The notes under the pieces were generated by a model, which made no database searches, was not told the origin of the DNA, and saw only the letters and a list, made by a program, of their open reading frames with translations. The translations under genes and the position numbers were made by a program. A DNA stretch of 64,000 bases from Leptotrichia sp. oral taxon 218 (GTDB lineage: Bacteria > Fusobacteriota > Fusobacteriia > Fusobacteriales > Leptotrichiaceae): the NCBI RefSeq assembly GCF_018128225.1, contig NZ_CP072377.1:1302001-1366000 (forward strand), read 5' to 3'. Within the stretch, counting starts at the first letter, position 1, and each line of letters opens with the position of its first letter. This document shows positions 1-64,000 of the stretch, one piece after another.

Positions 1-392
1 GCAATTCCACCAAAAATTGCAATTAATACATCCCATAAAGTAGGAGATGTTCTAGATAAAATTTGTGGAGTTACATCATTTATTGGACTTACCAAAAAAT
101 AAAATGTTGAACTAATAACACTTATTAAAACAAAAATTCCTAGCCTAAAAAGAGAAAGATAAATTCTTCTCAAATTTCCAGTTGATAGTCCAAGTCCTAA
201 TGATTGAATTGGTGACATCAAAGGTGAAATCAACATTGCTCCAATAATTACTGCAACAGAATTTGTATTTAATCCAATTGAGGCAATAATCATTGCACAA
301 ACCAAAATAAATAATGTTTCTTTTGTAAAATCAGAATCTTCAATAATATTCCGTTTTAAAATTCTATACTTTTCATATTTTATTTTTTCCAT
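1..392 (-). CDS. DUF389 family membrane protein, 3' end outside window
   Basis: I translated this by hand because it runs off the left edge. The ATG at 392-390 follows a GGAG-like site (AAAGGAGAATATAAA). The first ~130 residues start with a charged segment (MEKIKYEKYRILKR) followed by several hydrophobic helices. They include IGAMLISPLMSPI, and near the edge SPTLWDVLIAIFGGIA, which are the recognisable signature blocks of the DUF389 (TIGR00271/TIGR00341 'uncharacterized hydrophobic domain') family. These are inner-membrane proteins of unknown function found in many bacteria. The C-terminal half is missing, so nothing can be said about its completeness. Family assignment is fairly firm; function is not known. 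Confidence 0.8.
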   Translation of the reverse strand, partial: MEKIKYEKYRILKRNIIEDSDFTKETLFILVCAMIIASIGLNTNSVAVIIGAMLISPLMSPIQSLGLGLSTGNLRRIYLSLFRLGIFVLISVISSTFYFLVSPINDVTPQILSRTSPTLWDVLIAIFGGI

Positions 393-523
393 TTTATATT
401 CTCCTTTTGATCTTAAATTTTCTAAAATTTATTTTTCATAATACTTAAAATTAATAATATAAAATAGCTGTAACCATTACCATTTTTCTAAATAAATCTA
501 AAATTTCACTACTTTTATATTTT

Positions 524-1085
524 TTAAGTTTGAACAAATAATTTACCATCTCTAATGTACATATTTTTAATTTTTACATGTTTTTTTATTCTATCTTTAT
601 TTTTCTCTTCATATTCCTCACCATATTTATACACTGGCGTAGTCTCAATATAGTTACTCAATAAGGATTTCAACATTTTTGCTTCCGAAGAATCTGCCAC
701 TTCCTTACCATTTTCATCTAAAATCTTATCAATCGACAAATCCACTAGATATAATTCTTCTTTATTTGTATCATATCTGACATTTGTACTCAAATACATT
801 TTTCCACTAATTCCACTTCCAACAAGCGAAGCTGAATAATCAGCGTCAATATACATTTTATCACCTTTGAAATCAACTTTAGGATTTTTCAAAGTAACCT
901 TTGCAAACAAGAAATTTTTTGTAATTGGAAATTTCTTATCCACTTTTCCTTGTATTATAGACTTTGGAACACTTAAAGTTTTATTTTCCAAAAAAGTGCA
1001 AGAAACTATTCCTAATGCAACTACAAATACTAGAATCATGATTAATGCCAATTTTTTTTAGAAAACTGTTTTTCTTTTTTCCCAT
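524..1085 (-). CDS. DUF1439-like outer-membrane-type lipoprotein, apparent frameshift at the start
   Basis: The body (residues from LSVPKSIIQG to the end) matches the pattern of DUF1439/YceB-type lipoproteins: an 'amphipathic start helix, beta-rich, VDLSIDKI' core of ~150 residues. The open frame as it stands begins only at a TTG (1051) with no ribosome site. A strong AAAGGAGGTG site precedes an ATG at 1085-1083, which opens MGKKKNSFLKK and then runs into an A8 tract (1052-1059). Removing one A joins this to LALIMILVFVVALGIVSC, a textbook lipoprotein signal peptide with lipobox GIVSC. The genuine protein is therefore probably ~186 aa and lipid-anchored. Either the tract carries an extra base (sequence error), or the gene is phase-variable or read by slippage. 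Function unknown beyond family. Confidence 0.65.
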
Positions 1086-1179
1086 TTTTACACCTCCTTT
1101 TTAATGTTTATCTTTGTTTATTATATCACACAACAATTAAAATAGTATGAAAAAAAATATGTATTATCTTTTTTAAATA

Positions 1180-4005
1180 CTACAAATACTTCTTTAAAAA
1201 TTTCCCAGTCCAAGACCCTTCATTCTCTGCAATTTCTTCAGGAGTTCCTTCTGCAATAATCTGTCCACCTTTGTAACCACCTTCAGGTCCTATATCAAGA
1301 ATGTGATCCGCAACCTTGATTACATCCAAATTATGCTCAATTACTAAGACTGTATTCCCTTTATCAACCAATCTGTTTAACACTTCTAATAATTTTCTGA
1401 TGTCTTCAAAGTGAAGTCCTGTCGTAGGTTCGTCCAAAATGTAAATAGTTTTTCCTCTTGACATTTTTGATAATTCAGTTGCAAGTTTTATCCGTTGAGC
1501 TTCCCCTCCTGAAAGAGTTGTCGCAGGCTGTCCTAATTGAATGTAATTCATTCCTACATCCATCAATGTTTGCAGTTTTCTCTCAAGTGATGGAATATTT
1601 TTGAAAAATTCGTATGCTTCTTCAACTGTCATTTCTAGCACATCTGCGATACTTTTTCCTTTGTACTGAACTTCTAATGTTTCTCGATTGTATCGTTTTC
1701 CTTTACAAACTTCACATTCCACATAAACATCTGGCAAGAAATTCATTTCAATTTTATTAATTCCAGCACCGCTACACGCTTCACATCGTCCACCTTTTAC
1801 ATTAAATGAAAATCTTCCTTTCGTGTATCCACGCACTTTTGCATCGTTTGTCTGTGCAAATAAATCACGAATATCATCAAAGATTTTTGTATATGTCGCA
1901 GTATTAGATCTTGGAGTTCTTCCAATTGGCGACTGGTCAATGTCAATCACTTTTTCCAAGTTTTCAAGCCCATCAATTCCACCATTTTCAAGTGGATACA
2001 GTTTCCCTTTATTCAGCCTGTTGTGAAGCTCTGGAAACAATGTCTGATTAATCAATGTCGACTTCCCACTTCCCGAAACTCCCGTTACAACCGTCAAAAC
2101 TTCAAGCGGAATATGTGCAGTCACATTTTTCAAATTATTTCCTTTTGCATTTTTCAAAACAATTTCTTTACTCGCTTTTCTTCTTTTTTCAGGCACTTCA
2201 ATTTTAATTTTTCCGTTCAAATATTGCGCTGTCAATGATTTTTTATTTCTCATAACTTGCTTTGGCGTTCCTTGTGCTACAACCTTTCCTCCATTAATTC
2301 CAGCACCTGGACCTATGTCAATCAGATAATCCGCTTCTCTCATCGTATCCTCATCATGCTCTACAACAATCAAACTATTCCCAATATCACGCAAATCCTT
2401 CAAAGTCGCAAGTAACTTGTCATTATCCCTTTGATGAAGTCCAATACTCGGCTCGTCAAGCACATAAATCACGCCAGTAAGCCTACTTCCAATTTGAGTC
2501 GCAAGTCTAATTCTTTGCGATTCTCCACCAGACAGCGTTTTCGTCATTCTAGCAAGACTCAAGTAATCAAGTCCTACATTTATCATAAATTTTAGCCGTT
2601 CTTTTATTTCCTTCAAAATTTCAGCTGCAATCTGCATTTGTTTTTCCGTAAGCTGAATTTTTTCATAAAAATCAAGTGCATCAACAACACTCACTTCAGT
2701 CAAGTCAATAATGCTCTTATCATTAACCGTTATTGCCAATACAACATCTTTAAGTCTTTTCCCGTGACAAGTTTTACAAGTTCTCTCTGTCATATATTTT
2801 GCTTCAATTTCTTCTTTTGCCGATTCTGAAGCCGTTTCCCTGTATCGACGCTCAATACTGTGCACAAGTCCCTCAAATCCTCGTTTTCCGTTATAGCTAA
2901 AACTGTCTCCGCTCCAAGAAAAATTAAATTGCTTATCACTTCCATAAAAAATCACATCTTTTTCTTTTCGAGTCAATTTAGAAACCTTTTTATCCAAGTC
3001 GATTTTATGTGCCTTTGCCATCGCTATGAATAAATCCCAGTTCCAGCCCTTTTTAGTCGTCGCTCCTGGAAAAATTATCCCGCCTTCATTAATTGACAAA
3101 TTCTCATCAACAATTAATTTATTCTCGTCAACTTCCAATCTTGAACCAAGCCCATTACAAACTTCACAAGCTCCATATGGTGCGTTAAATGAAAAAAGTC
3201 TTGGTACAACATCTGGAAACACAACATCTGGATGTTCTGGACAAGAAAAATTCTCACTAAATTTGTTATCTTCTCCATTAATATTCACAATTATTTTCCC
3301 ATCAGAAAGCTCACTCGCAGTTTCAATCGCCTCTGTCAATCGACTCAAAAATTCCTTATTATCCGCCTTAAACACAACCCTATCAACAACAACTTCAATA
3401 TGATGCCTTTTGTTCTTATCCAAAACAATTTCATCACTCAAATCAAGAATATCGCCATTCACTCTAACTCTTTGAAACCCTCTTTTCTGCAAATTCAAAA
3501 ACAAATTTTTATGAGTCCCCTTTTTATCAATCACAACTGGTGATAAAATTATCATTTTATCTTTTTCTTTTCTAGAACTCATCAAATTATCGACAATTTC
3601 CTGAATCGACTGTTTTTCCACTTTTCTATGACAAATCGGACAATGCGCCTCTCCAATATGTGCCCACAAAAGCCTCATATAGTCATAAATTTCAGTAGTT
3701 GTACCAACAGTCGAACGCGGATTTTTCGACACACTTTTCTGTTCAATCGAAATCGCAGGAGAAAGCCCTTCAATACTATCTAATTCAGGTTTCTTCATCT
3801 GCCCAATAAACATTCTCGCATAAGCCGACAAGCTCTCAACATACCTTCTCTGCCCTTCTGAATAAATCGTATCAAACGCAAGTGAAGACTTCCCACTCCC
3901 AGAAACCCCAGTAATTACAACCAGCTCATTCTTTGGAATCTCAATATCAATATTTTGTAAATTATGCTCTCTAGCTCCAGTAATCTTTATTTTGTTGTCT
4001 TTCAT
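1180..4005 (-). CDS. uvrA: UvrABC excinuclease subunit A
   Basis: UvrA is the damage-recognition ATPase of nucleotide excision repair, acting as a dimer that loads UvrB. The protein is ~941 aa, normal for the family. It has two ABC modules: Walker A GVSGSGKSSLAF near the N-terminus and GVSGSGKSTLINQT near residue 640, with signatures LSGGESQRIRLATQ and LSGGEAQRIKLATE. Two zinc modules show CxxC pairs (CEVCNGLG with CKTCHG; CEACSGAG with CEVCKG). I prefer the ATG at 4005 (MKDNKIKITGAREHNL) over a TTG three codons earlier; a GAGAGG site sits 13 bases before the ATG and only 4 before the TTG, so the start is not decisive. uvrC lies ~6 kb away on the same strand, but uvrB is not in this window. 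Confidence 0.97.
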   Translation of the reverse strand: MKDNKIKITGAREHNLQNIDIEIPKNELVVITGVSGSGKSSLAFDTIYSEGQRRYVESLSAYARMFIGQMKKPELDSIEGLSPAISIEQKSVSKNPRSTVGTTTEIYDYMRLLWAHIGEAHCPICHRKVEKQSIQEIVDNLMSSRKEKDKMIILSPVVIDKKGTHKNLFLNLQKRGFQRVRVNGDILDLSDEIVLDKNKRHHIEVVVDRVVFKADNKEFLSRLTEAIETASELSDGKIIVNINGEDNKFSENFSCPEHPDVVFPDVVPRLFSFNAPYGACEVCNGLGSRLEVDENKLIVDENLSINEGGIIFPGATTKKGWNWDLFIAMAKAHKIDLDKKVSKLTRKEKDVIFYGSDKQFNFSWSGDSFSYNGKRGFEGLVHSIERRYRETASESAKEEIEAKYMTERTCKTCHGKRLKDVVLAITVNDKSIIDLTEVSVVDALDFYEKIQLTEKQMQIAAEILKEIKERLKFMINVGLDYLSLARMTKTLSGGESQRIRLATQIGSRLTGVIYVLDEPSIGLHQRDNDKLLATLKDLRDIGNSLIVVEHDEDTMREADYLIDIGPGAGINGGKVVAQGTPKQVMRNKKSLTAQYLNGKIKIEVPEKRRKASKEIVLKNAKGNNLKNVTAHIPLEVLTVVTGVSGSGKSTLINQTLFPELHNRLNKGKLYPLENGGIDGLENLEKVIDIDQSPIGRTPRSNTATYTKIFDDIRDLFAQTNDAKVRGYTKGRFSFNVKGGRCEACSGAGINKIEMNFLPDVYVECEVCKGKRYNRETLEVQYKGKSIADVLEMTVEEAYEFFKNIPSLERKLQTLMDVGMNYIQLGQPATTLSGGEAQRIKLATELSKMSRGKTIYILDEPTTGLHFEDIRKLLEVLNRLVDKGNTVLVIEHNLDVIKVADHILDIGPEGGYKGGQIIAEGTPEEIAENEGSWTGKFLKKYL

Positions 4006-4082
4006 TCTCTTCAATGTTCCTCTCTAATTTTTCTCCTCAATTAACTTAAATCCCTCTAAATCAGCTTTTTTAAATTCTTCAA

Positions 4083-4613
4083 TCAATTTTTTCCATATAT
4101 CCAAACCTTTTGTTGCCAAGGATGCCCTAAATATCCAAAGTGAAAATTAACATCTATAAAAAAATAATAATCTCCATTTGGACAATATGTTGGAAAACAT
4201 GCAGTATACCCGCCACCCCAGTAGCGTTCATCTTTAACTTCTATAATTTTAGGCTCATCTTTAATACGAGGATTATATCTAAAACAAGAATGTTGCCAAT
4301 TCAATGCATACAATTCTCCATTTTCCTTAGTACATTTCAAAAAAATTTCTGTTATTTTATCGCGAATTTCTTTTTTAAATCCCCAATCTACAAACCCTTC
4401 AATTTCCTCTAGATTTCCATAATGATAACTAATATCATAAACTATATATGGTTCTTTAAATTCAAACGCTATTTCTTTTTTATCAACACTAGGATTAAAA
4501 TTAAATCTATCGTAAACTATATCCCAGACTTTATCATATTCTTCATCATCTAATATTACCATTTTTTCGTACTCCAGTCCACAAAAATTTTTACACAAAA
4601 AAGTCTGTTCCAT
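4083..4613 (-). CDS. DUF2716 family protein
   Basis: A soluble 176-residue protein with no signal peptide. The C-terminal block (NGDYYFFIDVNFHFGYLGHP followed by WQQKVWIYG) is the conserved signature of DUF2716, a small family found scattered in Firmicutes and some Gram-negatives. The family has no established function. The gene starts at an ATG without a clear ribosome site and lies between uvrA and a small exported protein, all on the minus strand. Assignment rests on that C-terminal motif only. Confidence 0.65.
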   Translation of the reverse strand: MEQTFLCKNFCGLEYEKMVILDDEEYDKVWDIVYDRFNFNPSVDKKEIAFEFKEPYIVYDISYHYGNLEEIEGFVDWGFKKEIRDKITEIFLKCTKENGELYALNWQHSCFRYNPRIKDEPKIIEVKDERYWGGGYTACFPTYCPNGDYYFFIDVNFHFGYLGHPWQQKVWIYGKN

Positions 4614-4657
4614 AAATTATTTGACAATCTATGAAACAGATTTTTTCAATTATTATT

Positions 4658-5056
4658 TTAATCTAAATATTTTTTATATTCATTTGTTAATTCTTGTATT
4701 CTTTGCTGTATTAAATCAACTTCTGAGTTCACTTGAAATCGTTCGGCTGCACATAAATTATAAAAATTAATATTTTTGGTTAAATCTTTCATTTCTTCAC
4801 CCGAATTTTTTTTCCACATTTCTTGAGAATTAATTAACTTCTGCTTTAATTTAGAATAACGCTTTCTATTTTTATCAAATTTCTGAATTAGTTTATTATA
4901 TATTTCATCCATTTTTCTTTGTTCTTTTTCTAGTATTTTTAAATGTTCATTATCATTTTCTCCACACGCACTAAAAAATTTGACTGTTTTTATTTCCAAA
5001 TCCTTTGAAAAAGAAACCAAAGAAAATACCACAAATATAAAAATTATTTTTCTCAT
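4658..5056 (-). CDS. small exported protein, LprI/DUF1311-like
   Basis: 132 residues with a clear N-terminal signal (MRKIIFIFVVFSLVSFS) and a good AAGGGGAAATT ribosome site. The mature part is a charged, probably helical protein: 'EKEQRKMDEIYNKLIQKF ... KLINSQEMWKK ... CAAE'. The spacing of an early DxxYN, a QxxW and a paired cysteine resembles the lysozyme-inhibitor LprI N-terminal (DUF1311) family, in which two cysteines form a disulfide in the periplasm. Here cysteines occur in SACGEN and NLCAAE. The similarity is weak and by eye, so this could equally be an unrelated periplasmic helical protein. Confidence 0.45.
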   Translation of the reverse strand: MRKIIFIFVVFSLVSFSKDLEIKTVKFFSACGENDNEHLKILEKEQRKMDEIYNKLIQKFDKNRKRYSKLKQKLINSQEMWKKNSGEEMKDLTKNINFYNLCAAERFQVNSEVDLIQQRIQELTNEYKKYLD

Positions 5057-5075
5057 AATTTCCCCTTATCGAGTT

Positions 5076-5954
5076 TTATTTTTCATATGGCAATCCTGAT
5101 GCTTTTGGTGCTCTAGCTTTTCCAACAAATCCAACTAATGCCAATATTGTCAAAATATATGGTATCATTGTCAAAAATTCTTGTGGAATGTGAAGTCCTG
5201 TTGCTTTGGCATAATCAGCAAATGCTTGACCAAAGGCAAATAGTAAACTTGCTAATATTGCTCCGATTGGATTCCATTTTCCAAAAATCATCGCCGCCAA
5301 TGCGATATATCCACGACCTGCTGACATATTGTTTGAAAATGATGGAAGCATCACTGCCGTCAAATATGCTCCACCAAGTCCAGCAAGTGCTCCCGATAAA
5401 AGCACACTTATATATCTTATTTTATAAACATTTATACCAACTGTGTCTGCTGCGAGTGGATGTTCTCCGACTGTTCTTATTCTAAGTCCTAAAACTGTTT
5501 TATACAGAAAAAAATGTGCCAAAATTGCAACTGCATAAATAATAATTAGCATCAAAGGTTGATTAGCAAGTGATGGATTTCCTGTGGCATTTTTTGCGAT
5601 TGGAGTACTTCCAGCTCTGTTATATAGTGCCTTTATTAAAAATGAAGTTGCTGCGACTGCAAATAAATTTATTGCAACTCCGCTTATAATCTGATTTCCT
5701 TTTAAATTTATACTAATTACTGCATGAATTAACGAGATTAAAACCCCTACGGCCATTCCTGCCACAATTCCTAAATATGGATTACTTGTGGCTATATTTA
5801 CAACTGCTGCGGCAAAAGCTCCACTTAACATAATTCCTTCAAGACCAATATTTACAACACCACTTCGTTCTGAAATACACGCTCCAACCGCTGTTATTAA
5901 AATTGGCGGCGCAATAATTATTGTCTGCTGTATTAAATTCAATATCTCTTTCAT
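5076..5954 (-). CDS. nupQ: ABC transporter permease, nucleoside/BMP type (NupQ/YufQ-like)
   Basis: A 292-residue polytopic inner-membrane protein of the branched-chain permease superfamily. GACISERSGVVNIGLEGIML at residues ~23-42 is the characteristic motif of the second permease of BmpA-type nucleoside importers (B. subtilis NupQ/YufQ). It lies last in a minus-strand operon (ATPase, permease 1, permease 2). Nucleosides are the expected substrates by family, but the substrate cannot be read from the permease. Confidence 0.85.
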   Translation of the reverse strand: MKEILNLIQQTIIIAPPILITAVGACISERSGVVNIGLEGIMLSGAFAAAVVNIATSNPYLGIVAGMAVGVLISLIHAVISINLKGNQIISGVAINLFAVAATSFLIKALYNRAGSTPIAKNATGNPSLANQPLMLIIIYAVAILAHFFLYKTVLGLRIRTVGEHPLAADTVGINVYKIRYISVLLSGALAGLGGAYLTAVMLPSFSNNMSAGRGYIALAAMIFGKWNPIGAILASLLFAFGQAFADYAKATGLHIPQEFLTMIPYILTILALVGFVGKARAPKASGLPYEK

Positions 5955-6012
5955 TTTCTTATTCTGTTCCTTCCTTATTAAATTTTAATTTAAATTTTAA
6001 TATTTAAAATTT

Positions 6013-7095
6013 TTAGTTACTTTTTCTTTTTTTTATAAAAAACTTAAATAAATTTTCTGATGCTACAAATATAATAATTAATGCTTGAATAATATAGACA
6101 ATTTCTTTATCGACTTGATATCTTTGTTGTAACATCTGTCCACCAACTTCAAGTGCCGCATAAAAAATTCCTGCAACTAAAATTCCAAAAGGATTATTTT
6201 TCCCAAGTAGAGCCACTGCAAGTCCAGTAAAACCGTAATCTCCCATAATTAACTCAGTATAGGCGTACTGCGATGCTCCACCTAAAACTCTTTCCGCTCC
6301 ACCAAGTCCAGCACAAATTCCTGCGATTCCCATTGCCAAAAACATTATCTTCTTTGGATTAATTCCAGCATTTTCAGCGACTGTTTCACTTTGTCCAACA
6401 GCTTTTATCTCATAACCTTTTTTCGAATATTTGAAAAAGTAGTAAAGTGCAATAATTAATAAGATTGCCAAGATAAATCCAAAATTTAAATTTTGTTTTG
6501 TAACTTTTGCAAAAAGCAGTGGAAGTCTTGCATTTTTCACAACTTTTACAGTCTGTGGACTTTGCGATAACGGGTCTTTTAGTGGTCCATTTATCAAGAA
6601 ATTTTGAATTTCAACAATTATGTAATTTAACATTATTGTACTAATTACTTCATTTACGCCAAATTTAGATTTTAAAAACCCTGCGATTCCAGCCCAAATA
6701 AATCCTGCAATCATAGCAACAATTATTACAATTACAACATTTCCCAAAAACTGATTTTTAAACGCAACAGCCCAAAATGCTGCAGTTAGCCCTCCTGCTA
6801 TCATTTGCCCTTGCATTCCTATGTTAAAAAGCCCTGCACGAAAAGCTACCATTGCCGACAGTGCCGAAAAAATAAGCGGTGTCGCTATAAATAAAGTTTT
6901 GGCAAGTCCACTAAAAAATGGTGAACGAGGTGAACTCTGATAAAAAGCTGCCTTTACCATATCAAAATATGCCACAAATGGATTTAATCCTTTTGAAATC
7001 ATTATTATTCCTCCAATAATTAGAGCAATAAAAACTGAAACTATTGTTGGAATAAAATCTATTATTTTTGATTTTATCTCATTACTTTTCATCAT
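6013..7095 (-). CDS. nupP: ABC transporter permease, nucleoside/BMP type (NupP/YufP-like)
   Basis: A 360-residue polytopic membrane protein and partner of the downstream permease. The motif LVAFRAG-like block 'MVAFRAGLFNIGMQGQMIAG' (around residues 85-104) is typical of NupP/YufP. The start overlaps the 3' end of the ATPase gene by 14 bases and is served by an AGGAGGG site inside that gene, indicating translational coupling. It is about 58 bases from the next permease. Expected role: inner-membrane channel half for nucleoside uptake. Confidence 0.85.
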   Translation of the reverse strand: MMKSNEIKSKIIDFIPTIVSVFIALIIGGIIMISKGLNPFVAYFDMVKAAFYQSSPRSPFFSGLAKTLFIATPLIFSALSAMVAFRAGLFNIGMQGQMIAGGLTAAFWAVAFKNQFLGNVVIVIIVAMIAGFIWAGIAGFLKSKFGVNEVISTIMLNYIIVEIQNFLINGPLKDPLSQSPQTVKVVKNARLPLLFAKVTKQNLNFGFILAILLIIALYYFFKYSKKGYEIKAVGQSETVAENAGINPKKIMFLAMGIAGICAGLGGAERVLGGASQYAYTELIMGDYGFTGLAVALLGKNNPFGILVAGIFYAALEVGGQMLQQRYQVDKEIVYIIQALIIIFVASENLFKFFIKKRKSN

Positions 7096-8620
7096 TTAAT
7101 TTCCCTCCTGCCATTAATATTCCAATTTTTTCCGCTGTTGCCTCGTTTCTGTCCAAAATTCCTACAATTTTTCCTGAATACATAACTGCAATTCTATCGC
7201 TTAATGCCATTATTTCCGACAATTCAGCCGAAACAACTAAAATTGCTTTATTTTTAATTTTTTCTTGCAAAATCGTGTTGTGTATCATTTCAATCGCACC
7301 AATATCGACTCCTCGAGTTGGCTGTGCTGCAATGATAAACTTATTTTCTCTCTCCAATTCTCGTGCAACCACGACTTTTTGCTGATTTCCACCCGAAAGT
7401 CCTCCAAATTTTATTTTCCCATTATTTGGACGAATATCATATTTTTCAATATATTTTTTAGTTTTAGCTTCAATTTCTCCATAATTCATCAAAAGTCCTT
7501 TTGAATATTCATCTTGAAGTCCAAGCGCCATATTTTCTTCTACATTAAAATCGTCAATTGCCGCCCTTTTGTGTCTATCTTCTGGAATGTGCGCAAGTCC
7601 CGAAACTTTAATTTCCTTTGGCGTCTTATCTTCCAAACTTTTATTTCCTATCGAATATTTCCCAGCATCAATTTTTACAAGCCCAGCCAGAGCTTCGATT
7701 AACTCAGTTTGTCCATTTCCTTGAACTCCTGCAATTCCTAGAACTTCTCCTTCCCTTATTTCAAAAGAAACATCGCTAACTTTTTCAATTCCATCTTTTC
7801 CACCCTTTTTATCTTTCACAGTTAAATGTTCAACTTTTACAAGCACTTTTCCAAGTTTTACTTCAGGACGCTTCACTTCGAACAAAACTACTCTTCCGAC
7901 CATAAGATTTGCAATTTTTTCTTTAGTTGCTTCACTTGTTGCAAATTTTCCAACATCGCTTCCTCTTCTGATAACCGTGATATTATCCGATAAATCCAGC
8001 ACTTCCTGCAATTTATGCGAAATAAAGATTATAGTTTTTCCTTCTTTTACCAAATTTCTCATAATTTCATAAAGCTCTTTTACTTCTTGCGGTGTAAGTA
8101 CGGCACTTGGCTCATCAAATACTAGAAGTTCTGCCCCTTTAAACAAAACTTTCAAAATTTCTATTCTCTGTTGAATTCCAACCGATAAATCCGAAACTTT
8201 TGCGTCAGGATCAATATTTAAACCATATTTTTCAGAAACTTCCCGAACTTTTTTCCTAGCTTTATTCAAGTCAAAAAATATTCCTCCTTTTTTTGGCTCA
8301 AATCCAAGCACCATATTTTCTGCAACCGTTAAAGTATCAACTAGCATAAAATGCTGATAAACCATTCCAATTCCAAGTTTTGCTGCCATTGTTGGACTAA
8401 TTATTTCAGTCTTTTTCCCTTTGTAAAAAATCTCACCTGAAGTTGGTGCATAAAGTCCATTTAATATTTTCATAAGCGTTGACTTTCCAGCTCCATTTTC
8501 TCCAACTATTGCATGAATTTCCCCTTTTTTGATCTTCAAGGTAATGTCATCATTTGCAACAATTTTTCCACCCAAAAATTCCTTCCGAATATTTTTCATT
8601 TCCAAAATATAATCGCTCAT
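7082..8620 (-). CDS. nupO: double-domain ABC transporter ATPase, nucleoside/BMP type (NupO/YufO-like)
   Basis: 512 residues with two tandem ABC ATPase domains, the architecture of sugar/nucleoside importers (NupO, RbsA). The first has Walker A GENGAGKST (~residue 39), a divergent signature LSVGIQQRIEILK and FDEPSAVLTP. The second has the usual degenerate P-loop GVQGNGQTE and an intact signature LSGGNQQKVVVAREL. It is the first gene of a three-gene operon with both permeases. A BmpA-type substrate-binding lipoprotein is normally encoded next to it; here the upstream gene is an unrelated exported protein, so the binding protein must be elsewhere in the genome. Confidence 0.9.
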   Translation of the reverse strand: MSDYILEMKNIRKEFLGGKIVANDDITLKIKKGEIHAIVGENGAGKSTLMKILNGLYAPTSGEIFYKGKKTEIISPTMAAKLGIGMVYQHFMLVDTLTVAENMVLGFEPKKGGIFFDLNKARKKVREVSEKYGLNIDPDAKVSDLSVGIQQRIEILKVLFKGAELLVFDEPSAVLTPQEVKELYEIMRNLVKEGKTIIFISHKLQEVLDLSDNITVIRRGSDVGKFATSEATKEKIANLMVGRVVLFEVKRPEVKLGKVLVKVEHLTVKDKKGGKDGIEKVSDVSFEIREGEVLGIAGVQGNGQTELIEALAGLVKIDAGKYSIGNKSLEDKTPKEIKVSGLAHIPEDRHKRAAIDDFNVEENMALGLQDEYSKGLLMNYGEIEAKTKKYIEKYDIRPNNGKIKFGGLSGGNQQKVVVARELERENKFIIAAQPTRGVDIGAIEMIHNTILQEKIKNKAILVVSAELSEIMALSDRIAVMYSGKIVGILDRNEATAEKIGILMAGGKLNDEK

Positions 8621-8666
8621 CTTTCCTCCTGTTAAAATTATTTAAATCACAAAATTTACTTATTTT

Positions 8667-9728
8667 CTAGAAAAAATCTGAAACATAATAATTAGAATCA
8701 GTTTTTAGCAAATCCGAAACTTCAATCGGCTTTTTCACAACATTAATTTTATAATCTTTGTAATAATATTTCGGCTTCTTTCCACCAATAAATACGACTG
8801 TATTATCTTCATTAAACATGTATCCGTGATAATCACTATTTTCCAAAAGTAGTGGCGTCCTTTTCAATTTTAGATTATTTTTTGCAAGTTCTTCTATAAT
8901 ATTTTCAGGAAACCCTGTCAAATAGACATTTTTTTCCATCTCTGGCAAAATTGCCTGATCTTCCAATTTGTCTGAAATCACAACATCTTTATCAAACTTA
9001 TAAATTGAGTCATCTTGCAATTTTCCAATTCCAGAATTTTCATAATTTTCTTTTATAAAATATTCCACCTTGGATTTTTCAAAATTTTCAACAACTTCTT
9101 TTTGATTTTTTTTCAGCTCTTCAATCAAAAATTCCTTATCTAGCTCAGAATAGACATTGTTTGGATTAAATTTAGGCTTGTCCAAAAGCTGATACAATAC
9201 ATAAATTTGACGATTTAAAAATTCCTGATCGGTTCCAGCGTATTCAGTTGCACCCATTCTATTTGACATTGAAATTAACTGTCGTCTGTAATAATCGTCT
9301 AGTGAAGACGCCGGAAGTTCTAAGATTTTTTCCTCGTCAGATAGCAAATCTTCTTTTATTTGCTGCATTTCCTCATAAAACCTTTGCTCCAAGAGCAGTG
9401 AATATTTTCTAGTCGCTCTTATATTTACAACTTTTGGTTCTCCGCTTTTTGTTTTAATCGGTTCAATCCCCTTCAAAAAAGTATTAAATTCATTAAAAAA
9501 TCTATTTTTTCCAAATAAATCGCTAGGATATGTTATTTCAAATAATTTTATTTCATATCTTCCAGGAATCACTTTTCGCATTTTTTCTTCTCCGTCAATA
9601 TAGACTTTCACTTTTCTAAATCTCGGCTCTTCTTCTTCAGCCCATTTAATTTCTTTTTTTATTTTATCAAACATCGAAAAGCTAATTAAACTACAACCTA
9701 AAAGCATAAGAACTATTCTTTTTCTCAA
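8667..9728 (-). CDS. exported protein of unknown function
   Basis: 353 residues starting at a TTG with a good GGAGG site seven bases upstream. The N-terminus MRKRIVLMLLGCSLISFS is a signal peptide; a Cys at position 12 is not in a convincing lipobox, so a soluble or outer-membrane periplasmic protein is likelier. The mature part is highly charged, with no repeats or recognisable enzyme motif. It contains several YSLLLEQRFYEEMQQI-like helical stretches, and the C-terminal half looks beta-rich. I do not recognise the family. It sits 46 bases upstream of the nucleoside-type ATPase gene where the binding-protein gene would be expected, but shows no BmpA features. Confidence 0.6.
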   Translation of the reverse strand: MRKRIVLMLLGCSLISFSMFDKIKKEIKWAEEEEPRFRKVKVYIDGEEKMRKVIPGRYEIKLFEITYPSDLFGKNRFFNEFNTFLKGIEPIKTKSGEPKVVNIRATRKYSLLLEQRFYEEMQQIKEDLLSDEEKILELPASSLDDYYRRQLISMSNRMGATEYAGTDQEFLNRQIYVLYQLLDKPKFNPNNVYSELDKEFLIEELKKNQKEVVENFEKSKVEYFIKENYENSGIGKLQDDSIYKFDKDVVISDKLEDQAILPEMEKNVYLTGFPENIIEELAKNNLKLKRTPLLLENSDYHGYMFNEDNTVVFIGGKKPKYYYKDYKINVVKKPIEVSDLLKTDSNYYVSDFF

Positions 9729-9820
9729 AATTTTTCCTCCTTTTAAAATTTTTTAAATTAACCATTTATAAAAGTTTTTTATTTTTTATTTTTTTTTTAA
9801 TACACTAAAATTTTTAAAAT

Positions 9821-11602
9821 TTACAATTTTTCTTTAATTAAAATCGCCACATTTTCTGGAACAACTTCCATAAGTTCTTCAATTTTTGCATTTTTAATAT
9901 TTTTTATCAGACCAAATTTTTTAATCAATTCTTTTTTTCTTTTCGGTCCAATTCCCAAAATGCCGTCTAGTGCGCTTTTAACATTTCTTTTACTCCGTAA
10001 TTTTCTGTGATGAGTAATTCCAAATCTATGTGATTCATCCCTAAGTCTTTGTAAAATTTTCAAAGTTTCATCACTTTTCTCAAAAATATATGGCTCGCTC
10101 TCATAACTTTTAAAAATTTCTTCTTCTCTTTTGGCAATACTAATTATGTCCAAAAATTCAAATTTTTTCAATTTTTCCAAAACATCCACCGCAACTCCCA
10201 GCTGACCTTTTCCCCCATCAATCAAAATCAGCTCTGGCAACTCTTCCACACTTAATTTAGAATATCTTCTCGTAATCGCTTCTCTCATCATCGCAAAATC
10301 ATCAGGCGTATCTTTTACCGTAATTTTAAAATGTCTATATTCTTTTGGCTCAATTTCTCCATCAATTGCAACAGTCATCGCAGCAACGGCGTCAACTCCT
10401 TGAATATTTGAAATATCAAAACATTCAATCCGATGTGGCATTTTTTTTAATCTAAGTTTTCTTTTTAAATTAAGCAGTCCTTCTCGCACAAGTTGTTTTT
10501 TTCTAAAAAACTTTTCTACTTCTTCATTCAAATTTAAATATCCCATTTCCAAAAGCTGTTTTCTTCGGCTTTGAATTTTTGGAAAATAAAGTTTAATTTC
10601 TTTTTTCTTCTCAATTTTAGCCCATTCTTTGATAAGCTCTTCTTTTTCCGAATATTTTTCATCAAAAATAATATTTTTTGGAATATTTCTTTTTTCATAA
10701 TAAGCTATAATTAGACGCTCAAAAATACTTTCTTGATTTCCAGCAACTTCTTTTATAATAATATGATTTTTTCCTATGATTTTCCCGTCACGCACATTTA
10801 ATACGCACAAAAATATATTTTCCCTTTTTTTTGTAAATACAAATATATCTTCATCAATCTCACGGCTGTACTCAATAATCTGAGTTTGCAGCATTTTTTT
10901 TAATGCCATTATCTTTTCTCGCTCGACAATTGCTCGTTCAAATTCCATATTTTGACTTAGTTCATTCATTTTATTTTCCAGCATTTTAATTACTTTCTCA
11001 CTATTTCCAGCTAAAAAATTCTGAAAATTTTTGACATTTGCATTGTATTCAGAAGAAATATCTTTAAATTTACAAGGTGCAAGACAAGTTTTCATATGAT
11101 ATTTTAAACATGGTTTAGTCACCTTATCCATATTTCTAGCACAATCCCTTATTGGGAATATTTTTATCAAAGATTTTAGTGCAAAATAAATTCCCATCGG
11201 ATAAGGACCAAAATATTTTGCATTTTCATTTAATTTTCTCGTACTTCTTACGATTTCTATCTTAGGAAATTTTTCTTTTGTAAATTTTAAATACGGATAA
11301 GTTTTTTCATCTTTTAACAAAATATTATATTTAGGCATATTTTTTTTTATCAAGTTATTTTCCAAAATAAGCGCTTCCACTTCACTTTTACAAATAAAAA
11401 ACTCAATATCTTTTATGTTTTTCACAAGTTCCAGCGTCTTTGCGTTGTGCGACTTAATGTTCATAAAATACGATTTTACTCTATTTTGCAAATTTTTTGC
11501 TTTTCCGACATAGATTACTTTCCCACGAGAATTCTTCATGAGATAAACTCCAGGATTTTTAGGAATATCCTTATATTTAACAGGCGAAGTAATTTCTTCC
11601 AT
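9821..11602 (-). CDS. uvrC: UvrABC excinuclease subunit C
   Basis: 593 aa, the usual UvrC length. Domains in order: GIY-YIG nuclease at the N-terminus (NPGVYLMKNSRGKVIYVGKA, residues ~16-35), making the 3' incision. Then a Cys-containing linker (KPCLKYHMKTCLAPCK), a UVR helical pair (~residues 200-235) contacting UvrB, the RNase H-like 5'-incision domain (ECFDISNIQG; LILIDGGKGQL), and a C-terminal helix-hairpin-helix (ILGIGPKRKKELIKKFG). All key blocks are present. Downstream of rapZ on the same strand with ~94 bases between them, a neighbour order also seen in Gram-positive genomes. Confidence 0.97.
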   Translation of the reverse strand: MEEITSPVKYKDIPKNPGVYLMKNSRGKVIYVGKAKNLQNRVKSYFMNIKSHNAKTLELVKNIKDIEFFICKSEVEALILENNLIKKNMPKYNILLKDEKTYPYLKFTKEKFPKIEIVRSTRKLNENAKYFGPYPMGIYFALKSLIKIFPIRDCARNMDKVTKPCLKYHMKTCLAPCKFKDISSEYNANVKNFQNFLAGNSEKVIKMLENKMNELSQNMEFERAIVEREKIMALKKMLQTQIIEYSREIDEDIFVFTKKRENIFLCVLNVRDGKIIGKNHIIIKEVAGNQESIFERLIIAYYEKRNIPKNIIFDEKYSEKEELIKEWAKIEKKKEIKLYFPKIQSRRKQLLEMGYLNLNEEVEKFFRKKQLVREGLLNLKRKLRLKKMPHRIECFDISNIQGVDAVAAMTVAIDGEIEPKEYRHFKITVKDTPDDFAMMREAITRRYSKLSVEELPELILIDGGKGQLGVAVDVLEKLKKFEFLDIISIAKREEEIFKSYESEPYIFEKSDETLKILQRLRDESHRFGITHHRKLRSKRNVKSALDGILGIGPKRKKELIKKFGLIKNIKNAKIEELMEVVPENVAILIKEKL

Positions 11603-11695
11603 CTTTTACCTTTCCACTTTTTCAAAAAAACTTTTATCTCCCAAATAATCCCCATTTTTTTATAAATTTTAAGTTTAAATTTTAAACTTTAAACT

Positions 11696-12574
11696 TTAAT
11701 CAATCTCAGTTTTTTCCCCAACTTCCCTATGATATTTACTAATTTTATAATCAACTCTTTTCGTAAGTTCGTCAAAAAGTTTATTCACAAAAGTTACAGA
11801 ACGATGCTGACCACCCGAACATCCTATTCCTATTCGAAGATGCGATTTTCCTTCCTTTTCATAGCAAGGTATCAAATAAATAAGCATTTGCAGCAGCATC
11901 TCATAAAATTTTTGACTCTCAGATAATCCCATCACATAATTTTGAACATCAATGTGATTTCCAGTTTTTTTCTTCAAATCATCAATATAATAAGGATTTG
12001 GAAGAAATCTTAAATCAAACATCAAATGTAAATCTAGCGGTATTCCATATTTAAATCCAAACGAAGTCAAATTTATACTTATCTTCTTCAATTTTCCCGA
12101 AAATTCTTTTTCCAGAAGTTTTTGTAAATCCTTTACTTTAAGGGTGCTAGTGTCAATTACCAAATCCGCCAAAGACATAAAATTTTTAAGCATTTTTCGC
12201 TCTGCCTTTATGTTAGAAAGCAAAGTATCATACAAATTAAGCGGATGTTTTCTTCGAGATAATTCATATCTGCTAAGCAGCACATCATTTCTTGCATCCA
12301 AATAAATCATTGTGTGAGATATTTCCTCTTCATCTAATATTTTCATCTGTTCCGTCAACTGTCCCATAAATTCCTGATTTCGCACATCTATCACAACAGC
12401 AACTTTATTTCTCTTCTCACTGCTAAGAAAAATTTCATTCAAATATTGAAAAAGACTTATAGGAAAATTGTCTATACAAAAATATTCTCTATCTTCAAAA
12501 AAGTTAATCACTTCTGATTTTCCCGCTCCACTCATTCCAGTTATTATAATAAGTTCTTTTTTAATTTCTTCCAT
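11696..12574 (-). CDS. rapZ: RNase adapter / nucleotide-binding protein RapZ (YvcJ family)
   Basis: 292 aa, normal for the family. Walker A GMSGAGKS at residues ~13-20; the C-terminal block IGIGCSGGQHRSVTFVNKL is diagnostic, as is FGFKYGIP. In E. coli RapZ delivers the GlmZ small RNA to RNase E and senses glucosamine-6-phosphate; in Gram-positives YvcJ is a GTP/ATP-binding protein linked to competence. Which role applies here cannot be told from sequence. The start codon ATG follows GAAAGTAG-like weak SD. Confidence 0.94.
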   Translation of the reverse strand: MEEIKKELIIITGMSGAGKSEVINFFEDREYFCIDNFPISLFQYLNEIFLSSEKRNKVAVVIDVRNQEFMGQLTEQMKILDEEEISHTMIYLDARNDVLLSRYELSRRKHPLNLYDTLLSNIKAERKMLKNFMSLADLVIDTSTLKVKDLQKLLEKEFSGKLKKISINLTSFGFKYGIPLDLHLMFDLRFLPNPYYIDDLKKKTGNHIDVQNYVMGLSESQKFYEMLLQMLIYLIPCYEKEGKSHLRIGIGCSGGQHRSVTFVNKLFDELTKRVDYKISKYHREVGEKTEID

Positions 12575-12715
12575 TTTTCTACTTTCCTTTCAAATTTTTA
12601 ATAAAATTTTTTCAAAAAAAAATTATTATTTTTTAAATATTAATTTACATATTTTAACTATTATACCACATCTAATATCAAATATGAATAATTTTTCTAG
12701 CGCTAAAAATTAAAA

Positions 12716-12760
12716 AATAAAAAATTATCCATTCAGATTTTTTCTAAATAGATAATTTAA
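12716..12760 (-). terminator. rho-independent terminator downstream of argF
   Basis: On the minus strand AAATTATC and GGATAATTT form an 8-bp AT-rich stem (12722-12729 with 12751-12758) followed by a T run. It lies between argF and rapZ and would close the arginine operon. The stem is AT-rich with a long (21-base) loop, so strength is moderate. The rest of the 230-base gap up to rapZ shows no gene. Confidence 0.5.
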
Positions 12761-12806
12761 CAAATAATTTCAAAACCAAAATATAAAGAAAATCATTTCC
12801 CCAAAA

Positions 12807-13802
12807 TTATATTTCACAATCTCCCAAAGTTGCCACCATCACAGCCTTTATCGTATGCATACGATTTTCTGCTTCATCAAATACAACAGAATTTTTACTT
12901 CTGAAAACTTCATCAGTAACTTCCATTTCTTTCAAACCATATTCTTTTTCAATATTTTTCGCAACTTTCGTATTTAAATCATGAAACGCTGGTAAACAGT
13001 GCATAAATAAGTAATCGTTTGAACAATGCTTAACTAAATCAGCATTTACCTGGTATGGAAGCAATTTATCGATTCTTTCTTTCCAAATTTCTTTTGGTTC
13101 TCCCATCGACACCCAAACATCAGTATAAACGACATCGGCATTTTTCACACCTTCAATTTTATCTTCTGTCAACAAAATTTTTCCGCCAGTTTTTTCAGCA
13201 ATTTTTTTAGCTTCTTCAACTAATTTTTCTTCAGGAAAATATTCTTTCGGACAAACAATTCTAAAATCCATTCCAAATTTGGCAGCACCAATCATTAAAG
13301 AATTTGCCATATTATTTTTTCCATCGCCTAAAAATGCGAATTTTATTCCTTTCAATTTACCTTTTTTCTCTGTAATTGTCAAAAAATCCGCCAAAATCTG
13401 TGTTGGATGAAACTCAGTTGTAAGTCCATTCCAAACAGGCACTCCCGAATGTTCAGCCAAAGTTTCGACCAATTCTTGACCGTAACCTCGATATTCGATT
13501 CCATCATAAAATCTTCCCAAAACTTTTGCAGTATCTTCCATAGATTCCTTATCTCCAATTTGTGATGCAGAAGGCCCAATGTAAGTGACATTTGCCCCTT
13601 GGTCATAAGCTCCCACTTCAAACGCACATCTCGTTCTAGTAGAAGTTTTCTCAAAAATCAAAGCGATATTTTTTCCAACCATCATTTTTTTCTCAGTCCC
13701 ATTTTTCTTATCTATCTTCAATTTTTTCGCCAAATCCAGTAAATACTGCAATTCCTCTGTTGTAAAATCTAATAATTTTAAAAATGATTTTCCTTTTAAC
13801 AT
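12807..13802 (-). CDS. argF: ornithine carbamoyltransferase
   Basis: 331 aa, typical OTC length. Carbamoyl phosphate + ornithine gives citrulline. The carbamoyl-phosphate loop is [19 protein letters not shown] (STRT, residues ~52-70), the second block [12 protein letters not shown] is intact, and the ornithine/cysteine loop is [10 protein letters not shown]. Good SD (AAGGAGAAATT). It is the last gene of the argC-J-B-D-(exported ORF)-F cluster, ~98 bases after the exported ORF. It could be expressed from the operon or a local promoter. HCLP rather than a catabolic-only feature does not decide biosynthetic versus catabolic use, but gene context favours biosynthesis. Confidence 0.97.
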
Positions 13803-13899
13803 AATTTCTCCTTAATTTTTATTTTTTATAATATCATAAACAAAAGATTCTGTCCCTTGCTATTATTTAATTTTGCCAATTTTTATTTATAACTATATA

Positions 13900-14442
13900 T
13901 TAATTTTTTATTCTATAATATTCTTTCAATATATCTTTCTCAATTTCTTTCAATTTTTGTCCATTCTCAACAATCTTTTTATTCTCACCTATATACCGAA
14001 TCAATTTTTCATTTTCATCAAAATAGTATCGTTGTTCAGAAAATTTCGATTTTCTTTTATCAAAAACTTCTCCATTTTTTAGCTTATTGTCTTTATACCA
14101 CTTAGAATCCACATAATATGGCACATTATATTTTTCAGACTTATCAAAAATAAAATAAACTTTTCTATTTTTTACATAATATTCTGTCAAACTATTCCAA
14201 CTTTCTCCAAAATGTTCAACTACAATTTTTTTAACAATTCCATTTTGCAAATAATATTTCACAACGCCACCATCTGTACTTTGCTCTGAATCTTCAACTT
14301 CCTTAATAACATAATTTTTCACAGCATTAGTACTTTCAAAATCTTTCCTAATCTGAGCAATTTTCCCTTCGATATTCGACGCACCAAAATTCATCAAACT
14401 TACCAAAAGAAAAAGTATCGCAATTTTTCTAAAGGTTTTCAT
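13900..14442 (-). CDS. exported protein of unknown function inside the arg cluster
   Basis: 180 aa with signal peptide MKTFRKIAILFLLVSLMNFGAS and an AAGGGAG site. The mature protein contains repeated short beta-hairpin-like units (VKYYLQNGIVKKIVVEHFGE, LTEYYVKNRKVYFIFDKSEKY, EQRYYFDENEKLIRYIGEN), reminiscent of the 'toxin-antitoxin YwqK/MORN-like' or DUF-type beta repeats of periplasmic proteins. I do not recognise a named family. It is co-oriented between argD and argF with gaps under 100 bases, so it is probably co-transcribed. No enzymatic role in arginine synthesis is evident. Confidence 0.6.
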   Translation of the reverse strand: MKTFRKIAILFLLVSLMNFGASNIEGKIAQIRKDFESTNAVKNYVIKEVEDSEQSTDGGVVKYYLQNGIVKKIVVEHFGESWNSLTEYYVKNRKVYFIFDKSEKYNVPYYVDSKWYKDNKLKNGEVFDKRKSKFSEQRYYFDENEKLIRYIGENKKIVENGQKLKEIEKDILKEYYRIKN

Positions 14443-14531
14443 AAAAATCTCCCTTTAACTCTAAATTTTTTCATTCTTTCAGTATAATTTTACCTTAATA
14501 ATTTTTAATTTACAATTATAATTTGCAATTA

Positions 14532-15725
14532 CTAAAAAGAAATTTTTTCAAAAACTTTTTCCAAAATCGAAATAGCTTTGTCAATTTCCTCGTTTGTTAC
14601 ATTAAATGGTGGAAAAAATCTCACAACATTATTTCCAGCTCCAACTAGTAACAACCCATTTTCTAATGCTTTTAAAACAACATCTTTTGCCAAAACTTTT
14701 TTCTCATCAAATTTTATTCCTAAAAGAAGTCCTTTTCCACGAATTTCTTCGATAAAATCAAATTTTTCCTTTAGTTTTTTCAATTTTTCCACAGAATACT
14801 GACCTTTTTCCACAACATTTTTTTCAATTAATTTGTTGTCAATTAATTCATGTAAAACAGCATTTGCAACGGCACAAACTAAAGGATTTCCTCCGTAAGT
14901 TGAACCGTGGTCACCAGGAACTAGCACGTCGTTTGCCTTTCCTTTTGTCAAACAAGCTCCGATTGGAACTCCGCCACCAAGTGATTTTGCAATTGTAACT
15001 ATATCTGGAATTAAATCAAAATTTTCATAGGCAAATAATTTCCCAGTTCTTCCCATTCCGCATTGAATTTCGTCAAAAATTACAAGTGTATTATATTTTT
15101 CACTCAATTCTTTTATAGCTTCCATAAATTCAGGAGTAGCACTTTCAAGTCCGCTTTCTCCCTGAATTGGTTCCAAAATAATAGCAGCAGTTTTTTCGCT
15201 TACTTTTGCTTTTAAATCTTCAACATCATTAAAATTACATTCTGTAACATTTTTCATCAATGGCTCAAACGGTTTTTGATATTTCGGCTGACCTGTGACT
15301 GCCAACGCTCCAGTACTTCTTCCATGAAATGAATTTTTCATATAAATTATTTCTGTTTTATCAGCAATTTTATTTCCATTTTCATCGTATGACAAATTAT
15401 TCCCATATTTTCGAGCAATTTTTAAAGCCAACTCAATCGCTTCAGTTCCACTGTTTGTAAAAAAAACGCTTTCCATTTCACTATTTTCCGTAAGTTTATT
15501 TGCCAAATCCAATTGTGGTTGACTGTAATACAAATTAGAAATATGCACCAATTTCTGACTTTGCTCCGTCAAAGCCTTTGTAATCACAGGACTTGCGTGT
15601 CCCAAGCAATTTACTGAAATTCCCGACACAAAATCCAAATATTCATTTCCTTCATTATCGTAAATATATGTTCCTTTTCCTTTTTCAAAAATTTTATTAT
15701 AACGGCTATATACATTTAATAACAT
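14532..15725 (-). CDS. argD: acetylornithine aminotransferase
   Basis: 397 aa class III PLP aminotransferase. The Lys-containing motif is IVTIAKSLGGGVPIGACL (Schiff-base Lys in AKSLGGG), preceded by VIFDEIQCGMGRTGKLFAYE. The N-terminal FTNSGTEAIELALKIAR and GNPLVCAVA blocks match ArgD rather than GabT. Converts N-acetylglutamate semialdehyde to N-acetylornithine with glutamate as donor. Weak SD (GAAGTGATTGA) before ATG. Lies after argB (115-base gap) in the arg operon. Confidence 0.95.
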   Translation of the reverse strand: MLLNVYSRYNKIFEKGKGTYIYDNEGNEYLDFVSGISVNCLGHASPVITKALTEQSQKLVHISNLYYSQPQLDLANKLTENSEMESVFFTNSGTEAIELALKIARKYGNNLSYDENGNKIADKTEIIYMKNSFHGRSTGALAVTGQPKYQKPFEPLMKNVTECNFNDVEDLKAKVSEKTAAIILEPIQGESGLESATPEFMEAIKELSEKYNTLVIFDEIQCGMGRTGKLFAYENFDLIPDIVTIAKSLGGGVPIGACLTKGKANDVLVPGDHGSTYGGNPLVCAVANAVLHELIDNKLIEKNVVEKGQYSVEKLKKLKEKFDFIEEIRGKGLLLGIKFDEKKVLAKDVVLKALENGLLLVGAGNNVVRFFPPFNVTNEEIDKAISILEKVFEKISF

Positions 15726-15840
15726 TCAATCACTTCTTTCTTAATTTTTTTAGAAAATATTCGACAATTTTCTAGTTTTTAATTTCAAAATTTTTATAAA
15801 ATATTTTTACTTTTAAGATATTTTCTTTTTTCAAATAATT

Positions 15841-16731
15841 TTAATCCTCTAAATTTGCATCTTTCTTAATCAATGTTCCAGCCCCTTCGACTGTAAACAA
15901 CTCAAGAATTACAGAATGTTCCAATTTACCATTTAGAATAACAACATTTTCCACTCCATTTTCAATTGCATTCAAGCAAGTTGTAACTTTTGGCAACATT
16001 CCGCCACTAATAATTCCTCGCTCGATTAAATCGTTCACTTTTTCCACATCGATTTCATCAATAAGCGTCTGTTTATTGTTATAGTCAAGCAAAATTCCAT
16101 CAACATCTGTCAAAAATATCAATCTATCCGCTTGTAATTTTCCAGCAATTGCACCTGCCACATAATCTGCATTAATATTGTATGTCTGACCATTTTTGTC
16201 AACTCCAATTGAAGAAATCACAGGAATCGTATCATTCGACTCCAATAATTTTATAACTTCCGTATTAATTTCCTTAATCTCTCCGACAAATCCAATATCA
16301 ACCTTTTCTCCATCAACTTCAACAAACTTCTTCTCAACAAAAACCATATTTCCATCTTTTCCACTAAGACCAACAGCTTTTCCGCCATATTTATTGATGT
16401 CTGACACAATTCCTTTATTAACTTTCCCAGAAAGCACCATTTCCACAATTTCCATCGTTTCTTCATCAGTCACACGATTTCCTGCAATAAATTTGCTTTC
16501 TTTTCCAATTTTTTGAAGCATCTCGTTTATTTCAGGCCCTCCACCGTGCACAATCACAGGATTTATTCCAACATATTTCATAAGAACCACATCTTGAATG
16601 AACTGTTCCCGAGCAACAGGATTAACCATCGCACTTCCGCCATATTTAATAACAATCGTTTTATTATGATATTTTTTTATAAAAGGCAACGCCTTTACTA
16701 AAATTTTCGCTTTATCTAAATTTGAAATCAT
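15841..16731 (-). CDS. argB: acetylglutamate kinase
   Basis: 296 aa amino-acid kinase fold. Glycine-rich IVIKYGGSAMVNP at the N-terminus and the VIVHGGGPEINEML block mark N-acetylglutamate kinase; LTDVDGILLD and GGMLPKV are also intact. Catalyses the second (committed, often arginine-inhibited) step. The N-terminal ~20 residues ahead of the KYGGSAM block (ISNLDKAKILVKALPFIKKY) match the amphipathic helix present in hexameric, arginine-sensitive enzymes; sensitivity is an inference. Good AAGGGAAAAT ribosome site. Confidence 0.96.
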   Translation of the reverse strand: MISNLDKAKILVKALPFIKKYHNKTIVIKYGGSAMVNPVAREQFIQDVVLMKYVGINPVIVHGGGPEINEMLQKIGKESKFIAGNRVTDEETMEIVEMVLSGKVNKGIVSDINKYGGKAVGLSGKDGNMVFVEKKFVEVDGEKVDIGFVGEIKEINTEVIKLLESNDTIPVISSIGVDKNGQTYNINADYVAGAIAGKLQADRLIFLTDVDGILLDYNNKQTLIDEIDVEKVNDLIERGIISGGMLPKVTTCLNAIENGVENVVILNGKLEHSVILELFTVEGAGTLIKKDANLED

Positions 16732-16873
16732 ATTTTCCCTTTCTTTTATTAAAATTTTTCTTATTTTTTTAGTTTTTCAAAAATTTAATTTTATAAATAA
16801 TTCTTTTAAAAAATTATCTTGAAAAATCTACTAACAAAAAATTCTTAAAATCATAAATTTATTTTAAAAATTA

Positions 16874-18148
16874 TTAAGTATGATACTCCGCATTAATTTT
16901 CACATAATCATAACTCAAGTCACATCCCCAAGCAGTCGCTTCAAACTCTCCATCATTTAATTCAATAATTATTTCAACAGTTTCAGCCTTTAAAATTTTC
17001 TCAGCTTTTGGAATATCAAAATCCTGTGCCATCCCATTTTTCGCAACTTGAACCATATCATTTCCAGCTTTTAAGAAAATATTAACTTTATCAATCATCA
17101 AATCAGCTTCTGAATATCCAACCGCACACAAAATTCTTCCCCAATTTGGATCACCACCAAAAACTGCCGCTTTAAAAAGACTTGAAGTGATAACTGATTT
17201 TGAAACTTTTTTTGCATCTTTTAGCGTTTTTGCTCCATTTGTTGTAACTTGAATCAATTTTGTTGCACCTTCTCCATCTTTCGCAATTAATTTAGCCAAT
17301 TCTTCATTCACTTTGTATAACGCCTTTTTAAACTCTTCATATCCAGCTGAATTTTCATCAACAATTTTTTCATTCCCTGCAAGTCCGTTCGCCAAAACGC
17401 AAGCCATATCGTTTGTGCTTGTATCTCCGTCAACTGAAATCATATTGAAAGTGTTGTCAGCAATTTCAGAAAACATTTTTTGCAACAAAGATTTTTCAAT
17501 ATTTACATCAGTTACAGTAAATGAAAGCATTGTCGCCATATTTGGATGAATCATTCCTGAACCTTTACACATTCCAGCCACTTTCGCCTTTTTCCCAGCA
17601 ATTTCAATTTCCAAGCAAATTTGTTTAACAAAGGTGTCAGTAGTCATAATCGCAGTAGCCGCATCAATTCCGCCATCTTCCGACAAATTTTCCACAACTT
17701 TTTCAATCCCGTTCTCAATTTTTTCCATATCAAGCTGAACCCCAATAATTCCAGTCGACTGAACCAAAACTTCCTCAGCACTCAATCCCAATTTATTCGC
17801 AACCAGCTTAGTCATCTTTTTAGCATTCGCAAGTCCAGTATCTCCCGTGCAAGAATTTGCATTTCCACTATTTACTACAATCGCCTGTGTATTCTCATTT
17901 TTTATATGCTTGATATCCAAAATAATTGGTGCAGCCTTTGCCAAATTTTTTGTAAAAACCGCAGCTGAAACCGCCTTTTCCTCACTATAAATCAAAGCCA
18001 TATCTTTTTTTCCACTTTTTTTCAATTTTGCTGATATTCCAGTCGCTTTAATCCCTTTAACATCAGTAATTGTTCCATTTTCTATTATTTTCATATAACT
18101 TTTGTATGATAAATAATTTTTAATTATTTTATAAAAATTATGAATCAC
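16874..18148 (-). CDS. argJ: bifunctional ornithine acetyltransferase / N-acetylglutamate synthase
   Basis: ArgJ recycles the acetyl group from N-acetylornithine to glutamate. The autocleavage site is visible as GMCKGSGMIHPNMATMLSF (cleavage before the Thr of ATML), which splits the precursor into alpha and beta chains. The usual N-terminus starts at MKIIENGTITDVKG (ATG at 18094), but no ribosome site precedes it. The GTG at 18148 has an AAAGGAG site three bases away and adds an 18-residue lysine/tyrosine-rich extension. I report the GTG start with low certainty. The gene follows argC with a ~60-base gap. Mono- versus bifunctionality cannot be read from sequence; with no argA/argE visible here the bifunctional form is plausible. 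Confidence 0.95.
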   Translation of the reverse strand: MIHNFYKIIKNYLSYKSYMKIIENGTITDVKGIKATGISAKLKKSGKKDMALIYSEEKAVSAAVFTKNLAKAAPIILDIKHIKNENTQAIVVNSGNANSCTGDTGLANAKKMTKLVANKLGLSAEEVLVQSTGIIGVQLDMEKIENGIEKVVENLSEDGGIDAATAIMTTDTFVKQICLEIEIAGKKAKVAGMCKGSGMIHPNMATMLSFTVTDVNIEKSLLQKMFSEIADNTFNMISVDGDTSTNDMACVLANGLAGNEKIVDENSAGYEEFKKALYKVNEELAKLIAKDGEGATKLIQVTTNGAKTLKDAKKVSKSVITSSLFKAAVFGGDPNWGRILCAVGYSEADLMIDKVNIFLKAGNDMVQVAKNGMAQDFDIPKAEKILKAETVEIIIELNDGEFEATAWGCDLSYDYVKINAEYHT

Positions 18149-18208
18149 ACGCTCCTTTCTTTTTTATCTGTAAAAACCTATTAATAAAATCTTATTAACA
18201 AAATATTT

Positions 18209-19258
18209 TTATAAATACATCGACAAAAATTCCAATCCTTCATTTTCATTAAATCCAAATAAAATGTTCATACTCTGAACTGCTTGTCCACCAGCACCTT
18301 TTATCAAATTATCAATCGCCGATACGACAACAATGTTCCCATATTCCTTGTCATATCGAACCCCAATCTCACAAATATTACTATTTTTCACATTTTTTAT
18401 CTCTGGCAAATTTTCAGTAACTCTCACAAAATACTCATTTTTATAAAATTCATTATAAATTTCATAAATTTTTTCTTCCGTCAAACTTTCCTTAAACTCA
18501 TCCTTCACATCCAAATAAATTGTCGAAAGAATCCCTCTATTTATTGGTAACAAGTGCGGAGTAAATACTAAATTAATATCCCCATTCGATAATTTATCCA
18601 TCTCTTGTTTTATTTCAGGCGTGTGTCTATGTTTCAAAATGTTATAAGCCTTAAAATTTTCATTAACTTCAGCATAAATTAAATCCAATTTAGCACTTCT
18701 TCCAGCCCCTGAAACTCCTGACTTCGAATCAACAATAATTTTTTTCGCATCAACAAGCCCATTTTTTAGTAACGGTGCCACGCCTAAAATAGCAGAAGTG
18801 GGATAACATCCAGGCGAAGCCACAACCTTCGTATTTTTAATTTTTTCCTTATAAATTTCTGGAAGTCCGTAAACTGCATTTTGATTGATTTCTGGATAAT
18901 TATGTTTCACTTTATACCATTTTTCATATAATTTAGAATCGTCTAATCTAAAATCTGCTCCCAAATCTATAACTTTTACATCTTTCTCCAAAGCTAATTT
19001 TGTTATATCTTCCGATATTCCATGAGGCAAAGCTAAAAATAAAACATCAATTTTCTCCAAATTCTCCTTAACTTCTTCAATCGAAATCAATTTTTTCTCA
19101 AAATATTTCTTATAATTTTTATAAATATCTCCAATATTTTCCCCCGCAAACGAATGCGATGAAATAAATTCTATTTCAACCTCTTTGTGATTATTTAAAA
19201 TCCATAATAATTGCTGTCCAGCATAACCTGTTGCTCCTACAATTCCTGCTTTTATCAT
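18209..19258 (-). CDS. argC: N-acetyl-gamma-glutamyl-phosphate reductase
   Basis: 349 aa. The N-terminal Rossmann motif is GIVGATGYAGQQLL, the catalytic cysteine lies in VASPGCYPTSAILG, and the C-terminal IKGAGGQAVQSMNIL is diagnostic. NADPH-dependent reduction of N-acetylglutamyl phosphate. Excellent ribosome site (TAGGAGGAAAAAAT). First gene of the arg operon; its ~230-base leader holds a small peptide gene and a terminator (see separate entries), so expression is probably attenuated. Confidence 0.97.
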   Translation of the reverse strand: MIKAGIVGATGYAGQQLLWILNNHKEVEIEFISSHSFAGENIGDIYKNYKKYFEKKLISIEEVKENLEKIDVLFLALPHGISEDITKLALEKDVKVIDLGADFRLDDSKLYEKWYKVKHNYPEINQNAVYGLPEIYKEKIKNTKVVASPGCYPTSAILGVAPLLKNGLVDAKKIIVDSKSGVSGAGRSAKLDLIYAEVNENFKAYNILKHRHTPEIKQEMDKLSNGDINLVFTPHLLPINRGILSTIYLDVKDEFKESLTEEKIYEIYNEFYKNEYFVRVTENLPEIKNVKNSNICEIGVRYDKEYGNIVVVSAIDNLIKGAGGQAVQSMNILFGFNENEGLEFLSMYL

Positions 19259-19287
19259 ATTTTTTCCTCCTATTTTTTTAAATAAAA

Positions 19288-19307
19288 AAAACCATTTTAC
19301 TGGTCTT
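19288..19307 (-). promoter_or_regulatory. small hairpin just upstream of the argC ribosome site
   Basis: On the minus strand AAAGACCA-GTAAAA-TGGTTTTTTT folds into a 7-bp stem (one G-U pair) followed by seven T. It sits ~15 bases before the argC SD and after the main leader terminator. It could be a second weak terminator or an element that masks argC translation. Seen by eye only. Confidence 0.4.
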
Positions 19308-19344
19308 TTTCTTTAAATATTTAAATATTTTCAAACTAAAATAA

Positions 19345-19380
19345 GAAAAAGAGCCAATAATCCTAAAATTACTGACTCTT
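19345..19380 (-). terminator. leader terminator (attenuator) of the arg operon
   Basis: On the minus strand AAGAGTCAGTAAT (19380-19368) pairs along 13 bp with ATTATTGGCTCTT (19361-19349) around a 6-base loop, with two G-U-type pairs and a T5 run after it. It lies between the leader ORF and argC, ~90 bases before the argC start. A strong intrinsic terminator between an operon promoter and its first gene implies conditional read-through. Confidence 0.75.
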
Positions 19381-19403
19381 ATATTAATTTTCAAGAAATA
19401 TTA

Positions 19404-19487
19404 AAAAACCAGCAACGACAAAGGATCGCTTAAATAAGTTGTTTTATTATTTTGACTTTCCCTTATCCTAACAACTAATTTCATAAT
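19404..19487 (-). CDS. putative arg-operon leader peptide (27 aa)
   Basis: An ATG at 19485 (approximate feature ends include the stop) with a perfect GGAG nine bases upstream (ATAGGAGTGAAATATT) opens 27 codons and ends at TAA. The peptide begins MKLVVRIRES, with two Arg codons AGG-ATA-AGG, and ends YLSDPLSLLVF. Arg elsewhere in this window is mostly AGA, so the AGG pair is unusual. The codons for LVV (AGTTGTT) can pair with AACAACT 32 bases later, looping out the Arg codons. It lies between the operon promoter and the terminator upstream of argC. A translation-coupled attenuator sensing charged tRNA-Arg is the simplest reading; the structure has not been computed. Confidence 0.6.
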
Positions 19488-19542
19488 ATTTCACTCCTAT
19501 TTTTTATTATTTTAATTTATTATTTACTTTTTTGATATTAAT

Positions 19543-19571
19543 AATATATCACATTTTCTTTTTAATTTCAA
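19543..19571 (-). promoter_or_regulatory. argC: promoter of the arg operon
   Basis: Minus strand: TTGAAA (19571-19566), 17-base spacer, TATATT (19548-19543), with TGTGA directly before the -10, an extended -10 context also seen at other promoters of this window. It is ~50 bases upstream of the leader-peptide SD. No ARG box could be identified with confidence. Confidence 0.65.
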
Positions 19572-19613
19572 TAGATTTAAATATATAAATTTTATATAGT
19601 TAAATATATATTA

Positions 19614-19662
19614 TTTATCTTTTATCTTTTATCTTTTGTCTTTTGTCTTTTGTCTTTTGTCT
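19614..19662. repeat. seven tandem heptanucleotide repeats
   Basis: Three copies of TTTATCT are followed immediately by four copies of TTTGTCT (49 bases, no gaps). They lie in the ~500-base region between gmhA and the arg promoter, ~42 bases upstream of its -35. The two variants suggest duplication of a unit after a point change. Copy number may vary between strains. The rest of 19259-19767 holds the leader elements and AT-rich DNA with no other gene. Confidence 0.9.
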
Positions 19663-19767
19663 TTTTTTAATTAAAAAAATATTAATAATTTATATGTTTA
19701 TTTAATTCATATTTCTAAAATTTTTTTATAATTAACTAGAAAACAAAAAAATAAAATAAAAAAATTA

Positions 19768-20352
19768 TTAATAATTTTCTGGAAACAAAATTCTTTCCAC
19801 ACCTTCAATAATTATATGTAAAATCATCATATGGACTTCCTGAATTCTGTCAGAAGTTTTTCCAGGGATAATAAATTCATAATCACACACACCTTTTAAT
19901 TTCCCGCCATCTTTTCCCAAAAGAGCAACTGTTTTTAAACCTTTTTTCTTTGCTACTTTCACCGCTTCAATCACATTTTGAGAGTTTCCTGAAGTTGAGA
20001 TTCCAAAGAAAAAATCTCCTTCTTGACCAAAGGCTTCCACTCCTTTTGCAAAAACGAAATTAAAACCAAAATCATTTCCAACACAGGTGATGTGCGAACT
20101 GTCACTTATGCTAATCGACGGCAAAGCAGGTCTGTCACTTCTAAATCTTCCTGTAAACTCTTCCGCAAAATGCATAGCGTCACAATTACTTCCACCATTT
20201 CCAGCAATTAACGACTTCTTTCCAGTTTTGTAAGCTTCTGCCAATTCTTCTGAAATTTTAGTAGTTTTTTCAATATTTTCATCATTTTCTACAAAATCTT
20301 TGACAGTTTTATAAGCAGTTAAATATGAATTTTTTATATTTTCTTTTAACAT
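19768..20352 (-). CDS. gmhA: phosphoheptose isomerase (SIS domain)
   Basis: 194 aa, the GmhA length. SIS-domain motifs include LIAGNGGSNCDAMHFAEEFT, FFFGISTSGNSQNVIEAV, and a metal-site block RIQEVHMMILHIIIEGVE. Converts sedoheptulose-7-phosphate to D-glycero-D-manno-heptose-7-phosphate for the LPS inner core, implying a Gram-negative envelope, consistent with kdsA later in the window. DiaA is a paralogue with a similar fold, but the FTGRFRSDRPALP stretch and the HxxHxxxE motif favour GmhA. Good SD (GGAGGTAAAATAA). Confidence 0.9.
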   Translation of the reverse strand: MLKENIKNSYLTAYKTVKDFVENDENIEKTTKISEELAEAYKTGKKSLIAGNGGSNCDAMHFAEEFTGRFRSDRPALPSISISDSSHITCVGNDFGFNFVFAKGVEAFGQEGDFFFGISTSGNSQNVIEAVKVAKKKGLKTVALLGKDGGKLKGVCDYEFIIPGKTSDRIQEVHMMILHIIIEGVERILFPENY

Positions 20353-20513
20353 TTATTTTACCTCCAATTTAAAAATTTATTTAAAATAAATTTTAAAACT
20401 TATCTTAAAAATTATATTTCAAATATTAGATTTCTAAAAAATTTTTATTTTTTATTTTAAAAAGTTTATAGAAATTTAACTGTTTATAGCATAAATAAGA
20501 TAAATTTTATTAT

Positions 20514-21431
20514 TTATTCAAAATTTTTAAATATCAAATCATTTATTTTTTCGTCAGAATAATTTCCATTAATTTTATAGTCTTTCACAAAATTTACAAA
20601 TTTCTCAATTCCTTCTTTTTCACTATTTTCTTTTATATACACAATTTGAAATTTTTCTTCCCATTTCTCAAAACTGTGAACAATTTTTAATGTTCCTCGA
20701 AGTATTTCTTCATAAACACTGTAATACGGGAGCACTGCAAATCCAAGTCCATTTTTTATCATATTTTTCATTGTTTCAATACTTCCGTTAATTACAATTC
20801 GATTTTCCAAATTAAAACCAATAATTTTCTCAAATAAATCCAAATATTTATTCGTAAGTATCGTATCTCGCTTTAACAATTTTAAATTTTTTAATTCTTC
20901 ATAATCGGAAATTTGAGCTCCTGCGACAACCACAAATGGATATTCTTCAGTTTCAATAATTTTAAGCTCCTTATCTTCAATAAAATATTCTTCCATTAAA
21001 GCTACATCAACTGTTCCTTCTTTCAAATGACGCATAAGAGATTCTCTATTTTTTATATATAAATCAAATTCTATTTCAGGATATTTTTTCTTAAATTCAA
21101 CCATTATTTTAGGTAAAACTGGCTCTCCAATATTGTGAGTCGCTCCAATCGAAATTTTTCCTTTACCATAATAAGCAATTCTTTGCATCTCCGTTTCCAT
21201 TCGCAAGATTTTATCAAATACATCTTTAGACATTCGATACAGTTCTTTTCCTGCAAATGTCAACTTAAAGTTTTTTGAATTTCTTTCAATAAGTTGTATA
21301 TCTAATTTTGTTTCCAATTTTTTTATTTGTATAGACACCGCTGATTGACTAATATACAGTTTTTTTGCTGCTTTTGTAAAACTTTTTTCCCGACACGCTT
21401 CAAAAAAAATTTTCAAATGATGTATATCCAT
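20514..21431 (-). CDS. LysR-family transcriptional regulator
   Basis: 305 aa. N-terminal winged HTH: DIHHLKIFFEACREKSFTKA followed by AAKKLYISQSAVSIQIKKLE (residues ~2-41). The C-terminal effector-binding domain (from ~residue 90, ISIGATHNIGEPVLPKIM) is full length. It is transcribed divergently from cinA, with both promoters in the 185-base gap. The effector and targets are unknown; LysR proteins often control the divergent neighbour, but CinA would be an unusual target. Confidence 0.9.
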   Translation of the reverse strand: MDIHHLKIFFEACREKSFTKAAKKLYISQSAVSIQIKKLETKLDIQLIERNSKNFKLTFAGKELYRMSKDVFDKILRMETEMQRIAYYGKGKISIGATHNIGEPVLPKIMVEFKKKYPEIEFDLYIKNRESLMRHLKEGTVDVALMEEYFIEDKELKIIETEEYPFVVVAGAQISDYEELKNLKLLKRDTILTNKYLDLFEKIIGFNLENRIVINGSIETMKNMIKNGLGFAVLPYYSVYEEILRGTLKIVHSFEKWEEKFQIVYIKENSEKEGIEKFVNFVKDYKINGNYSDEKINDLIFKNFE

Positions 21432-21463
21432 TCAAACCTTCTCCAATCATATATTTTATTTAT

Positions 21464-21492
21464 ATTATAACTTATTTTTTATTTTTTGTCCA
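21464..21492 (-). promoter_or_regulatory. promoter of the LysR regulator gene
   Basis: Minus strand TGGACA (21492-21487), 17-base spacer, TATAAT (21469-21464), ~30 bases upstream of the gene start. Matches the sigma-70 consensus well. Confidence 0.6.
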
Positions 21493-21551
21493 CAGGCATT
21501 TTTTCTTTTGTTTATCAATATTTTACTCAATTTTTACAAAAAATGAAAATA

Positions 21552-21580
21552 TTGTGCCAAATGATTTATTGTGATATAAT
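21552..21580 (+). promoter_or_regulatory. cinA: promoter of cinA
   Basis: TTGTGC (21552-21557), 17-base spacer ending TTGTGA, TATAAT (21575-21580): an extended -10 of the TGTGATATAAT type, 36 bases before the ATG. Confidence 0.65.
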
Positions 21581-21616
21581 AACTTTAATAAAATAAACAA
21601 AAAATGGGAGAAAATA

Positions 21617-22381
21617 ATGAAAGCAGAAATTATTTGCGTGGGAACAGAACTACTTGTTGGAGATATTGTCAACACAAATTCACAATATATTTCCAAAAAA
21701 TTTACAGATATAGGAATTGACTTATATTATCAAACTACTGTTGGAGATAATTTTGAAAGATTAAAAGAATGTCTTAAGATTGCATTTAACAGAGTGGATT
21801 TGGTCATTACAACTGGAGGACTTGGACCTACGATTGATGACATCACGAAAGAAGTTGTCGCCAATTATTTTAATGTTGACTTAGAAATGATACAAAAATA
21901 TTATGATTTAATTATAAAAAAATACAACGAGCGTGGTTTTTTTGAAGTCGCAAGCGGTGCAGAAAAAGAAGCCTCTATTTTAAAAGGATCAGTACTTTTA
22001 GAAAATGAAGTTGGTCTTGCGCCGGGATGTTTTTTTGAAAAGGATGGGAAAAAAATAATAATTTTACCTGGTCCGCCAAAAGAAATGACTGTTATGTTAG
22101 ACAATTATGTATTACCTTTGCTAAAACAATATTCTAATTCAACTTTACTTATGAAAACTTTAGAAATAAAAGGCGTTCCTGAAGGAAAAATTGACGACAG
22201 ATTAAAAGATTATTTTCAAATGTCCAATCCAACAGTTGCACCTTACGCTAAAGAAAAATGTGTTCATGTAAGAGTGGCTGTAAAAGGAAACCGAAAAAAC
22301 GAAAATGTACTATGGAAAAAAGTTGATAAAATAATAAACGAAATAAAAGATATTTATCCACAGGCAACCGAAATAAAATAA
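21617..22381 (+). CDS. cinA: CinA-family protein lacking the C-terminal PncC domain
   Basis: 254 aa; standard bacterial CinA is ~410. Residues 1-~170 form the MoaB/MogA-like (MoCF) domain (ICVGTELLVGDIVNTNSQYI, TTGGLGPTIDDITKEVVA, IILPGPPKEM), and ~175-250 match the middle KH-like domain (LKIKGVPEGKIDDRL-type). The NMN-deamidase (PncC) domain is absent. The frame ends cleanly in TAA 30 bases before an IS605-type miniature element, and nothing resembling PncC follows that element. ADP-ribose pyrophosphatase activity has been assigned to the N-terminal domain in other CinA proteins. Strong SD (GGGAGAAAATA). Confidence 0.9.
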   Translation: MKAEIICVGTELLVGDIVNTNSQYISKKFTDIGIDLYYQTTVGDNFERLKECLKIAFNRVDLVITTGGLGPTIDDITKEVVANYFNVDLEMIQKYYDLIIKKYNERGFFEVASGAEKEASILKGSVLLENEVGLAPGCFFEKDGKKIIILPGPPKEMTVMLDNYVLPLLKQYSNSTLLMKTLEIKGVPEGKIDDRLKDYFQMSNPTVAPYAKEKCVHVRVAVKGNRKNENVLWKKVDKIINEIKDIYPQATEIK

Positions 22382-22417
22382 TTTAAACTTATAATTACAA
22401 AAATACAAAAATTTAAC

Positions 22418-22607
22418 AATATTTAGCAAGAAGTCTCCTTCTTCTATAAGTGGGAGATGAATTGCAGAATATAGCTTGAAATAACAGCTCTTACATGGTA
22501 TAATATTCATAGTCAGGGCAGGGACTGTCCATTGAGCTTGGTAAATATATCTGCAAAAGCAGATACTTCCCAAGAAGCTCCTTCTTCTACAAGTGGAAGT
22601 AGTTCAC
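22418..22607 (+). mobile_element. non-coding IS200/IS605-type miniature element
   Basis: 190 bases with no ORF. Its left part (GCAAGAAGTC then TTCTATAA and GGGAGATGA) matches the left end of the tnpB element at 44467-45835 read on the minus strand. Its right part (GAGCTTGGTAAATATAT, GCAGATACTTCCCAAGAAGC and a CTTC...GAAG hairpin ending AGTTCAC) matches that element's right end. Both copies are preceded by TTTAAC and end in TTCAC. This is the layout of a MITE/PATE: an internally deleted IS605 relative mobilised in trans by a TnpA. It lies between cinA and the carbonic-anhydrase-like gene. Confidence 0.85.
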
Positions 22608-22637
22608 TAAAAATATACAATTAAAAAAGGAGAAAAT

Positions 22638-23018
22638 ATGTTTTGCACATTGATTTGCTGTATGGACGGAAGATTTATTCATCTTCTAAATGAATATATA
22701 AGAAATAATTATAACTATAAATATGTAGATACAATTACAGACGCTGGACCTGTAAATAAAATTATACACGAAGATTATTTAAAATCTGTGGAAGATAAAG
22801 TCGTTTTGATTTCTGTCAACAAACATAAATCTGACCACATCTTTATTGCTGGACACAGTGACTGCGCAGGATGTCCAATAGACGACAAAACTCAAAAAAA
22901 CTATATAATTCAAGCTTCAGAAAAAATACATTTTAATTTACCACACGAAGCTGTGACTGGCTTATTTGTTTATGAAGATGGAAAAATTGAAATCTTAGCT
23001 GATTTTAAAAAAAGTTAA
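22638..23018 (+). CDS. miniature beta-carbonic-anhydrase-like protein
   Basis: 126 aa. CCMDGRF (Cys8, Asp10, Arg12) corresponds to the CxDxR motif of beta-carbonic anhydrases (first zinc ligand and Asp-Arg dyad). AGHSDCAGC (His73, Cys76) corresponds to the second motif HxxC supplying the other two ligands. The normal enzyme is ~200 aa; here the helical arms and much of the core between the motifs are shortened, and the glycine-rich block is reduced to DAGP. A zinc-binding relative is likely, but carbonic anhydrase activity is not assured. Strong SD (AAAGGAGAAAAT). Convergent with the next gene via a shared terminator. Confidence 0.65.
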   Translation: MFCTLICCMDGRFIHLLNEYIRNNYNYKYVDTITDAGPVNKIIHEDYLKSVEDKVVLISVNKHKSDHIFIAGHSDCAGCPIDDKTQKNYIIQASEKIHFNLPHEAVTGLFVYEDGKIEILADFKKS

Positions 23019-23035
23019 AAAAATAATAAATAAAA

Positions 23036-23070
23036 TAAAAATCCCTTTAATTTTTTAGGGGATTTTTTTT
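23036..23070. terminator. bidirectional terminator between convergent genes
   Basis: AAAATCCC and GGGGATTTT pair across a 12-base AT loop, with A and T runs on either side. It separates the plus-strand carbonic-anhydrase-like gene (ends 23018) from the minus-strand YgjP gene (ends 23074). Confidence 0.8.
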
Positions 23071-23073
23071 AAA

Positions 23074-23775
23074 TTAATAATGATGCTTTGCATTTAGCAT
23101 TTTTTCAGCATTTCTATAATTTGGCATATATTTTTCTACATAATTGTAAAATCCTTTTCCGTGATTTGGATATTTTAAATGAGCAAGTTCATGCAAAATT
23201 ACATATTCGATTTCAAACGGAGTTCGCTTTATAAGTTCCACATTTAAAGTCACATATCTTTTTGTATAATTACAAAATCCCCATTTTTTACTTAATGGTT
23301 TTACCGAAAATTTTTTTACATCTTCATTCAAAATTTCCATCCATTTTTTCAATAATTCTAAAAAAACTTTTTTAGCATTTTCAAAATACCACTTTTCCAA
23401 AATTCTCTTTTTTTCTTCCGAATTATCAAAAACATCGCTGTTGACTGTCAAAATAATTTCATTTTTTTTATCACTTTTTAAAGCCACTCGATTAATATTT
23501 CCCAATTTTACAATTAAAACATATTTTTGACCCAAAAAATTATGAATTTCTCCAGTAATATATTCCTTTTCTTTTCGTTCTTCTTTTATTTTTTCAAGTT
23601 TTTTTAAGACATTTTTTATCCATTTTTCTTTCGAAATCAAAAAGTTTTTTATGTAATCACTGTGCAAATTTTCTGGAGCGGAAATATAAATTTGCATATT
23701 TTCTTTTATTCTCAAATTTATATTTTTAACTTTTTTTCTATGAACTTCATAACCCAATATTTTCTCAGTTTTCAT
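23074..23775 (-). CDS. YgjP-type (DUF45) zinc metallopeptidase-like protein
   Basis: 233 aa. The HELAHLKYPNHGKGFYNYVE motif supplies HExxH plus a downstream His, the M48/WLM-type zinc site of the YgjP/DUF45 family; WGFCNYTKRYVTLN is the second family block (normally WGSC). The substitution of Ser by Phe in WGxC is mild. No signal peptide, so cytoplasmic. Its ATG lies three bases after the stop of the cca gene, indicating coupling. Substrate unknown. Confidence 0.85.
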   Translation of the reverse strand: MKTEKILGYEVHRKKVKNINLRIKENMQIYISAPENLHSDYIKNFLISKEKWIKNVLKKLEKIKEERKEKEYITGEIHNFLGQKYVLIVKLGNINRVALKSDKKNEIILTVNSDVFDNSEEKKRILEKWYFENAKKVFLELLKKWMEILNEDVKKFSVKPLSKKWGFCNYTKRYVTLNVELIKRTPFEIEYVILHELAHLKYPNHGKGFYNYVEKYMPNYRNAEKMLNAKHHY

Positions 23776-23778
23776 AAT

Positions 23779-25548
23779 TTAATTTTCCAAACTTTCTAAA
23801 TTTTTCTGTTTCAAAATTTTGTAAGAATTTTCCAAAACTTCTTTTTGCAGTCGATAAGTTATTGTTTTTAGTGCTTCTTCATAAGAGCACCATTTATATG
23901 CTTCAATTTCCTGCTCGTCAACTGTCACTTCTTCATTTTCCGTTATTCCAATAAAAAATGTAACTTTTTTGATTGTTGTTTCATTCGGAATATATTTTAT
24001 CTCATATTTTTTTTCAGAAACAATATTAATTTCAATTCCAGTTTCTTCAAAAACTTCTCTTTTTGCTGTTTCAACTTGAGTTTCATATTCTTCGATGTGA
24101 CCTTTGGGAAATCCCCAATTTCCATTAAACATCTTCACAATCAGAAATTTTTTAATTTTATTATTAAAAACAATCGCACCGCAAGAATTTTCATATTTAA
24201 AATTTTGACACAAATCATATTTTTTTGCTAAATATTTTATCAATTCCTCTTTTTCATTTTTTAATTCATCTGATAAAACCAATTCATACAATTCATTTTT
24301 TAGTTTTCCAATTTCTCTATTTTCAAATTTCAAATTTATCAGGTCAATTCCCGTCAAATCCAAATCTTTAATGCTAGGAATATTTCCCTGTTTTTTCAAA
24401 TTTTCAATTCTTTGCAAAAAATTATCCAGAATTTTTTGATTTTCTTCTTTAGAATTTATATTTTTAGAATTTAAGTCGGCAGAAAATAAATCAAAAAGCC
24501 GCTTTAAATTTTTTTCTTCAAAATTAATTATCAATTTTTTCAAAGTTTTATCAGAAACCTCTTGATAGATTAACATATGATTTAAAATTAGTTTTTTTAC
24601 AGAATTTATAAACTCTTTTGGCGCTCTAAGTTCCCTAAGTTCTTCTTCAGCAATAAGTGCGCTCTCCTTTTCGTGTCCATAAAAGTGAAAAATCCCTTTT
24701 GCATCAATACTTTTTGTGTTAATTTTTCCAAGATCGTGAAAAAGTGCAGCAAATCTTGTAATCAAGTCTTTATCGCAAAGATTTACAACTTTAATTATGT
24801 GATGAAATAAATCATCGGTGTGATGTGGATTATTTTGGTCAAAGTTATAAGCATAGCGAAATTCAGGAATTATAAATTCCAAAACTTTTAGCGATTTCAT
24901 CTTTTTTAACGCTTTTATGGCATATGGTGCAATCAAAATTTTACTAAATTCATCAAAAATTCTCTCATGCGAAATTTTATTCAAAAATTTTCTTTTTTCA
25001 CAAATCGCTTCAGCTGTCTTTTTATCAAGATTAAACCCAAGTTTTGCCATAAATCTAAAAGCTCTCAAAATTCTTAGCGCATCTTCTTCAATTCGTAACT
25101 TTGGATTTCCAACAAATTTAATAGTTTTATTTTTTAAGTCTTTTAAACCTCCAAAAAGATCAATAACCCCAGTTTTTTGGCTATATGCCATTGCATTTAT
25201 CGTAAAATCCCGACGAGATAAGTCATCTTCAATTTTTTTTACAAATTTAATTTCTTTTGGGTATCTGCTGTTGTAAACTCCAGTTTCACGACGAAACTTT
25301 GCAATTTCATAATCTACGCCATTTAAATGAATCATCAAAATTCCAAAATGAGCACCCACTTCTTTTGGTGAATAATCTGAAAAAATCGCCTTTAGCGTTG
25401 AATATTCAATATCAGTAGCAAAATCATAATCTCCGGGATCACGACGCAAGATTAAATCTCGTATCGCTCCTCCGACAAGAAATCCACTTCCATTTGCATT
25501 TAACTTTTGCATTATAAATTTTATGTCGTCATTAAAATTAAATTGCAT
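23779..25548 (-). CDS. cca: CCA tRNA nucleotidyltransferase fused to a Nudix hydrolase domain
   Basis: 589 aa. Residues ~1-240: class II nucleotidyltransferase with FLVGGAIRD (Gly26-Gly27) and metal ligands in GDYDFATD (Asp40, Asp42), then RRDFTINAMA and the neck domain. The middle part carries an HD motif (FAALFHDLGKINT, HFYGHEKES). From ~residue 455 a complete Nudix domain follows: WGFPKGHIEEYE with the box GHIEEYE...AKREVFEETGIEI satisfying Gx5Ex7REUxEExGU. It looks most like Ap4A-hydrolase-type Nudix proteins. CCA addition is expected; the Nudix part may hydrolyse a dinucleoside polyphosphate or damaged NTP. The frame is continuous through the joint, so this is not an ORF artefact. Confidence 0.9.
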   Translation of the reverse strand: MQFNFNDDIKFIMQKLNANGSGFLVGGAIRDLILRRDPGDYDFATDIEYSTLKAIFSDYSPKEVGAHFGILMIHLNGVDYEIAKFRRETGVYNSRYPKEIKFVKKIEDDLSRRDFTINAMAYSQKTGVIDLFGGLKDLKNKTIKFVGNPKLRIEEDALRILRAFRFMAKLGFNLDKKTAEAICEKRKFLNKISHERIFDEFSKILIAPYAIKALKKMKSLKVLEFIIPEFRYAYNFDQNNPHHTDDLFHHIIKVVNLCDKDLITRFAALFHDLGKINTKSIDAKGIFHFYGHEKESALIAEEELRELRAPKEFINSVKKLILNHMLIYQEVSDKTLKKLIINFEEKNLKRLFDLFSADLNSKNINSKEENQKILDNFLQRIENLKKQGNIPSIKDLDLTGIDLINLKFENREIGKLKNELYELVLSDELKNEKEELIKYLAKKYDLCQNFKYENSCGAIVFNNKIKKFLIVKMFNGNWGFPKGHIEEYETQVETAKREVFEETGIEINIVSEKKYEIKYIPNETTIKKVTFFIGITENEEVTVDEQEIEAYKWCSYEEALKTITYRLQKEVLENSYKILKQKNLESLEN

Positions 25549-25574
25549 ACTAACATATCCTTTCTGTTCTTTTG

Positions 25575-26902
25575 TTAATCACCATCAGATTTTTTTACTT
25601 TTTTAAATTTTGCTATATAAAATCCATCCAAATATTCATTTTCATAAGAAATATAAATGCCACCAAACTCGTCTTTTAGAATCTTAATATTTTCTGGAAT
25701 TACAACTTCTTTAATTTCCAAATTTTTATATTTTTCCAAAAAATATTTAACATTATTCGTATTTTCATTTTTTGAAAAAGTGCAAGTGCTATAAATAATT
25801 TCTCCACCATCTTTTAGTGAATTAAATGCACTCTCAAAAATTTTCTTTTGAATTTTTTTAAGACTTTTAAAATTATTCGATTCCAATTCATATATTTTTT
25901 CAGGTTTTTTACGAAGTACTCCAAGTCCGCTACAAGGCACATCCAAAAGTATTTTATCAAATTTTTGTCTAAATTTTCAATTTTTATGGCGTCATTCAAC
26001 TCTATTTTCCAATTTTTATATCCATATTTATTTTTCAGATTTTCTAAAATCTTAATTTTATGCTCGTGAATGTCAGTAGAAATCAAAATTTTAGGATTAA
26101 AAAGCTGTAAAATTGCAAGTGATTTTCCACCAGGTGCACTACAAGCGTCTAAAACAACATCATCTTGCGAAACTTCAAGATTTTTTACCGCTAAATATGA
26201 AGAAGCATCTTGAACAACTATTTCTCCACTTTTACAATTTTTAGTTTCAAAAATATTCGCATTGGACAAATAATAAACTTCTTCCACGGAAAATAAAATT
26301 TGAGTGTCAATTTTTTTTAACAAATTTTCAAATTCTTCTTTTGTAAATTTATTTTTGTCATATCTCACGGAAAGAAAACTTCTCTTTTTATAAGATTTCA
26401 TAATTTTTAAATAGTCATCTGGAAAATCTGATTTTAGTTTATTCACAAACCACTGCGGATATGAATAAACTATCCCATCTTTTTTATCCTTTGGAATTTC
26501 TTGATCAAATTTTTCTTTATTTTTCAAAATATTTTGCAAAGTTGCATTTACAAATCCAACTTGGTGTGAATTAATTATTTTAGCAATTTCTCCCGCCTCA
26601 AAAACAACTCCTGAGTTGTCAGAATCCATAAAAAATAATTGCGCTACAGAAATTCTCAAAAGTTGTTTTATTTTTCTCTTTTTTATATTTTTAGTACATT
26701 TTTCAATTAAATAATCGATATAAATTAAATTTTTTATCACAATATTTACAATATTTGTAACAAATAATTTTTCTTTTTTTGAATAATTATTTTTAGAAAA
26801 ATAGTAATTAAGCTGAATATTGCTATATTTTTTTTCATGCAAAATATCATCCAAAAGATTTATTATATCAAGTTTTATATTATGTTTTTCAGTATTAATC
26901 AA
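25575..26902 (-). pseudogene. rsmB: 16S rRNA (cytosine-967-C5)-methyltransferase, frameshifted
   Basis: Two overlapping frames make one RsmB. The N-terminal frame (26902-25814) has the NusB-like RNA-binding domain and the SAM-binding motif VVLDACSAPGGKSLAI. The C-terminal frame (from 25946) has DVPCSGLGVLRKKPE and IIYSTCTFSKNEN with both catalytic cysteines. At 25962-25966 (T5 on plus, A5 on minus) the sequence GAC-AAAAA-TTTGAT needs one extra A to read DKKFDKILLDVPCSG. The total span, 1328 bases, becomes 443 codons with that base, the usual length. TTG start with AAGGA ten bases upstream. Either a one-base sequence error or a real inactivation. Confidence 0.85.
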
Positions 26903-26916
26903 TTTTTTTATTTCCT

Positions 26917-26962
26917 TATCTTTATATGTTTTATATTTATATTTATATTTGTATTTATATCT
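26917..26962. repeat. TTTATA-rich short tandem repeat between scrB and rsmB
   Basis: A run of degenerate hexamers (TTTATA/TTTGTA) occupies most of the ~120-base gap downstream of scrB and upstream of the rsmB start. No promoter is evident within it. Confidence 0.6.
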
Positions 26963-27020
26963 TTATGTGTTTTTTGTTTTATCTTCATATTTTATATTAT
27001 AATAATTTTATTTTTATTTA

Positions 27021-28481
27021 TTATTGCCATTCCCATTTTTCAAGTTTTACTTTCGTTTCATTTTCAGCAAAAACAATGATTTTGTCAGCATTTTCTGAAG
27101 GGAAAATTCTTGAAGAAAAAACTTCTTCTCCATTATTTACAAAAATTTCAACAGAAGAATTATCAACAAAAATTCTAAGTTCCAAATCTTTTCTATCGCC
27201 TAAAAAAACTTTTCTTACGCTCTTATCAGCTTGTGCACCGCAACTTCTGTCAAGAACTAGTTTTTTATCTTCAAAGTCAAATTTTACAACAGTTTCACTG
27301 TCTTTTCCAACTCTCAATTTTAATCCAAAGTCTGAAGAAATATCATTAAATTTGGCAATTAATTCATAAGTTTTCCCTTTTCCAATCTCTTTTTCACCTT
27401 TAACAAAACCTTCAAATTCCATTTTCTCCCCTCTTATTGAAACCATTTCAGAAATTGGTTCTTGATAAAGTTTTCCATCTCTCACTTTCAACTCTCTTGG
27501 CAAAGTCAAGCAATGTATCCATTCATTTTTAACTGTAGGAAAATCTTCATCTTCTGGAACTCCCATCCATCCGACAACAATTCTTCTTCCTTTGTCATCT
27601 TCCATTGATTGCGGCGCATAAAAATCGTGTCCTCTGTCAATTTCCACAAATTCCGAGCTAATTTCAAATTCTGGTTTTTCGTAGTCCAATTTTCCAAAAA
27701 AATATCCTGTCTGATATTTATTGTTATATAAATCCCCTTGCGGTTCTAATCCTTGTGGCAAAGCTACCAATAAATCAACGACTTTTCCAGTTTTTTCATC
27801 TTTTAATTGAAAATAATCTGGACATTCCCACATAAATCCAAAATCTTTTAATTTTCCATGATTTGCTCCAGCAATTTCGCCTTCAAATTTCCAATCTTTT
27901 ATATTTTCTGAAGAGTAAAGTACAACTTTTCCTTCCAGTTTTTCACTTTGAATTCCAAGAACTGCATAATATTTTCCGTCTTTTTCCCAAATTTTTGGAT
28001 CTCTTATGTGTCTTGTATATCCATCTGGCTGGTTTACTATGCTTGGCTCCCATCTGTCAAAGTGCTCTCCATCTTCTGAAACTGCGATACATTGGTATGA
28101 TTCTCTATTCCCTTCTGCATCTTTTACATTTCCAGTGTAAAATAAATAAAGTTTTCCATCAATTACAATTCCACTTCCAGAATAAACTCCATTTTTTGAA
28201 TACCAAGTATCAGGTCTTAATGCAGTTTCGCATCTTTCCCAATGCAGTAAATCATGGCTTTTACTGTGAGCCCAAGTTTTATTTTTATGCTCTGTGCTAA
28301 GCGGATTCCATTGGTAAAACATATGATATTCTCCGTTAAACTGTGAAAATCCATTAGGATCATTTATAAGTCCCACAATTCCTTGAATGTGATATTTTTG
28401 TCGCCAAAAGTCACTATCAACGACATTTTTATTTTTTAAAACAGCTTTTTCTTCATTTTCCTTCACTTGCTTAAAATCCAT
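27021..28481 (-). CDS. scrB: sucrose-6-phosphate hydrolase, GH32
   Basis: ~486 aa GH32 enzyme. The nucleophile motif GLINDPNGF, the transition-state motif RHIRDPKIW and the acid/base motif MWECPDYF are all present, followed by a C-terminal beta-sandwich (SSVEIFVNNGEEVFSSRIFP). I choose the ATG at 28481 (MDFKQVKENEE) with an AAAGGCGGG site, rather than the ORF's upstream start, which adds 22 residues with no family similarity. Cleaves sucrose-6-phosphate after PTS uptake; no scrA or PTS gene is adjacent, so other beta-fructosides are possible. Confidence 0.93.
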   Translation of the reverse strand: MDFKQVKENEEKAVLKNKNVVDSDFWRQKYHIQGIVGLINDPNGFSQFNGEYHMFYQWNPLSTEHKNKTWAHSKSHDLLHWERCETALRPDTWYSKNGVYSGSGIVIDGKLYLFYTGNVKDAEGNRESYQCIAVSEDGEHFDRWEPSIVNQPDGYTRHIRDPKIWEKDGKYYAVLGIQSEKLEGKVVLYSSENIKDWKFEGEIAGANHGKLKDFGFMWECPDYFQLKDEKTGKVVDLLVALPQGLEPQGDLYNNKYQTGYFFGKLDYEKPEFEISSEFVEIDRGHDFYAPQSMEDDKGRRIVVGWMGVPEDEDFPTVKNEWIHCLTLPRELKVRDGKLYQEPISEMVSIRGEKMEFEGFVKGEKEIGKGKTYELIAKFNDISSDFGLKLRVGKDSETVVKFDFEDKKLVLDRSCGAQADKSVRKVFLGDRKDLELRIFVDNSSVEIFVNNGEEVFSSRIFPSENADKIIVFAENETKVKLEKWEWQ

Positions 28482-28577
28482 AATATTTCCCGCCTTTGCT
28501 AATAAAGTTATATTTAATATTTTACCACATTTTGCTTGTTTTTCCAAATTTCAAGAAAAATATTTTGAGTTAAAAAT

Positions 28578-28606
28578 TTGCAGATTTGCCATATTTAGTG
28601 TATAAT
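28578..28606 (+). promoter_or_regulatory. gltS: promoter of gltS
   Basis: TTGCAG (28578-28583), 17-base spacer, TATAAT (28601-28606); ~40 bases upstream of the AGGAGG site. No operator recognised. Confidence 0.65.
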
Positions 28607-28649
28607 GTAACTATGTGAATTTAATATTTAGAAAAAAAGGAGGAATTAA

Positions 28650-29867
28650 ATGAAACTTGATATGATTCAAACGATAGGTCTATCGGTTATTTTACTACTT
28701 ATTGGGATGAAATTGAGAAAAAAAGTAAAATTTTTTGAAAAATACTGTATACCTTCACCGGTTATTGGTGGATTTTTATTTTCAATCATCTCTTTTATTT
28801 TGCGTCAGACGGAAATTGTAGAAATTAGTTTTGACGATACGCTTCAAAAATTTTTTATGATAATGTTTTTTACAAGTGTAGGATTTAACGCAAGTTTAAA
28901 GTTACTGAAAAAAGGTGGAAAAAAGGTACTTATATTTTTATTCGTGGCAATTGGACTTTGTATATTACAAAATGTTGTACCAATTTTGCTTTCAGGATTA
29001 GTTGGATTAAAACCGCTTCTTGCTCTTATGACAGGTTCTGTGGCAATGACGGGAGGACATGGTACTTCTGCAGCAGTTGCACCTGAAATCGAAAAAATGG
29101 GTTATACAGGAGCAAAGGCAATAGCAATAGCTTCAGCAACTTATGGACTTATTGTAGGTTCAATGTTAGGTGGTCCGATTGCAAGTCGTCTTATTAAAAA
29201 GCACAAATTGCTTCCTGAACATATGGCAAAAGAAAATGTTGAAAAAGATATAGACGAAGAAGTACTAAAAAAACAAAGACCATACCTTGATGGAGAAAGA
29301 TTTTCAATGGCATTTTTCTATATTTTAATTGCCATGGGAATTGGTTCATATTTGTCACTTTTCATAAATTTTTTGCTTCCAGCAATGAAATTTCCAGTTT
29401 ATATTGGACCTATGATTGTTGCAGCAATAATTAGAAATATTTCTGACAATGTAGAGTCACTTCACGCTCCAACAAAAGAAATTAGCATCTTGGAAGATAT
29501 TTCCCTAAGTTTATTTTTAGCTATGGCATTAATGTCACTTAGATTGTGGGATTTAATAGATTTAGCAGGTCCTGTAATCATACTTCTACTAGCTCAAACT
29601 CTACTTATTTATTTGTATCTAAATTTTGTGACATTCAAATCTATGGGTTCAAATTACGATGCAGCTGTAATTGTTTCTGGTCATTGCGGATTTGGAATGG
29701 GAGCTACTCCTAACGGAATTTCAAATATGAAAGCGATTACAGAAAAATATATTTATTCAAAAATAGCGTTTTTTGTAATTCCGATAGTTGGTTCACTTTT
29801 TATAGATTTCGCAAATATAAGTGTAATCACTTTCTTCGAAGTTACGCTAAAAAGACTGGCTATGTAA
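28650..29867 (+). CDS. gltS: sodium/glutamate symporter
   Basis: 405 aa polytopic membrane protein of the ESS (GltS) family. Two inverted repeats with re-entrant loops are recognisable from MTGSVAMTGGHGTSAAVAPE (first half) and IVSGHCGFGMGATPNGISNM (second half). Takes up glutamate with Na+, the starting metabolite of the arg pathway encoded 10 kb away. Strong AGGAGG site; own promoter and terminator make it monocistronic. Confidence 0.93.
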   Translation: MKLDMIQTIGLSVILLLIGMKLRKKVKFFEKYCIPSPVIGGFLFSIISFILRQTEIVEISFDDTLQKFFMIMFFTSVGFNASLKLLKKGGKKVLIFLFVAIGLCILQNVVPILLSGLVGLKPLLALMTGSVAMTGGHGTSAAVAPEIEKMGYTGAKAIAIASATYGLIVGSMLGGPIASRLIKKHKLLPEHMAKENVEKDIDEEVLKKQRPYLDGERFSMAFFYILIAMGIGSYLSLFINFLLPAMKFPVYIGPMIVAAIIRNISDNVESLHAPTKEISILEDISLSLFLAMALMSLRLWDLIDLAGPVIILLLAQTLLIYLYLNFVTFKSMGSNYDAAVIVSGHCGFGMGATPNGISNMKAITEKYIYSKIAFFVIPIVGSLFIDFANISVITFFEVTLKRLAM

Positions 29868-29877
29868 TTAATTTTAA

Positions 29878-29907
29878 CAAAGGTTTCTTAAATGAAACCT
29901 TTTTTTA
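29878..29907 (+). terminator. terminator of gltS
   Basis: AAAGGTTTC-TTAAAT-GAAACCTTTTTTT: a perfect 9-bp stem with a T run, 11 bases after the gltS stop. Confidence 0.85.
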
Positions 29908-29966
29908 TAGAAAATTTTTTCAAAAAATGATATAATTATTAAAAAGTAGAATTAAGGAGAAAAGTA

Positions 29967-30857
29967 TTGAAATCAGTATTTATAACAATTGTAGGTCGAC
30001 CAAATGTTGGAAAATCTACTCTTACAAATAAACTTGTAAATGAAAAAGTGGCAATTGTTTCAGATAAGGCTGGAACGACAAGAGATCAAATAAAAGGAAT
30101 TGTAAATATAAACGAGAATCAATTTATTTTCGTCGACACTCCAGGGATTCACAAGCCAAAACATCTTTTGGGAGAGCATATGACAAATATTGCAATAGAA
30201 GCGCTGGAAAATGTTGATTTAATAATGTTTATGCTAGATGGAACCAAAGAAATCTCAACTGGAGATATGTTTGTAAATGAACATATAAGAGCGGTAAATA
30301 CGCCAATTGTTGCAATTATCAATAAAATTGACAAAATGACAGATGCCGAAATTGAAGAAAAAAAAGTGGAAATTAGAGAAAAACTAGGAGATTTTGACGA
30401 AATAATCACGCTTACTGCAGAATATGGAATCGGAGTTCACAAAATATTTGATGTGGCAGAAAACTATTTATCTAATGATATGTGGTTTTATCCTGAAGAT
30501 TATTACACAGATTTACCTGTGAATAAAATTGTGGTGGAAACAATAAGAGAAAAAATTCTTCATCATACAAAAGACGAAGTTCCGCATAGCGTGGCAGTTG
30601 AAATAATAAATGTTGAAACTAAACCGACGATAAGAAAATATGATGTGAATATTTATGTCGAAAGAGATAGCCAAAAAGGGATTATCATTGGAAAAGATGG
30701 TGCTTTGCTAAAAAAAATTGGAATTGAAGCGAGAAGAGAAATTGAACATCTCATTGATTTAAAAGTAAATTTAAAACTTTGGGTGAAAGTTAAGAAAAAA
30801 TGGAGAAAAAATAGTAAATTTCTTGACGAAATGGGTTACAGCTCAAAAAAAAAATAA
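29967..30857 (+). CDS. era: GTPase Era
   Basis: 296 aa. N-terminal TrmE-Era-type G domain: GRPNVGKSTLTN (G1), DKAGTTRDQIKG (G2), DTPGIHKPKHLLGEHM (G3), NKIDKM (G4). C-terminal KH domain with GxxG as IIGKDGALLKKIG, which binds the 3' end of 16S rRNA. Start is TTG with AAGGAG upstream. First gene of a plus-strand run of translation- and RNA-related genes. Normal length, no anomaly. Confidence 0.97.
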   Translation: MKSVFITIVGRPNVGKSTLTNKLVNEKVAIVSDKAGTTRDQIKGIVNINENQFIFVDTPGIHKPKHLLGEHMTNIAIEALENVDLIMFMLDGTKEISTGDMFVNEHIRAVNTPIVAIINKIDKMTDAEIEEKKVEIREKLGDFDEIITLTAEYGIGVHKIFDVAENYLSNDMWFYPEDYYTDLPVNKIVVETIREKILHHTKDEVPHSVAVEIINVETKPTIRKYDVNIYVERDSQKGIIIGKDGALLKKIGIEARREIEHLIDLKVNLKLWVKVKKKWRKNSKFLDEMGYSSKKK

Positions 30858-30936
30858 AAATAATAAATAATAAAATTAAATAAAAATCACAAAATAATAA
30901 CAAATAAAAATAAAAATAAAAGGAGAAAAATAAAAA

Positions 30937-31158
30937 ATGGAAGATATTATAAAAAAAATTAACGAATTTACTAAAATTTCAAGAGAACGAGAACTTACTG
31001 AAGAAGAAAAAAAAGAACGAGAAAAATATAGAAAACTTTATATTGAAAAATTCAAAACTTCGATGAGAGGACATCTTGACAGCATAAAAGTTGTGCGAGT
31101 TGACGACAATGGAAATCCTGTTGACAAAGATGGGAAGGTTATTGAACCAGACGCATAA
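30937..31158 (+). CDS. DUF896 / UPF0291 (YnzC-like) protein
   Basis: 73 aa. The N-terminal helical hairpin DIIKKINEFTKISRERELTE followed by EEKKEREKYRKLYIEKFKTS is the DUF896 fold; the family proteins are 60-80 aa and cytoplasmic, with YneB-operon/SOS associations in Bacillus but no known biochemical role. Clear AAAGGAG site. Confidence 0.88.
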   Translation: MEDIIKKINEFTKISRERELTEEEKKEREKYRKLYIEKFKTSMRGHLDSIKVVRVDDNGNPVDKDGKVIEPDA

Positions 31159-31298
31159 AAATATTTTTTTATAAATCCAAAAAAATTATAATAAATAATT
31201 ATTTATAAATCTAAAATAAAAAAATTTAAATATAAAAACAAACAAATAAAACAAATAAAATAAAAGAAAAAATAAATAAATAAAAGAAAGGATAAAAA

Positions 31299-31958
31299 AT
31301 GAAATATGAACTAGTACTTTTCGATATGGACGGAACTCTTCTTGATACTTCAAATTCCATTGCAATGACTGTAAATAGCACAATGAAAGAATTGGGACTT
31401 AAAACATATCCTGTAAATGATTGCGTGAAATTTGCAGGTGGTGGAGTTACTGGACTTACTAAAAATATTTTGGAAAAAGAAAAATATGACATTGATAAAG
31501 AACTTTTTTCTAAAACAATCAGAAAATATTACGACATCTATTTTGACTACAAAGTCGAACCTTATAAAGAAATTCCTAAAATACTTGACTTTTTGGAAAA
31601 AAATAAAATAAAAAAAGGGATTATTACGAATAAAGACCACAACACTGCACTTTCTGTAGCAAAAGAAAAACTTAAAAAATGGGAATTTTGTGAAATAATT
31701 GGCTCAGACGAAAAAAATTATCCCAATAAGCCAAATCCTTATAATGTTGACAGGCTTTCTGAAAAATTTGGAATTCCAAAAGAAAAAATTTTGTTTGTGG
31801 GAGATATGCTTGTCGATGTAAATACGGCTAAAAATGCTAAAGTTGACATTGCCTACTGCAAATGGGGATTTGGAGTTATAAAAGGAGAAATGGGAATTGA
31901 TGAAAGCTGTAAAATTGAATTGGCTGAAGATATTATTAAAAAAATAAAAGGAGAATAA
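31299..31958 (+). CDS. HAD-family hydrolase, phosphoglycolate-phosphatase-like
   Basis: 219 aa. HAD motif I FDMDGTLLDTSNSI (nucleophile Asp9, acid Asp11), motif II KKGIITNKDH, motif III Lys before PNKPNPYNV, motif IV LFVGDMLVDVNTAKNAK. The cap is of the C1 helical type between motifs I and II, as in Gph/PgmB. Substrate is not readable from sequence. Good AAAGGATAAAAA site. Confidence 0.88.
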   Translation: MKYELVLFDMDGTLLDTSNSIAMTVNSTMKELGLKTYPVNDCVKFAGGGVTGLTKNILEKEKYDIDKELFSKTIRKYYDIYFDYKVEPYKEIPKILDFLEKNKIKKGIITNKDHNTALSVAKEKLKKWEFCEIIGSDEKNYPNKPNPYNVDRLSEKFGIPKEKILFVGDMLVDVNTAKNAKVDIAYCKWGFGVIKGEMGIDESCKIELAEDIIKKIKGE

Positions 31959-31987
31959 TTTTTAAAAATAAAAAAAATTTATAAAAA

Positions 31988-32908
31988 ATGGATTTAAAAA
32001 CAGAAAATTTAGAAAATAAAAATTATATAGATTTGAGAAAATTTGAAAATACAAAATATTTTGGATATTTATTTTTTGTTGAATATGACGGAAAAAAATT
32101 TGATTCTTTTGATGAAAATCCTAATAAAAGGAGCGTAAAACTGGAATTTAAAAATCTTCTTTTAAAAAATGGAATTAAAAATTTTTCTGGAATTCAACAG
32201 GCGGGGAGAACAGATGCTTTTGTTAGTGCAAAAGAAAATGTTTTGTATTTGAATTTGAAAAAAGTTCTGGATTTTTCGCAATTAAAAATAAAAAAAATAA
32301 ATGGACTTGAGATAAAAGAAATAAAAAGGACAGTTCCGTTTTTAGAATTTCCTGAAATGGTTAAAAAAAGGTATTATATTTACGAATATCCAGAAAAACT
32401 TATTAAAAATGATGATGAAAAAATTGAATTGATTTGTGAAAAAATTTCTGGGAAAAAAGACTTTTCAGAGTTTACAAATAAAAAAGGGAAACAATTAAAA
32501 GAAAAAATAAGAGAAGTTCTTGTTTCGTATAAAAATAAAAAACTGTATTTTTCTGGAAATAAATTTTTGCCACAGCAAGTGAGAATTATGAGCAATTTTA
32601 TTTTGTTTGGAAAAAAAACTCCACTTGACGGAAAATATTTGACTCTTGAAAAAGTGGAATTTTTTGATGAAATGGAAAAACTAATTTTTAAAAAAATTGA
32701 AAAACTTGAAGATTTATTTTATGAAAAAAACTTTTTAGAAAAAAATGAATTTGAAGAACTTGAAAAAATCCAAAAAATTGAAAAAAATGATTATTTTACG
32801 GTTCTTTTTGTAAAAAATAAAGACAAGGGTCAATTTATTGGAAAAAAGGGAAAAAATATTAAAAAAATTAAAAAAATTGTTGGAAATGTTGTTGTAAAAG
32901 CGTTGTAA
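31988..32908 (+). CDS. divergent TruA-like pseudouridine synthase with C-terminal KH domain
   Basis: 306 aa. FFVEYDGKKFDSF and GIQQAGRTDAFVSAKENV correspond to the TruA N-terminal strand and the catalytic RTD loop (Asp76); KKRYYIYEY, KKDFSEFTNKKGKQ and FLPQQVRIMSNFI match the later TruA blocks. The usual RTDxGVHA reads RTDAFVSA. From ~residue 270 the tail TVLFVKNKDKGQFIGKKGKN followed by IKKIKKI is a KH-type GxxG motif (GKKG), not part of canonical TruA. tRNA or rRNA pseudouridylation is inferred. There is no clear ribosome site before the ATG at 31988. Confidence 0.7.
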   Translation: MDLKTENLENKNYIDLRKFENTKYFGYLFFVEYDGKKFDSFDENPNKRSVKLEFKNLLLKNGIKNFSGIQQAGRTDAFVSAKENVLYLNLKKVLDFSQLKIKKINGLEIKEIKRTVPFLEFPEMVKKRYYIYEYPEKLIKNDDEKIELICEKISGKKDFSEFTNKKGKQLKEKIREVLVSYKNKKLYFSGNKFLPQQVRIMSNFILFGKKTPLDGKYLTLEKVEFFDEMEKLIFKKIEKLEDLFYEKNFLEKNEFEELEKIQKIEKNDYFTVLFVKNKDKGQFIGKKGKNIKKIKKIVGNVVVKAL

Positions 32909-32968
32909 AAAAATTTAAAAAATTTAAAAAATTATAAAAAATTTTTGAAAAAAGGTGTGATAAATAAA

Positions 32969-33385
32969 ATGAATGTTTTTAAAAAATTTTATGATTATTA
33001 TTTTCCAAAAATTAATAAAGCCTATATGGCTGAAATGATAAAAATTCTTAATGAAAAAGAAAAAAAAGTCTTTTTGGAAATGTCCGAATACGACAAGTTT
33101 CACTCTTTGGAAGTTCTAAAAAAAATAAAAAAAACTGAGTTAAAAAATGAAAAAATATATTTGAAATTGGCACTTTTGCACGACTGCGGAAAAGGAAAAG
33201 CATCATTTTTTAAAAGAGTTTTGCATAAATTCGGATTTTTCACAAAACTTCAAAATCATCCAAAAATTGGAGCAAAAAAATTGGAAAATATTGATAAGAA
33301 TTTATCAGTTTTGATTGAAAATCATCACAAAAAAAATTATTCACAAAAGATGACAATTTTTCAAGAATGCGATGATAAAAGTTAA
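32969..33385 (+). CDS. small HD-domain phosphohydrolase
   Basis: ~138 aa from the ATG at 32969 (MNVFKKFYDYYFPK), served by AAAGGTG; the longer ORF start upstream is a TTG with no support. HD-type metal motif: KFHSLEVLKKI, LKLALLHDCGKGKASF (His-Asp), NHPKIGAKKLE and ENHHKKN. It is compact, similar to YqeK-like or HD-domain nucleotidases, but I cannot name the substrate. Sits between the TruA-KH gene and the rluD-type gene. Confidence 0.7.
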   Translation: MNVFKKFYDYYFPKINKAYMAEMIKILNEKEKKVFLEMSEYDKFHSLEVLKKIKKTELKNEKIYLKLALLHDCGKGKASFFKRVLHKFGFFTKLQNHPKIGAKKLENIDKNLSVLIENHHKKNYSQKMTIFQECDDKS

Positions 33386-33439
33386 AATTTTTAAATTTTA
33401 CTAAAAATTATTAAAAATTATTTCAAGAAAGGAAAAAAT

Positions 33440-34375
33440 TTGGAAAATCAAAAAGAAATAATAATTATTTCAAGTGAAAAAGCTGGAATTCGAATTGACA
33501 AATTTCTTGCCGAAGAATTTGATTTAACAAGAACAAGAATCCAAAATCTCATAAAAGATGAAAATATTTTGGTAAATAGCAAAAAGACAAAGGCATCTTA
33601 TAAAATTGAAGAAAACGATGAAATTGAAATGGAAATTCCAAAACTGGAAGAAATTGAAATTAAACCAGAAAATATTGAAATTAATATAGTTTACGAAGAC
33701 GAAGATTTGGCAATTATAAATAAAAGTGCTGGAATGGTTGTTCATCCAGCTCACGGACATAACAGCAGAACACTTGTAAATGCAATCATGTATCACATTA
33801 AAGATTTATCGGGAATTAACGGAAAAATCAGACCTGGAATTGTCCACAGACTTGACAAGGACACAAGCGGACTTATAATTATCGCTAAAAATGACAAATC
33901 ACATTTAAAATTGTCAAATATGTTTTCTACAAAAGAAATAAAAAAAACATATCTCACAATTGTGAAAGGAAAAATAAATAAAAAAAGTGGGCGAATTGTG
34001 ACAAATATTGGACGAAATAAATTAGATAGAAAAAAAATGACAGTTGTCGCTGCACCAAATGGAAAAAATGCGATTACAAACTTTGAAGTTTTAGCTCAAA
34101 ACGAAAGATTTTCATTTGTAAAAGTAAACATTGAAACTGGAAGAACGCATCAAATCAGGGTTCATATGAAATATTTGGGATTTCCAATTTTGGGAGATTC
34201 AACTTATGGAAGAAGTGATTCTGAAAAAAGACAGATGTTACATTCATACAAACTTGAGTTTAATCATCCAACTTCAAATGAAAAAATGATAATTTTTGGC
34301 GAATTACCACAAGATTTTAAAAAAGCACTTAGAAAATGTGGATTTGAAAATTTTGAAAAAATTATAGAAGGTTAA
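33440..34375 (+). CDS. rluD: RluD-type 23S rRNA pseudouridine synthase
   Basis: 311 aa. N-terminal S4 domain (RIDKFLAEEFDLTRTRIQNL, residues ~16-35) and RluA-family catalytic domain with GIVHRLDKDTSGLIIIAKN (Asp in HRLDKDTSG). Terminal TGRTHQIRVHMKYLG block intact. Target most likely U1911/1915/1917 of 23S rRNA, by family resemblance; the RluA/RluC group cannot be excluded. TTG start with AAAGGA seven bases upstream. Ends three bases before rnhB, suggesting coupling. Confidence 0.9.
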   Translation: MENQKEIIIISSEKAGIRIDKFLAEEFDLTRTRIQNLIKDENILVNSKKTKASYKIEENDEIEMEIPKLEEIEIKPENIEINIVYEDEDLAIINKSAGMVVHPAHGHNSRTLVNAIMYHIKDLSGINGKIRPGIVHRLDKDTSGLIIIAKNDKSHLKLSNMFSTKEIKKTYLTIVKGKINKKSGRIVTNIGRNKLDRKKMTVVAAPNGKNAITNFEVLAQNERFSFVKVNIETGRTHQIRVHMKYLGFPILGDSTYGRSDSEKRQMLHSYKLEFNHPTSNEKMIIFGELPQDFKKALRKCGFENFEKIIEG

Positions 34376-34378
34376 ATT

Positions 34379-35071
34379 ATGAAAACAGAAAAAAAAGAAG
34401 AAAACGAAGAAAAGAATGCAAAAAGAGAAAAAATTATAAAAGAAAAAAAGAAAAAAGAAGATTTTGAAAAACAAGATTTAAAAAAATTTGACGAAAGTTT
34501 TAGAAAAATTGTGCTTGGTGTTGATGAAGCAGGAAGAGGACCTCTGGCTGGACCTGTAGTGGCAAGTGCAGTAATTATAAAAAATGATTTTGATGAAATT
34601 GTGGAAATTAACGATTCTAAAAAGTTAACTGAAAAGAAAAGAGAAAAACTGTATGAAGCAATAATTTCAAATTGTATTGTCGGAGTTGGAATTGCTTCAG
34701 AAATGGAAATTGACGAAATAAATATATTGAATGCGACATTTCTTGCTATGCGCCGTGCTATTGATAAAGTTAAAGAAATAGCAAATTTTGACATTGTGCT
34801 TGTTGATGGAAATCACAAAATACGAGAATTTAGCGGTGAACAAGAATGCGTTATAAAAGGAGATTCAAAATCTCTAGCAATTGCTGCAGCTTCAATTGTG
34901 GCTAAAGTCACAAGAGATAAAATGATGTGTGAAATAGCTAAAGAATTTCCTGAATATAACTTTGAAAAGCATAAAGGTTACGGGACAAAAGCTCACAGGA
35001 AAGTTTTGATTGAAATTGGACCTTGTAAATATCACAGAAAATCATTTTTGAAAAAAATTCTTAATAATTAA
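34379..35071 (+). CDS. rnhB: ribonuclease HII
   Basis: 230 aa. Catalytic block GVDEAGRGPLAGPVVASAVI (Asp, Glu), VDGNHKIREF and SIVAKVTRDKMM with the remaining acidic and Lys/Arg residues; HKGYGTKAHRKVLIEIGPCKYHRKSF closes the domain. A ~40-residue, almost purely Lys/Glu N-terminal extension precedes the domain, encoded by an A-rich stretch. Removes ribonucleotides from DNA. Translationally coupled to rluD. Confidence 0.95.
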   Translation: MKTEKKEENEEKNAKREKIIKEKKKKEDFEKQDLKKFDESFRKIVLGVDEAGRGPLAGPVVASAVIIKNDFDEIVEINDSKKLTEKKREKLYEAIISNCIVGVGIASEMEIDEINILNATFLAMRRAIDKVKEIANFDIVLVDGNHKIREFSGEQECVIKGDSKSLAIAAASIVAKVTRDKMMCEIAKEFPEYNFEKHKGYGTKAHRKVLIEIGPCKYHRKSFLKKILNN

Positions 35072-35079
35072 TTTAATAA

Positions 35080-35114
35080 AAAAAAATCAAGATGTTTGTT
35101 ATCTTGATTTTTTA
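35080..35114 (+). terminator. terminator of the era-rnhB gene run
   Basis: AAAATCAAGAT-GTTTGTT-ATCTTGATTTTTT: a perfect 11-bp stem with a T run, 10 bases after the rnhB stop; also faces the convergent gene at 35155. Confidence 0.88.
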
Positions 35115-35154
35115 ATTTTTTATTTGTTTCTTTAATTTACTTTTTTTTCTTTTT

Positions 35155-35733
35155 TTATTTTTCTTCTACAACTTGCCATTTATTATCCGAACCTTTTTCA
35201 AACTTAACTGTAGAAGTTGCTAAATTTACTTTCGGTGTTTTTGACAAATAATCGTATTCCAATTTGATGTAAGCGTCTATATCAAGCTCTATTTCATCTT
35301 TGCTATCGTCAATTTTTAATATATATTTTTTGGCGTTATCTCCTAAATATTTATTTAATGCACTTTCATCGTATCCTTTTATCAAAAATACAACTTCTCC
35401 ATCTTTTCCATTTTCGTTTACTTTATAAACAGAAACTACATATGGTTCCAAAAGCATTGTTGTAGCATCATCCCACTGTTTTTTTATAGTTGGATTATCT
35501 GATTTTGAAACATATTTATCTATGTCTGGATTTATTGATTTTGACATCTCTCTGGAACTGTAGTTCGCAATTTCCTGCAATACTTTTGCATAGTCCTGCG
35601 CCGCAGTATTCAATGAATCATATCTTTTTACCACTTGTGTATTTGATTGTGCGGGTGCTGAAAAAGAGTTGGATATAACTCCAAATTGTCCTAATACAAA
35701 TAGTCCCATTGCTATTTTTTTCAAATTTAACAT
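35155..35733 (-). CDS. exported protein of unknown function
   Basis: ~192 aa from the ATG at 35733 (MLNLKKIAMGLFVLGQFG...SFSA), chosen over the longer ORF because GGGAGGAAATTA immediately precedes it. The signal peptide ends near SFSAPAQS. The mature part has a DSLNTAAQDYAKVLQEIANY helix, then alternating polar beta strands (PYVVSVYKVNENGKDGEVVF, VNLATSTVKFE). It may be a DUF5105- or NTF2-like periplasmic domain, but no motif is decisive. Confidence 0.6.
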   Translation of the reverse strand: MLNLKKIAMGLFVLGQFGVISNSFSAPAQSNTQVVKRYDSLNTAAQDYAKVLQEIANYSSREMSKSINPDIDKYVSKSDNPTIKKQWDDATTMLLEPYVVSVYKVNENGKDGEVVFLIKGYDESALNKYLGDNAKKYILKIDDSKDEIELDIDAYIKLEYDYLSKTPKVNLATSTVKFEKGSDNKWQVVEEK

Positions 35734-35828
35734 TAATTTCCTCCCGATTGACAAAATTGTAATTTTCATTTTGTCTTTGCAATAATTTTTTACTACTTTT
35801 TCTTTTTGTCATTTTTATTCGACAACAC

Positions 35829-35857
35829 ATTATAGTACAAAACAAAATTATTTACAA
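35829..35857 (-). promoter_or_regulatory. promoter of the exported-protein gene
   Basis: Minus strand TTGTAA (35857-35852), 17-base spacer, TATAAT (35834-35829), giving a ~95-base leader. Confidence 0.6.
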
Positions 35858-35936
35858 CATTTTTTTTGACTAAAGAGTTAATTTTTGAATTAATGTTTTT
35901 ATTTAAAAATTTCTCAATCTTAATTCCACTAAAAAT

Positions 35937-36701
35937 CTATTTTTCGTCAATTTCAATTTCATCCAAAACATCAAATCCTTGCGATTTTAGAGATTCTACT
36001 AATTTATTATGCGGATTTTCATAAATTCTTACAATCATTTCTTTGTAAGTTGGCAATTGTGAAGTATTATTTTCTTTTCTCCAAGCAACCATATCCTTTT
36101 CATGCTCTTCTACCCCTTCTTCCACTTTTTTAGCGTCATATTTATCAAAAAATACAAACGAGTCAAACGGCACTCTAGGTTTTAATCTTGAAAGCGGTCT
36201 ATCTTTTGGTACTCCAAGTGCTGCTCCAACTATAGGAATTACATATTTTGGAAGTCCAAGCATTTTGGAAAATTCTTTTAATGAGCTTCTTATAGCTCCA
36301 ATCACAGTCATTCCATATCCCAAAGAAATTGCAGCAGTTTCTATAGCATTTACCATTATTCCTGCATCAACAGCACCTACAACAACTCCATCCGCTGTTT
36401 TAGGACCAACATTTCTTTTTCCCACAGAATTTGCGGCGTATGTAGAACGATAAAAATCAGCTAACACAAATATAAAAGCGTCACATTCTTCAATATGTTT
36501 TTGATTGTGAGATAATTCTGAAATTTTTTTCAATTTATCCTTATCTCTTACAACAATCAATGAAATTTGCTGTCCATTTACCGAACTTGCAGCTCTTTGC
36601 GCAGTTTTTAAGATTAATTTCAAATCTTCATCTTTAATTTTTTCTCCTGTAAATTCTCTCACAGATCGTCTATTTTGTAATAATTTTATTGTTTCATTCA
36701 T
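35937..36701 (-). CDS. nitroreductase family NAD(P)H-dependent flavoenzyme
   Basis: ~254 aa. NETIKLLQNRRSVREFTGEK is the FMN-phosphate-binding start of NfsA/FRP-type enzymes; AAQRAASSVNGQQISLIVVR and the GVPKDRPLSRLKPRVPFDSF tail support this. ATG at 36701 is preferred because AAGGAAGTG lies just upstream; the longer GTG start adds three residues. Reduces nitro- or quinone-like substrates; physiological substrate unknown. Confidence 0.85.
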   Translation of the reverse strand: MNETIKLLQNRRSVREFTGEKIKDEDLKLILKTAQRAASSVNGQQISLIVVRDKDKLKKISELSHNQKHIEECDAFIFVLADFYRSTYAANSVGKRNVGPKTADGVVVGAVDAGIMVNAIETAAISLGYGMTVIGAIRSSLKEFSKMLGLPKYVIPIVGAALGVPKDRPLSRLKPRVPFDSFVFFDKYDAKKVEEGVEEHEKDMVAWRKENNTSQLPTYKEMIVRIYENPHNKLVESLKSQGFDVLDEIEIDEK

Positions 36702-36794
36702 TTTTAACACTTCCTTTATCTTTATATTTATATTTTTTTATTTCTTAAATTTAATTATATCATATTAAATTTTGATTATCAATTATTTTTTCTA

Positions 36795-36830
36795 AAAAAA
36801 TAACGGAATCGCAAAAATTCCGCTACCTTT
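36795..36830 (-). terminator. terminator of glgA
   Basis: On the minus strand AGCGGAAT-TTTTGCG-ATTCCGTT folds to an 8-bp stem followed by ATTTTTTT. Located just after the glgA stop. Confidence 0.8.
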
Positions 36831-36843
36831 ATATTTTTTCAAA

Positions 36844-38232
36844 TTAATGAGATTTCGCTTCTTCATACAATTTTACATATTCTTTAGCCGATTTATCCCA
36901 AGAAAAATCTAATTCCATATTTCTTTTAACTAATTTTTCCCAAATTTCTGGTCTATCGTAATAGATTCCTTCTGCCACTTTTATCGTAAATAACATATCA
37001 TCTGCATTGAAATTTGTAAATGAAAAACCATTTCCTTCGTCTGTAAATACATTATAAGGTTTAACTGTATCTTTTAATCCACCTGTTTCACGCACAATTG
37101 GAATAGTTCCAAAACGCATTGCTATCATTTGGCTAAGTCCACATGGCTCATATCTTGAAGGCATTAAAAACATGTCACTTCCTGCATAAATTTCATTTGC
37201 AAGTTCTGCATTGTAACCCAAATGAACTTTAAATTTATCAGGATATTTCCAAGCTAAATGGTTATAGTAATCTTCATAAAATTTATCTCCACTACCTAAA
37301 ATTACAATTTGAACAGCATCATATTGCAATAGATTTTCAAGTGCAGCACTTACCAAATCTAAACCTTTTCCTTCAACAAGTCTAGTAACTATTGAAATCA
37401 TTGCGTTATCTGATTTTGGAAGTCCTAATTTTTCTTGCAATTTGTATTTATTTTCTTTTTTCTTGTCAAGGTGATCTTTGTCAAAAGGAATTACTCCTTT
37501 TGTATTTTTAGGATCAAATACATTGACATCAATTCCATTCAAAATTCCATAAATTTTCTTGTGATTTGTAATCCATTCAAGTCCTTCACTAAAATAAGGA
37601 TATTTTATTTCTTCAGCATAAGTCGGACTAACTGTATTTACAACATCTCCAGAGCCAATTCCTATTTCCATAAAGTTTAAATCATTTCTGTCATTAATAT
37701 AATATCCCATTCTCTCAAAAGATCTTTTAGAAAATCTTCCTTGATACATCAAATTATGAATTGAATAAACTGTTCTCATGTCCCAATAAAATGGATCGTA
37801 GTTATATCTCACATTCAAAAAATATGGAACAGGTCCTGTTTGCCAGTCATTACAATGTAAAATATCTGGTTGTAAATTTATTTCTTTTAAGAATCTAAGT
37901 GCCAATTCAGAAAACATCGCATATTGAATATCTTCGTCATAATCTCCATAAACTCTTCCACGCTCAAATAATGCTTTATTTTCAATAAAATAATAATTTA
38001 TTTTATCATCTGGATATCTAACTAAGTTAAAAATATCTCCATGACTTTCAAGTCTTGCCACCCATTCCAATTTTTCTAAAAATTTTAACGGAATTTTGTC
38101 ATATTTTGGCATTATTATTGAAACTTCGTGTCCTAATTCCTGCATTTTCTTTGGCAGTGCACCCATTACATCTGCAAGACCACCAGATTTGTAAAATGGA
38201 GCTACTTCTGAGGCTAAATAAACTATTTTCAA
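36844..38232 (-). CDS. glgA: glycogen synthase
   Basis: 462 aa GT5 enzyme. The ADP-glucose-binding N-terminus is VAPFYKSGGLADVMGALPK (KxGG), the YSIHNLMYQGRF block is intact and the C-terminal PSRYEPCGLSQMIAMRFGT (E377-type motif) is present. TTG start with AAGGAG ten bases upstream. Transfers glucose from ADP-glucose to glycogen; lies 82 bases downstream of glgC in one operon. Confidence 0.96.
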   Translation of the reverse strand: MKIVYLASEVAPFYKSGGLADVMGALPKKMQELGHEVSIIMPKYDKIPLKFLEKLEWVARLESHGDIFNLVRYPDDKINYYFIENKALFERGRVYGDYDEDIQYAMFSELALRFLKEINLQPDILHCNDWQTGPVPYFLNVRYNYDPFYWDMRTVYSIHNLMYQGRFSKRSFERMGYYINDRNDLNFMEIGIGSGDVVNTVSPTYAEEIKYPYFSEGLEWITNHKKIYGILNGIDVNVFDPKNTKGVIPFDKDHLDKKKENKYKLQEKLGLPKSDNAMISIVTRLVEGKGLDLVSAALENLLQYDAVQIVILGSGDKFYEDYYNHLAWKYPDKFKVHLGYNAELANEIYAGSDMFLMPSRYEPCGLSQMIAMRFGTIPIVRETGGLKDTVKPYNVFTDEGNGFSFTNFNADDMLFTIKVAEGIYYDRPEIWEKLVKRNMELDFSWDKSAKEYVKLYEEAKSH

Positions 38233-38278
38233 ATTGAACCACTCCTTTATCTTATTTATATATTTATTCTTTTATAAA

Positions 38279-38302
38279 GAAATCGGGGAAATCCCCGAAA
38301 TC
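38279..38302 (-). promoter_or_regulatory. GC-rich hairpin between glgC and glgA
   Basis: CGGGGAAATCCCCG (38284-38297) forms a 6-bp GC-rich stem (TCGGGG/CCCCGA) in otherwise very AT-rich DNA, followed on the minus strand by TTTCTTTATA. It lies 46 bases before the glgA start. A processing or partial termination site lowering glgA relative to glgC is plausible; not a classical terminator because no T run follows directly. Confidence 0.5.
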
Positions 38303-38314
38303 GTTTTTATATTT

Positions 38315-39565
38315 TTATCTTACTGTTTCTCCAGTTTCGATAGTTCTGTTATGTGAGTCAACTCTTACACCACTAAGTATTCTTACATTTTTACCAATAA
38401 TTGAACCGTCAGGTATATGAACACCTTTTCCTATAACGGTAATTCCCGAAGATAATAGATCAGGTCTTTCTTTGTTAGGAATATCAGCATTTCCATTTCC
38501 TATAAATGAATTTTTTCCAATATATGTATTTTTATCAGCAATTACAGTATCTATGTGAGAATTTTCATCTATATAAGTTCCTGAGAAAATTATACTATTT
38601 CTAACTGTCGCACCTTTTCTTACTGTAACTCCTGGTCCTAATACTGAGTTTTGAACGCTTCCTTCAATTTTACATCCGTTACAAATCAATGAATTTTGAA
38701 CATTTCCTGTTATTCCTATTCTAACTGGTGCTAAATCTTCACTTCTAGTGTAAATTTTCCAATCTTTGTCATATAAGTTAATTCCAACTTCTTCAGATTT
38801 CTTAATCAAATCCAAGTTTGCTTCAAGGTATGAATCATAAGTTCCCACATCTTTCCAATAACTGTCATAAGTGTGAACATAAACTTTTCTGTCATTTTGA
38901 ATCATTGAAGGAATTACATGCATTCCAAAGTCTAAATCTTCATTTGGAAGACTTTCAAGATATTCTAATAAAGTGTCTGTGTTAAAAATATAAATTCCCA
39001 TTGAAGCTAAATTACTTTTTGGTTCAGCTGGTTTTTCTTCAAAATTAAGAATTTTTTTGTTTTCATCAACTTCAAAAATCCCAAATCTACTTGCTTCTTT
39101 TATTGGCACAGGTTGAACTGCTATTGTAAGTTCAGCATCATTTTCTTCGTGTTCTTTTAACATCCATTTATAATTCATTTTATAAATGTGATCTCCTGAT
39201 AAGATTAATACATATTTTGGATTTTTATTTTTTATAAACTCTATATTTTGTCTGATTGCGTCAGCTGTCCCTCTATACCAAGAGTTTCCGCTAAGTTTTT
39301 CGTGCGGTTGTAACATTGTGATACTTGAATCTCTTCTGTCAAAATCCCATGGTCTTCCTGAACCAATGTGTTCATTTAATGACAATGGTAAATATTGAGT
39401 AAGAAGTGCAACATCATAAATTCCTGAATTTGAACAGTTACTAAGTGCAAAATCTATAATTCTAAATTTTCCAGCAAACGGAACGCTAGGTTTAACTCTT
39501 TTTTCTGATAAGATGTCAAGTCTAGAACCTCTTCCACCAGCTAATATCATAGCTAAAATTTCCAT
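38315..39565 (-). CDS. glgC: glucose-1-phosphate adenylyltransferase
   Basis: ~416 aa. The nucleotidyltransferase core AMILAGGRGSRLDILSEKRVKPSVPFAGKF carries the GGxGxRL and KP motifs; FEEKPAEPKSN is the substrate-binding block; the C-terminal half has hexapeptide left-handed helix repeats (VIADKNTYIGKNSFIGNG). ATG at 39565 chosen for its GGAGG site; the ORF start adds five residues. It makes ADP-glucose for GlgA. The homologue is nearer GlgC than the regulatory GlgD. Confidence 0.95.
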   Translation of the reverse strand: MEILAMILAGGRGSRLDILSEKRVKPSVPFAGKFRIIDFALSNCSNSGIYDVALLTQYLPLSLNEHIGSGRPWDFDRRDSSITMLQPHEKLSGNSWYRGTADAIRQNIEFIKNKNPKYVLILSGDHIYKMNYKWMLKEHEENDAELTIAVQPVPIKEASRFGIFEVDENKKILNFEEKPAEPKSNLASMGIYIFNTDTLLEYLESLPNEDLDFGMHVIPSMIQNDRKVYVHTYDSYWKDVGTYDSYLEANLDLIKKSEEVGINLYDKDWKIYTRSEDLAPVRIGITGNVQNSLICNGCKIEGSVQNSVLGPGVTVRKGATVRNSIIFSGTYIDENSHIDTVIADKNTYIGKNSFIGNGNADIPNKERPDLLSSGITVIGKGVHIPDGSIIGKNVRILSGVRVDSHNRTIETGETVR

Positions 39566-39596
39566 ATCTATTACCTCCATTTTTATCTTACACTAA

Positions 39597-39624
39597 AGTA
39601 TACCCTCATTTTTAAAAAAATCAA
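39597..39624 (-). promoter_or_regulatory. glgC: promoter of glgC-glgA
   Basis: Minus strand TTGATT (39624-39619), 16-base spacer, TATACT (39602-39597), ~15 bases upstream of the GGAGG site. Confidence 0.5.
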
Positions 39625-39685
39625 ATAATTTTTTCAAATTTTTTTATATTTTTATCATAATTTTTAAAATTTTTAAAATTTTTAA

Positions 39686-39724
39686 CAAAAAAAGCCTTCA
39701 GTTTTAACTAAAGACTTTTTTTAT
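39686..39724 (-). terminator. terminator of argG
   Basis: On the minus strand AAGTCTTTAGTT and AACTGAAGGCTT pair over ~11 bp with wobble pairs, followed by TTTTTTTG. Lies just after the argG stop. Confidence 0.75.
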
Positions 39725-39749
39725 TTTATTATTTAAAATTTTCATCTAA

Positions 39750-40952
39750 TTATTTATGTTTTTTATAAGCTCTTATTCTGTTTGGAAGTGAGAATAATTT
39801 TATAAATCCTTCTGCATCTTTATGGCTATATAATTCGCTTGCTCCAAATGATGAAATTCCTTCGTCATAAAGCGCAAAATCAGTAAATCTTCCGGCGATT
39901 TTTATGCTTCCTTTGTATAATTTTAATTTTATTGTACCATTTACATTTTTTGAAGTTTCCTCAACAAAAGCGTCAAGTCCTTCACGAAGCGGTGTGAACC
40001 ATTGTCCAGCATAAGTCAAATCAGCATATTTTCTTGAAACTAATTTTTTGAATTCAAATGTATCCTTGTCAAAAATCAGTGTTTCCAAATCTTTTAACGC
40101 TTCCATAAGAAGTGTTCCACCTGGAGTTTCATAAATTCCACGAGATTTCATTCCAACAAGTCTATTTTCAACGATATCAATAACTCCGACTCCATTTTCT
40201 CCTGCAATTTTATTTAATTTTCTAAGCAAGTCAACTGGTTCCAAAGCTTCTCCGTCAACTTTAATTGGCCAACCTTGCTCAAAAGTAATTTCTACATAAG
40301 TTGGTTTATCTGGTGCTTTTTCAGGCGGTGTTGTCATCACATAGACAATATCTTCCTTGTGTTCATTTTCAAGACCTTCAATATCTCCACCTTCGTGTGA
40401 AATATGCCATAAATTTTGATCTCTTGAATAAATTTTTTCTTTTGTAACATTTATTTTTATGTCAAATCTTTGAGCGTAATCAATTGCATCTTCTCTTGAT
40501 GAAATGTCCCAAATTCTCCACGGAGCTATAATTTGAATTGTTGGATCTAATGAAAATACACCTGTTTCAAATCTAACTTGATCATTTCCCTTTCCTGTAC
40601 ATCCGTGACAAATATATTTTGCTCCTTCTTTATGAGCAACTTCTACAAGTGTTTTTGAAATTAATGGTCTTGCAAAAGATGTTCCCAGTAAATATTTATT
40701 TTCATAAACTGCTCCGGCTCTTAATGCACGAAATGCGTAATCTTTTACAAATTCTGCTTTTTTATCTTCTACATAAACTTTAGAAGCTCCTGATTCAATT
40801 GCTTTTTGCTTTACAGCGTTCATATCTTCGTCTTGTCCCACATCTACACAACAAGCGATTACTTCTAAATCATAGTTATTTTTTAACCAAGGTATGATAA
40901 TTGATGTATCTAATCCACCTGAATAGGCTAATACTACTTTTTCTTTTGCCAT
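39750..40952 (-). CDS. argG: argininosuccinate synthase
   Basis: 400 aa from the ATG at 40952 with an AAGGAG site. The ORF extends 159 codons further upstream, but that stretch is the antisense of the M24 peptidase gene and includes no family similarity, so I trimmed it. P-loop [47 protein letters not shown] and [17 protein letters not shown] are intact. Makes argininosuccinate from citrulline and aspartate. Encoded separately from the argCJBDF operon; argH is not in the window. Confidence 0.97.
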
Positions 40953-40986
40953 ATTTTCTCTCCTTATAATTTTTTTATATAAATAA

Positions 40987-41015
40987 AATTTATCATATTT
41001 ACAAATTAAAGTCAA
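40987..41015 (-). promoter_or_regulatory. argG: promoter of argG
   Basis: Minus strand TTGACT (41015-41010), 17-base spacer, TAAATT (40992-40987). It lies back-to-back with the M24 peptidase promoter. Confidence 0.55.
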
Positions 41016-41133
41016 CAACATATAACCAATTTTAAAAAAAATTATTGATTTTTTCCGTTTTTTTGTGATAAAATTATATAATAATAAAGAAATTAATGAA
41101 ATTAATGAAATTAATGAAAGAAGGTCAAAAAAT

Positions 41134-42207
41134 ATGGAAATTAAAACACAGAAATTAGAAAATATTTTAAAAAAATTAAATATCGACGGACTTTTCCTAA
41201 CGGATATGTACAATCTTAGATATTTTACAGGATTTACTGGAACTACGGGAGTAGCTCTTGTTACGAAAGAAAAAAAATATTTTTTTTCAGATTTTAGATA
41301 TAAAAAACAAGCGACTGAACAAGTGACAAAAATGGGATTTGAGTTTGTAGAAAGTAGAACTTTGATTGCATCAGCTGGAGAATTTGTAAAAAAATTGGGA
41401 TTAAAAAATGTGGGATTTGAAGACAACAATGTTTCATTTGCGCTTTATCAAACAATAAAAGAAAATTTTAGTTCAAAACTTACTCCTGTGGGAAATGAAT
41501 TGATTTTGCAAAGAATGAAAAAATCTGAAAAAGAGATTGAAATTATTAAAAAAGCTATTGAAATAAGTGATATTGCTTTTACTGAAGTGCTTGGCATAAT
41601 TAAAGAAGGAGTTTCTGAAAAAGAGATTGCAGCTCATTTGGAATACACTCAAAGAAAATTGGGAGCTTCTGACAGATCATTTGATACAATTGTCGCAAGT
41701 GGACTAAGATCTGCCATGCCACACGGAGTTGCAAGTGACAAAAAAATTCAAAAGGATGAATTTATTACAATGGATTTTGGAGCATATTACGACGGATATG
41801 TTTCTGACATCACAAGAACTGTATATTATGGACAAAATATTACAAATAGACATAAAGAAGTTTACAACACGGTTTTAGATGGACAACTTCTTGGAATTAA
41901 AACGATTAAAGCTGGAATGTATACAGATGAAATTGACAAAGCTGTAAGAGATTTTTTTGAAAGCAAAAATTTAGGAGAATATTTTGGACATGGATTGGGA
42001 CACGGAATTGGACTTGAAATTCATGAATTGCCGTATTTGTCTAAAGCTCAGCACTTAGAACTTGAAGAAAATATGATTGTGACTGTTGAACCTGGACTAT
42101 ATTTTGATGGATTTGGCGGAGTTAGAATCGAAGATGATGTCGTTGTAACTAAAGATGGTTGCAAAGTTTTGAATAAAAGTCAAAAAGAATTGATTATTAT
42201 AGAATAA
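41134..42207 (+). CDS. M24-family Xaa-Pro aminopeptidase
   Basis: ~357 aa from the ATG at 41134 ([20 protein letters not shown]), which has GAAGG upstream; the longer ORF covers a (GAAATTAAT)n repeat at ~41090-41118. The creatinase-like N-domain precedes the pita-bread catalytic domain with metal ligands in [18 protein letters not shown] (Asp, Asp), [14 protein letters not shown] (His), VEPGLYF (Glu) and [11 protein letters not shown] (Glu). Closest to YpdF/PepQ-type enzymes of ~360 aa. It releases N-terminal residues before proline. Confidence 0.92.
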
Positions 42208-42322
42208 TTTTTGTCAATTAAAAATACAAAAAAATTTAATAATGTGATATAATAATAAAAGTGTAAAATAATAAATTAATAAATTAATAAATAATAATAG
42301 AAGGAGAAAAGTAAAAAAAAGA

Positions 42323-44143
42323 ATGAATAAGATTAAAAACATTGCAATTATTGCCCATGTCGACCATGGGAAAACTACGCTTGTGGATGCACTTTTAAAA
42401 CAGGCTGGAACATTTGGAGAACACGAAAAAGTTGATGAAAGAGTGATGGATAGTGATGATTTGGAAAAAGAAAGAGGAATTACAATTTTTTCTAAAAATG
42501 CTTCATTTCACTATCAAGGATATAAAATAAATATCGTCGATACACCAGGACATGCGGATTTTGGTGGAGAAGTACAGAGAATATTAAAAATGGTTGACTC
42601 TGTTTTGCTTTTAGTTGATGCTTTTGAAGGAGTTATGCCGCAAACTAAATATGTATTAAAACAAGCACTAGAACACGGACTAAGACCAATTGTAGTTGTA
42701 AATAAAATTGACAGGCCAAATTCTGATCCTGACGCTGTTGTGGATTCGGTATTCGATTTATTTGTTGAACTTGGAGCAAACGACATACAACTAGATTTCC
42801 CTGTTGTCTACGCTTCAGCAAAAAATGGGTATGCTAAAATCGAGCTAGAAGATGAAAATAAAGATATGAAACCACTTTACGACATGATTATGAAACATGT
42901 TGAAGATCCTGAAGGAGACGCAGCTGAACCACTTCAAATGCTAATAACTAATACAGAATATGATGAATATGTCGGAAAACTTGGAACTGGAAGAATTTAT
43001 AACGGAAAAATTTCTAAAAATGAAGAAGTTACTCTTATTAAGAGAAACGGAGATTTGGTAAATGGAAAAATTTCTAAAATTTATGGATATGACGGACTTA
43101 AAAAAATTGAAATGGAAGAAGCACTAGCTGGAGATATTGTGACAATTGCAGGAATTGATAAAATTGATATAGGAGAAACTGTTGCAGATAGAGAAAATCC
43201 TAAACCACTTCCATTGATTGACATTGATGAGCCAACACTTGCGATGACCTTTTTAGTAAACGATTCTCCTTTTGCTGGACAAGATGGAAAATTTGTAACT
43301 TCTAGAAATATTTTGGAGAGACTTCAAAAAGAAGTTAATCACAATGTAAGTATGCGTCTTGAAATGACGGATTCTCCTGATGCGTTTATCGTAAAAGGTA
43401 GAGGTGAATTGCAATTATCTATTTTATTGGAAAATATGAGAAGAGAAGGTTATGAAGTAGCCGTTTCAAAACCAGAAGTTATTTACAAAGAAAAAAATGG
43501 TAAAAAAATGGAGCCGATTGAACTTGCTATAATTGATGTTGCTGACGAATTTGTCGGAGTTGTTATTGAAAAACTTGGACTTCGTAAAGGGGAAATGGTA
43601 AATATGAATCAAGGAACTGACGGTTATACAAGACTTGAATTTAAAGTACCGTCAAGAGGACTTATCGGATTTACAAATGAATTTTTGACTGAAACAAGAG
43701 GAACTGGAATTTTAAACCATTCATTCTTTGACTATGAACCTTTCAAAGGGGAAGTTACAAGTAGACATCGTGGAGTTTTAATTGCGATGGAACCTGGAAC
43801 AAGTTTAGGTTATGCGCTAAATAATCTTCAAGCAAGAGGTACTCTATTTATTGGGCCTGGTGTAGAAGTTTATGAAGGAATGATTGTTGGAGAACATTCA
43901 AGAGAAAATGACTTAGTTGTAAATGTCTGCAAAGGTAAAAAACTTACAAATATGAGGGCTGCTGGAAGTGACGACGCCGTGAAATTAGCGCCACCAAAAG
44001 AATTTACTCTTGAATTAGCTCTTGAATACATCGAAACTGACGAACTTGTGGAAATTACTCCAAATTCAATAAGACTTAGAAAAAAATATTTGAAAGCCAA
44101 TGACAGAAAGAAATTTGAAAATGGGACAACAAGCAGAGTTTAA
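42323..44143 (+). CDS. typA: ribosome-associated GTPase TypA/BipA
   Basis: 606 aa, standard length. G1 [16 protein letters not shown]2 region [12 protein letters not shown]3 [16 protein letters not shown]4 NKIDRP, then EF-G-like domains II, III and V, and the BipA-specific C-terminal domain ([29 protein letters not shown]). A GTPase needed for 50S assembly under stress or cold. Extended -10 TGTGATATAAT lies 70 bases upstream. Followed by a terminator shared with the dxs remnant. Confidence 0.97.
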
Positions 44144-44171
44144 AAATATTTTGTATTTATAAAAAATTTAC

Positions 44172-44206
44172 AAAAAAGAGAATAAAAAATTTATTCTCTT
44201 TTTTTA
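44172..44206. terminator. bidirectional terminator between typA and the dxs remnant
   Basis: AAAAGAGAATAAA-AA-TTTATTCTCTTTT forms a perfect 13-bp stem with A and T runs on either side. Confidence 0.85.
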
Positions 44207-44210
44207 TTTT

Positions 44211-44466
44211 TTATTTTAATATTTTTAAAATATCCTCAACAATTTGTTCTTTCGTAAGTCTATTTTCCTCAAAAAATACATCATAAGGAACTTCATCAGT
44301 AAATTCTTTTTTAGCACCTACATTAAGCACTTTCATGTCAGAAGTGCCATAGAAACTAGAAATTTTCGTTCCAAATCCACCTTCTTTTTGACCACTTTCC
44401 AATGTAACTACCAATTTATGATTTTGTTTTAATTCATTCAATAAAGAAATCCATCTTTTCTCCCTG
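44211..44466 (-). pseudogene. dxs: 3' remnant of a dxs-like gene (C-terminal transketolase domain)
   Basis: The open frame continues from a stop at 44211 right up to the IS boundary (about REKRWISLLNELKQNHK before the TTG-start part). The sequence KLVVTLESGQKEGGFGTKIS, followed by MKVLNVGAKKEF and EQIVEDILKIL, is the C-terminal domain of 1-deoxy-D-xylulose-5-phosphate synthase (or of a related transketolase/E1-beta). The first ~500 residues are missing. Upstream on the other side of the IS element nothing encodes the missing part, so a deletion accompanied or followed insertion. Not translated productively as it stands. Confidence 0.65.
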
Positions 44467-44577
44467 GTGAACTACTCCCACTTTTAGAAGCGGGAGCTTC
44501 TTGGGAAGTATCTGCTTTTGTTAGCCAAATATATTTACCAAGCTCTTCGGGTAGTTCCTACCCTGTCTTTTTATTTC
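44467..44577 (-). ncRNA. right end / putative omega-RNA (reRNA) scaffold of the tnpB element
   Basis: The ~110 bases between the tnpB stop and the element end contain GAGCTTGGTAAATATAT and GCAGATACTTCCCAAGAAGC, plus the hairpin GCTCCC-GCTTCTAAAAG-TGGGAGT. TnpB proteins use a guide RNA that runs from the end of tnpB through the right end, with the guide taken from the flank. By that rule the guide here would be the dxs remnant. The same segment is kept in the miniature element. Its transcription is not shown. Confidence 0.55.
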
Positions 44578-45675
44578 CTAATATTTCAAAATCTCTTTTC
44601 CAATGTTTTTTATATTCAGTGCCGCATTATAATCTCTATCAATTTCAATTCCACAGCACTCACATCTATAACTTCTTTCTGATAATTTCAGTTCCTCTTT
44701 AACATTTCCACATCCACTACAAGTTTTTGATGACGGAAACCACTTATCTATCTTCAAAAATTGTTTCCCTAAAAACATCAGTTTATACTCAAGCATTCTC
44801 AAAAACATTCCCCACCCATTATCTCCTACACTTTTACCAAAATTTAATGCCTGGCTCATCCCTTTCATATTCAAATCCTCAACAACCACAGCATTATACT
44901 CTTTAGATAATTTTTTCGATAATTTATGCAAAAAATCTCTTCGGCAATTTTTAATATACTCATGCAATCTTGATATTTTCATTTTTTGTTTATACCAATT
45001 TTTAGAAAATTTCACTTTTCTTGACAATGATTTTTGTGATTCTTTCAATTTTTTCTACAATATCCTAAAATATCTTGGATAATCAGCCCTTTGGTTTTCA
45101 GAACTGACAAATAATTCAGACATTGAAAAATCAAGTCCAATTACTTTATCATTACTAGCTACCTTTTGGATTTCTTTTTCAAGTTCTGTCAAAACAGAAA
45201 CATAGTAATTTCCATTACTGTTTGTCAATGTTACCGACTTTATTTTATAATCCTTTGGTATTTCTCTATGATATTTCAATTTTACTTTTTTCAATTTTGG
45301 CAAAACTAAATATTTGTTTTCCTCAATTCGTATCGAATTATTCACACAATTTGTCGTGTAACTTTTAACACTAGTCTTTTTAGATTTGAACTTTGGAAAC
45401 TTCGCTCTCTTTTGAAAAAAATTCGTAAACGATCGTTTTACATTCAATTGAGCATTTGAAAGTGCCAAACTGTCAACTTCTTTCAAAAATTGATTTTCAC
45501 TCTTCAAACTGGCAGGTGTAATTATTTTATTTTTTCCAGTTTCTTCATAAATTTTATTCGCATTATACAAAATCGTATTGTAAACAAAACGAACACATCC
45601 AAAAGTCTTATTTATCAATAATTCTTGATCTTTATTTGGATAAATTCTATATTTGAATGCTAAATTATATTTCAC
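44578..45675 (-). pseudogene. tnpB: RNA-guided nuclease TnpB interrupted by one in-frame amber codon
   Basis: One frame of 365 codons with a TAG at codon 207 (45054-45052) between PRYFRIL and KKLKESQKSLSRK. The homologous position in TnpB proteins is usually Gln, so a single C-to-T change (CAG to TAG) explains it. Everything else is intact: N-terminal HTH/WED part (FKYRIYPNKDQELLINKTFG), RuvC Asp (VIGLDFSMS, ~residue 182), RuvC Glu (VVVEDLNMKGM), zinc finger CSGCGN...CECCG and RuvC Asp (DRDYNAALNI). The ATG start has an AAGGAGGTG site. A recent inactivation. Confidence 0.9.
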
Positions 45676-45962
45676 AAAATTACACCTCCTTTTAATTTTG
45701 AATATTATTTTTAATGACTTCTCTTCAATATTTTATACAAAAATTGTATCATAAGTGTATCATTTTTTCAATTTTTTTTACAAAAAAAAATCATCTCCCA
45801 ATTATAGAAAGCCTACGACTTCTTGCTATCTTTTTGTTAAAATTCTAATTATAAATGTAATTATTTTATAAGGTAAAAAAAATACTTAATAAAATCTTTT
45901 ATGGTATTATTATGTATAATATATATAAATATTATATTTACTTTGATTTGAGAGGAAAATTT

Positions 45963-46640
45963 ATGAAAAAAACGGTTAACAAAAATCAAGTTTCAAAAAT
46001 AAATAATAAAGACGCCGAAACATTTACACATGGAGAGGAAATAGCAAATTTTGTAAGTCACACTGTAGGTTCAGGGCTATCAATCATTGCACTTTTTGCG
46101 CTTACAATAAGAGCTAGCTGGGCACATAATATATGGGCTATTATCTCGTTTATGCTGTTTGGATTTGGACTTATTGTACTTTATACAATGTCATCCATAT
46201 ATCACGGTTTACATCCAGGTATTGCAAAAAAAATTTTTGAAATATTGGATCACTCTGCAATTTATATTTTAATTGCAGCATCATATACACCTTTTTTATG
46301 TCTTGTTGTAGATTCTCCTATAAATAAAATTATTTTAGCTTTACAATGGATAACTTGTTTTTTAGGAATTTTATTTAAAGTCTTTTTTACTGGAAAATTT
46401 AAGCTGCTTTCCACTTTAATATATCTTTTTATGGGATGGATGATTGTAATAGCTTGGGGAAGTTTAATAACACATATAAATAAAGTATCATTAATTTTCC
46501 TTATAATAGGTGGTCTTCTATATTCATTAGGCACTATTTTTTACCAATGGAAAATATGTAAATTTAATCATATGATTTGGCATATTTTTGTAATGCTAGG
46601 AAGTATCGCCCATTTTATTTCTGTATTTTATCTAATTTAA
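45963..46640 (+). CDS. hemolysin III / PAQR-family membrane protein
   Basis: ~225 aa from the ATG at 45963, chosen for GAGAGGAAAATTT; the ORF's earlier start adds 17 residues. Seven hydrophobic helices with family motifs: EEIANFVSHTVGSGLSII (first His), SSIYHGLHPGIAKKIFEILD (His...His, Asp) and the last helix IWHIFVMLGSIAHF (HxxxH-like zinc ligands). Integral membrane hydrolase-like fold; 'hemolysin' is a historical name. Sits between the IS element and an orphan HTH gene. Confidence 0.88.
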   Translation: MKKTVNKNQVSKINNKDAETFTHGEEIANFVSHTVGSGLSIIALFALTIRASWAHNIWAIISFMLFGFGLIVLYTMSSIYHGLHPGIAKKIFEILDHSAIYILIAASYTPFLCLVVDSPINKIILALQWITCFLGILFKVFFTGKFKLLSTLIYLFMGWMIVIAWGSLITHINKVSLIFLIIGGLLYSLGTIFYQWKICKFNHMIWHIFVMLGSIAHFISVFYLI

Positions 46641-46732
46641 ATATATTTATTTGTAAATTATATTAAAAAATTGACTACTCTTTCAGTGAAGTGGTTGTTT
46701 TTTTTCAAAAAATTAATGGAAAGGACTATTTA

Positions 46733-47314
46733 ATGGGAAGAAAATCAAAAATATCCAACGAACTGAAAATCGAACTTGTAAAAAAAGTGTTAGAAAAAAA
46801 TGAGAGCGTCAGAAATGTTGCCAACGAATATGGCATTTCAAAATCTGCCCTTACCGATTGGAAAAAAAAATACATTGAATTAGGCGAAAAAAGCATTTCT
46901 ACTCCAGAAAAAAACAGACATTATTCAAAAGAACTCCGTGAAAAAGCTGTTTTAGAATATTTGAATGGTCAAAGTTCTTTATTTGATGTTTGTAAAAATT
47001 ATAACATTTCTTCAGTTAGCGTATTAAATTATTGGATTCGAGATTATAGAAAAAATAGAGATTTGGATGGAAATATTGTCCATCATAAAAAACATATAAG
47101 AATTGATTTAGGAAAAAAAGTCAACATTGTGGAATATTGTATTGCCAACTATCATAACTACAACGAAACTGTTAAAAAATTTGGTATTTCATATCAGCAA
47201 ATCTATGCTTGGGTAAAAAAATATGAAAAAGATGGCATTGAAGCTCTAATAGATAATCGTGGAAAAAAATCAGGAAAAATAACAAAAGCGTCAAAAATAA
47301 CGATTAAAAAATAA
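46733..47314 (+). CDS. orphan IS3/IS150-type OrfA-like helix-turn-helix protein
   Basis: ~193 aa from the ATG at 46733 (AAAGGA seven bases upstream). Three consecutive helix-turn-helix units are readable: ESVRNVANEYGISKSALTDW, SLFDVCKNYNISSVSVLNYW and YNETVKKFGISYQQIYAWVK. The third runs into GIEALIDNRGKKSG, typical of IS150-type OrfA before its coiled-coil. Here the tail ends after 12 more residues and no OrfB (DDE) follows, so this is a truncated element or a domesticated DNA-binding protein. No inverted repeats were seen around it. Confidence 0.75.
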   Translation: MGRKSKISNELKIELVKKVLEKNESVRNVANEYGISKSALTDWKKKYIELGEKSISTPEKNRHYSKELREKAVLEYLNGQSSLFDVCKNYNISSVSVLNYWIRDYRKNRDLDGNIVHHKKHIRIDLGKKVNIVEYCIANYHNYNETVKKFGISYQQIYAWVKKYEKDGIEALIDNRGKKSGKITKASKITIKK

Positions 47315-47413
47315 AACGAAATAAAATTCCTAAAAAACTCTCTCAGTACTTTAATAATTTTTTTATAAATTTTATTAAAATTTAAATTTAAAAAAAAGCA
47401 ATAACAAAAAAAA

Positions 47414-47466
47414 GAAAAAACTATTTTAAAGTCAAATTTTTTATAACTCTAAAATAGTTTTTATTT
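47414..47466. terminator. bidirectional terminator between the HTH gene and lgt
   Basis: AAAAACTATTTTA and TAAAATAGTTTTT pair perfectly (13 bp) around a ~21-base loop, with A and T runs at the ends. It faces the lgt stop at 47469. Confidence 0.75.
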
Positions 47467-47468
47467 TT

Positions 47469-48479
47469 TTATATTTTAATTTCTTTTTTATCAGAATCTT
47501 TTGCTGTATCATTTTCAGAAATTTTTTCGTTATTCAAATCAACTTTTTGTGTTTCTTCATTTTCATTTGAACTTGAATTTGTCTTTGTTTCTTCAATTGG
47601 AACGAATTTTCTTTCAGGTTTACTAAAATATATTATTCCAATTATTGCACCAATAATCATAATAATGCTTATTAAATAAGGCATTCTTATCGAAGTTCCT
47701 GGAAATCTCAAATCTTCAGCTCTAAATGTGCTTACAAACATTCTTATAAGCGCATACATTATCAAATAAATCATTGTCAGTACTCCAGGATTTTTTTCTT
47801 TTTTTCTAAAATAAAACCATAAAATTATAAATCCTATTAAATTTAAAAATCCTTCGTATAACATCGCTGGATGCAATGGCAAATTTGGAAATTCTGAACC
47901 TGCAGGTGTATCTAGTGGAAATGTTATTCCCCAAGGTACAACTTCTTTAAATTTTGCTTGCATATCAGCACCCATCGCTTGATATTGCGTCCACCATTCG
48001 TTAAATCTTCCAGAAAAAATAACGCTAAGTGGTGTAAATGTAGGCACTCCATGAATTTCTCCATTCGCCAAGTTTCCAAAACGACCTAAAAATTGACCAA
48101 ATAGTAACGCTCCAACTGCCATATCCGTTAAAACCCATAAATTAATTTTTCTTTTTTTGGCAAACAGATAAGCTCCTATAAATCCACCTATTATTCCACC
48201 GTGAATCGCAAGTCCACCTTGCCAAACATAAAATATGGAAAGTGGATTTCCAATGTAATCAGAAAATCTAAAAATTACATAATAAATTCTAGCACCAATT
48301 AATCCTGATAATATTGTTGCAAATGCAAAATCTTCTATAATTTTTCTATCAGTAATTCCCCGCTTTTCTGCCACATCGTCAGCAAGTCCAATAAATATTC
48401 CACATAAAAAAGCCAAAATATACATAAGACTATATATTCTAAGTTCAAATCCTCCGATTTTAAATAAATACGGCTTCAT
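47469..48479 (-). CDS. lgt: prolipoprotein diacylglyceryl transferase
   Basis: 336 aa polytopic inner-membrane enzyme. Signature GRFGNLANGEIHGVPT (Arg and Asn/Glu of the active site), WQGGLAIHGGIIGGF (H-x-G), and a PAMLYEGF helix. Transfers diacylglycerol from phosphatidylglycerol to lipobox Cys, the first step for lipoproteins such as the one at 524-1085. A ~50-residue Ser/Asn/Glu-rich tail follows the last helix. Good GGAGAGATGA site. Confidence 0.96.
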   Translation of the reverse strand: MKPYLFKIGGFELRIYSLMYILAFLCGIFIGLADDVAEKRGITDRKIIEDFAFATILSGLIGARIYYVIFRFSDYIGNPLSIFYVWQGGLAIHGGIIGGFIGAYLFAKKRKINLWVLTDMAVGALLFGQFLGRFGNLANGEIHGVPTFTPLSVIFSGRFNEWWTQYQAMGADMQAKFKEVVPWGITFPLDTPAGSEFPNLPLHPAMLYEGFLNLIGFIILWFYFRKKEKNPGVLTMIYLIMYALIRMFVSTFRAEDLRFPGTSIRMPYLISIIMIIGAIIGIIYFSKPERKFVPIEETKTNSSSNENEETQKVDLNNEKISENDTAKDSDKKEIKI

Positions 48480-48506
48480 TCATCTCTCCAATCTATTTTC
48501 TTGTTC

Positions 48507-49598
48507 CTATTTTCCCAGCTGTTTTTTCACTTCTTCTTCAAAAATTACAAAAAAGTTGTCAATTTGTTCTTTTGAAATTTCTCCCAAGATTCCAATTCTC
48601 ATAAGGCTTTGTGCATATTTTCCTTTTCCACCTGTAACTGTGTATCCTTTTTCTTCCAAAGCCGAAATTATTGATTTTATGACAATATCTTCCCTATAAA
48701 TTGAAATAAGTGTATTTGTTCTATTTTCTTCTGCTTTTACAAGTAAATTAAATCCTAAGTTTTGTGCTTTTTCTTCAATATATTTTCTTAGATTTCGTTT
48801 TTCAGAAATAATATTTTCAATTCCTTTATTTACCAAATCTTTTAGTGACGCATTAAGTGCCAGAACTAGAGCGATTGCTGGAGTATATGGAGTTTCGTTA
48901 TTATCGTCAAAATATTTTTTATATTGTTTCAAATCAAAATAATATTTTGGTAAATCAGATTTTTCCATCGCTTTTTCAGCTTTGTCACTAATTGCAACAA
49001 ATGCCAATCCTGGTGGTATTAAAAAGGCTTTTTGGCTTCCCGCTATTGCGACATCGACTCCCCAACCGTCAAAATCAAAGTCATTTACCACAAGTCCACT
49101 AATTGTGTCAACTGCCAAAATAATATCAGTATTTTTAGTTAAATCTCCAACTGCTTTTACATCGTTTAAAATTCCAACCGAAGTTTCGCTGTGAGTCATC
49201 AAAATTCCTTTTAAATCTGGATTTTCTGAAATAACTTTTTTTACATCAGATAATTCATAACTTTCTCCAAACTCATATTGCAAATTTATTACATTAAGTC
49301 CGTAAATTTCTGCAATTTTTCTAAATCTATCCCCAAAATATCCAGTATTAATTGCCAAAACTTTGTCTCCTTTTGAGAAAAAGTTTACAACTGCTGCTTC
49401 CATAACTCCAGTTCCTGACGAAGTTACAACTGCCACATCATTTTTTGTTTTAAAAATTTTTTTCAAATATTCATTATTTTCTTTCATATATTTTCTGAAC
49501 TCAGGTGTTCTGTGATGAATAATGTCTTTTCCAAAAATTTCTAAATATCTTTCAGGTATATTTGTAGGTCCTGGTGTCAATAATAATTTTGAACTCAT
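48507..49598 (-). CDS. class V aminotransferase, alanine-glyoxylate / serine-pyruvate type
   Basis: 363 aa. LLTPGPTNIPERYLEIF and HHRTPEFRKYMKE are the N-terminal family blocks, SSGTGVMEAAVVNFFSKGD binds PLP phosphate, VDTISGLVVNDFDFDGWGVD and AIAGSQKAFLIPPG carry the Asp and Schiff-base Lys. Known relatives include AgxT, PucG and SgaA; substrate cannot be fixed by eye. Strong AGGAGGAAAATTATT site. Neighbour of kdsA, lgt. Confidence 0.88.
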   Translation of the reverse strand: MSSKLLLTPGPTNIPERYLEIFGKDIIHHRTPEFRKYMKENNEYLKKIFKTKNDVAVVTSSGTGVMEAAVVNFFSKGDKVLAINTGYFGDRFRKIAEIYGLNVINLQYEFGESYELSDVKKVISENPDLKGILMTHSETSVGILNDVKAVGDLTKNTDIILAVDTISGLVVNDFDFDGWGVDVAIAGSQKAFLIPPGLAFVAISDKAEKAMEKSDLPKYYFDLKQYKKYFDDNNETPYTPAIALVLALNASLKDLVNKGIENIISEKRNLRKYIEEKAQNLGFNLLVKAEENRTNTLISIYREDIVIKSIISALEEKGYTVTGGKGKYAQSLMRIGILGEISKEQIDNFFVIFEEEVKKQLGK

Positions 49599-49625
49599 AA
49601 TAATTTTCCTCCTAAATTTTATTTT

Positions 49626-50462
49626 TTATAATTCTTTTGTTAATTTATCATATTTTAATAAGTTAGTCAAAATTTCTTCCACATTTTCTAATTTTAACAT
49701 ATTTGGTCCATCTGAAAGTCCTTTGTCAGGATCAGGATGAACTTCTGCAAAAATTCCGTCAACTCCGACAGAAACAGCTGCTCTAGCTAATGGATAAACA
49801 TATTCTCTGTTTCCACCTGTGCTATCTCCTTTTCCGCCTGGAATTTGTACCGAATGTGTCGCATCAAAAACAACTGGAAATCCAAATTTCCTCATTTCCA
49901 AAAGTCCTCGCATATCCACAACTAAATTGTTGTAGCCAAAAGTTGCTCCTCTTTCACAAAGCATTATATTTTCATTTCCAACTTCACAAAATTTATTTGC
50001 GACATTTTTCATATCCCAAGGTGCCAAAAACTGTCCTTTTTTTATATTTACAGCTTTTCCAGTTTCTGCCGCTGCTACAAGCAAATCTGTCTGTCTGCAT
50101 AAAAATGCCGGAATTTGCAATAAATCAATAACTTCTTTAGCTTGTTTGCACTGCCAAGGTTCGTGAATGTCCGTCGCCAATGCCACGCCATATTTTTCTT
50201 TAACTCTCGCTAAAATTTCTAAGCCTTTGTCTATGCCTGGTCCACGAAAAGATGAAATTGAAGAACGGTTAGCCTTGTCAAAAGATGCTTTGAAAATGTA
50301 GTTAATACCTAATTTGTCAGTAATTTCTTTCATTTTTTTTGCGACTTCCATGACCAAATCTTCAGATTCAATCACGCAAGGTCCCGCAATAAGAAATATT
50401 TTTCCATTACCAACTGTTATTTTATCAGTAATTTTTACTTCTTTTACTTTATCTATCAACAT
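49626..50462 (-). CDS. kdsA: 3-deoxy-8-phosphooctulonate (Kdo-8-P) synthase
   Basis: ~278 aa from the ATG at 50462 (AAAGGATAAAAGTT upstream); the longer ORF start has no site. The blocks [66 protein letters not shown] and [12 protein letters not shown] are characteristic of KdsA; ATDIHE and [17 protein letters not shown] give metal/PEP-binding residues. Makes Kdo-8-phosphate for lipid A-Kdo, again implying LPS. Confidence 0.95.
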
Positions 50463-50588
50463 AACTTTTATCCTTTCTAAAAAACTTCTTTTATATTTTA
50501 CCACAACATTAATTTTTTTGCTAATTTTTTTTAATTTTTAAAAAATAAAAATTTTACTTTTTTCAAATTCTTTTAATTTCAAATTCTT

Positions 50589-51866
50589 TTAATTTTTATT
50601 TTCAAACAATTTTTTAAATTTTGCAATTTCATAAAACGAACCACAAATAACAATTGCTTTATATTTTTCCAATTTTTTTGCCTTTTTATAAGCATCTAAA
50701 ATGTCGTCTTCAAAAATAATTTTTTTTAAAAAATTCTCTTTATTTTCAAACTTTTCGATTTCTTTTTTTATTTCGCAAGAAGACATTCCGTAAGTCACAT
50801 CTTTTAGCGAAGTTATAAAAATTTTATCTGAAAATTCTTGAATTTTCTCAAAAATTGGCACAAAATCCTTTGTCTTCAATATTGAAGTTATAAAAATCAC
50901 TTCATTTTTTTTATATAAAAAAGACAAGTTTTCAAACAAAACTTTCATAGAATCTTCGTTGTGCGCCACATCCAAAATTACAAACGGATTTTTTGAAAAA
51001 ATTTCAAATCTTCCAAATAATTTTAAATGATTAATTCCATTTTGAATATTTTCGTCAGAAATTCCAAACTGTTTTGCAATTTCATAAGAGAGCAAAAAAT
51101 TATTTCCTTGAAATTTACCAAAAAGTGGCAATTCAAATTTTTTAGTTTTTTTATCATCTTCAAATTTTACAGTTGTTATAAAATTTTTTTTATCAAGTTC
51201 AATATCAATATTTTTATATTTTTTCAAAACATTAATAGATTTTTTAGTTTTTTTATTTATTTCGTTCTCAAGTTCAGATAAATTTTGTGAAAAAATGCAA
51301 ATCTCTCCATTTTTTATAATCCCAGCCTTTTCAAAAGCAATTTCTTTCAGCGTATTCCCAAGAATTGCCATGTGGTCAAAACTCACATTTGTTATGGCAC
51401 AAATTGTTGAATTTACAACATTTGTCGCATCAAGTCTGCCACCTAATCCAGTTTCCAAAATTATAAATTCCAAATTTTCTTCTTCAAAAAATAAAAGTGC
51501 AATAAAAGTTGTGATTTCAAAAAAATTGATTTTTAATTCTAAATTATTTAAAATTTTTTTTACAATTTCATAATATTCTTGTATTTTTTCATCAGAAATC
51601 ATCTTTTTATTTGAAATAATTCTCTCATTATATTTTAAAATATGTGGTGAAGTAAATTTTCCCACAGCATGACCCGAATAAAAAAATATATTTTCTAAAA
51701 AAGCACTCGTTGAACCTTTTCCATTCGTTCCAGCAATATGAATTATTTTTTTATCTTTGCAAGGTTCTCCCAAAAGTTTATAAATTCTTTTTAAATCGTC
51801 AATATTTTCTCTACGATTTTTATTTCTTAAACTAAAAATTTCTTCTAAAATTTTTTCTATTTTCAT
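50589..51866 (-). CDS. folC: folylpolyglutamate / dihydrofolate synthase
   Basis: 425 aa. The Mur-ligase-type P-loop HIAGTNGKGSTSAFLENIFF, the ITNVSFDHMAILGNTLKEIAFEKAGIIK lysine motif and LFGRFEIF.. VILDVAHNEDSM (Asp-His) blocks are all present. Adds glutamates to folate. Lies downstream of rpsP after a terminator, so it may depend on read-through or its own promoter. Confidence 0.93.
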   Translation of the reverse strand: MKIEKILEEIFSLRNKNRRENIDDLKRIYKLLGEPCKDKKIIHIAGTNGKGSTSAFLENIFFYSGHAVGKFTSPHILKYNERIISNKKMISDEKIQEYYEIVKKILNNLELKINFFEITTFIALLFFEEENLEFIILETGLGGRLDATNVVNSTICAITNVSFDHMAILGNTLKEIAFEKAGIIKNGEICIFSQNLSELENEINKKTKKSINVLKKYKNIDIELDKKNFITTVKFEDDKKTKKFELPLFGKFQGNNFLLSYEIAKQFGISDENIQNGINHLKLFGRFEIFSKNPFVILDVAHNEDSMKVLFENLSFLYKKNEVIFITSILKTKDFVPIFEKIQEFSDKIFITSLKDVTYGMSSCEIKKEIEKFENKENFLKKIIFEDDILDAYKKAKKLEKYKAIVICGSFYEIAKFKKLFENKN

Positions 51867-51883
51867 ATTTTTCCTTTATACAA

Positions 51884-51906
51884 AAAAAGAGCTTTACGCT
51901 CTTTTA
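51884..51906 (-). terminator. terminator after rpsP
   Basis: On the minus strand AAAGAGC-GTAAA-GCTCTTTTTTT: a 7-bp stem with T run directly after the rpsP stop, 18 bases before folC. Confidence 0.85.
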
Positions 51907-52176
51907 CTATTTTTTCTTAGTTTCTTGGAATTTTTCCCACACACCTGCTTTAGTTAAAATGCTTCTTACTGTTTCTGTTGGTTGAGCTCCATTTGTTAAA
52001 TATTTTAAAATTTCTTCTTCTTTTAAAACAACTTGTTTGTCATCTTCAGCAAGTGGATTGTAAGTTCCTAAGTAAGCAACTGCTTTTCCATCTCTTTTAG
52101 ATAAATTTTCCATTGCAGCTATTCTATAAAAAGGTACTTTTTTTCTTCCTAATCTAGTTAATCTTAATTTTAACAT
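51907..52176 (-). CDS. rpsP: 30S ribosomal protein S16
   Basis: 89 aa, full length: MLKLRLTRLGRKKVPFYRIA is diagnostic. Usual neighbours ffh, rimM and trmD are absent; instead it stands alone between folC and the dgkA cluster with its own consensus promoter and terminator. Confidence 0.98.
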   Translation of the reverse strand: MLKLRLTRLGRKKVPFYRIAAMENLSKRDGKAVAYLGTYNPLAEDDKQVVLKEEEILKYLTNGAQPTETVRSILTKAGVWEKFQETKKK

Positions 52177-52209
52177 TAATATTCCTCCAAATTTTTATTT
52201 ACTAAAAAG

Positions 52210-52238
52210 ATTATACAAAAAAAATCAATTTATGTCAA
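52210..52238 (-). promoter_or_regulatory. rpsP: consensus promoter of rpsP
   Basis: Minus strand TTGACA (52238-52233), 17-base spacer, TATAAT (52215-52210): perfect sigma-70 consensus, fitting a highly expressed ribosomal gene. Confidence 0.85.
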
Positions 52239-52277
52239 GTATTTTTTCTTTACAAAAAAATAATTTTTAAAAAAACT

Positions 52278-53272
52278 TTAATTATATAAAATTCCAAATT
52301 TTATCATAACAAACATTATTGCAAATGCGACCAAAAATCCTAATATTCCACCTGCAACAACTTCCTTTATGCTATGAATTCCAGCTTTTACACGACTTTG
52401 AGCAACAAGTCCCGCCATAAATAGCACCAAAATTAAAACTCTCACATCGCTTATCATAAAAATTAAAATTCCAAAAGTTGCAAAAGCTATCGCACTATGT
52501 CCACTTGGCATTCCACCCTCAAGCGGAGTTCCTTTGTTATAAAACGACTTTATGACTATCACAAGAATTGAAACCAAAATTAAAATTAAAATCGAAATAT
52601 TTCCTTTTCTTCCAGCAATTATGTGCAACCTATTCTGAGTATCAAAAATATCGAGTAATTTGTCATAAAATAGTAAATATCCAACACAAATCGCATTTAT
52701 TGCTGCGACCAAAACCGCTCCTGCTGCGACATCTTTGGCTAATTTTGCAAGTGGATGGCGTTCTGGCGAAATCAAATCTACAAGTGCTTCAACTGCAGTA
52801 TTTATAAGTTCTGTAATAATTACAAAAGCAACGGATATTGAAACTAGTAAAATTTCAACTTTACTCGCATTTGTCAAAATTGCAAGAATTACTATTAAAA
52901 TTGCAGAAAGTATGTGAAATTTCATATGCTTTTCATTTTGCAGTGCAGAAGTTAGTCCTTCTATCGCATAATTAAAGCTCTCAACAAGGCGTTTGTCGTG
53001 TTCACGCTCTTTTCTTATGTCCCAGTTGTATCTATCTTTTTTATGAAAAAATGAAAAAATTCCTTTTTTTCTTTCTGTTTTTTTTATTTTTTCTTCTTTT
53101 ACTTTTTCTTCTTCTATTTTTTCTTTATTCTCTCTTTTTATTTCTTTATTCTCTTTATTTTCTCTATTTTCTTCTTTTTTTTATTTTCTTTACTTTTTTT
53201 ACTTTCTTTATTTAAATTTTTTTCTTTTTTTTCGTCATCTTTTGTTGTTTTGTTTTCTCTCTCATCTGCCAT
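52278..53272 (-). CDS. dgkA: undecaprenol/diacylglycerol kinase fused to PAP2 phosphatase, N-terminus frameshifted
   Basis: The uninterrupted part (from ATG 52925) starts in mid-domain. In-frame upstream codons give ESFNYAIEGLTSALQNEKH, the DgkA start, preceded by a ~75-residue Lys/Glu linker. A strong AAGGTG site and ATG lie at 53272, but an A8 tract (T8 at 53175-53182) shifts the frame; nine A would join both. The span of 995 bases plus one gives 331 residues. DgkA residues: ELINTAVEALVDL, HPLAKLAKDVAAGAV. C-terminal PAP2: GGMPSGHSAIAFA and SRVKAGIHSIKEVVAGG. The two activities (lipid kinase and phosphatase) in one chain suggest undecaprenyl-phosphate recycling. Downstream of ybeY. Confidence 0.8.
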
Positions 53273-53303
53273 AAAATTACACCTTCTTCCCATTTTTTAG
53301 ATC

Positions 53304-53768
53304 TTAATCTCTTTCATAATTGAATGCAGCTAAAATTTCTTCTTCTCTTTTTCTCATAATAACTTTATCATCTGGATCAATATGATCATAACCCAATAAA
53401 TGAAGCATTCCGTGACACAACACATAAAAAAACTCTCTTTTGTCAGAATGTCCATACTCGCTTGACTGTTCTTTTACTCTGTCAATTGAAATTACAATAT
53501 CTCCAAGCATATTTATTTCTCCAAAATTCTCCGTTTCATTGTATGCAAAAGAAATCACATCTGTTGGCATATCTTTATTTCTGTATTCATGGTTAATCTT
53601 TTGAATTTCTTCATTCGTCGTAACTAGAATTGACAAATAATACTCGTTTTTATCATATTCTTCTTTTTTTTCATCTTTTAAAATATAATTCACAAATTCT
53701 TTTATTTTTTCTTCATCAAAAAAATCATCTATTTCTGGTATATCATAACTTATATCTACATCTAACAT
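53304..53768 (-). CDS. ybeY: endoribonuclease YbeY
   Basis: 154 aa. HGMLHLLGYDHIDPDDKVIM is the His3 zinc motif (HGxLHLxGYDH), and INHEYRNKDMPTDVISFAY is the conserved upstream block. Needed for 16S rRNA 3' maturation and ribosome quality control. Lies between pgpH and dgkA, as in Gram-positive genomes where era follows. Confidence 0.95.
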   Translation of the reverse strand: MLDVDISYDIPEIDDFFDEEKIKEFVNYILKDEKKEEYDKNEYYLSILVTTNEEIQKINHEYRNKDMPTDVISFAYNETENFGEINMLGDIVISIDRVKEQSSEYGHSDKREFFYVLCHGMLHLLGYDHIDPDDKVIMRKREEEILAAFNYERD

Positions 53769-53896
53769 TTTTTCTCTCTTTTCTTTTTTTTTATTTTTTT
53801 TAATTTTTTATTTATCTTTATCACTATCTTTTCTTTTTTTTCTTTTTTTTTTCTTTTTTTTTCTTCTTCTTTATCTTTATCTTTTTCTCTTTAACT

Positions 53897-55939
53897 TTAC
53901 TTTTTGATTTTTTCATCCATTTTTGGGTATTTAATTCTTTCGTGATACACACCTTTTAGTGTCACAACGAATGATTGAATTATTTTTTCAATTTCTCCCA
54001 ATGTAAGATTTGCGTCTGACAGCTGATTATCTTCAATTTTAGTTTTTACTAAATATCTGATAAAACGCTCAATATTTTCTTTACTTTTATTTTCAAGCGT
54101 ACGAGTTGCGGCTTCCACAGTATCTGCCAAAAGTATTATTCCAGATTCTTTTGTCGATGGCTTTGGTCCGCTGTATCTAAAGTTGCTCTCAACAACATCT
54201 TCTCCATTTTCTAACGCTTTATAATAAAAATATTGAGTCAAAGTCGTTCCGTGATGTTCCAATATCACATTTAATATCTCTTTTGGAAGTTTGTTTTCTT
54301 TTCCCATAATGTAGCCGTCTTTTGTATGAGAAGTTAAAATTAATGCACTTAATGACGGTTTTATCTTATTGTGTGGATTTATTCCGCCACCTTGATTTTC
54401 CACAAAAAATTCTGGTCTTTTCATCTTTCCGATGTCGTGATAATACGAAGCTATTCTGGCAAATGTCGCATTTGCACCAATTGATTCTGCGGCACTTTCT
54501 GCAAGAGCTCCGACCATTATACTGTGATGAAATGTCCCAGACGCTTTAAGCAGCAGCTGTTTTAACAAAGTATGCGAAAAATCGCTTAATTCCAGCAATT
54601 TCATATCGGTCAAAATATCAAAAGTATTTTCAAAATATGGAAGAAGTCCCACAGTCAAAACTCCTGTTAAAATACCAGAACCGACAGATTCTATTATTAA
54701 AACTCCTATAAGAGTTATTTCCATCTGATTGACCATTCCATAACTAAAAGTAATTATTGACTGAAAAATCCCTAAAAATAGACTAATTTTTATTATATTG
54801 CTTCTATTTGCCAATTTGTCCGCTTTATAAATTGCCGCAAGAGTCATCGCTATCATTATAAATAGCCAAAATTCTTCTCTTGACAAAATTATCATATCCA
54901 TAAATGTAATTATTGCTGCAAACATCCTATCTCCTAAAATTGTCGCTATAATTGGCAAAGTTGAAAATGGAATTAAATACACGATAAGCGGAAATTTATT
55001 AAATGAATAAACATATACTAAATTTAATATAATAAGCGTTATACAGACTGCAAAATACACATTTGACTCAACAACCTTTCTCGAATTTTTTTTCAAAACA
55101 TAATAAAGTAAAGTTGTTGCAATTAAAAATGTACAAACTAATCCAACCACTTTTTTTACTTTATCTTCCGTTCTTACAAGATTTAATTTTTTTAATTTCA
55201 AATAAGTATTGGCATCAATAATTTCGCCTTTTCTTAAAATAATGTCCCCTTTGTAAATTTTAATTTCTCTATTTCGCAAAAAATCAATGCTGTCTGCTAC
55301 TTTTTTTTCAGTTTCTTTATCATTAATTTTTAAATTTGGCTTCACAAAATTTTCAAGTAATTTCATATCTAAATAATCTATTTCTAGATCTTTTTTTCTC
55401 ACAATTTTTTCCAAATCTTCTTTTTTTAATATTCCTGTACTATAAATTTTTGAGAGATAATCGGCAATATTTCCAGTATATTCGACATTTTCATTTCTTT
55501 TTATTAAATTTCTAATATCTTCAGGAGTAAAGTTATATTTATTTCTGTGAACATAACTCTGTATTTCGTCATCTGGAGCATTTTGCAGAAGATTAATTTC
55601 CCTAAAAAATTTATTTATATTAACCAAAGTTTGCTTATTCATTCCCGAAATCCTGTCAAATTCAGGTGTTGTCGTCTGAAGTATTCTATCTTGAAGAATA
55701 TCATCGACCAAATCCGTCAAATAAATCACATCTTTTGGTGCGATGATGTCAGAAGATGCCACGCTTCCAATTTTGTAATCAACTTTTAACTTTGAATATT
55801 CTATAAAAAAACCAAAGCAGAAAAAAAGCAAAACAAGTCCCAAAAATCTTTTTTCAAAATGACTTCTCTTAACTTTTTTTTTCTTTTTCAATTTTTTCAT
55901 TTCAAATACAAATTCTCGGCTCAAAATTTTTATTTTCAT
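53897..55939 (-). CDS. pgpH: 7TM-HD (PgpH-type) cyclic-di-AMP phosphodiesterase
   Basis: 680 aa. N-terminal helix, a ~230-residue extracytoplasmic 7TMR-HDED domain (VDYKIGSVASSDIIAPKDVI...), seven hydrophobic helices (~residues 255-460), then the HD domain with KASGTFHHSIMVGALAESAA, RIASYYHDIGKMKRPEFFVE and LEHHGTTLTQYFYY. These match PgpH/YqfF, which degrades c-di-AMP. AAGGAG site ~14 bases before the ATG. The 3' flank (53770-53896) is a pyrimidine-only low-complexity stretch. Confidence 0.92.
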   Translation of the reverse strand: MKIKILSREFVFEMKKLKKKKKVKRSHFEKRFLGLVLLFFCFGFFIEYSKLKVDYKIGSVASSDIIAPKDVIYLTDLVDDILQDRILQTTTPEFDRISGMNKQTLVNINKFFREINLLQNAPDDEIQSYVHRNKYNFTPEDIRNLIKRNENVEYTGNIADYLSKIYSTGILKKEDLEKIVRKKDLEIDYLDMKLLENFVKPNLKINDKETEKKVADSIDFLRNREIKIYKGDIILRKGEIIDANTYLKLKKLNLVRTEDKVKKVVGLVCTFLIATTLLYYVLKKNSRKVVESNVYFAVCITLIILNLVYVYSFNKFPLIVYLIPFSTLPIIATILGDRMFAAIITFMDMIILSREEFWLFIMIAMTLAAIYKADKLANRSNIIKISLFLGIFQSIITFSYGMVNQMEITLIGVLIIESVGSGILTGVLTVGLLPYFENTFDILTDMKLLELSDFSHTLLKQLLLKASGTFHHSIMVGALAESAAESIGANATFARIASYYHDIGKMKRPEFFVENQGGGINPHNKIKPSLSALILTSHTKDGYIMGKENKLPKEILNVILEHHGTTLTQYFYYKALENGEDVVESNFRYSGPKPSTKESGIILLADTVEAATRTLENKSKENIERFIRYLVKTKIEDNQLSDANLTLGEIEKIIQSFVVTLKGVYHERIKYPKMDEKIKK

Positions 55940-55965
55940 ATTTTTTCTTTTTCTCCTTTCTTAAA

Positions 55966-58436
55966 TTATTTAATTATTTTTATCAACTCTTTTCTTTTAT
56001 CTATTACAATATTTTTAGGCAAAGTTTTTAAAAAATAGCTTCCATATCTTTTTTTTATAACTCTATTATCTAAAATTATTATATTTCCTGTATCAGTTTT
56101 ACTTCTTATAAGTCTTCCAATTCCTTGCTTAAATTTTATGACAGCTTGTGGAACTTGATATTCGATAAATGCATTTTGACCATTTTTCTTAATATTTTCA
56201 ATAATAGCTTCCGTGACTGGGTCGCTTGGCACTTTAAATGGTAATTTAGTTATCATTACCATTTTTAGCTGATTTCCTTGCACATCCACTCCCTCCCAAA
56301 AACTATCTGTCCCAAACAATACTGGATTTTTAGAAGTTTTAAAAAGTCTTATCATCTCGTGTCTAGGATGATCATTTTGCTTAATCAAAGTATAATCTTC
56401 TTTTGGAAAATAATTTTTTAAACTATTGAATAAATAATTTAAAGCACTGTAAGAAGTAAACAGCAAAAAGCAATGTCCTCTCGTCGCTTTCACGCTTTTT
56501 ACAATAAAATCGTGTAAATCTCGCATAAACTCCAAGTTCGATGGATCAAGTGCATCTTCAGGAATAAAAACTTTCATTTGTTTTTCATAATTAAATGGCG
56601 ATTTTATTATCCTTTCATTGATTTTTTTATCTTTTTCATTATTCAGTCCATTTAGTCCAATATTTTTTTTGTAATAATCAAATTTATTGTCAACAGCAAG
56701 AGTTGCCGAAGTAAATATCATTCTATCAAGTTTTGAAATCAAATTTTCATTTAATTCTTTCGATATGTCAAAAGGTGTCGCATACAATTTGATATTTGAA
56801 CGCTTTGTTGTAATTTCAGTCCAATAGACATAACCTTCTTCCTCTCCTTCAAAAATAAATTCAAACTTTTTAAAAAACTGTTTCAATCTTTCAAAATATC
56901 TCGTAAATTCAAATATATATCCTTCATTATCTTCCAATTTATATTTATTAACAGCATTTAAAAATTTATTTATTTTTAAACTCAAATTTCCATTTTTTTC
57001 TCTAAAACTTACATTCATTTTAACTATTTTCTTAAAATTTTTATCAGAAATTAAACTTTTTCTGTCAATTTTAGCTTTAACATCGTTTTTATCTTTTCCT
57101 TGCAAAAAAACTCAGTAAGAGCATTAAAAATTTCCATTCCTTTATCATAAAATTTATTTAATTCTGAAATGACATCTTCTTTTAATTCGTCGATTTTTTC
57201 ATATTCATTAAAATCCAAGTTTTCATTTAAGTACGCCGACAATTTGGGAATTACTCCAGCATTATTCACTCCTGTCGACTTTCTGTTAAAAATTTGTCCT
57301 ATAAGTCTTCCAAAAGATATTTTTGAAGTTTCTATCGTGAAATAATTTCTAGCTGTATCTTCGATATTATGTGCTTCATCAAAAACTACTATATCGTAAT
57401 TTGGTAAAATCGAATAGTTCGTATAAAATCCCGACTGATTTCGTATAGCAAGATCTGCAAAAAACATATGATGATTTACGATTAAAAGTGTCGCATTAGA
57501 AATATTTTTTCTAGCTGCAAAAAAATAACATTTTGAATGATATGGACATTTTGCACCTTTACACATATCAGCTTCACTGTTCACTTTTTCCCAAATTTTG
57601 CTTGAAACTTCATATTTTAATTCACCTTTATCTCCATTTTTTGCAATATTTTTATCCCATTCTATCAAGTCTCTTATTATTTTCTTTTCGTTTTTTATCT
57701 CTTCTGATTCGTTTTCTATTTCAGAAATATCAATGTTATACAGCTTTCTCTTGCAAAGATAATTTCCACGCCCCTTTACGATTTGATAAGTAAAATCTTC
57801 TCCCAAGATTTTTTTTATCAACGGAATATCTTTATTCAAAAGCTGCTCCTGTAAATTAATCGTATTCGTTGAAACAATTACTTTTAAATTATTTTCTATC
57901 GCAAACATCAATGTCGGCAATAAATAAGCAATTGTCTTTCCAGTTCCAGTCCCCGCTTCGACTATCAGCTTTCTATTTTCATTCACACTTTTTTCAATAC
58001 ACTTAGCCATCTCAAATTGTTCATGCCGCAATTCAAAGTTTGCAACATTTTTTTCAATAACACCTTTTTTATCAAAAAAACTATCTATATTTATTTTTTC
58101 AAATTTTTTCAGGGAAACAACCACATTTATTTCACTGACATCAACATTAACAATATAAAACGCTCCCCCAGCTTCCCCATAAACTTGCGCAATTTTGACA
58201 TCGACATCAGACGGCAATAAATTTGTCGGATAAATTCTTATTATAACTTCATTTTTTTTCATTTTTCCTAACACAGTCGCAACAGAATCAAGATCTCCCA
58301 TAACTACGCTTTGTACTTCACAAACAACCCCATTTTCATCAGGTATTCCACGAAAAATCATATCTTCTTCCAAATTTTGCGCCTTCCACTTTAGGATCTC
58401 AATTGCACTCTCACTAATAAACTCTGAAATTTTCAT
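55966..58436 (-). pseudogene. dinG: DinG/XPD-type ATP-dependent DNA helicase, frameshifted
   Basis: Two frames make one helicase. The first (from ATG 58436, AGGAGGAAAA) carries Walker A IVEAGTGTGKTIAYLLP, iron-sulfur cysteines (GNYLCKRKL, MCKGAKCPYHSKC) and DEAH (VVFDEAHNIEDT). The second (from 57105) carries FTSATL, GTDSFWEGVDVQGNQL and FKQGIGRLIRSKTDTGNIII. The break is at a T7 tract (A7 at 57104-57110 on plus): one more T reads ALTEFFLQGKDKNDVKAK. The corrected gene has 824 codons, consistent with DinG-like length. Either sequence error or decay. Confidence 0.85.
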
Positions 58437-58514
58437 TTTTCCTCCTATACTAAAGATTTTACTATATATAGATTTTTTTTTCAATAAATTAGTTTGATTT
58501 TTTTTTTAATTTTT

Positions 58515-58566
58515 AAATAAAAAAATAACTCCCATAAATTTTTTAATCTACAAGAGTTATTTTCTT
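58515..58566 (-). terminator. terminator of the autotransporter gene
   Basis: Minus strand AAATAACTC and GAGTTATTTTTTT form a 9-bp stem with a ~22-base loop and T run, 70 bases after the autotransporter stop. It separates it from dinG; the remaining gap holds nothing else. Confidence 0.7.
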
Positions 58567-58634
58567 GTTAAATATTATGACAAACAATTTAAGCTATTTT
58601 TCTAAAATAGAACTCAATCTACTTTTTATCTAAA

Positions 58635-61600
58635 TTAGTAAATCACTCTAAATCCGATACCTCCTCTTACATTTTCTCCTTTCGTATCGTATCCTGCATT
58701 TACTGTCACTCCAAATCTTGTGTTCTCAAATCCTAAATTCAAATCAAATTTTCCACTTCCCTTACGATTTTCCTTATCTCCTCGTAATTCATAATATGGT
58801 CCATCCGTTCCTCTCAATTTAGCCTTGTTCTTAACATCGTTTACTTCTCCAAGCTCATTTGTATATGCAGCTGCTAAACTTGCATTTATGCTGCTTCTTG
58901 CTCCCACAGGCTGTCTGTAGTTGAATGAAACTCCTGCTTCCGGCTGTACTGAAATGTAATCATTTCCTTTTATTTCTAATGCCACTGGTCCATATTCCTT
59001 TATTCCTGTGTATCTTCCATATTCCAAATTTAGTGCTCCATATGGTCTTATGCTTGTTCTCTCACTTGTTCTAAAGTCTTTTCCAAGTTCATTTCTTAGT
59101 GCAGCTCCATATGTTGCGTAGTTTGATTTTGCTTCAAATGTATCGTCTACAATCCAGTATCTTCGTTTCATATGGTTTATTCCTGCAAACGCTTCCCCTG
59201 AAATTGTCCAAGTCAATGAACCGTTGTGGTCACTTGCTGGCGATATTGTCTTAAAGATTCCTGCTTTTATCATTGTCTGATCTTCTTTTGATTTTCCTAA
59301 ATCTCTAAATTCATATCTATTTGTAACTGCTCCTGCATACCATCCTGATTTATTTCCAAGCATCACTTCTTCTTTTTCATGCACATAAGCCACTCCGTAG
59401 GCATTATTTGTATAGTCAACTACTCCTGCCGTATCTGTCTTGTATTCTCCTCTTCGACCAAATGCTTTTATTTTGCTATTATTCTTTGTAGGATTTTTCC
59501 ATTCATTTTGTAAATAACTGAATTCGTTGCTTAAAATATCTCCTGTTTCCTTTGTTCTCTGCTGAATATTTGAATACTGGTGACCTTTCATTTCATCAAA
59601 TGCTTGAGCCAGTATGTGTCCTTCTCCGCCAGTTAAACTACTTATCTTGTCAAATATCAATTTTTCTTGAGTTCCCAATCCTTCGACTCCATATCTCTTT
59701 TCAAGTCCTGCAAGGAAGTTATATGTCTGGTCATCTCCATCTTTTACAAACGCCGTATACGGAACTTTTACTAAGTATACTTTATCCAAAAGTCCTGTTG
59801 ATAGGTCTTTCGTTGGTTGTGTCATCCAAGTAAGACTCGGTGAAGTTACATACAATGTTGTTCCTGCCGTAACAAATCCTCTTAGTGCAGCATTGTAAGG
59901 TTTTAAAATATTATCTCCTATTTCTATCACTTTAGATGTTGTATATCTCGAGGCTTCCGATCCAAAATACAAACTTATATCTTCAAGTCCTACTAAATTA
60001 TTAAGTCCTTGTATCGGATTTGTATAGTTTACTCCTGAAGTATCCACATACATTCCAAGACTTGTTGCTTCTGAAGCTGATGGAAATTTTTGCATGTTGT
60101 TTACTGCCAAATCCAATATTGTTATTCCTGATGGCGATGTCACTGTTACTGACACTGGATTTGGTGTTGAAACATTTGTATCAACTTTTACTATTGGTAT
60201 CACATTTCCTTGTGCATCTGTCACTGTTACAGGTGTCATTCTAGGTGGAACTTTTATTGTCACTCCTCCCATTTCTTTCATGTCATCCGCTGTAACTACT
60301 TTCATTAGTGGTGTTGATGTTCCTGTCTGATTTACTCCTGTTATCGGATTTTTATCACTTGCATTTTCTTTTGCATTTTCCTGTGATTGCATATCTGACC
60401 AGATTCCTGCACTCTTAATATCTGAAGCTGCTATATTTATTGTTCCATAGTTCTTGATGTAGCTTCCATTTGAAAGATAAATTCCTTTTACTCCTCTAAG
60501 TCCTGATACTGTCGTTTGAATTGTTCCCCAGTTTTCACCATGTGCACCTCTGTCAAGGTACATTCCGATTGTATCTCTTCCTGATAGGTTTATAGTTCCA
60601 TAGTTTATCGCCTTCGAGTTAGATCCAACTGCATACATTCCCATTGTGTTGGATTTGCTTACTTCTATTGTTCCTCTGTTTATGATTGTTCCTTCATTTG
60701 AAATTTTATTTGTTGTTTCATCGTAGTATCCCGTTGCCATACCTACACCGTATTCTTTTGCACTTGTGTTTGAAGGTCCAACCTTAATTGTTCCAAAGTT
60801 TGTCGCTACTCCGCCGTTTGTTGAATAAATTCCTACATTACCATTTCCATTTGAGAAGTCTATTGTTCCATAATTTTCAGTAGCACCATTTCCATAAATT
60901 CCGTAGTTTCTATCTCCTGCTGATGTCAATGGAGTGTAGTTTATTATTTTTCCTGTATTGTCATTTTGGTAAGCATAAATCGCATCGCTTCCAAGAGTTA
61001 CTGGATTTGCATATGATGTTATTATGTTTCCTTTTCCTGCATCTACAAATCCGAATGAATCATTTCCTATGTTAAATGTAGAGCCTGCATTTGCATTAAG
61101 ATTTTGGTTAGTTCCAACTGCATAGACACCTACTGCTTGATTTTCGCCTACTTTAACTGTAGAACCACCGTTTAAATTTATAGTTCCTTCATCTTGAGTG
61201 TAAATGGCTACTCCATCATCTCCCGCTTTAATTGTGCCATTGTTATCAACATTGTATCCATAAATTCCAATTGCATTGTTTCCAACTGTAATTGTTTCGC
61301 CATTAGTTATCTTATTTTTAGCTTTCGCATAAATACCAACATTTGCTTCCGCCTGTTTTGTCGCATCTCCCAATGTTATTTTTCCAGTATTTTCCACATC
61401 TGCTCCATTTGTAACTATTCCAAATTCAAGCGCTGTTGATTTTCCTTCTACATTTCCATTATTTACAAACTTGTTACCCGCTGCCGCTGTTGTGTAAAGT
61501 CCTACCATTCCACCCGTTGTATTTGTAGAATTTATAAGTTTTACATTGGCGTAGTTTGTTAAAGTAGGAGCTTTGTCTTGGTCGTAGACAACTCCCATTC

Positions 61601-64000
61601 CTGTTCCTGTTGAACTTCCGTTGTATTTGTACTCAAGTGTTCCGTTTACTTTTATGTTGCCTGATGCGAAAATTCCTACTCCTTTTTCTTTAGTTTCAAT
61701 TACATAATCTCCACTGCCTAAATTAACATCGGAATCTTCTGCATAAATTCCTGTTCCTTGAACTCCTGTTGTAATGTCAGTTGCTCCTGAAGGTGTCAAT
61801 GTAATCGTACCACCTTGTTCTGCACCATAAGAAACAGTTGTTGGCGCTGTTGACACCAATGCAATTCCCACTCCTTTTGTTCCAACTGTAATTGGAGAAG
61901 TGTTATCTATTTTTACATTTGCTCTCGCTGTTCCAGTATTATTTTCTGCATAAATGCCAATTGCTTCATCTCCTGCTACATTTAATGTACCGTTATTTAC
62001 TATTTCCACAGCAGTTCCATCTGCAACATCAGTACCGTAATCTTGTTTTGTCTGTCCTGTTCCAAGTCCTGCTATTCCTACTCCTTTTCCGCTTACAGTT
62101 ACTGTACCATCATTTACAATTTTACTTCCATTTGTTGCATAAAGTCCTGCACCATTGTCTACCGTTACTTTTCCAGTTTTGTCATTATTAATTGTTCCAT
62201 AGCTTACATTTATTCCAGCTATTCCTGCTGCTGTTGTACCACCTGTTACATTTATCGTTCCTTTGTTGATGAATCCTGAAGTTGTGTTAGTTGGTGTTAT
62301 CCCAGCCGCTACTTGTGTGGCTTTGGAAATATTTCCCATAGATAATCCTTGTCCTTTAAGGTTTGTTCCAGCTATATTTCCTGATACTGTTGTTGCATTA
62401 CTTATCGTTACAAGCTCATTTGCCATTTTTATTCCGTTGTATTTATCACCTATGTTGTCTAATGATACTGTTGGTGCCTGCACATCTAATTTACCATTTT
62501 TTAATACTACTGTATAGAATGTTGCACCATTTGCATATGTTATCTTACCAAATTGGTTTGCTCCTTCTAATCCGTCAGTAAATGTTGGTGTTCCTGTATC
62601 AGCGCTATTATACCAAGTACGAGTAGCTTTTCCATTATCGTCATAAACTCCCATAATTACATCATTGCTATTTACTTCTACTGTTACATTTTCTAATCCT
62701 TGATATCTACTTGTTCCATCGATTGTTTTCGAATAAGTGCTAGGATCATCAGCTATTACCACTCCATCGAACATTTTGATTATTGTTGTATCATATTTAT
62801 TTGATTTTAGTGGATTATTTTGGAAAACTATAGTTCCTGATGTACCTCCTGAAGCCTTTGCGTAGAATGGCGTAGCATTAGTATTTGTCATACCTGTTAC
62901 CGAAGCATCATTGTCTATCGTAATAGTTCCACCATTGAAATTTACTTTTCCGCCATTTTTAGCTACTAATCCAGCATTTTTCACAGTTTTTATTGTATTA
63001 TCTGTATTTAATAAATTAACTTCTCCGTTATCTGCAAATCCACCAATACCGTTTATGGTTGCTTTTCCAGTTACATTAACAACACCACCATTTTTTGCAT
63101 AAGCACCAATATTAGTATATTTTTCAGTAATTTTTTTAGCCAATGGACTTGAAATACTATCGTCTGCAGTAATCGCTCCTGAAAAATTAACAGTACTTTT
63201 TTTAGTACTAGTTCCTGATGTACCTGTACCACTTGCATATCCAATTACAGAACCATAACCTTTCGCTGTTGTAGTCGCACTATTTACATTTATTAATCCA
63301 CCATTATCCGCATAGTATGCAATACCTTTATCACTTACCATTGTTAAATTTTGAGCAACTTTAATTTCTGTTGGCAATCCTTCTAGTGAATAGCCCGAAT
63401 CACTCTTCAATAAAGTATCGGCTGTTTTCCAAAGACCATTTGCATAACCCACTATTGTTCCTGTTCCTGTATTATCTTGATTGGTTGTTGCCCCATTCAC
63501 CCCATCAGAAAAATCAGTTTGACTACCATTTTTAATATCAATAACTGTTCCATTATCAGCTAAAAACATAAATCCATTTTTAGCATATCTTCCAAATGTT
63601 ATATTAAATTTTTCCATTTCTAAATCATGAATAGCATCAAATGAATAGATATCTTGAGTAGACAATCCAGATCTCATAGCCATAGGAATTAACTTATTCA
63701 ATGTATAGTCCCATATTACAGGAGTTGTAGGAATAATATTTTCAGTAGCAGTTCCTACTATTTCTATTCCTTTTCTTTGACCCGATTTAGCAAAAACTCC
63801 AACATTCCCATCTACAGTTGTCGATGTATAACCATCTTTTTTTAACTGACCAGCAGGTAATTGTTCAGGATTTCCTGATGAATTTAATTGATCACCTATA
63901 GTCATATATAATTCAAAAGTTCCTTGGTGTAAACCTACATTTACATTCCCATTCCCATTATAAGCTCTCTTACTAAAGAATATACCCACATTTTCATCAC
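58635..64000 (-). CDS. large autotransporter adhesin, N-terminus outside window
   Basis: The frame is open to the right edge (codons DENVGIFFS read across 64000), so the first methionine in the window is not the start. At least 1787 residues are visible. The passenger (~first 1500) is built of repeats of the type 'GTITVGDNAIGIYA', e.g. NNGTLNVAGDEAIGIYAENN, KITLGDATKQAEANVGIYAK, predicted as a right-handed beta-helix. The last ~270 residues form an autotransporter barrel: FGRRGEYKTDTAGVVDYTNN, GRYTGIKEYGPVALEIKGND, and a final GIGFRVIY ending in Tyr. Expected to be secreted through the outer membrane by type V secretion, probably an adhesin. Confidence 0.92.
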   Translation of the reverse strand, partial: DENVGIFFSKRAYNGNGNVNVGLHQGTFELYMTIGDQLNSSGNPEQLPAGQLKKDGYTSTTVDGNVGVFAKSGQRKGIEIVGTATENIIPTTPVIWDYTLNKLIPMAMRSGLSTQDIYSFDAIHDLEMEKFNITFGRYAKNGFMFLADNGTVIDIKNGSQTDFSDGVNGATTNQDNTGTGTIVGYANGLWKTADTLLKSDSGYSLEGLPTEIKVAQNLTMVSDKGIAYYADNGGLINVNSATTTAKGYGSVIGYASGTGTSGTSTKKSTVNFSGAITADDSISSPLAKKITEKYTNIGAYAKNGGVVNVTGKATINGIGGFADNGEVNLLNTDNTIKTVKNAGLVAKNGGKVNFNGGTITIDNDASVTGMTNTNATPFYAKASGGTSGTIVFQNNPLKSNKYDTTIIKMFDGVVIADDPSTYSKTIDGTSRYQGLENVTVEVNSNDVIMGVYDDNGKATRTWYNSADTGTPTFTDGLEGANQFGKITYANGATFYTVVLKNGKLDVQAPTVSLDNIGDKYNGIKMANELVTISNATTVSGNIAGTNLKGQGLSMGNISKATQVAAGITPTNTTSGFINKGTINVTGGTTAAGIAGINVSYGTINNDKTGKVTVDNGAGLYATNGSKIVNDGTVTVSGKGVGIAGLGTGQTKQDYGTDVADGTAVEIVNNGTLNVAGDEAIGIYAENNTGTARANVKIDNTSPITVGTKGVGIALVSTAPTTVSYGAEQGGTITLTPSGATDITTGVQGTGIYAEDSDVNLGSGDYVIETKEKGVGIFASGNIKVNGTLEYKYNGSSTGTGMGVVYDQDKAPTLTNYANVKLINSTNTTGGMVGLYTTAAAGNKFVNNGNVEGKSTALEFGIVTNGADVENTGKITLGDATKQAEANVGIYAKAKNKITNGETITVGNNAIGIYGYNVDNNGTIKAGDDGVAIYTQDEGTINLNGGSTVKVGENQAVGVYAVGTNQNLNANAGSTFNIGNDSFGFVDAGKGNIITSYANPVTLGSDAIYAYQNDNTGKIINYTPLTSAGDRNYGIYGNGATENYGTIDFSNGNGNVGIYSTNGGVATNFGTIKVGPSNTSAKEYGVGMATGYYDETTNKISNEGTIINRGTIEVSKSNTMGMYAVGSNSKAINYGTINLSGRDTIGMYLDRGAHGENWGTIQTTVSGLRGVKGIYLSNGSYIKNYGTINIAASDIKSAGIWSDMQSQENAKENASDKNPITGVNQTGTSTPLMKVVTADDMKEMGGVTIKVPPRMTPVTVTDAQGNVIPIVKVDTNVSTPNPVSVTVTSPSGITILDLAVNNMQKFPSASEATSLGMYVDTSGVNYTNPIQGLNNLVGLEDISLYFGSEASRYTTSKVIEIGDNILKPYNAALRGFVTAGTTLYVTSPSLTWMTQPTKDLSTGLLDKVYLVKVPYTAFVKDGDDQTYNFLAGLEKRYGVEGLGTQEKLIFDKISSLTGGEGHILAQAFDEMKGHQYSNIQQRTKETGDILSNEFSYLQNEWKNPTKNNSKIKAFGRRGEYKTDTAGVVDYTNNAYGVAYVHEKEEVMLGNKSGWYAGAVTNRYEFRDLGKSKEDQTMIKAGIFKTISPASDHNGSLTWTISGEAFAGINHMKRRYWIVDDTFEAKSNYATYGAALRNELGKDFRTSERTSIRPYGALNLEYGRYTGIKEYGPVALEIKGNDYISVQPEAGVSFNYRQPVGARSSINASLAAAYTNELGEVNDVKNKAKLRGTDGPYYELRGDKENRKGSGKFDLNLGFENTRFGVTVNAGYDTKGENVRGGIGFRVIY

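Follow-up and report, generated by a model that had tools for sequence, protein, structure and literature searches.

A probable arginine leader-peptide attenuator with tandem terminators before the arg genes of Leptotrichia and other Fusobacteriota

The arginine biosynthesis genes of Leptotrichia sp. oral taxon 218 are preceded by a short, AGG-rich leader ORF and two terminators, an arrangement in which arginine shortage would stall ribosomes on the leader and thereby turn the genes on. This is very probably a genuine arginine attenuator, classical in kind but serving a new amino acid, spread widely through a phylum mostly without ArgR and equipped with tandem terminators. Arginine biosynthesis is a textbook case of repression by ArgR; in Fusobacteriota leader peptides often seem to take over this role. 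The DNA analysed (hereafter the window) is a stretch of 64,000 nucleotides, and the comparisons extend to 13 genomes of the genus and 98 of the phylum.

Architecture of the arg leader

All features of the locus lie on the minus strand (Table 1). An earlier note on this DNA had described a promoter with a TGTGA extended −10, a Shine–Dalgarno (SD) site, a 27-codon ORF containing AGG-ATA-AGG and a terminator with a T run, and each of these is present. The −35 hexamer TTGAAA (19571–19566) is separated by a 17-nt spacer from the −10 hexamer TATATT (19548–19543), which TGTGA (19553–19549) precedes, so that the TG-extended promoter matches the consensus at 10 of 12 positions. A promoter scan found no excess of promoter-like sites (4, against 5.5 in shuffles), so its score by itself carries no significance; the case for the promoter rests on its position and on its conservation in relatives.

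As judged from the sequence, a short ORF with its own SD site stands between the promoter and argC, with AGG codons at 19469–19467 and 19463–19461, and a predicted intrinsic terminator separates this ORF from the first gene. Terminator 1, AAGAGTCAGTAAT-TTTAGG-ATTATTGGCTCTT followed by T residues, has 14 pairs as the scan counts them, three of them G-C; the scan found this one terminator where shuffles led us to expect 0.0. Terminator 2 is absent from the consensus terminator scan of the window and came from a separate automatic scan. The genes downstream make the amino acid that the leader would sense (argC, argJ, argB, argD and OTC), and their order and common strand suggest that argC-argJ-argB-argD-ORF-argF (12807..19258) forms one operon.

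Table 1. Features of the arg leader and of the genes downstream (positions in the window)
Feature	Position	Strand	Basis or remark
Block TTATATATTTAAATCTATTGA overlapping −35	19568..19588	−	Pattern search of genus genomes
Promoter TTGAAA-17-TATATT, TG extension	19543..19571	−	Sequence, relatives' alignment, promoter scan
Shine–Dalgarno GGAG of leader ORF	19494..19497	−	Sequence; alignment with nine relatives
Leader peptide gene MKLVVRIRESQNNKTTYLSDPLSLLVF, 27 codons	19401..19484	−	Sequence, alignment, codon counts
Region 1, GATAAGGGA; second AGG and last base of first	19459..19467	−	Folding, conservation tally
Region 2, TCCTTTGTC; forms a helix with region 1 in the fold without a ribosome	19417..19425	−	Folding, tally
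Region 2b, GTTGCTGGTTTTTT; pairs with terminator 1 5′ arm (predicted antiterminator)	19403..19416	−	Folding
Terminator 1 (regions 3 and 4), 13–14 bp	19349..19380	−	Terminator scans
Region 4 and T tract; complementary to region 5	19343..19357	−	Complementarity, folding
Region 5, AAGAAAAAGACCA; terminator 2 5′ side, complementary to region 4	19301..19313	−	Complementarity, folding
Terminator 2, −5.7 kcal/mol (weak by itself), then T run	19288..19307	−	Terminator scan
argC	18209–19258	−	Start at 19258; above curated cut-off
argJ	16874–18148	−	Above curated cut-off
argB	15841–16731	−	Above curated cut-off
argD	14532–15725	−	Above curated cut-off
Unnamed ORF, 180 aa	13900–14442	−	Between argD and argF
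argF/OTC (ornithine carbamoyltransferase)	12807–13802	−	Above curated cut-off

Arginine codons and the tRNAs predicted to read them

Codons for the regulated amino acid are both enriched and conserved in the leaders. Every one of the 57 AGG triplets within the first 13 codons (39 nt) of 25 leaders falls in the frame of the ORF, and Arg accounts for 86 of the 325 codons there (57 AGG and 29 AGA). AGG makes up 66% of these Arg codons versus 6.7% (35 of 523) in the window, a background drawn from this single genome and comprising the 41 ORFs of at least 200 aa, with 523 Arg among 16,697 codons. Against the attenuation reading, the window leader carries only two Arg codons and most of its relatives three to five.

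The tRNA set was read in the window genome only, where 44 tRNA genes were found, including one each for tRNA-Arg(UCU), tRNA-Arg(ACG) and tRNA-Arg(UCG). No tRNA-Arg(CCU) was found among the 44, although 150 of 180 first-look candidates were scored, which leaves some room for a missed tRNA. On this count AGG and AGA would share the single tRNA-Arg(UCU), with AGG read by wobble.

Conservation in the genus and the phylum

An argC gene is present in 10 of the 13 genus genomes, and all 10 keep the promoter, the Arg-rich leader ORF and the terminators, which supports the attenuation layout proposed in the earlier note. G003, G009 and G010 have neither an argC match nor a leader core and retain argG. 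Invariant in the ten genus leaders are ATG AAA and AGG ATA AGG GA; conservation of the peptide is strong only in this N-terminal Arg part, and the C-terminal half varies. Within each genus sub-clade, gaps in the first part of the ORF are of 3 nt. Closer to its 3′ end the leaders no longer share a frame (G011 versus the rest of its sub-clade), and in G001 the peptide stops at 13 aa.

In the phylum, argC was matched in 36 of 98 genomes, 30 of which were fetched upstream of argC (G064 and G065 were left out; for G052 and G059 the analysis covered the DNA before argG and argH only, and for G072 and G063 that before argG only). Of these 30 fusobacterial genomes, 26 carry an Arg-rich leader ORF immediately upstream of argC, in a listing that admitted only ORFs with an SD-like site. 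The attenuation reading thereby survived the check that the earlier note had named, namely that the peptide or terminator might prove not to be conserved. In G057, G053, G075 and G076, inspection by eye of the final 560 nt, argC start included, revealed no leader. The peptides, which share descent, differ by group (MKMIRRIRD, MIKFIRRIRE, MMFRISRTRR, MLLRNFRI and MRRYRRIR), and AGG persists throughout.

A pattern for the peptide core occurs in 12 of the 98 phylum genomes, once in each and always just upstream of argC, against one occurrence of the reversed control. A pattern scan of genome contigs, aimed at leaders in other phyla, gave 46 places, of which three are leader-like, all three in Leptotrichiaceae (L103, L111 and L143), where the call was made by translation and SD and an exact core was used, so that divergent leaders would escape; a few other short ORFs with SD-like sites among the 46 were set aside as unlike the leader. 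We rejected the idea of a second leader copy in the window genome: besides the arg site, a DNA search gave 49 short partial matches, almost all of them confined to the A+T-rich 110 nt that open the query.

Leaders also occur in other arrangements. G053 and its sister G052 each carry an argH-argG-argC run, and the argH that heads it is preceded by an AGG-containing leader (MRSRYN...) with a hairpin recognised by eye. In G066 MRKNRMRYRKN lies before argH; no convincing leader was found in G057 and G059. In all five of these genomes argH was recognised by eye, without a family search. No leader was seen in the window before argG (about 39768–40952), nor was a convincing one found in the 20 upstream regions of argG that were fetched, one of them merely 170 nt; argG follows argH, again recognised by eye, in at least 4 of the 20. 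G068 and G070 each have a further Arg leader (MLRESFRGSRS and MLRRNYRQK) downstream of the first attenuator and upstream of argC, and inspection by eye showed a hairpin and T run after it. Serial Arg leaders before argC were noted at L032, L034 and L035, in G068, G070 and apparently G066.

ArgR was not found in the window genome, and a single one of the 98 phylum genomes, a class-level outgroup, has a match above the family cut-off, with two weaker matches below it. A peptide attenuator of this kind, which the earlier note had regarded as unusual in a fusobacterium, is thus not a single oddity. Leader-peptide attenuation is apparently a common form of arginine control in Fusobacteriota.

Folding models of the proposed switch

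Folding points to alternative helices that could couple translation of the leader to termination. The earlier note had proposed that a 7-bp inverted pair, AGTTGTT (19476–19470) and AACAACT (19443–19437), forms a hairpin around the Arg codons, but shuffling the ORF yields at least one pair of this kind in 24% of cases and the pairing is not kept in aligned relatives, so we discarded it as a chance-level match. The helix conserved at the Arg codons is a different one, GATAAGGGA:TCCTTTGTC (19467–19459 with 19425–19417), which the earlier note had missed along with the second terminator (19307–19288). In ribosome-free models the Arg-codon stretch at least partly pairs downstream in all 25 minimum-energy folds, with details differing; G066, which has a single terminator after its nearer leader, was omitted from the 25-leader analyses. 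For the 8-bp core of the 1:2 helix, GATAAGGGA:NCCYTTRTY, 136 of 136 cells are paired across 17 of 17 Leptotrichiaceae leaders, against 45–84 when slid, a tally that is supportive and falls short of covariation proof because the 5′ arm is invariant and the 3′ arm was picked by pattern, which is partly circular.

Upstream pairing of the terminator 5′ arm was modelled on RNA extending up to that arm. Its mean was 0.29 in free RNA, 0.70 when a ribosome was placed at the last AGG (a shuffled region 2 already gives a mean of 0.45) and 0.24 when it was placed at the stop codon. The stalled value exceeded the free value in 23 of 25 leaders (the exceptions being G087 and G044) and the stop-codon value in 23 of 24 (the exception being G001), and only 11 of the 25 individually beat 95% of shuffles. 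The corresponding values for the window are 0.35 free, 0.75 stalled and 0.25 at the stop codon, with a shuffle fraction of 0.08. The modelled ON fold of the window also engages region 2, whose CCT pairs with AGGAT in the loop of the terminator; region 2 would thus be contested between region 1 and the antiterminator.

When both terminators are forbidden, the cost is lower in the stalled than in the free state in all 25 leaders, and in the window the ON fold costs 3.9 kcal/mol stalled versus 6.1 kcal/mol free, both being comparisons made without a shuffled control. At equilibrium, with a ribosome at the last AGG, complete terminator 1 keeps a probability of more than 0.5 in 22 of 25 leaders; in the window the value is 0.96 both free and stalled. 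Because terminator 1 mostly wins at equilibrium even in the stalled state, equilibrium folding is no proof of the switch, which must rely on the order of folding during transcription.

Two terminators follow the ORF in 20 of 26 leaders by automatic scan and in 5 more once the first is set by hand. Terminator 1 was hand-set in seven genus genomes; an interrupted T run had hidden it from the automatic scan in five of them. With a ribosome modelled at the last AGG, the probability of terminator 2 in the window drops from 0.99 to 0.37; it is 0.11–0.33 when stalled in G001, G007, G005 and G004 and about 0.9 or more in the other 20 leaders. The 3′ arm of terminator 1 and the 5′ arm of terminator 2 (4:5) have a complementarity of −7.8 kcal/mol within clades versus −5.9 kcal/mol between them, strong in Leptotrichia, G078 and G079 and weak in several other groups. 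Clade permutation gave p = 0.0005 for 4:5, p = 0.0013 for 2:3 and p = 0.0036 for 1:2, computed over nine clade units that we picked, that are not fully independent and that are too different to align. The tandem terminators may therefore be coupled. The modelling suggests that stalling disarms both as a chain in at least part of the genus, and this is the least certain part of the scheme.

Proposed mechanism and alternative explanations

We consider it highly likely that the arg genes are controlled by classical ribosome-mediated transcription attenuation that senses charged tRNA-Arg. When arginine is plentiful, the ribosome would pass AGG-ATA-AGG, reach the stop codon and cover region 2/2b; terminator 1 would then form, and terminator 2 would stop leaked polymerases before argC. 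When arginine is short, the ribosome would stall at AGG and cover region 1, which would leave region 2/2b free to capture the 5′ arm of terminator 1 together with its loop and let polymerase enter argCJBD-argF. If the leader were untranslated, region 1 would pair with region 2 and the terminators would form. In a coupled version of this model, stalling would favour 2:3 and then 4:5, disarming both terminators, the OFF state would consist of 3:4 and 5:6, and in some genomes two complete attenuators in series would sharpen the switch. The broadest form of the proposal, in which the arginine makers of the Fusobacteriota do without ArgR and combine a family of AGG attenuators with a lone tRNA-Arg(UCU), coupled terminators and serial attenuators that sharpen the switch, is tentative, and we rate it somewhat below an even chance.

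An arrest peptide, in which the Arg-rich nascent chain itself stalls the ribosome on free arginine or ornithine, is quite improbable. SpeFL and the fungal arginine attenuator peptide exert control of this arrest type, and the peptide encoded here is indeed short and rich in Arg, its RIR(D/E) core being nearly invariant in Leptotrichiaceae. However, the Arg codons lie mostly at positions 4–12, where the chain would barely have entered the tunnel, the sequence beyond them varies (and is cut short in G001), and we found no conserved nascent peptide long enough for the exit tunnel of the kind expected for a SpeFL-type mechanism. Moreover, AGG is kept across peptides as dissimilar as MMFRISRTRR, MLLRNFRI and MRRYRRIR, and a stall at high arginine would, in such a layout, presumably turn biosynthesis on at the wrong time.

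Slightly less probable still is that the terminators are constitutive and the ORF a by-product, with control exerted by a regulator that binds at the promoter. What speaks for it is an A+T block of 20–21 bp at the −35, found at the arg promoter in all 10 argC-bearing genus genomes and at only 2 other places in the 13 genus genomes (0 for the reversed-pattern control), with a pattern derived from those same 10 promoters. The block may be an UP element or an operator. Promoter control by itself fits poorly with AGG codons that are frame-locked across dissimilar leaders, with terminators placed 3′ of the ORF in the leaders examined and with an Arg-codon stretch that pairs downstream in every one of the 25 folds; it could, however, coexist with attenuation. 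A T-box or metabolite riboswitch, which a leader of more than 200 nt with terminators might suggest, is scarcely credible, since the conserved element is the ORF, the window has no Rfam match at gathering score and a T-box covariance model was positive in 0 of 13 genus genomes versus 5 of 14 control genomes.

Relation to known systems

Ribosome-mediated attenuators are known for the trp, his, leu, thr, ilv and phe operons. The arg leader shares with them leader codons for the regulated amino acid, predicted nested 1:2, 2:3 and 3:4 pairings and a terminator before the first gene, and differs in its amino acid, arginine, and in its host phylum, Fusobacteriota. Unlike the classical systems, the leaders described here mostly have two serial terminators, with 4:5 complementarity in some clades, and some genomes carry two attenuators in series. 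A literature search by title and start of abstract, with most subscription papers outside its scope, found, among the papers listed, no arginine leader-peptide attenuator of arg biosynthesis genes and none in Fusobacteria.

Three described systems come close. In the Salmonella speF leader, pausing at two consecutive Arg codons of orf34 at low arginine selects an alternative mRNA structure (PMC6386406). Pausing at Arg codons in a small upstream ORF would be common to both, but orf34 controls ornithine decarboxylase by way of Rho and RNase G and not through an intrinsic terminator ahead of arginine biosynthesis genes (PMC6386406). In Staphylococcus aureus, rbfL senses arginine through pausing at rare AGA/AGG codons read by the scarce tRNA-Arg(UCU) (PMC13009471). 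The arg leader would share with it this pairing of rare codons and tRNA as the sensor; in rbfL, however, the pause blocks the rbf ribosome binding site and lowers translation at low arginine, which is not transcription attenuation of arg genes (PMC13009471). For a uORF candidate in the Rhodobacterales cysS leader, read-through on stalling has been proposed; the likeness lies in amino-acid codons within an upstream ORF of a structured leader, and the difference in the amino acid, cysteine, and the host, alphaproteobacteria (PMC8632094).

With these leaders the Fusobacteriota gain a predicted layer of arginine control and, in their coupled tandem terminators and serial attenuators, a possible new layout. 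They also offer a natural test of why leader peptides choose a codon that lacks its own tRNA.

Additional observations

Between gmhA and the arg promoter, positions 19613–19662 (minus strand) hold short direct repeats recognised by eye (agacaaaa and agataaaa units), which were not noticed by eye upstream in the other genus genomes printed. The 180-aa ORF matches no NCBIfam family at E 0.001 and has, by eye, a signal-like N terminus. At G072:C2:1646310-1646981 the argC match falls in two adjacent pieces, possibly a decayed gene.
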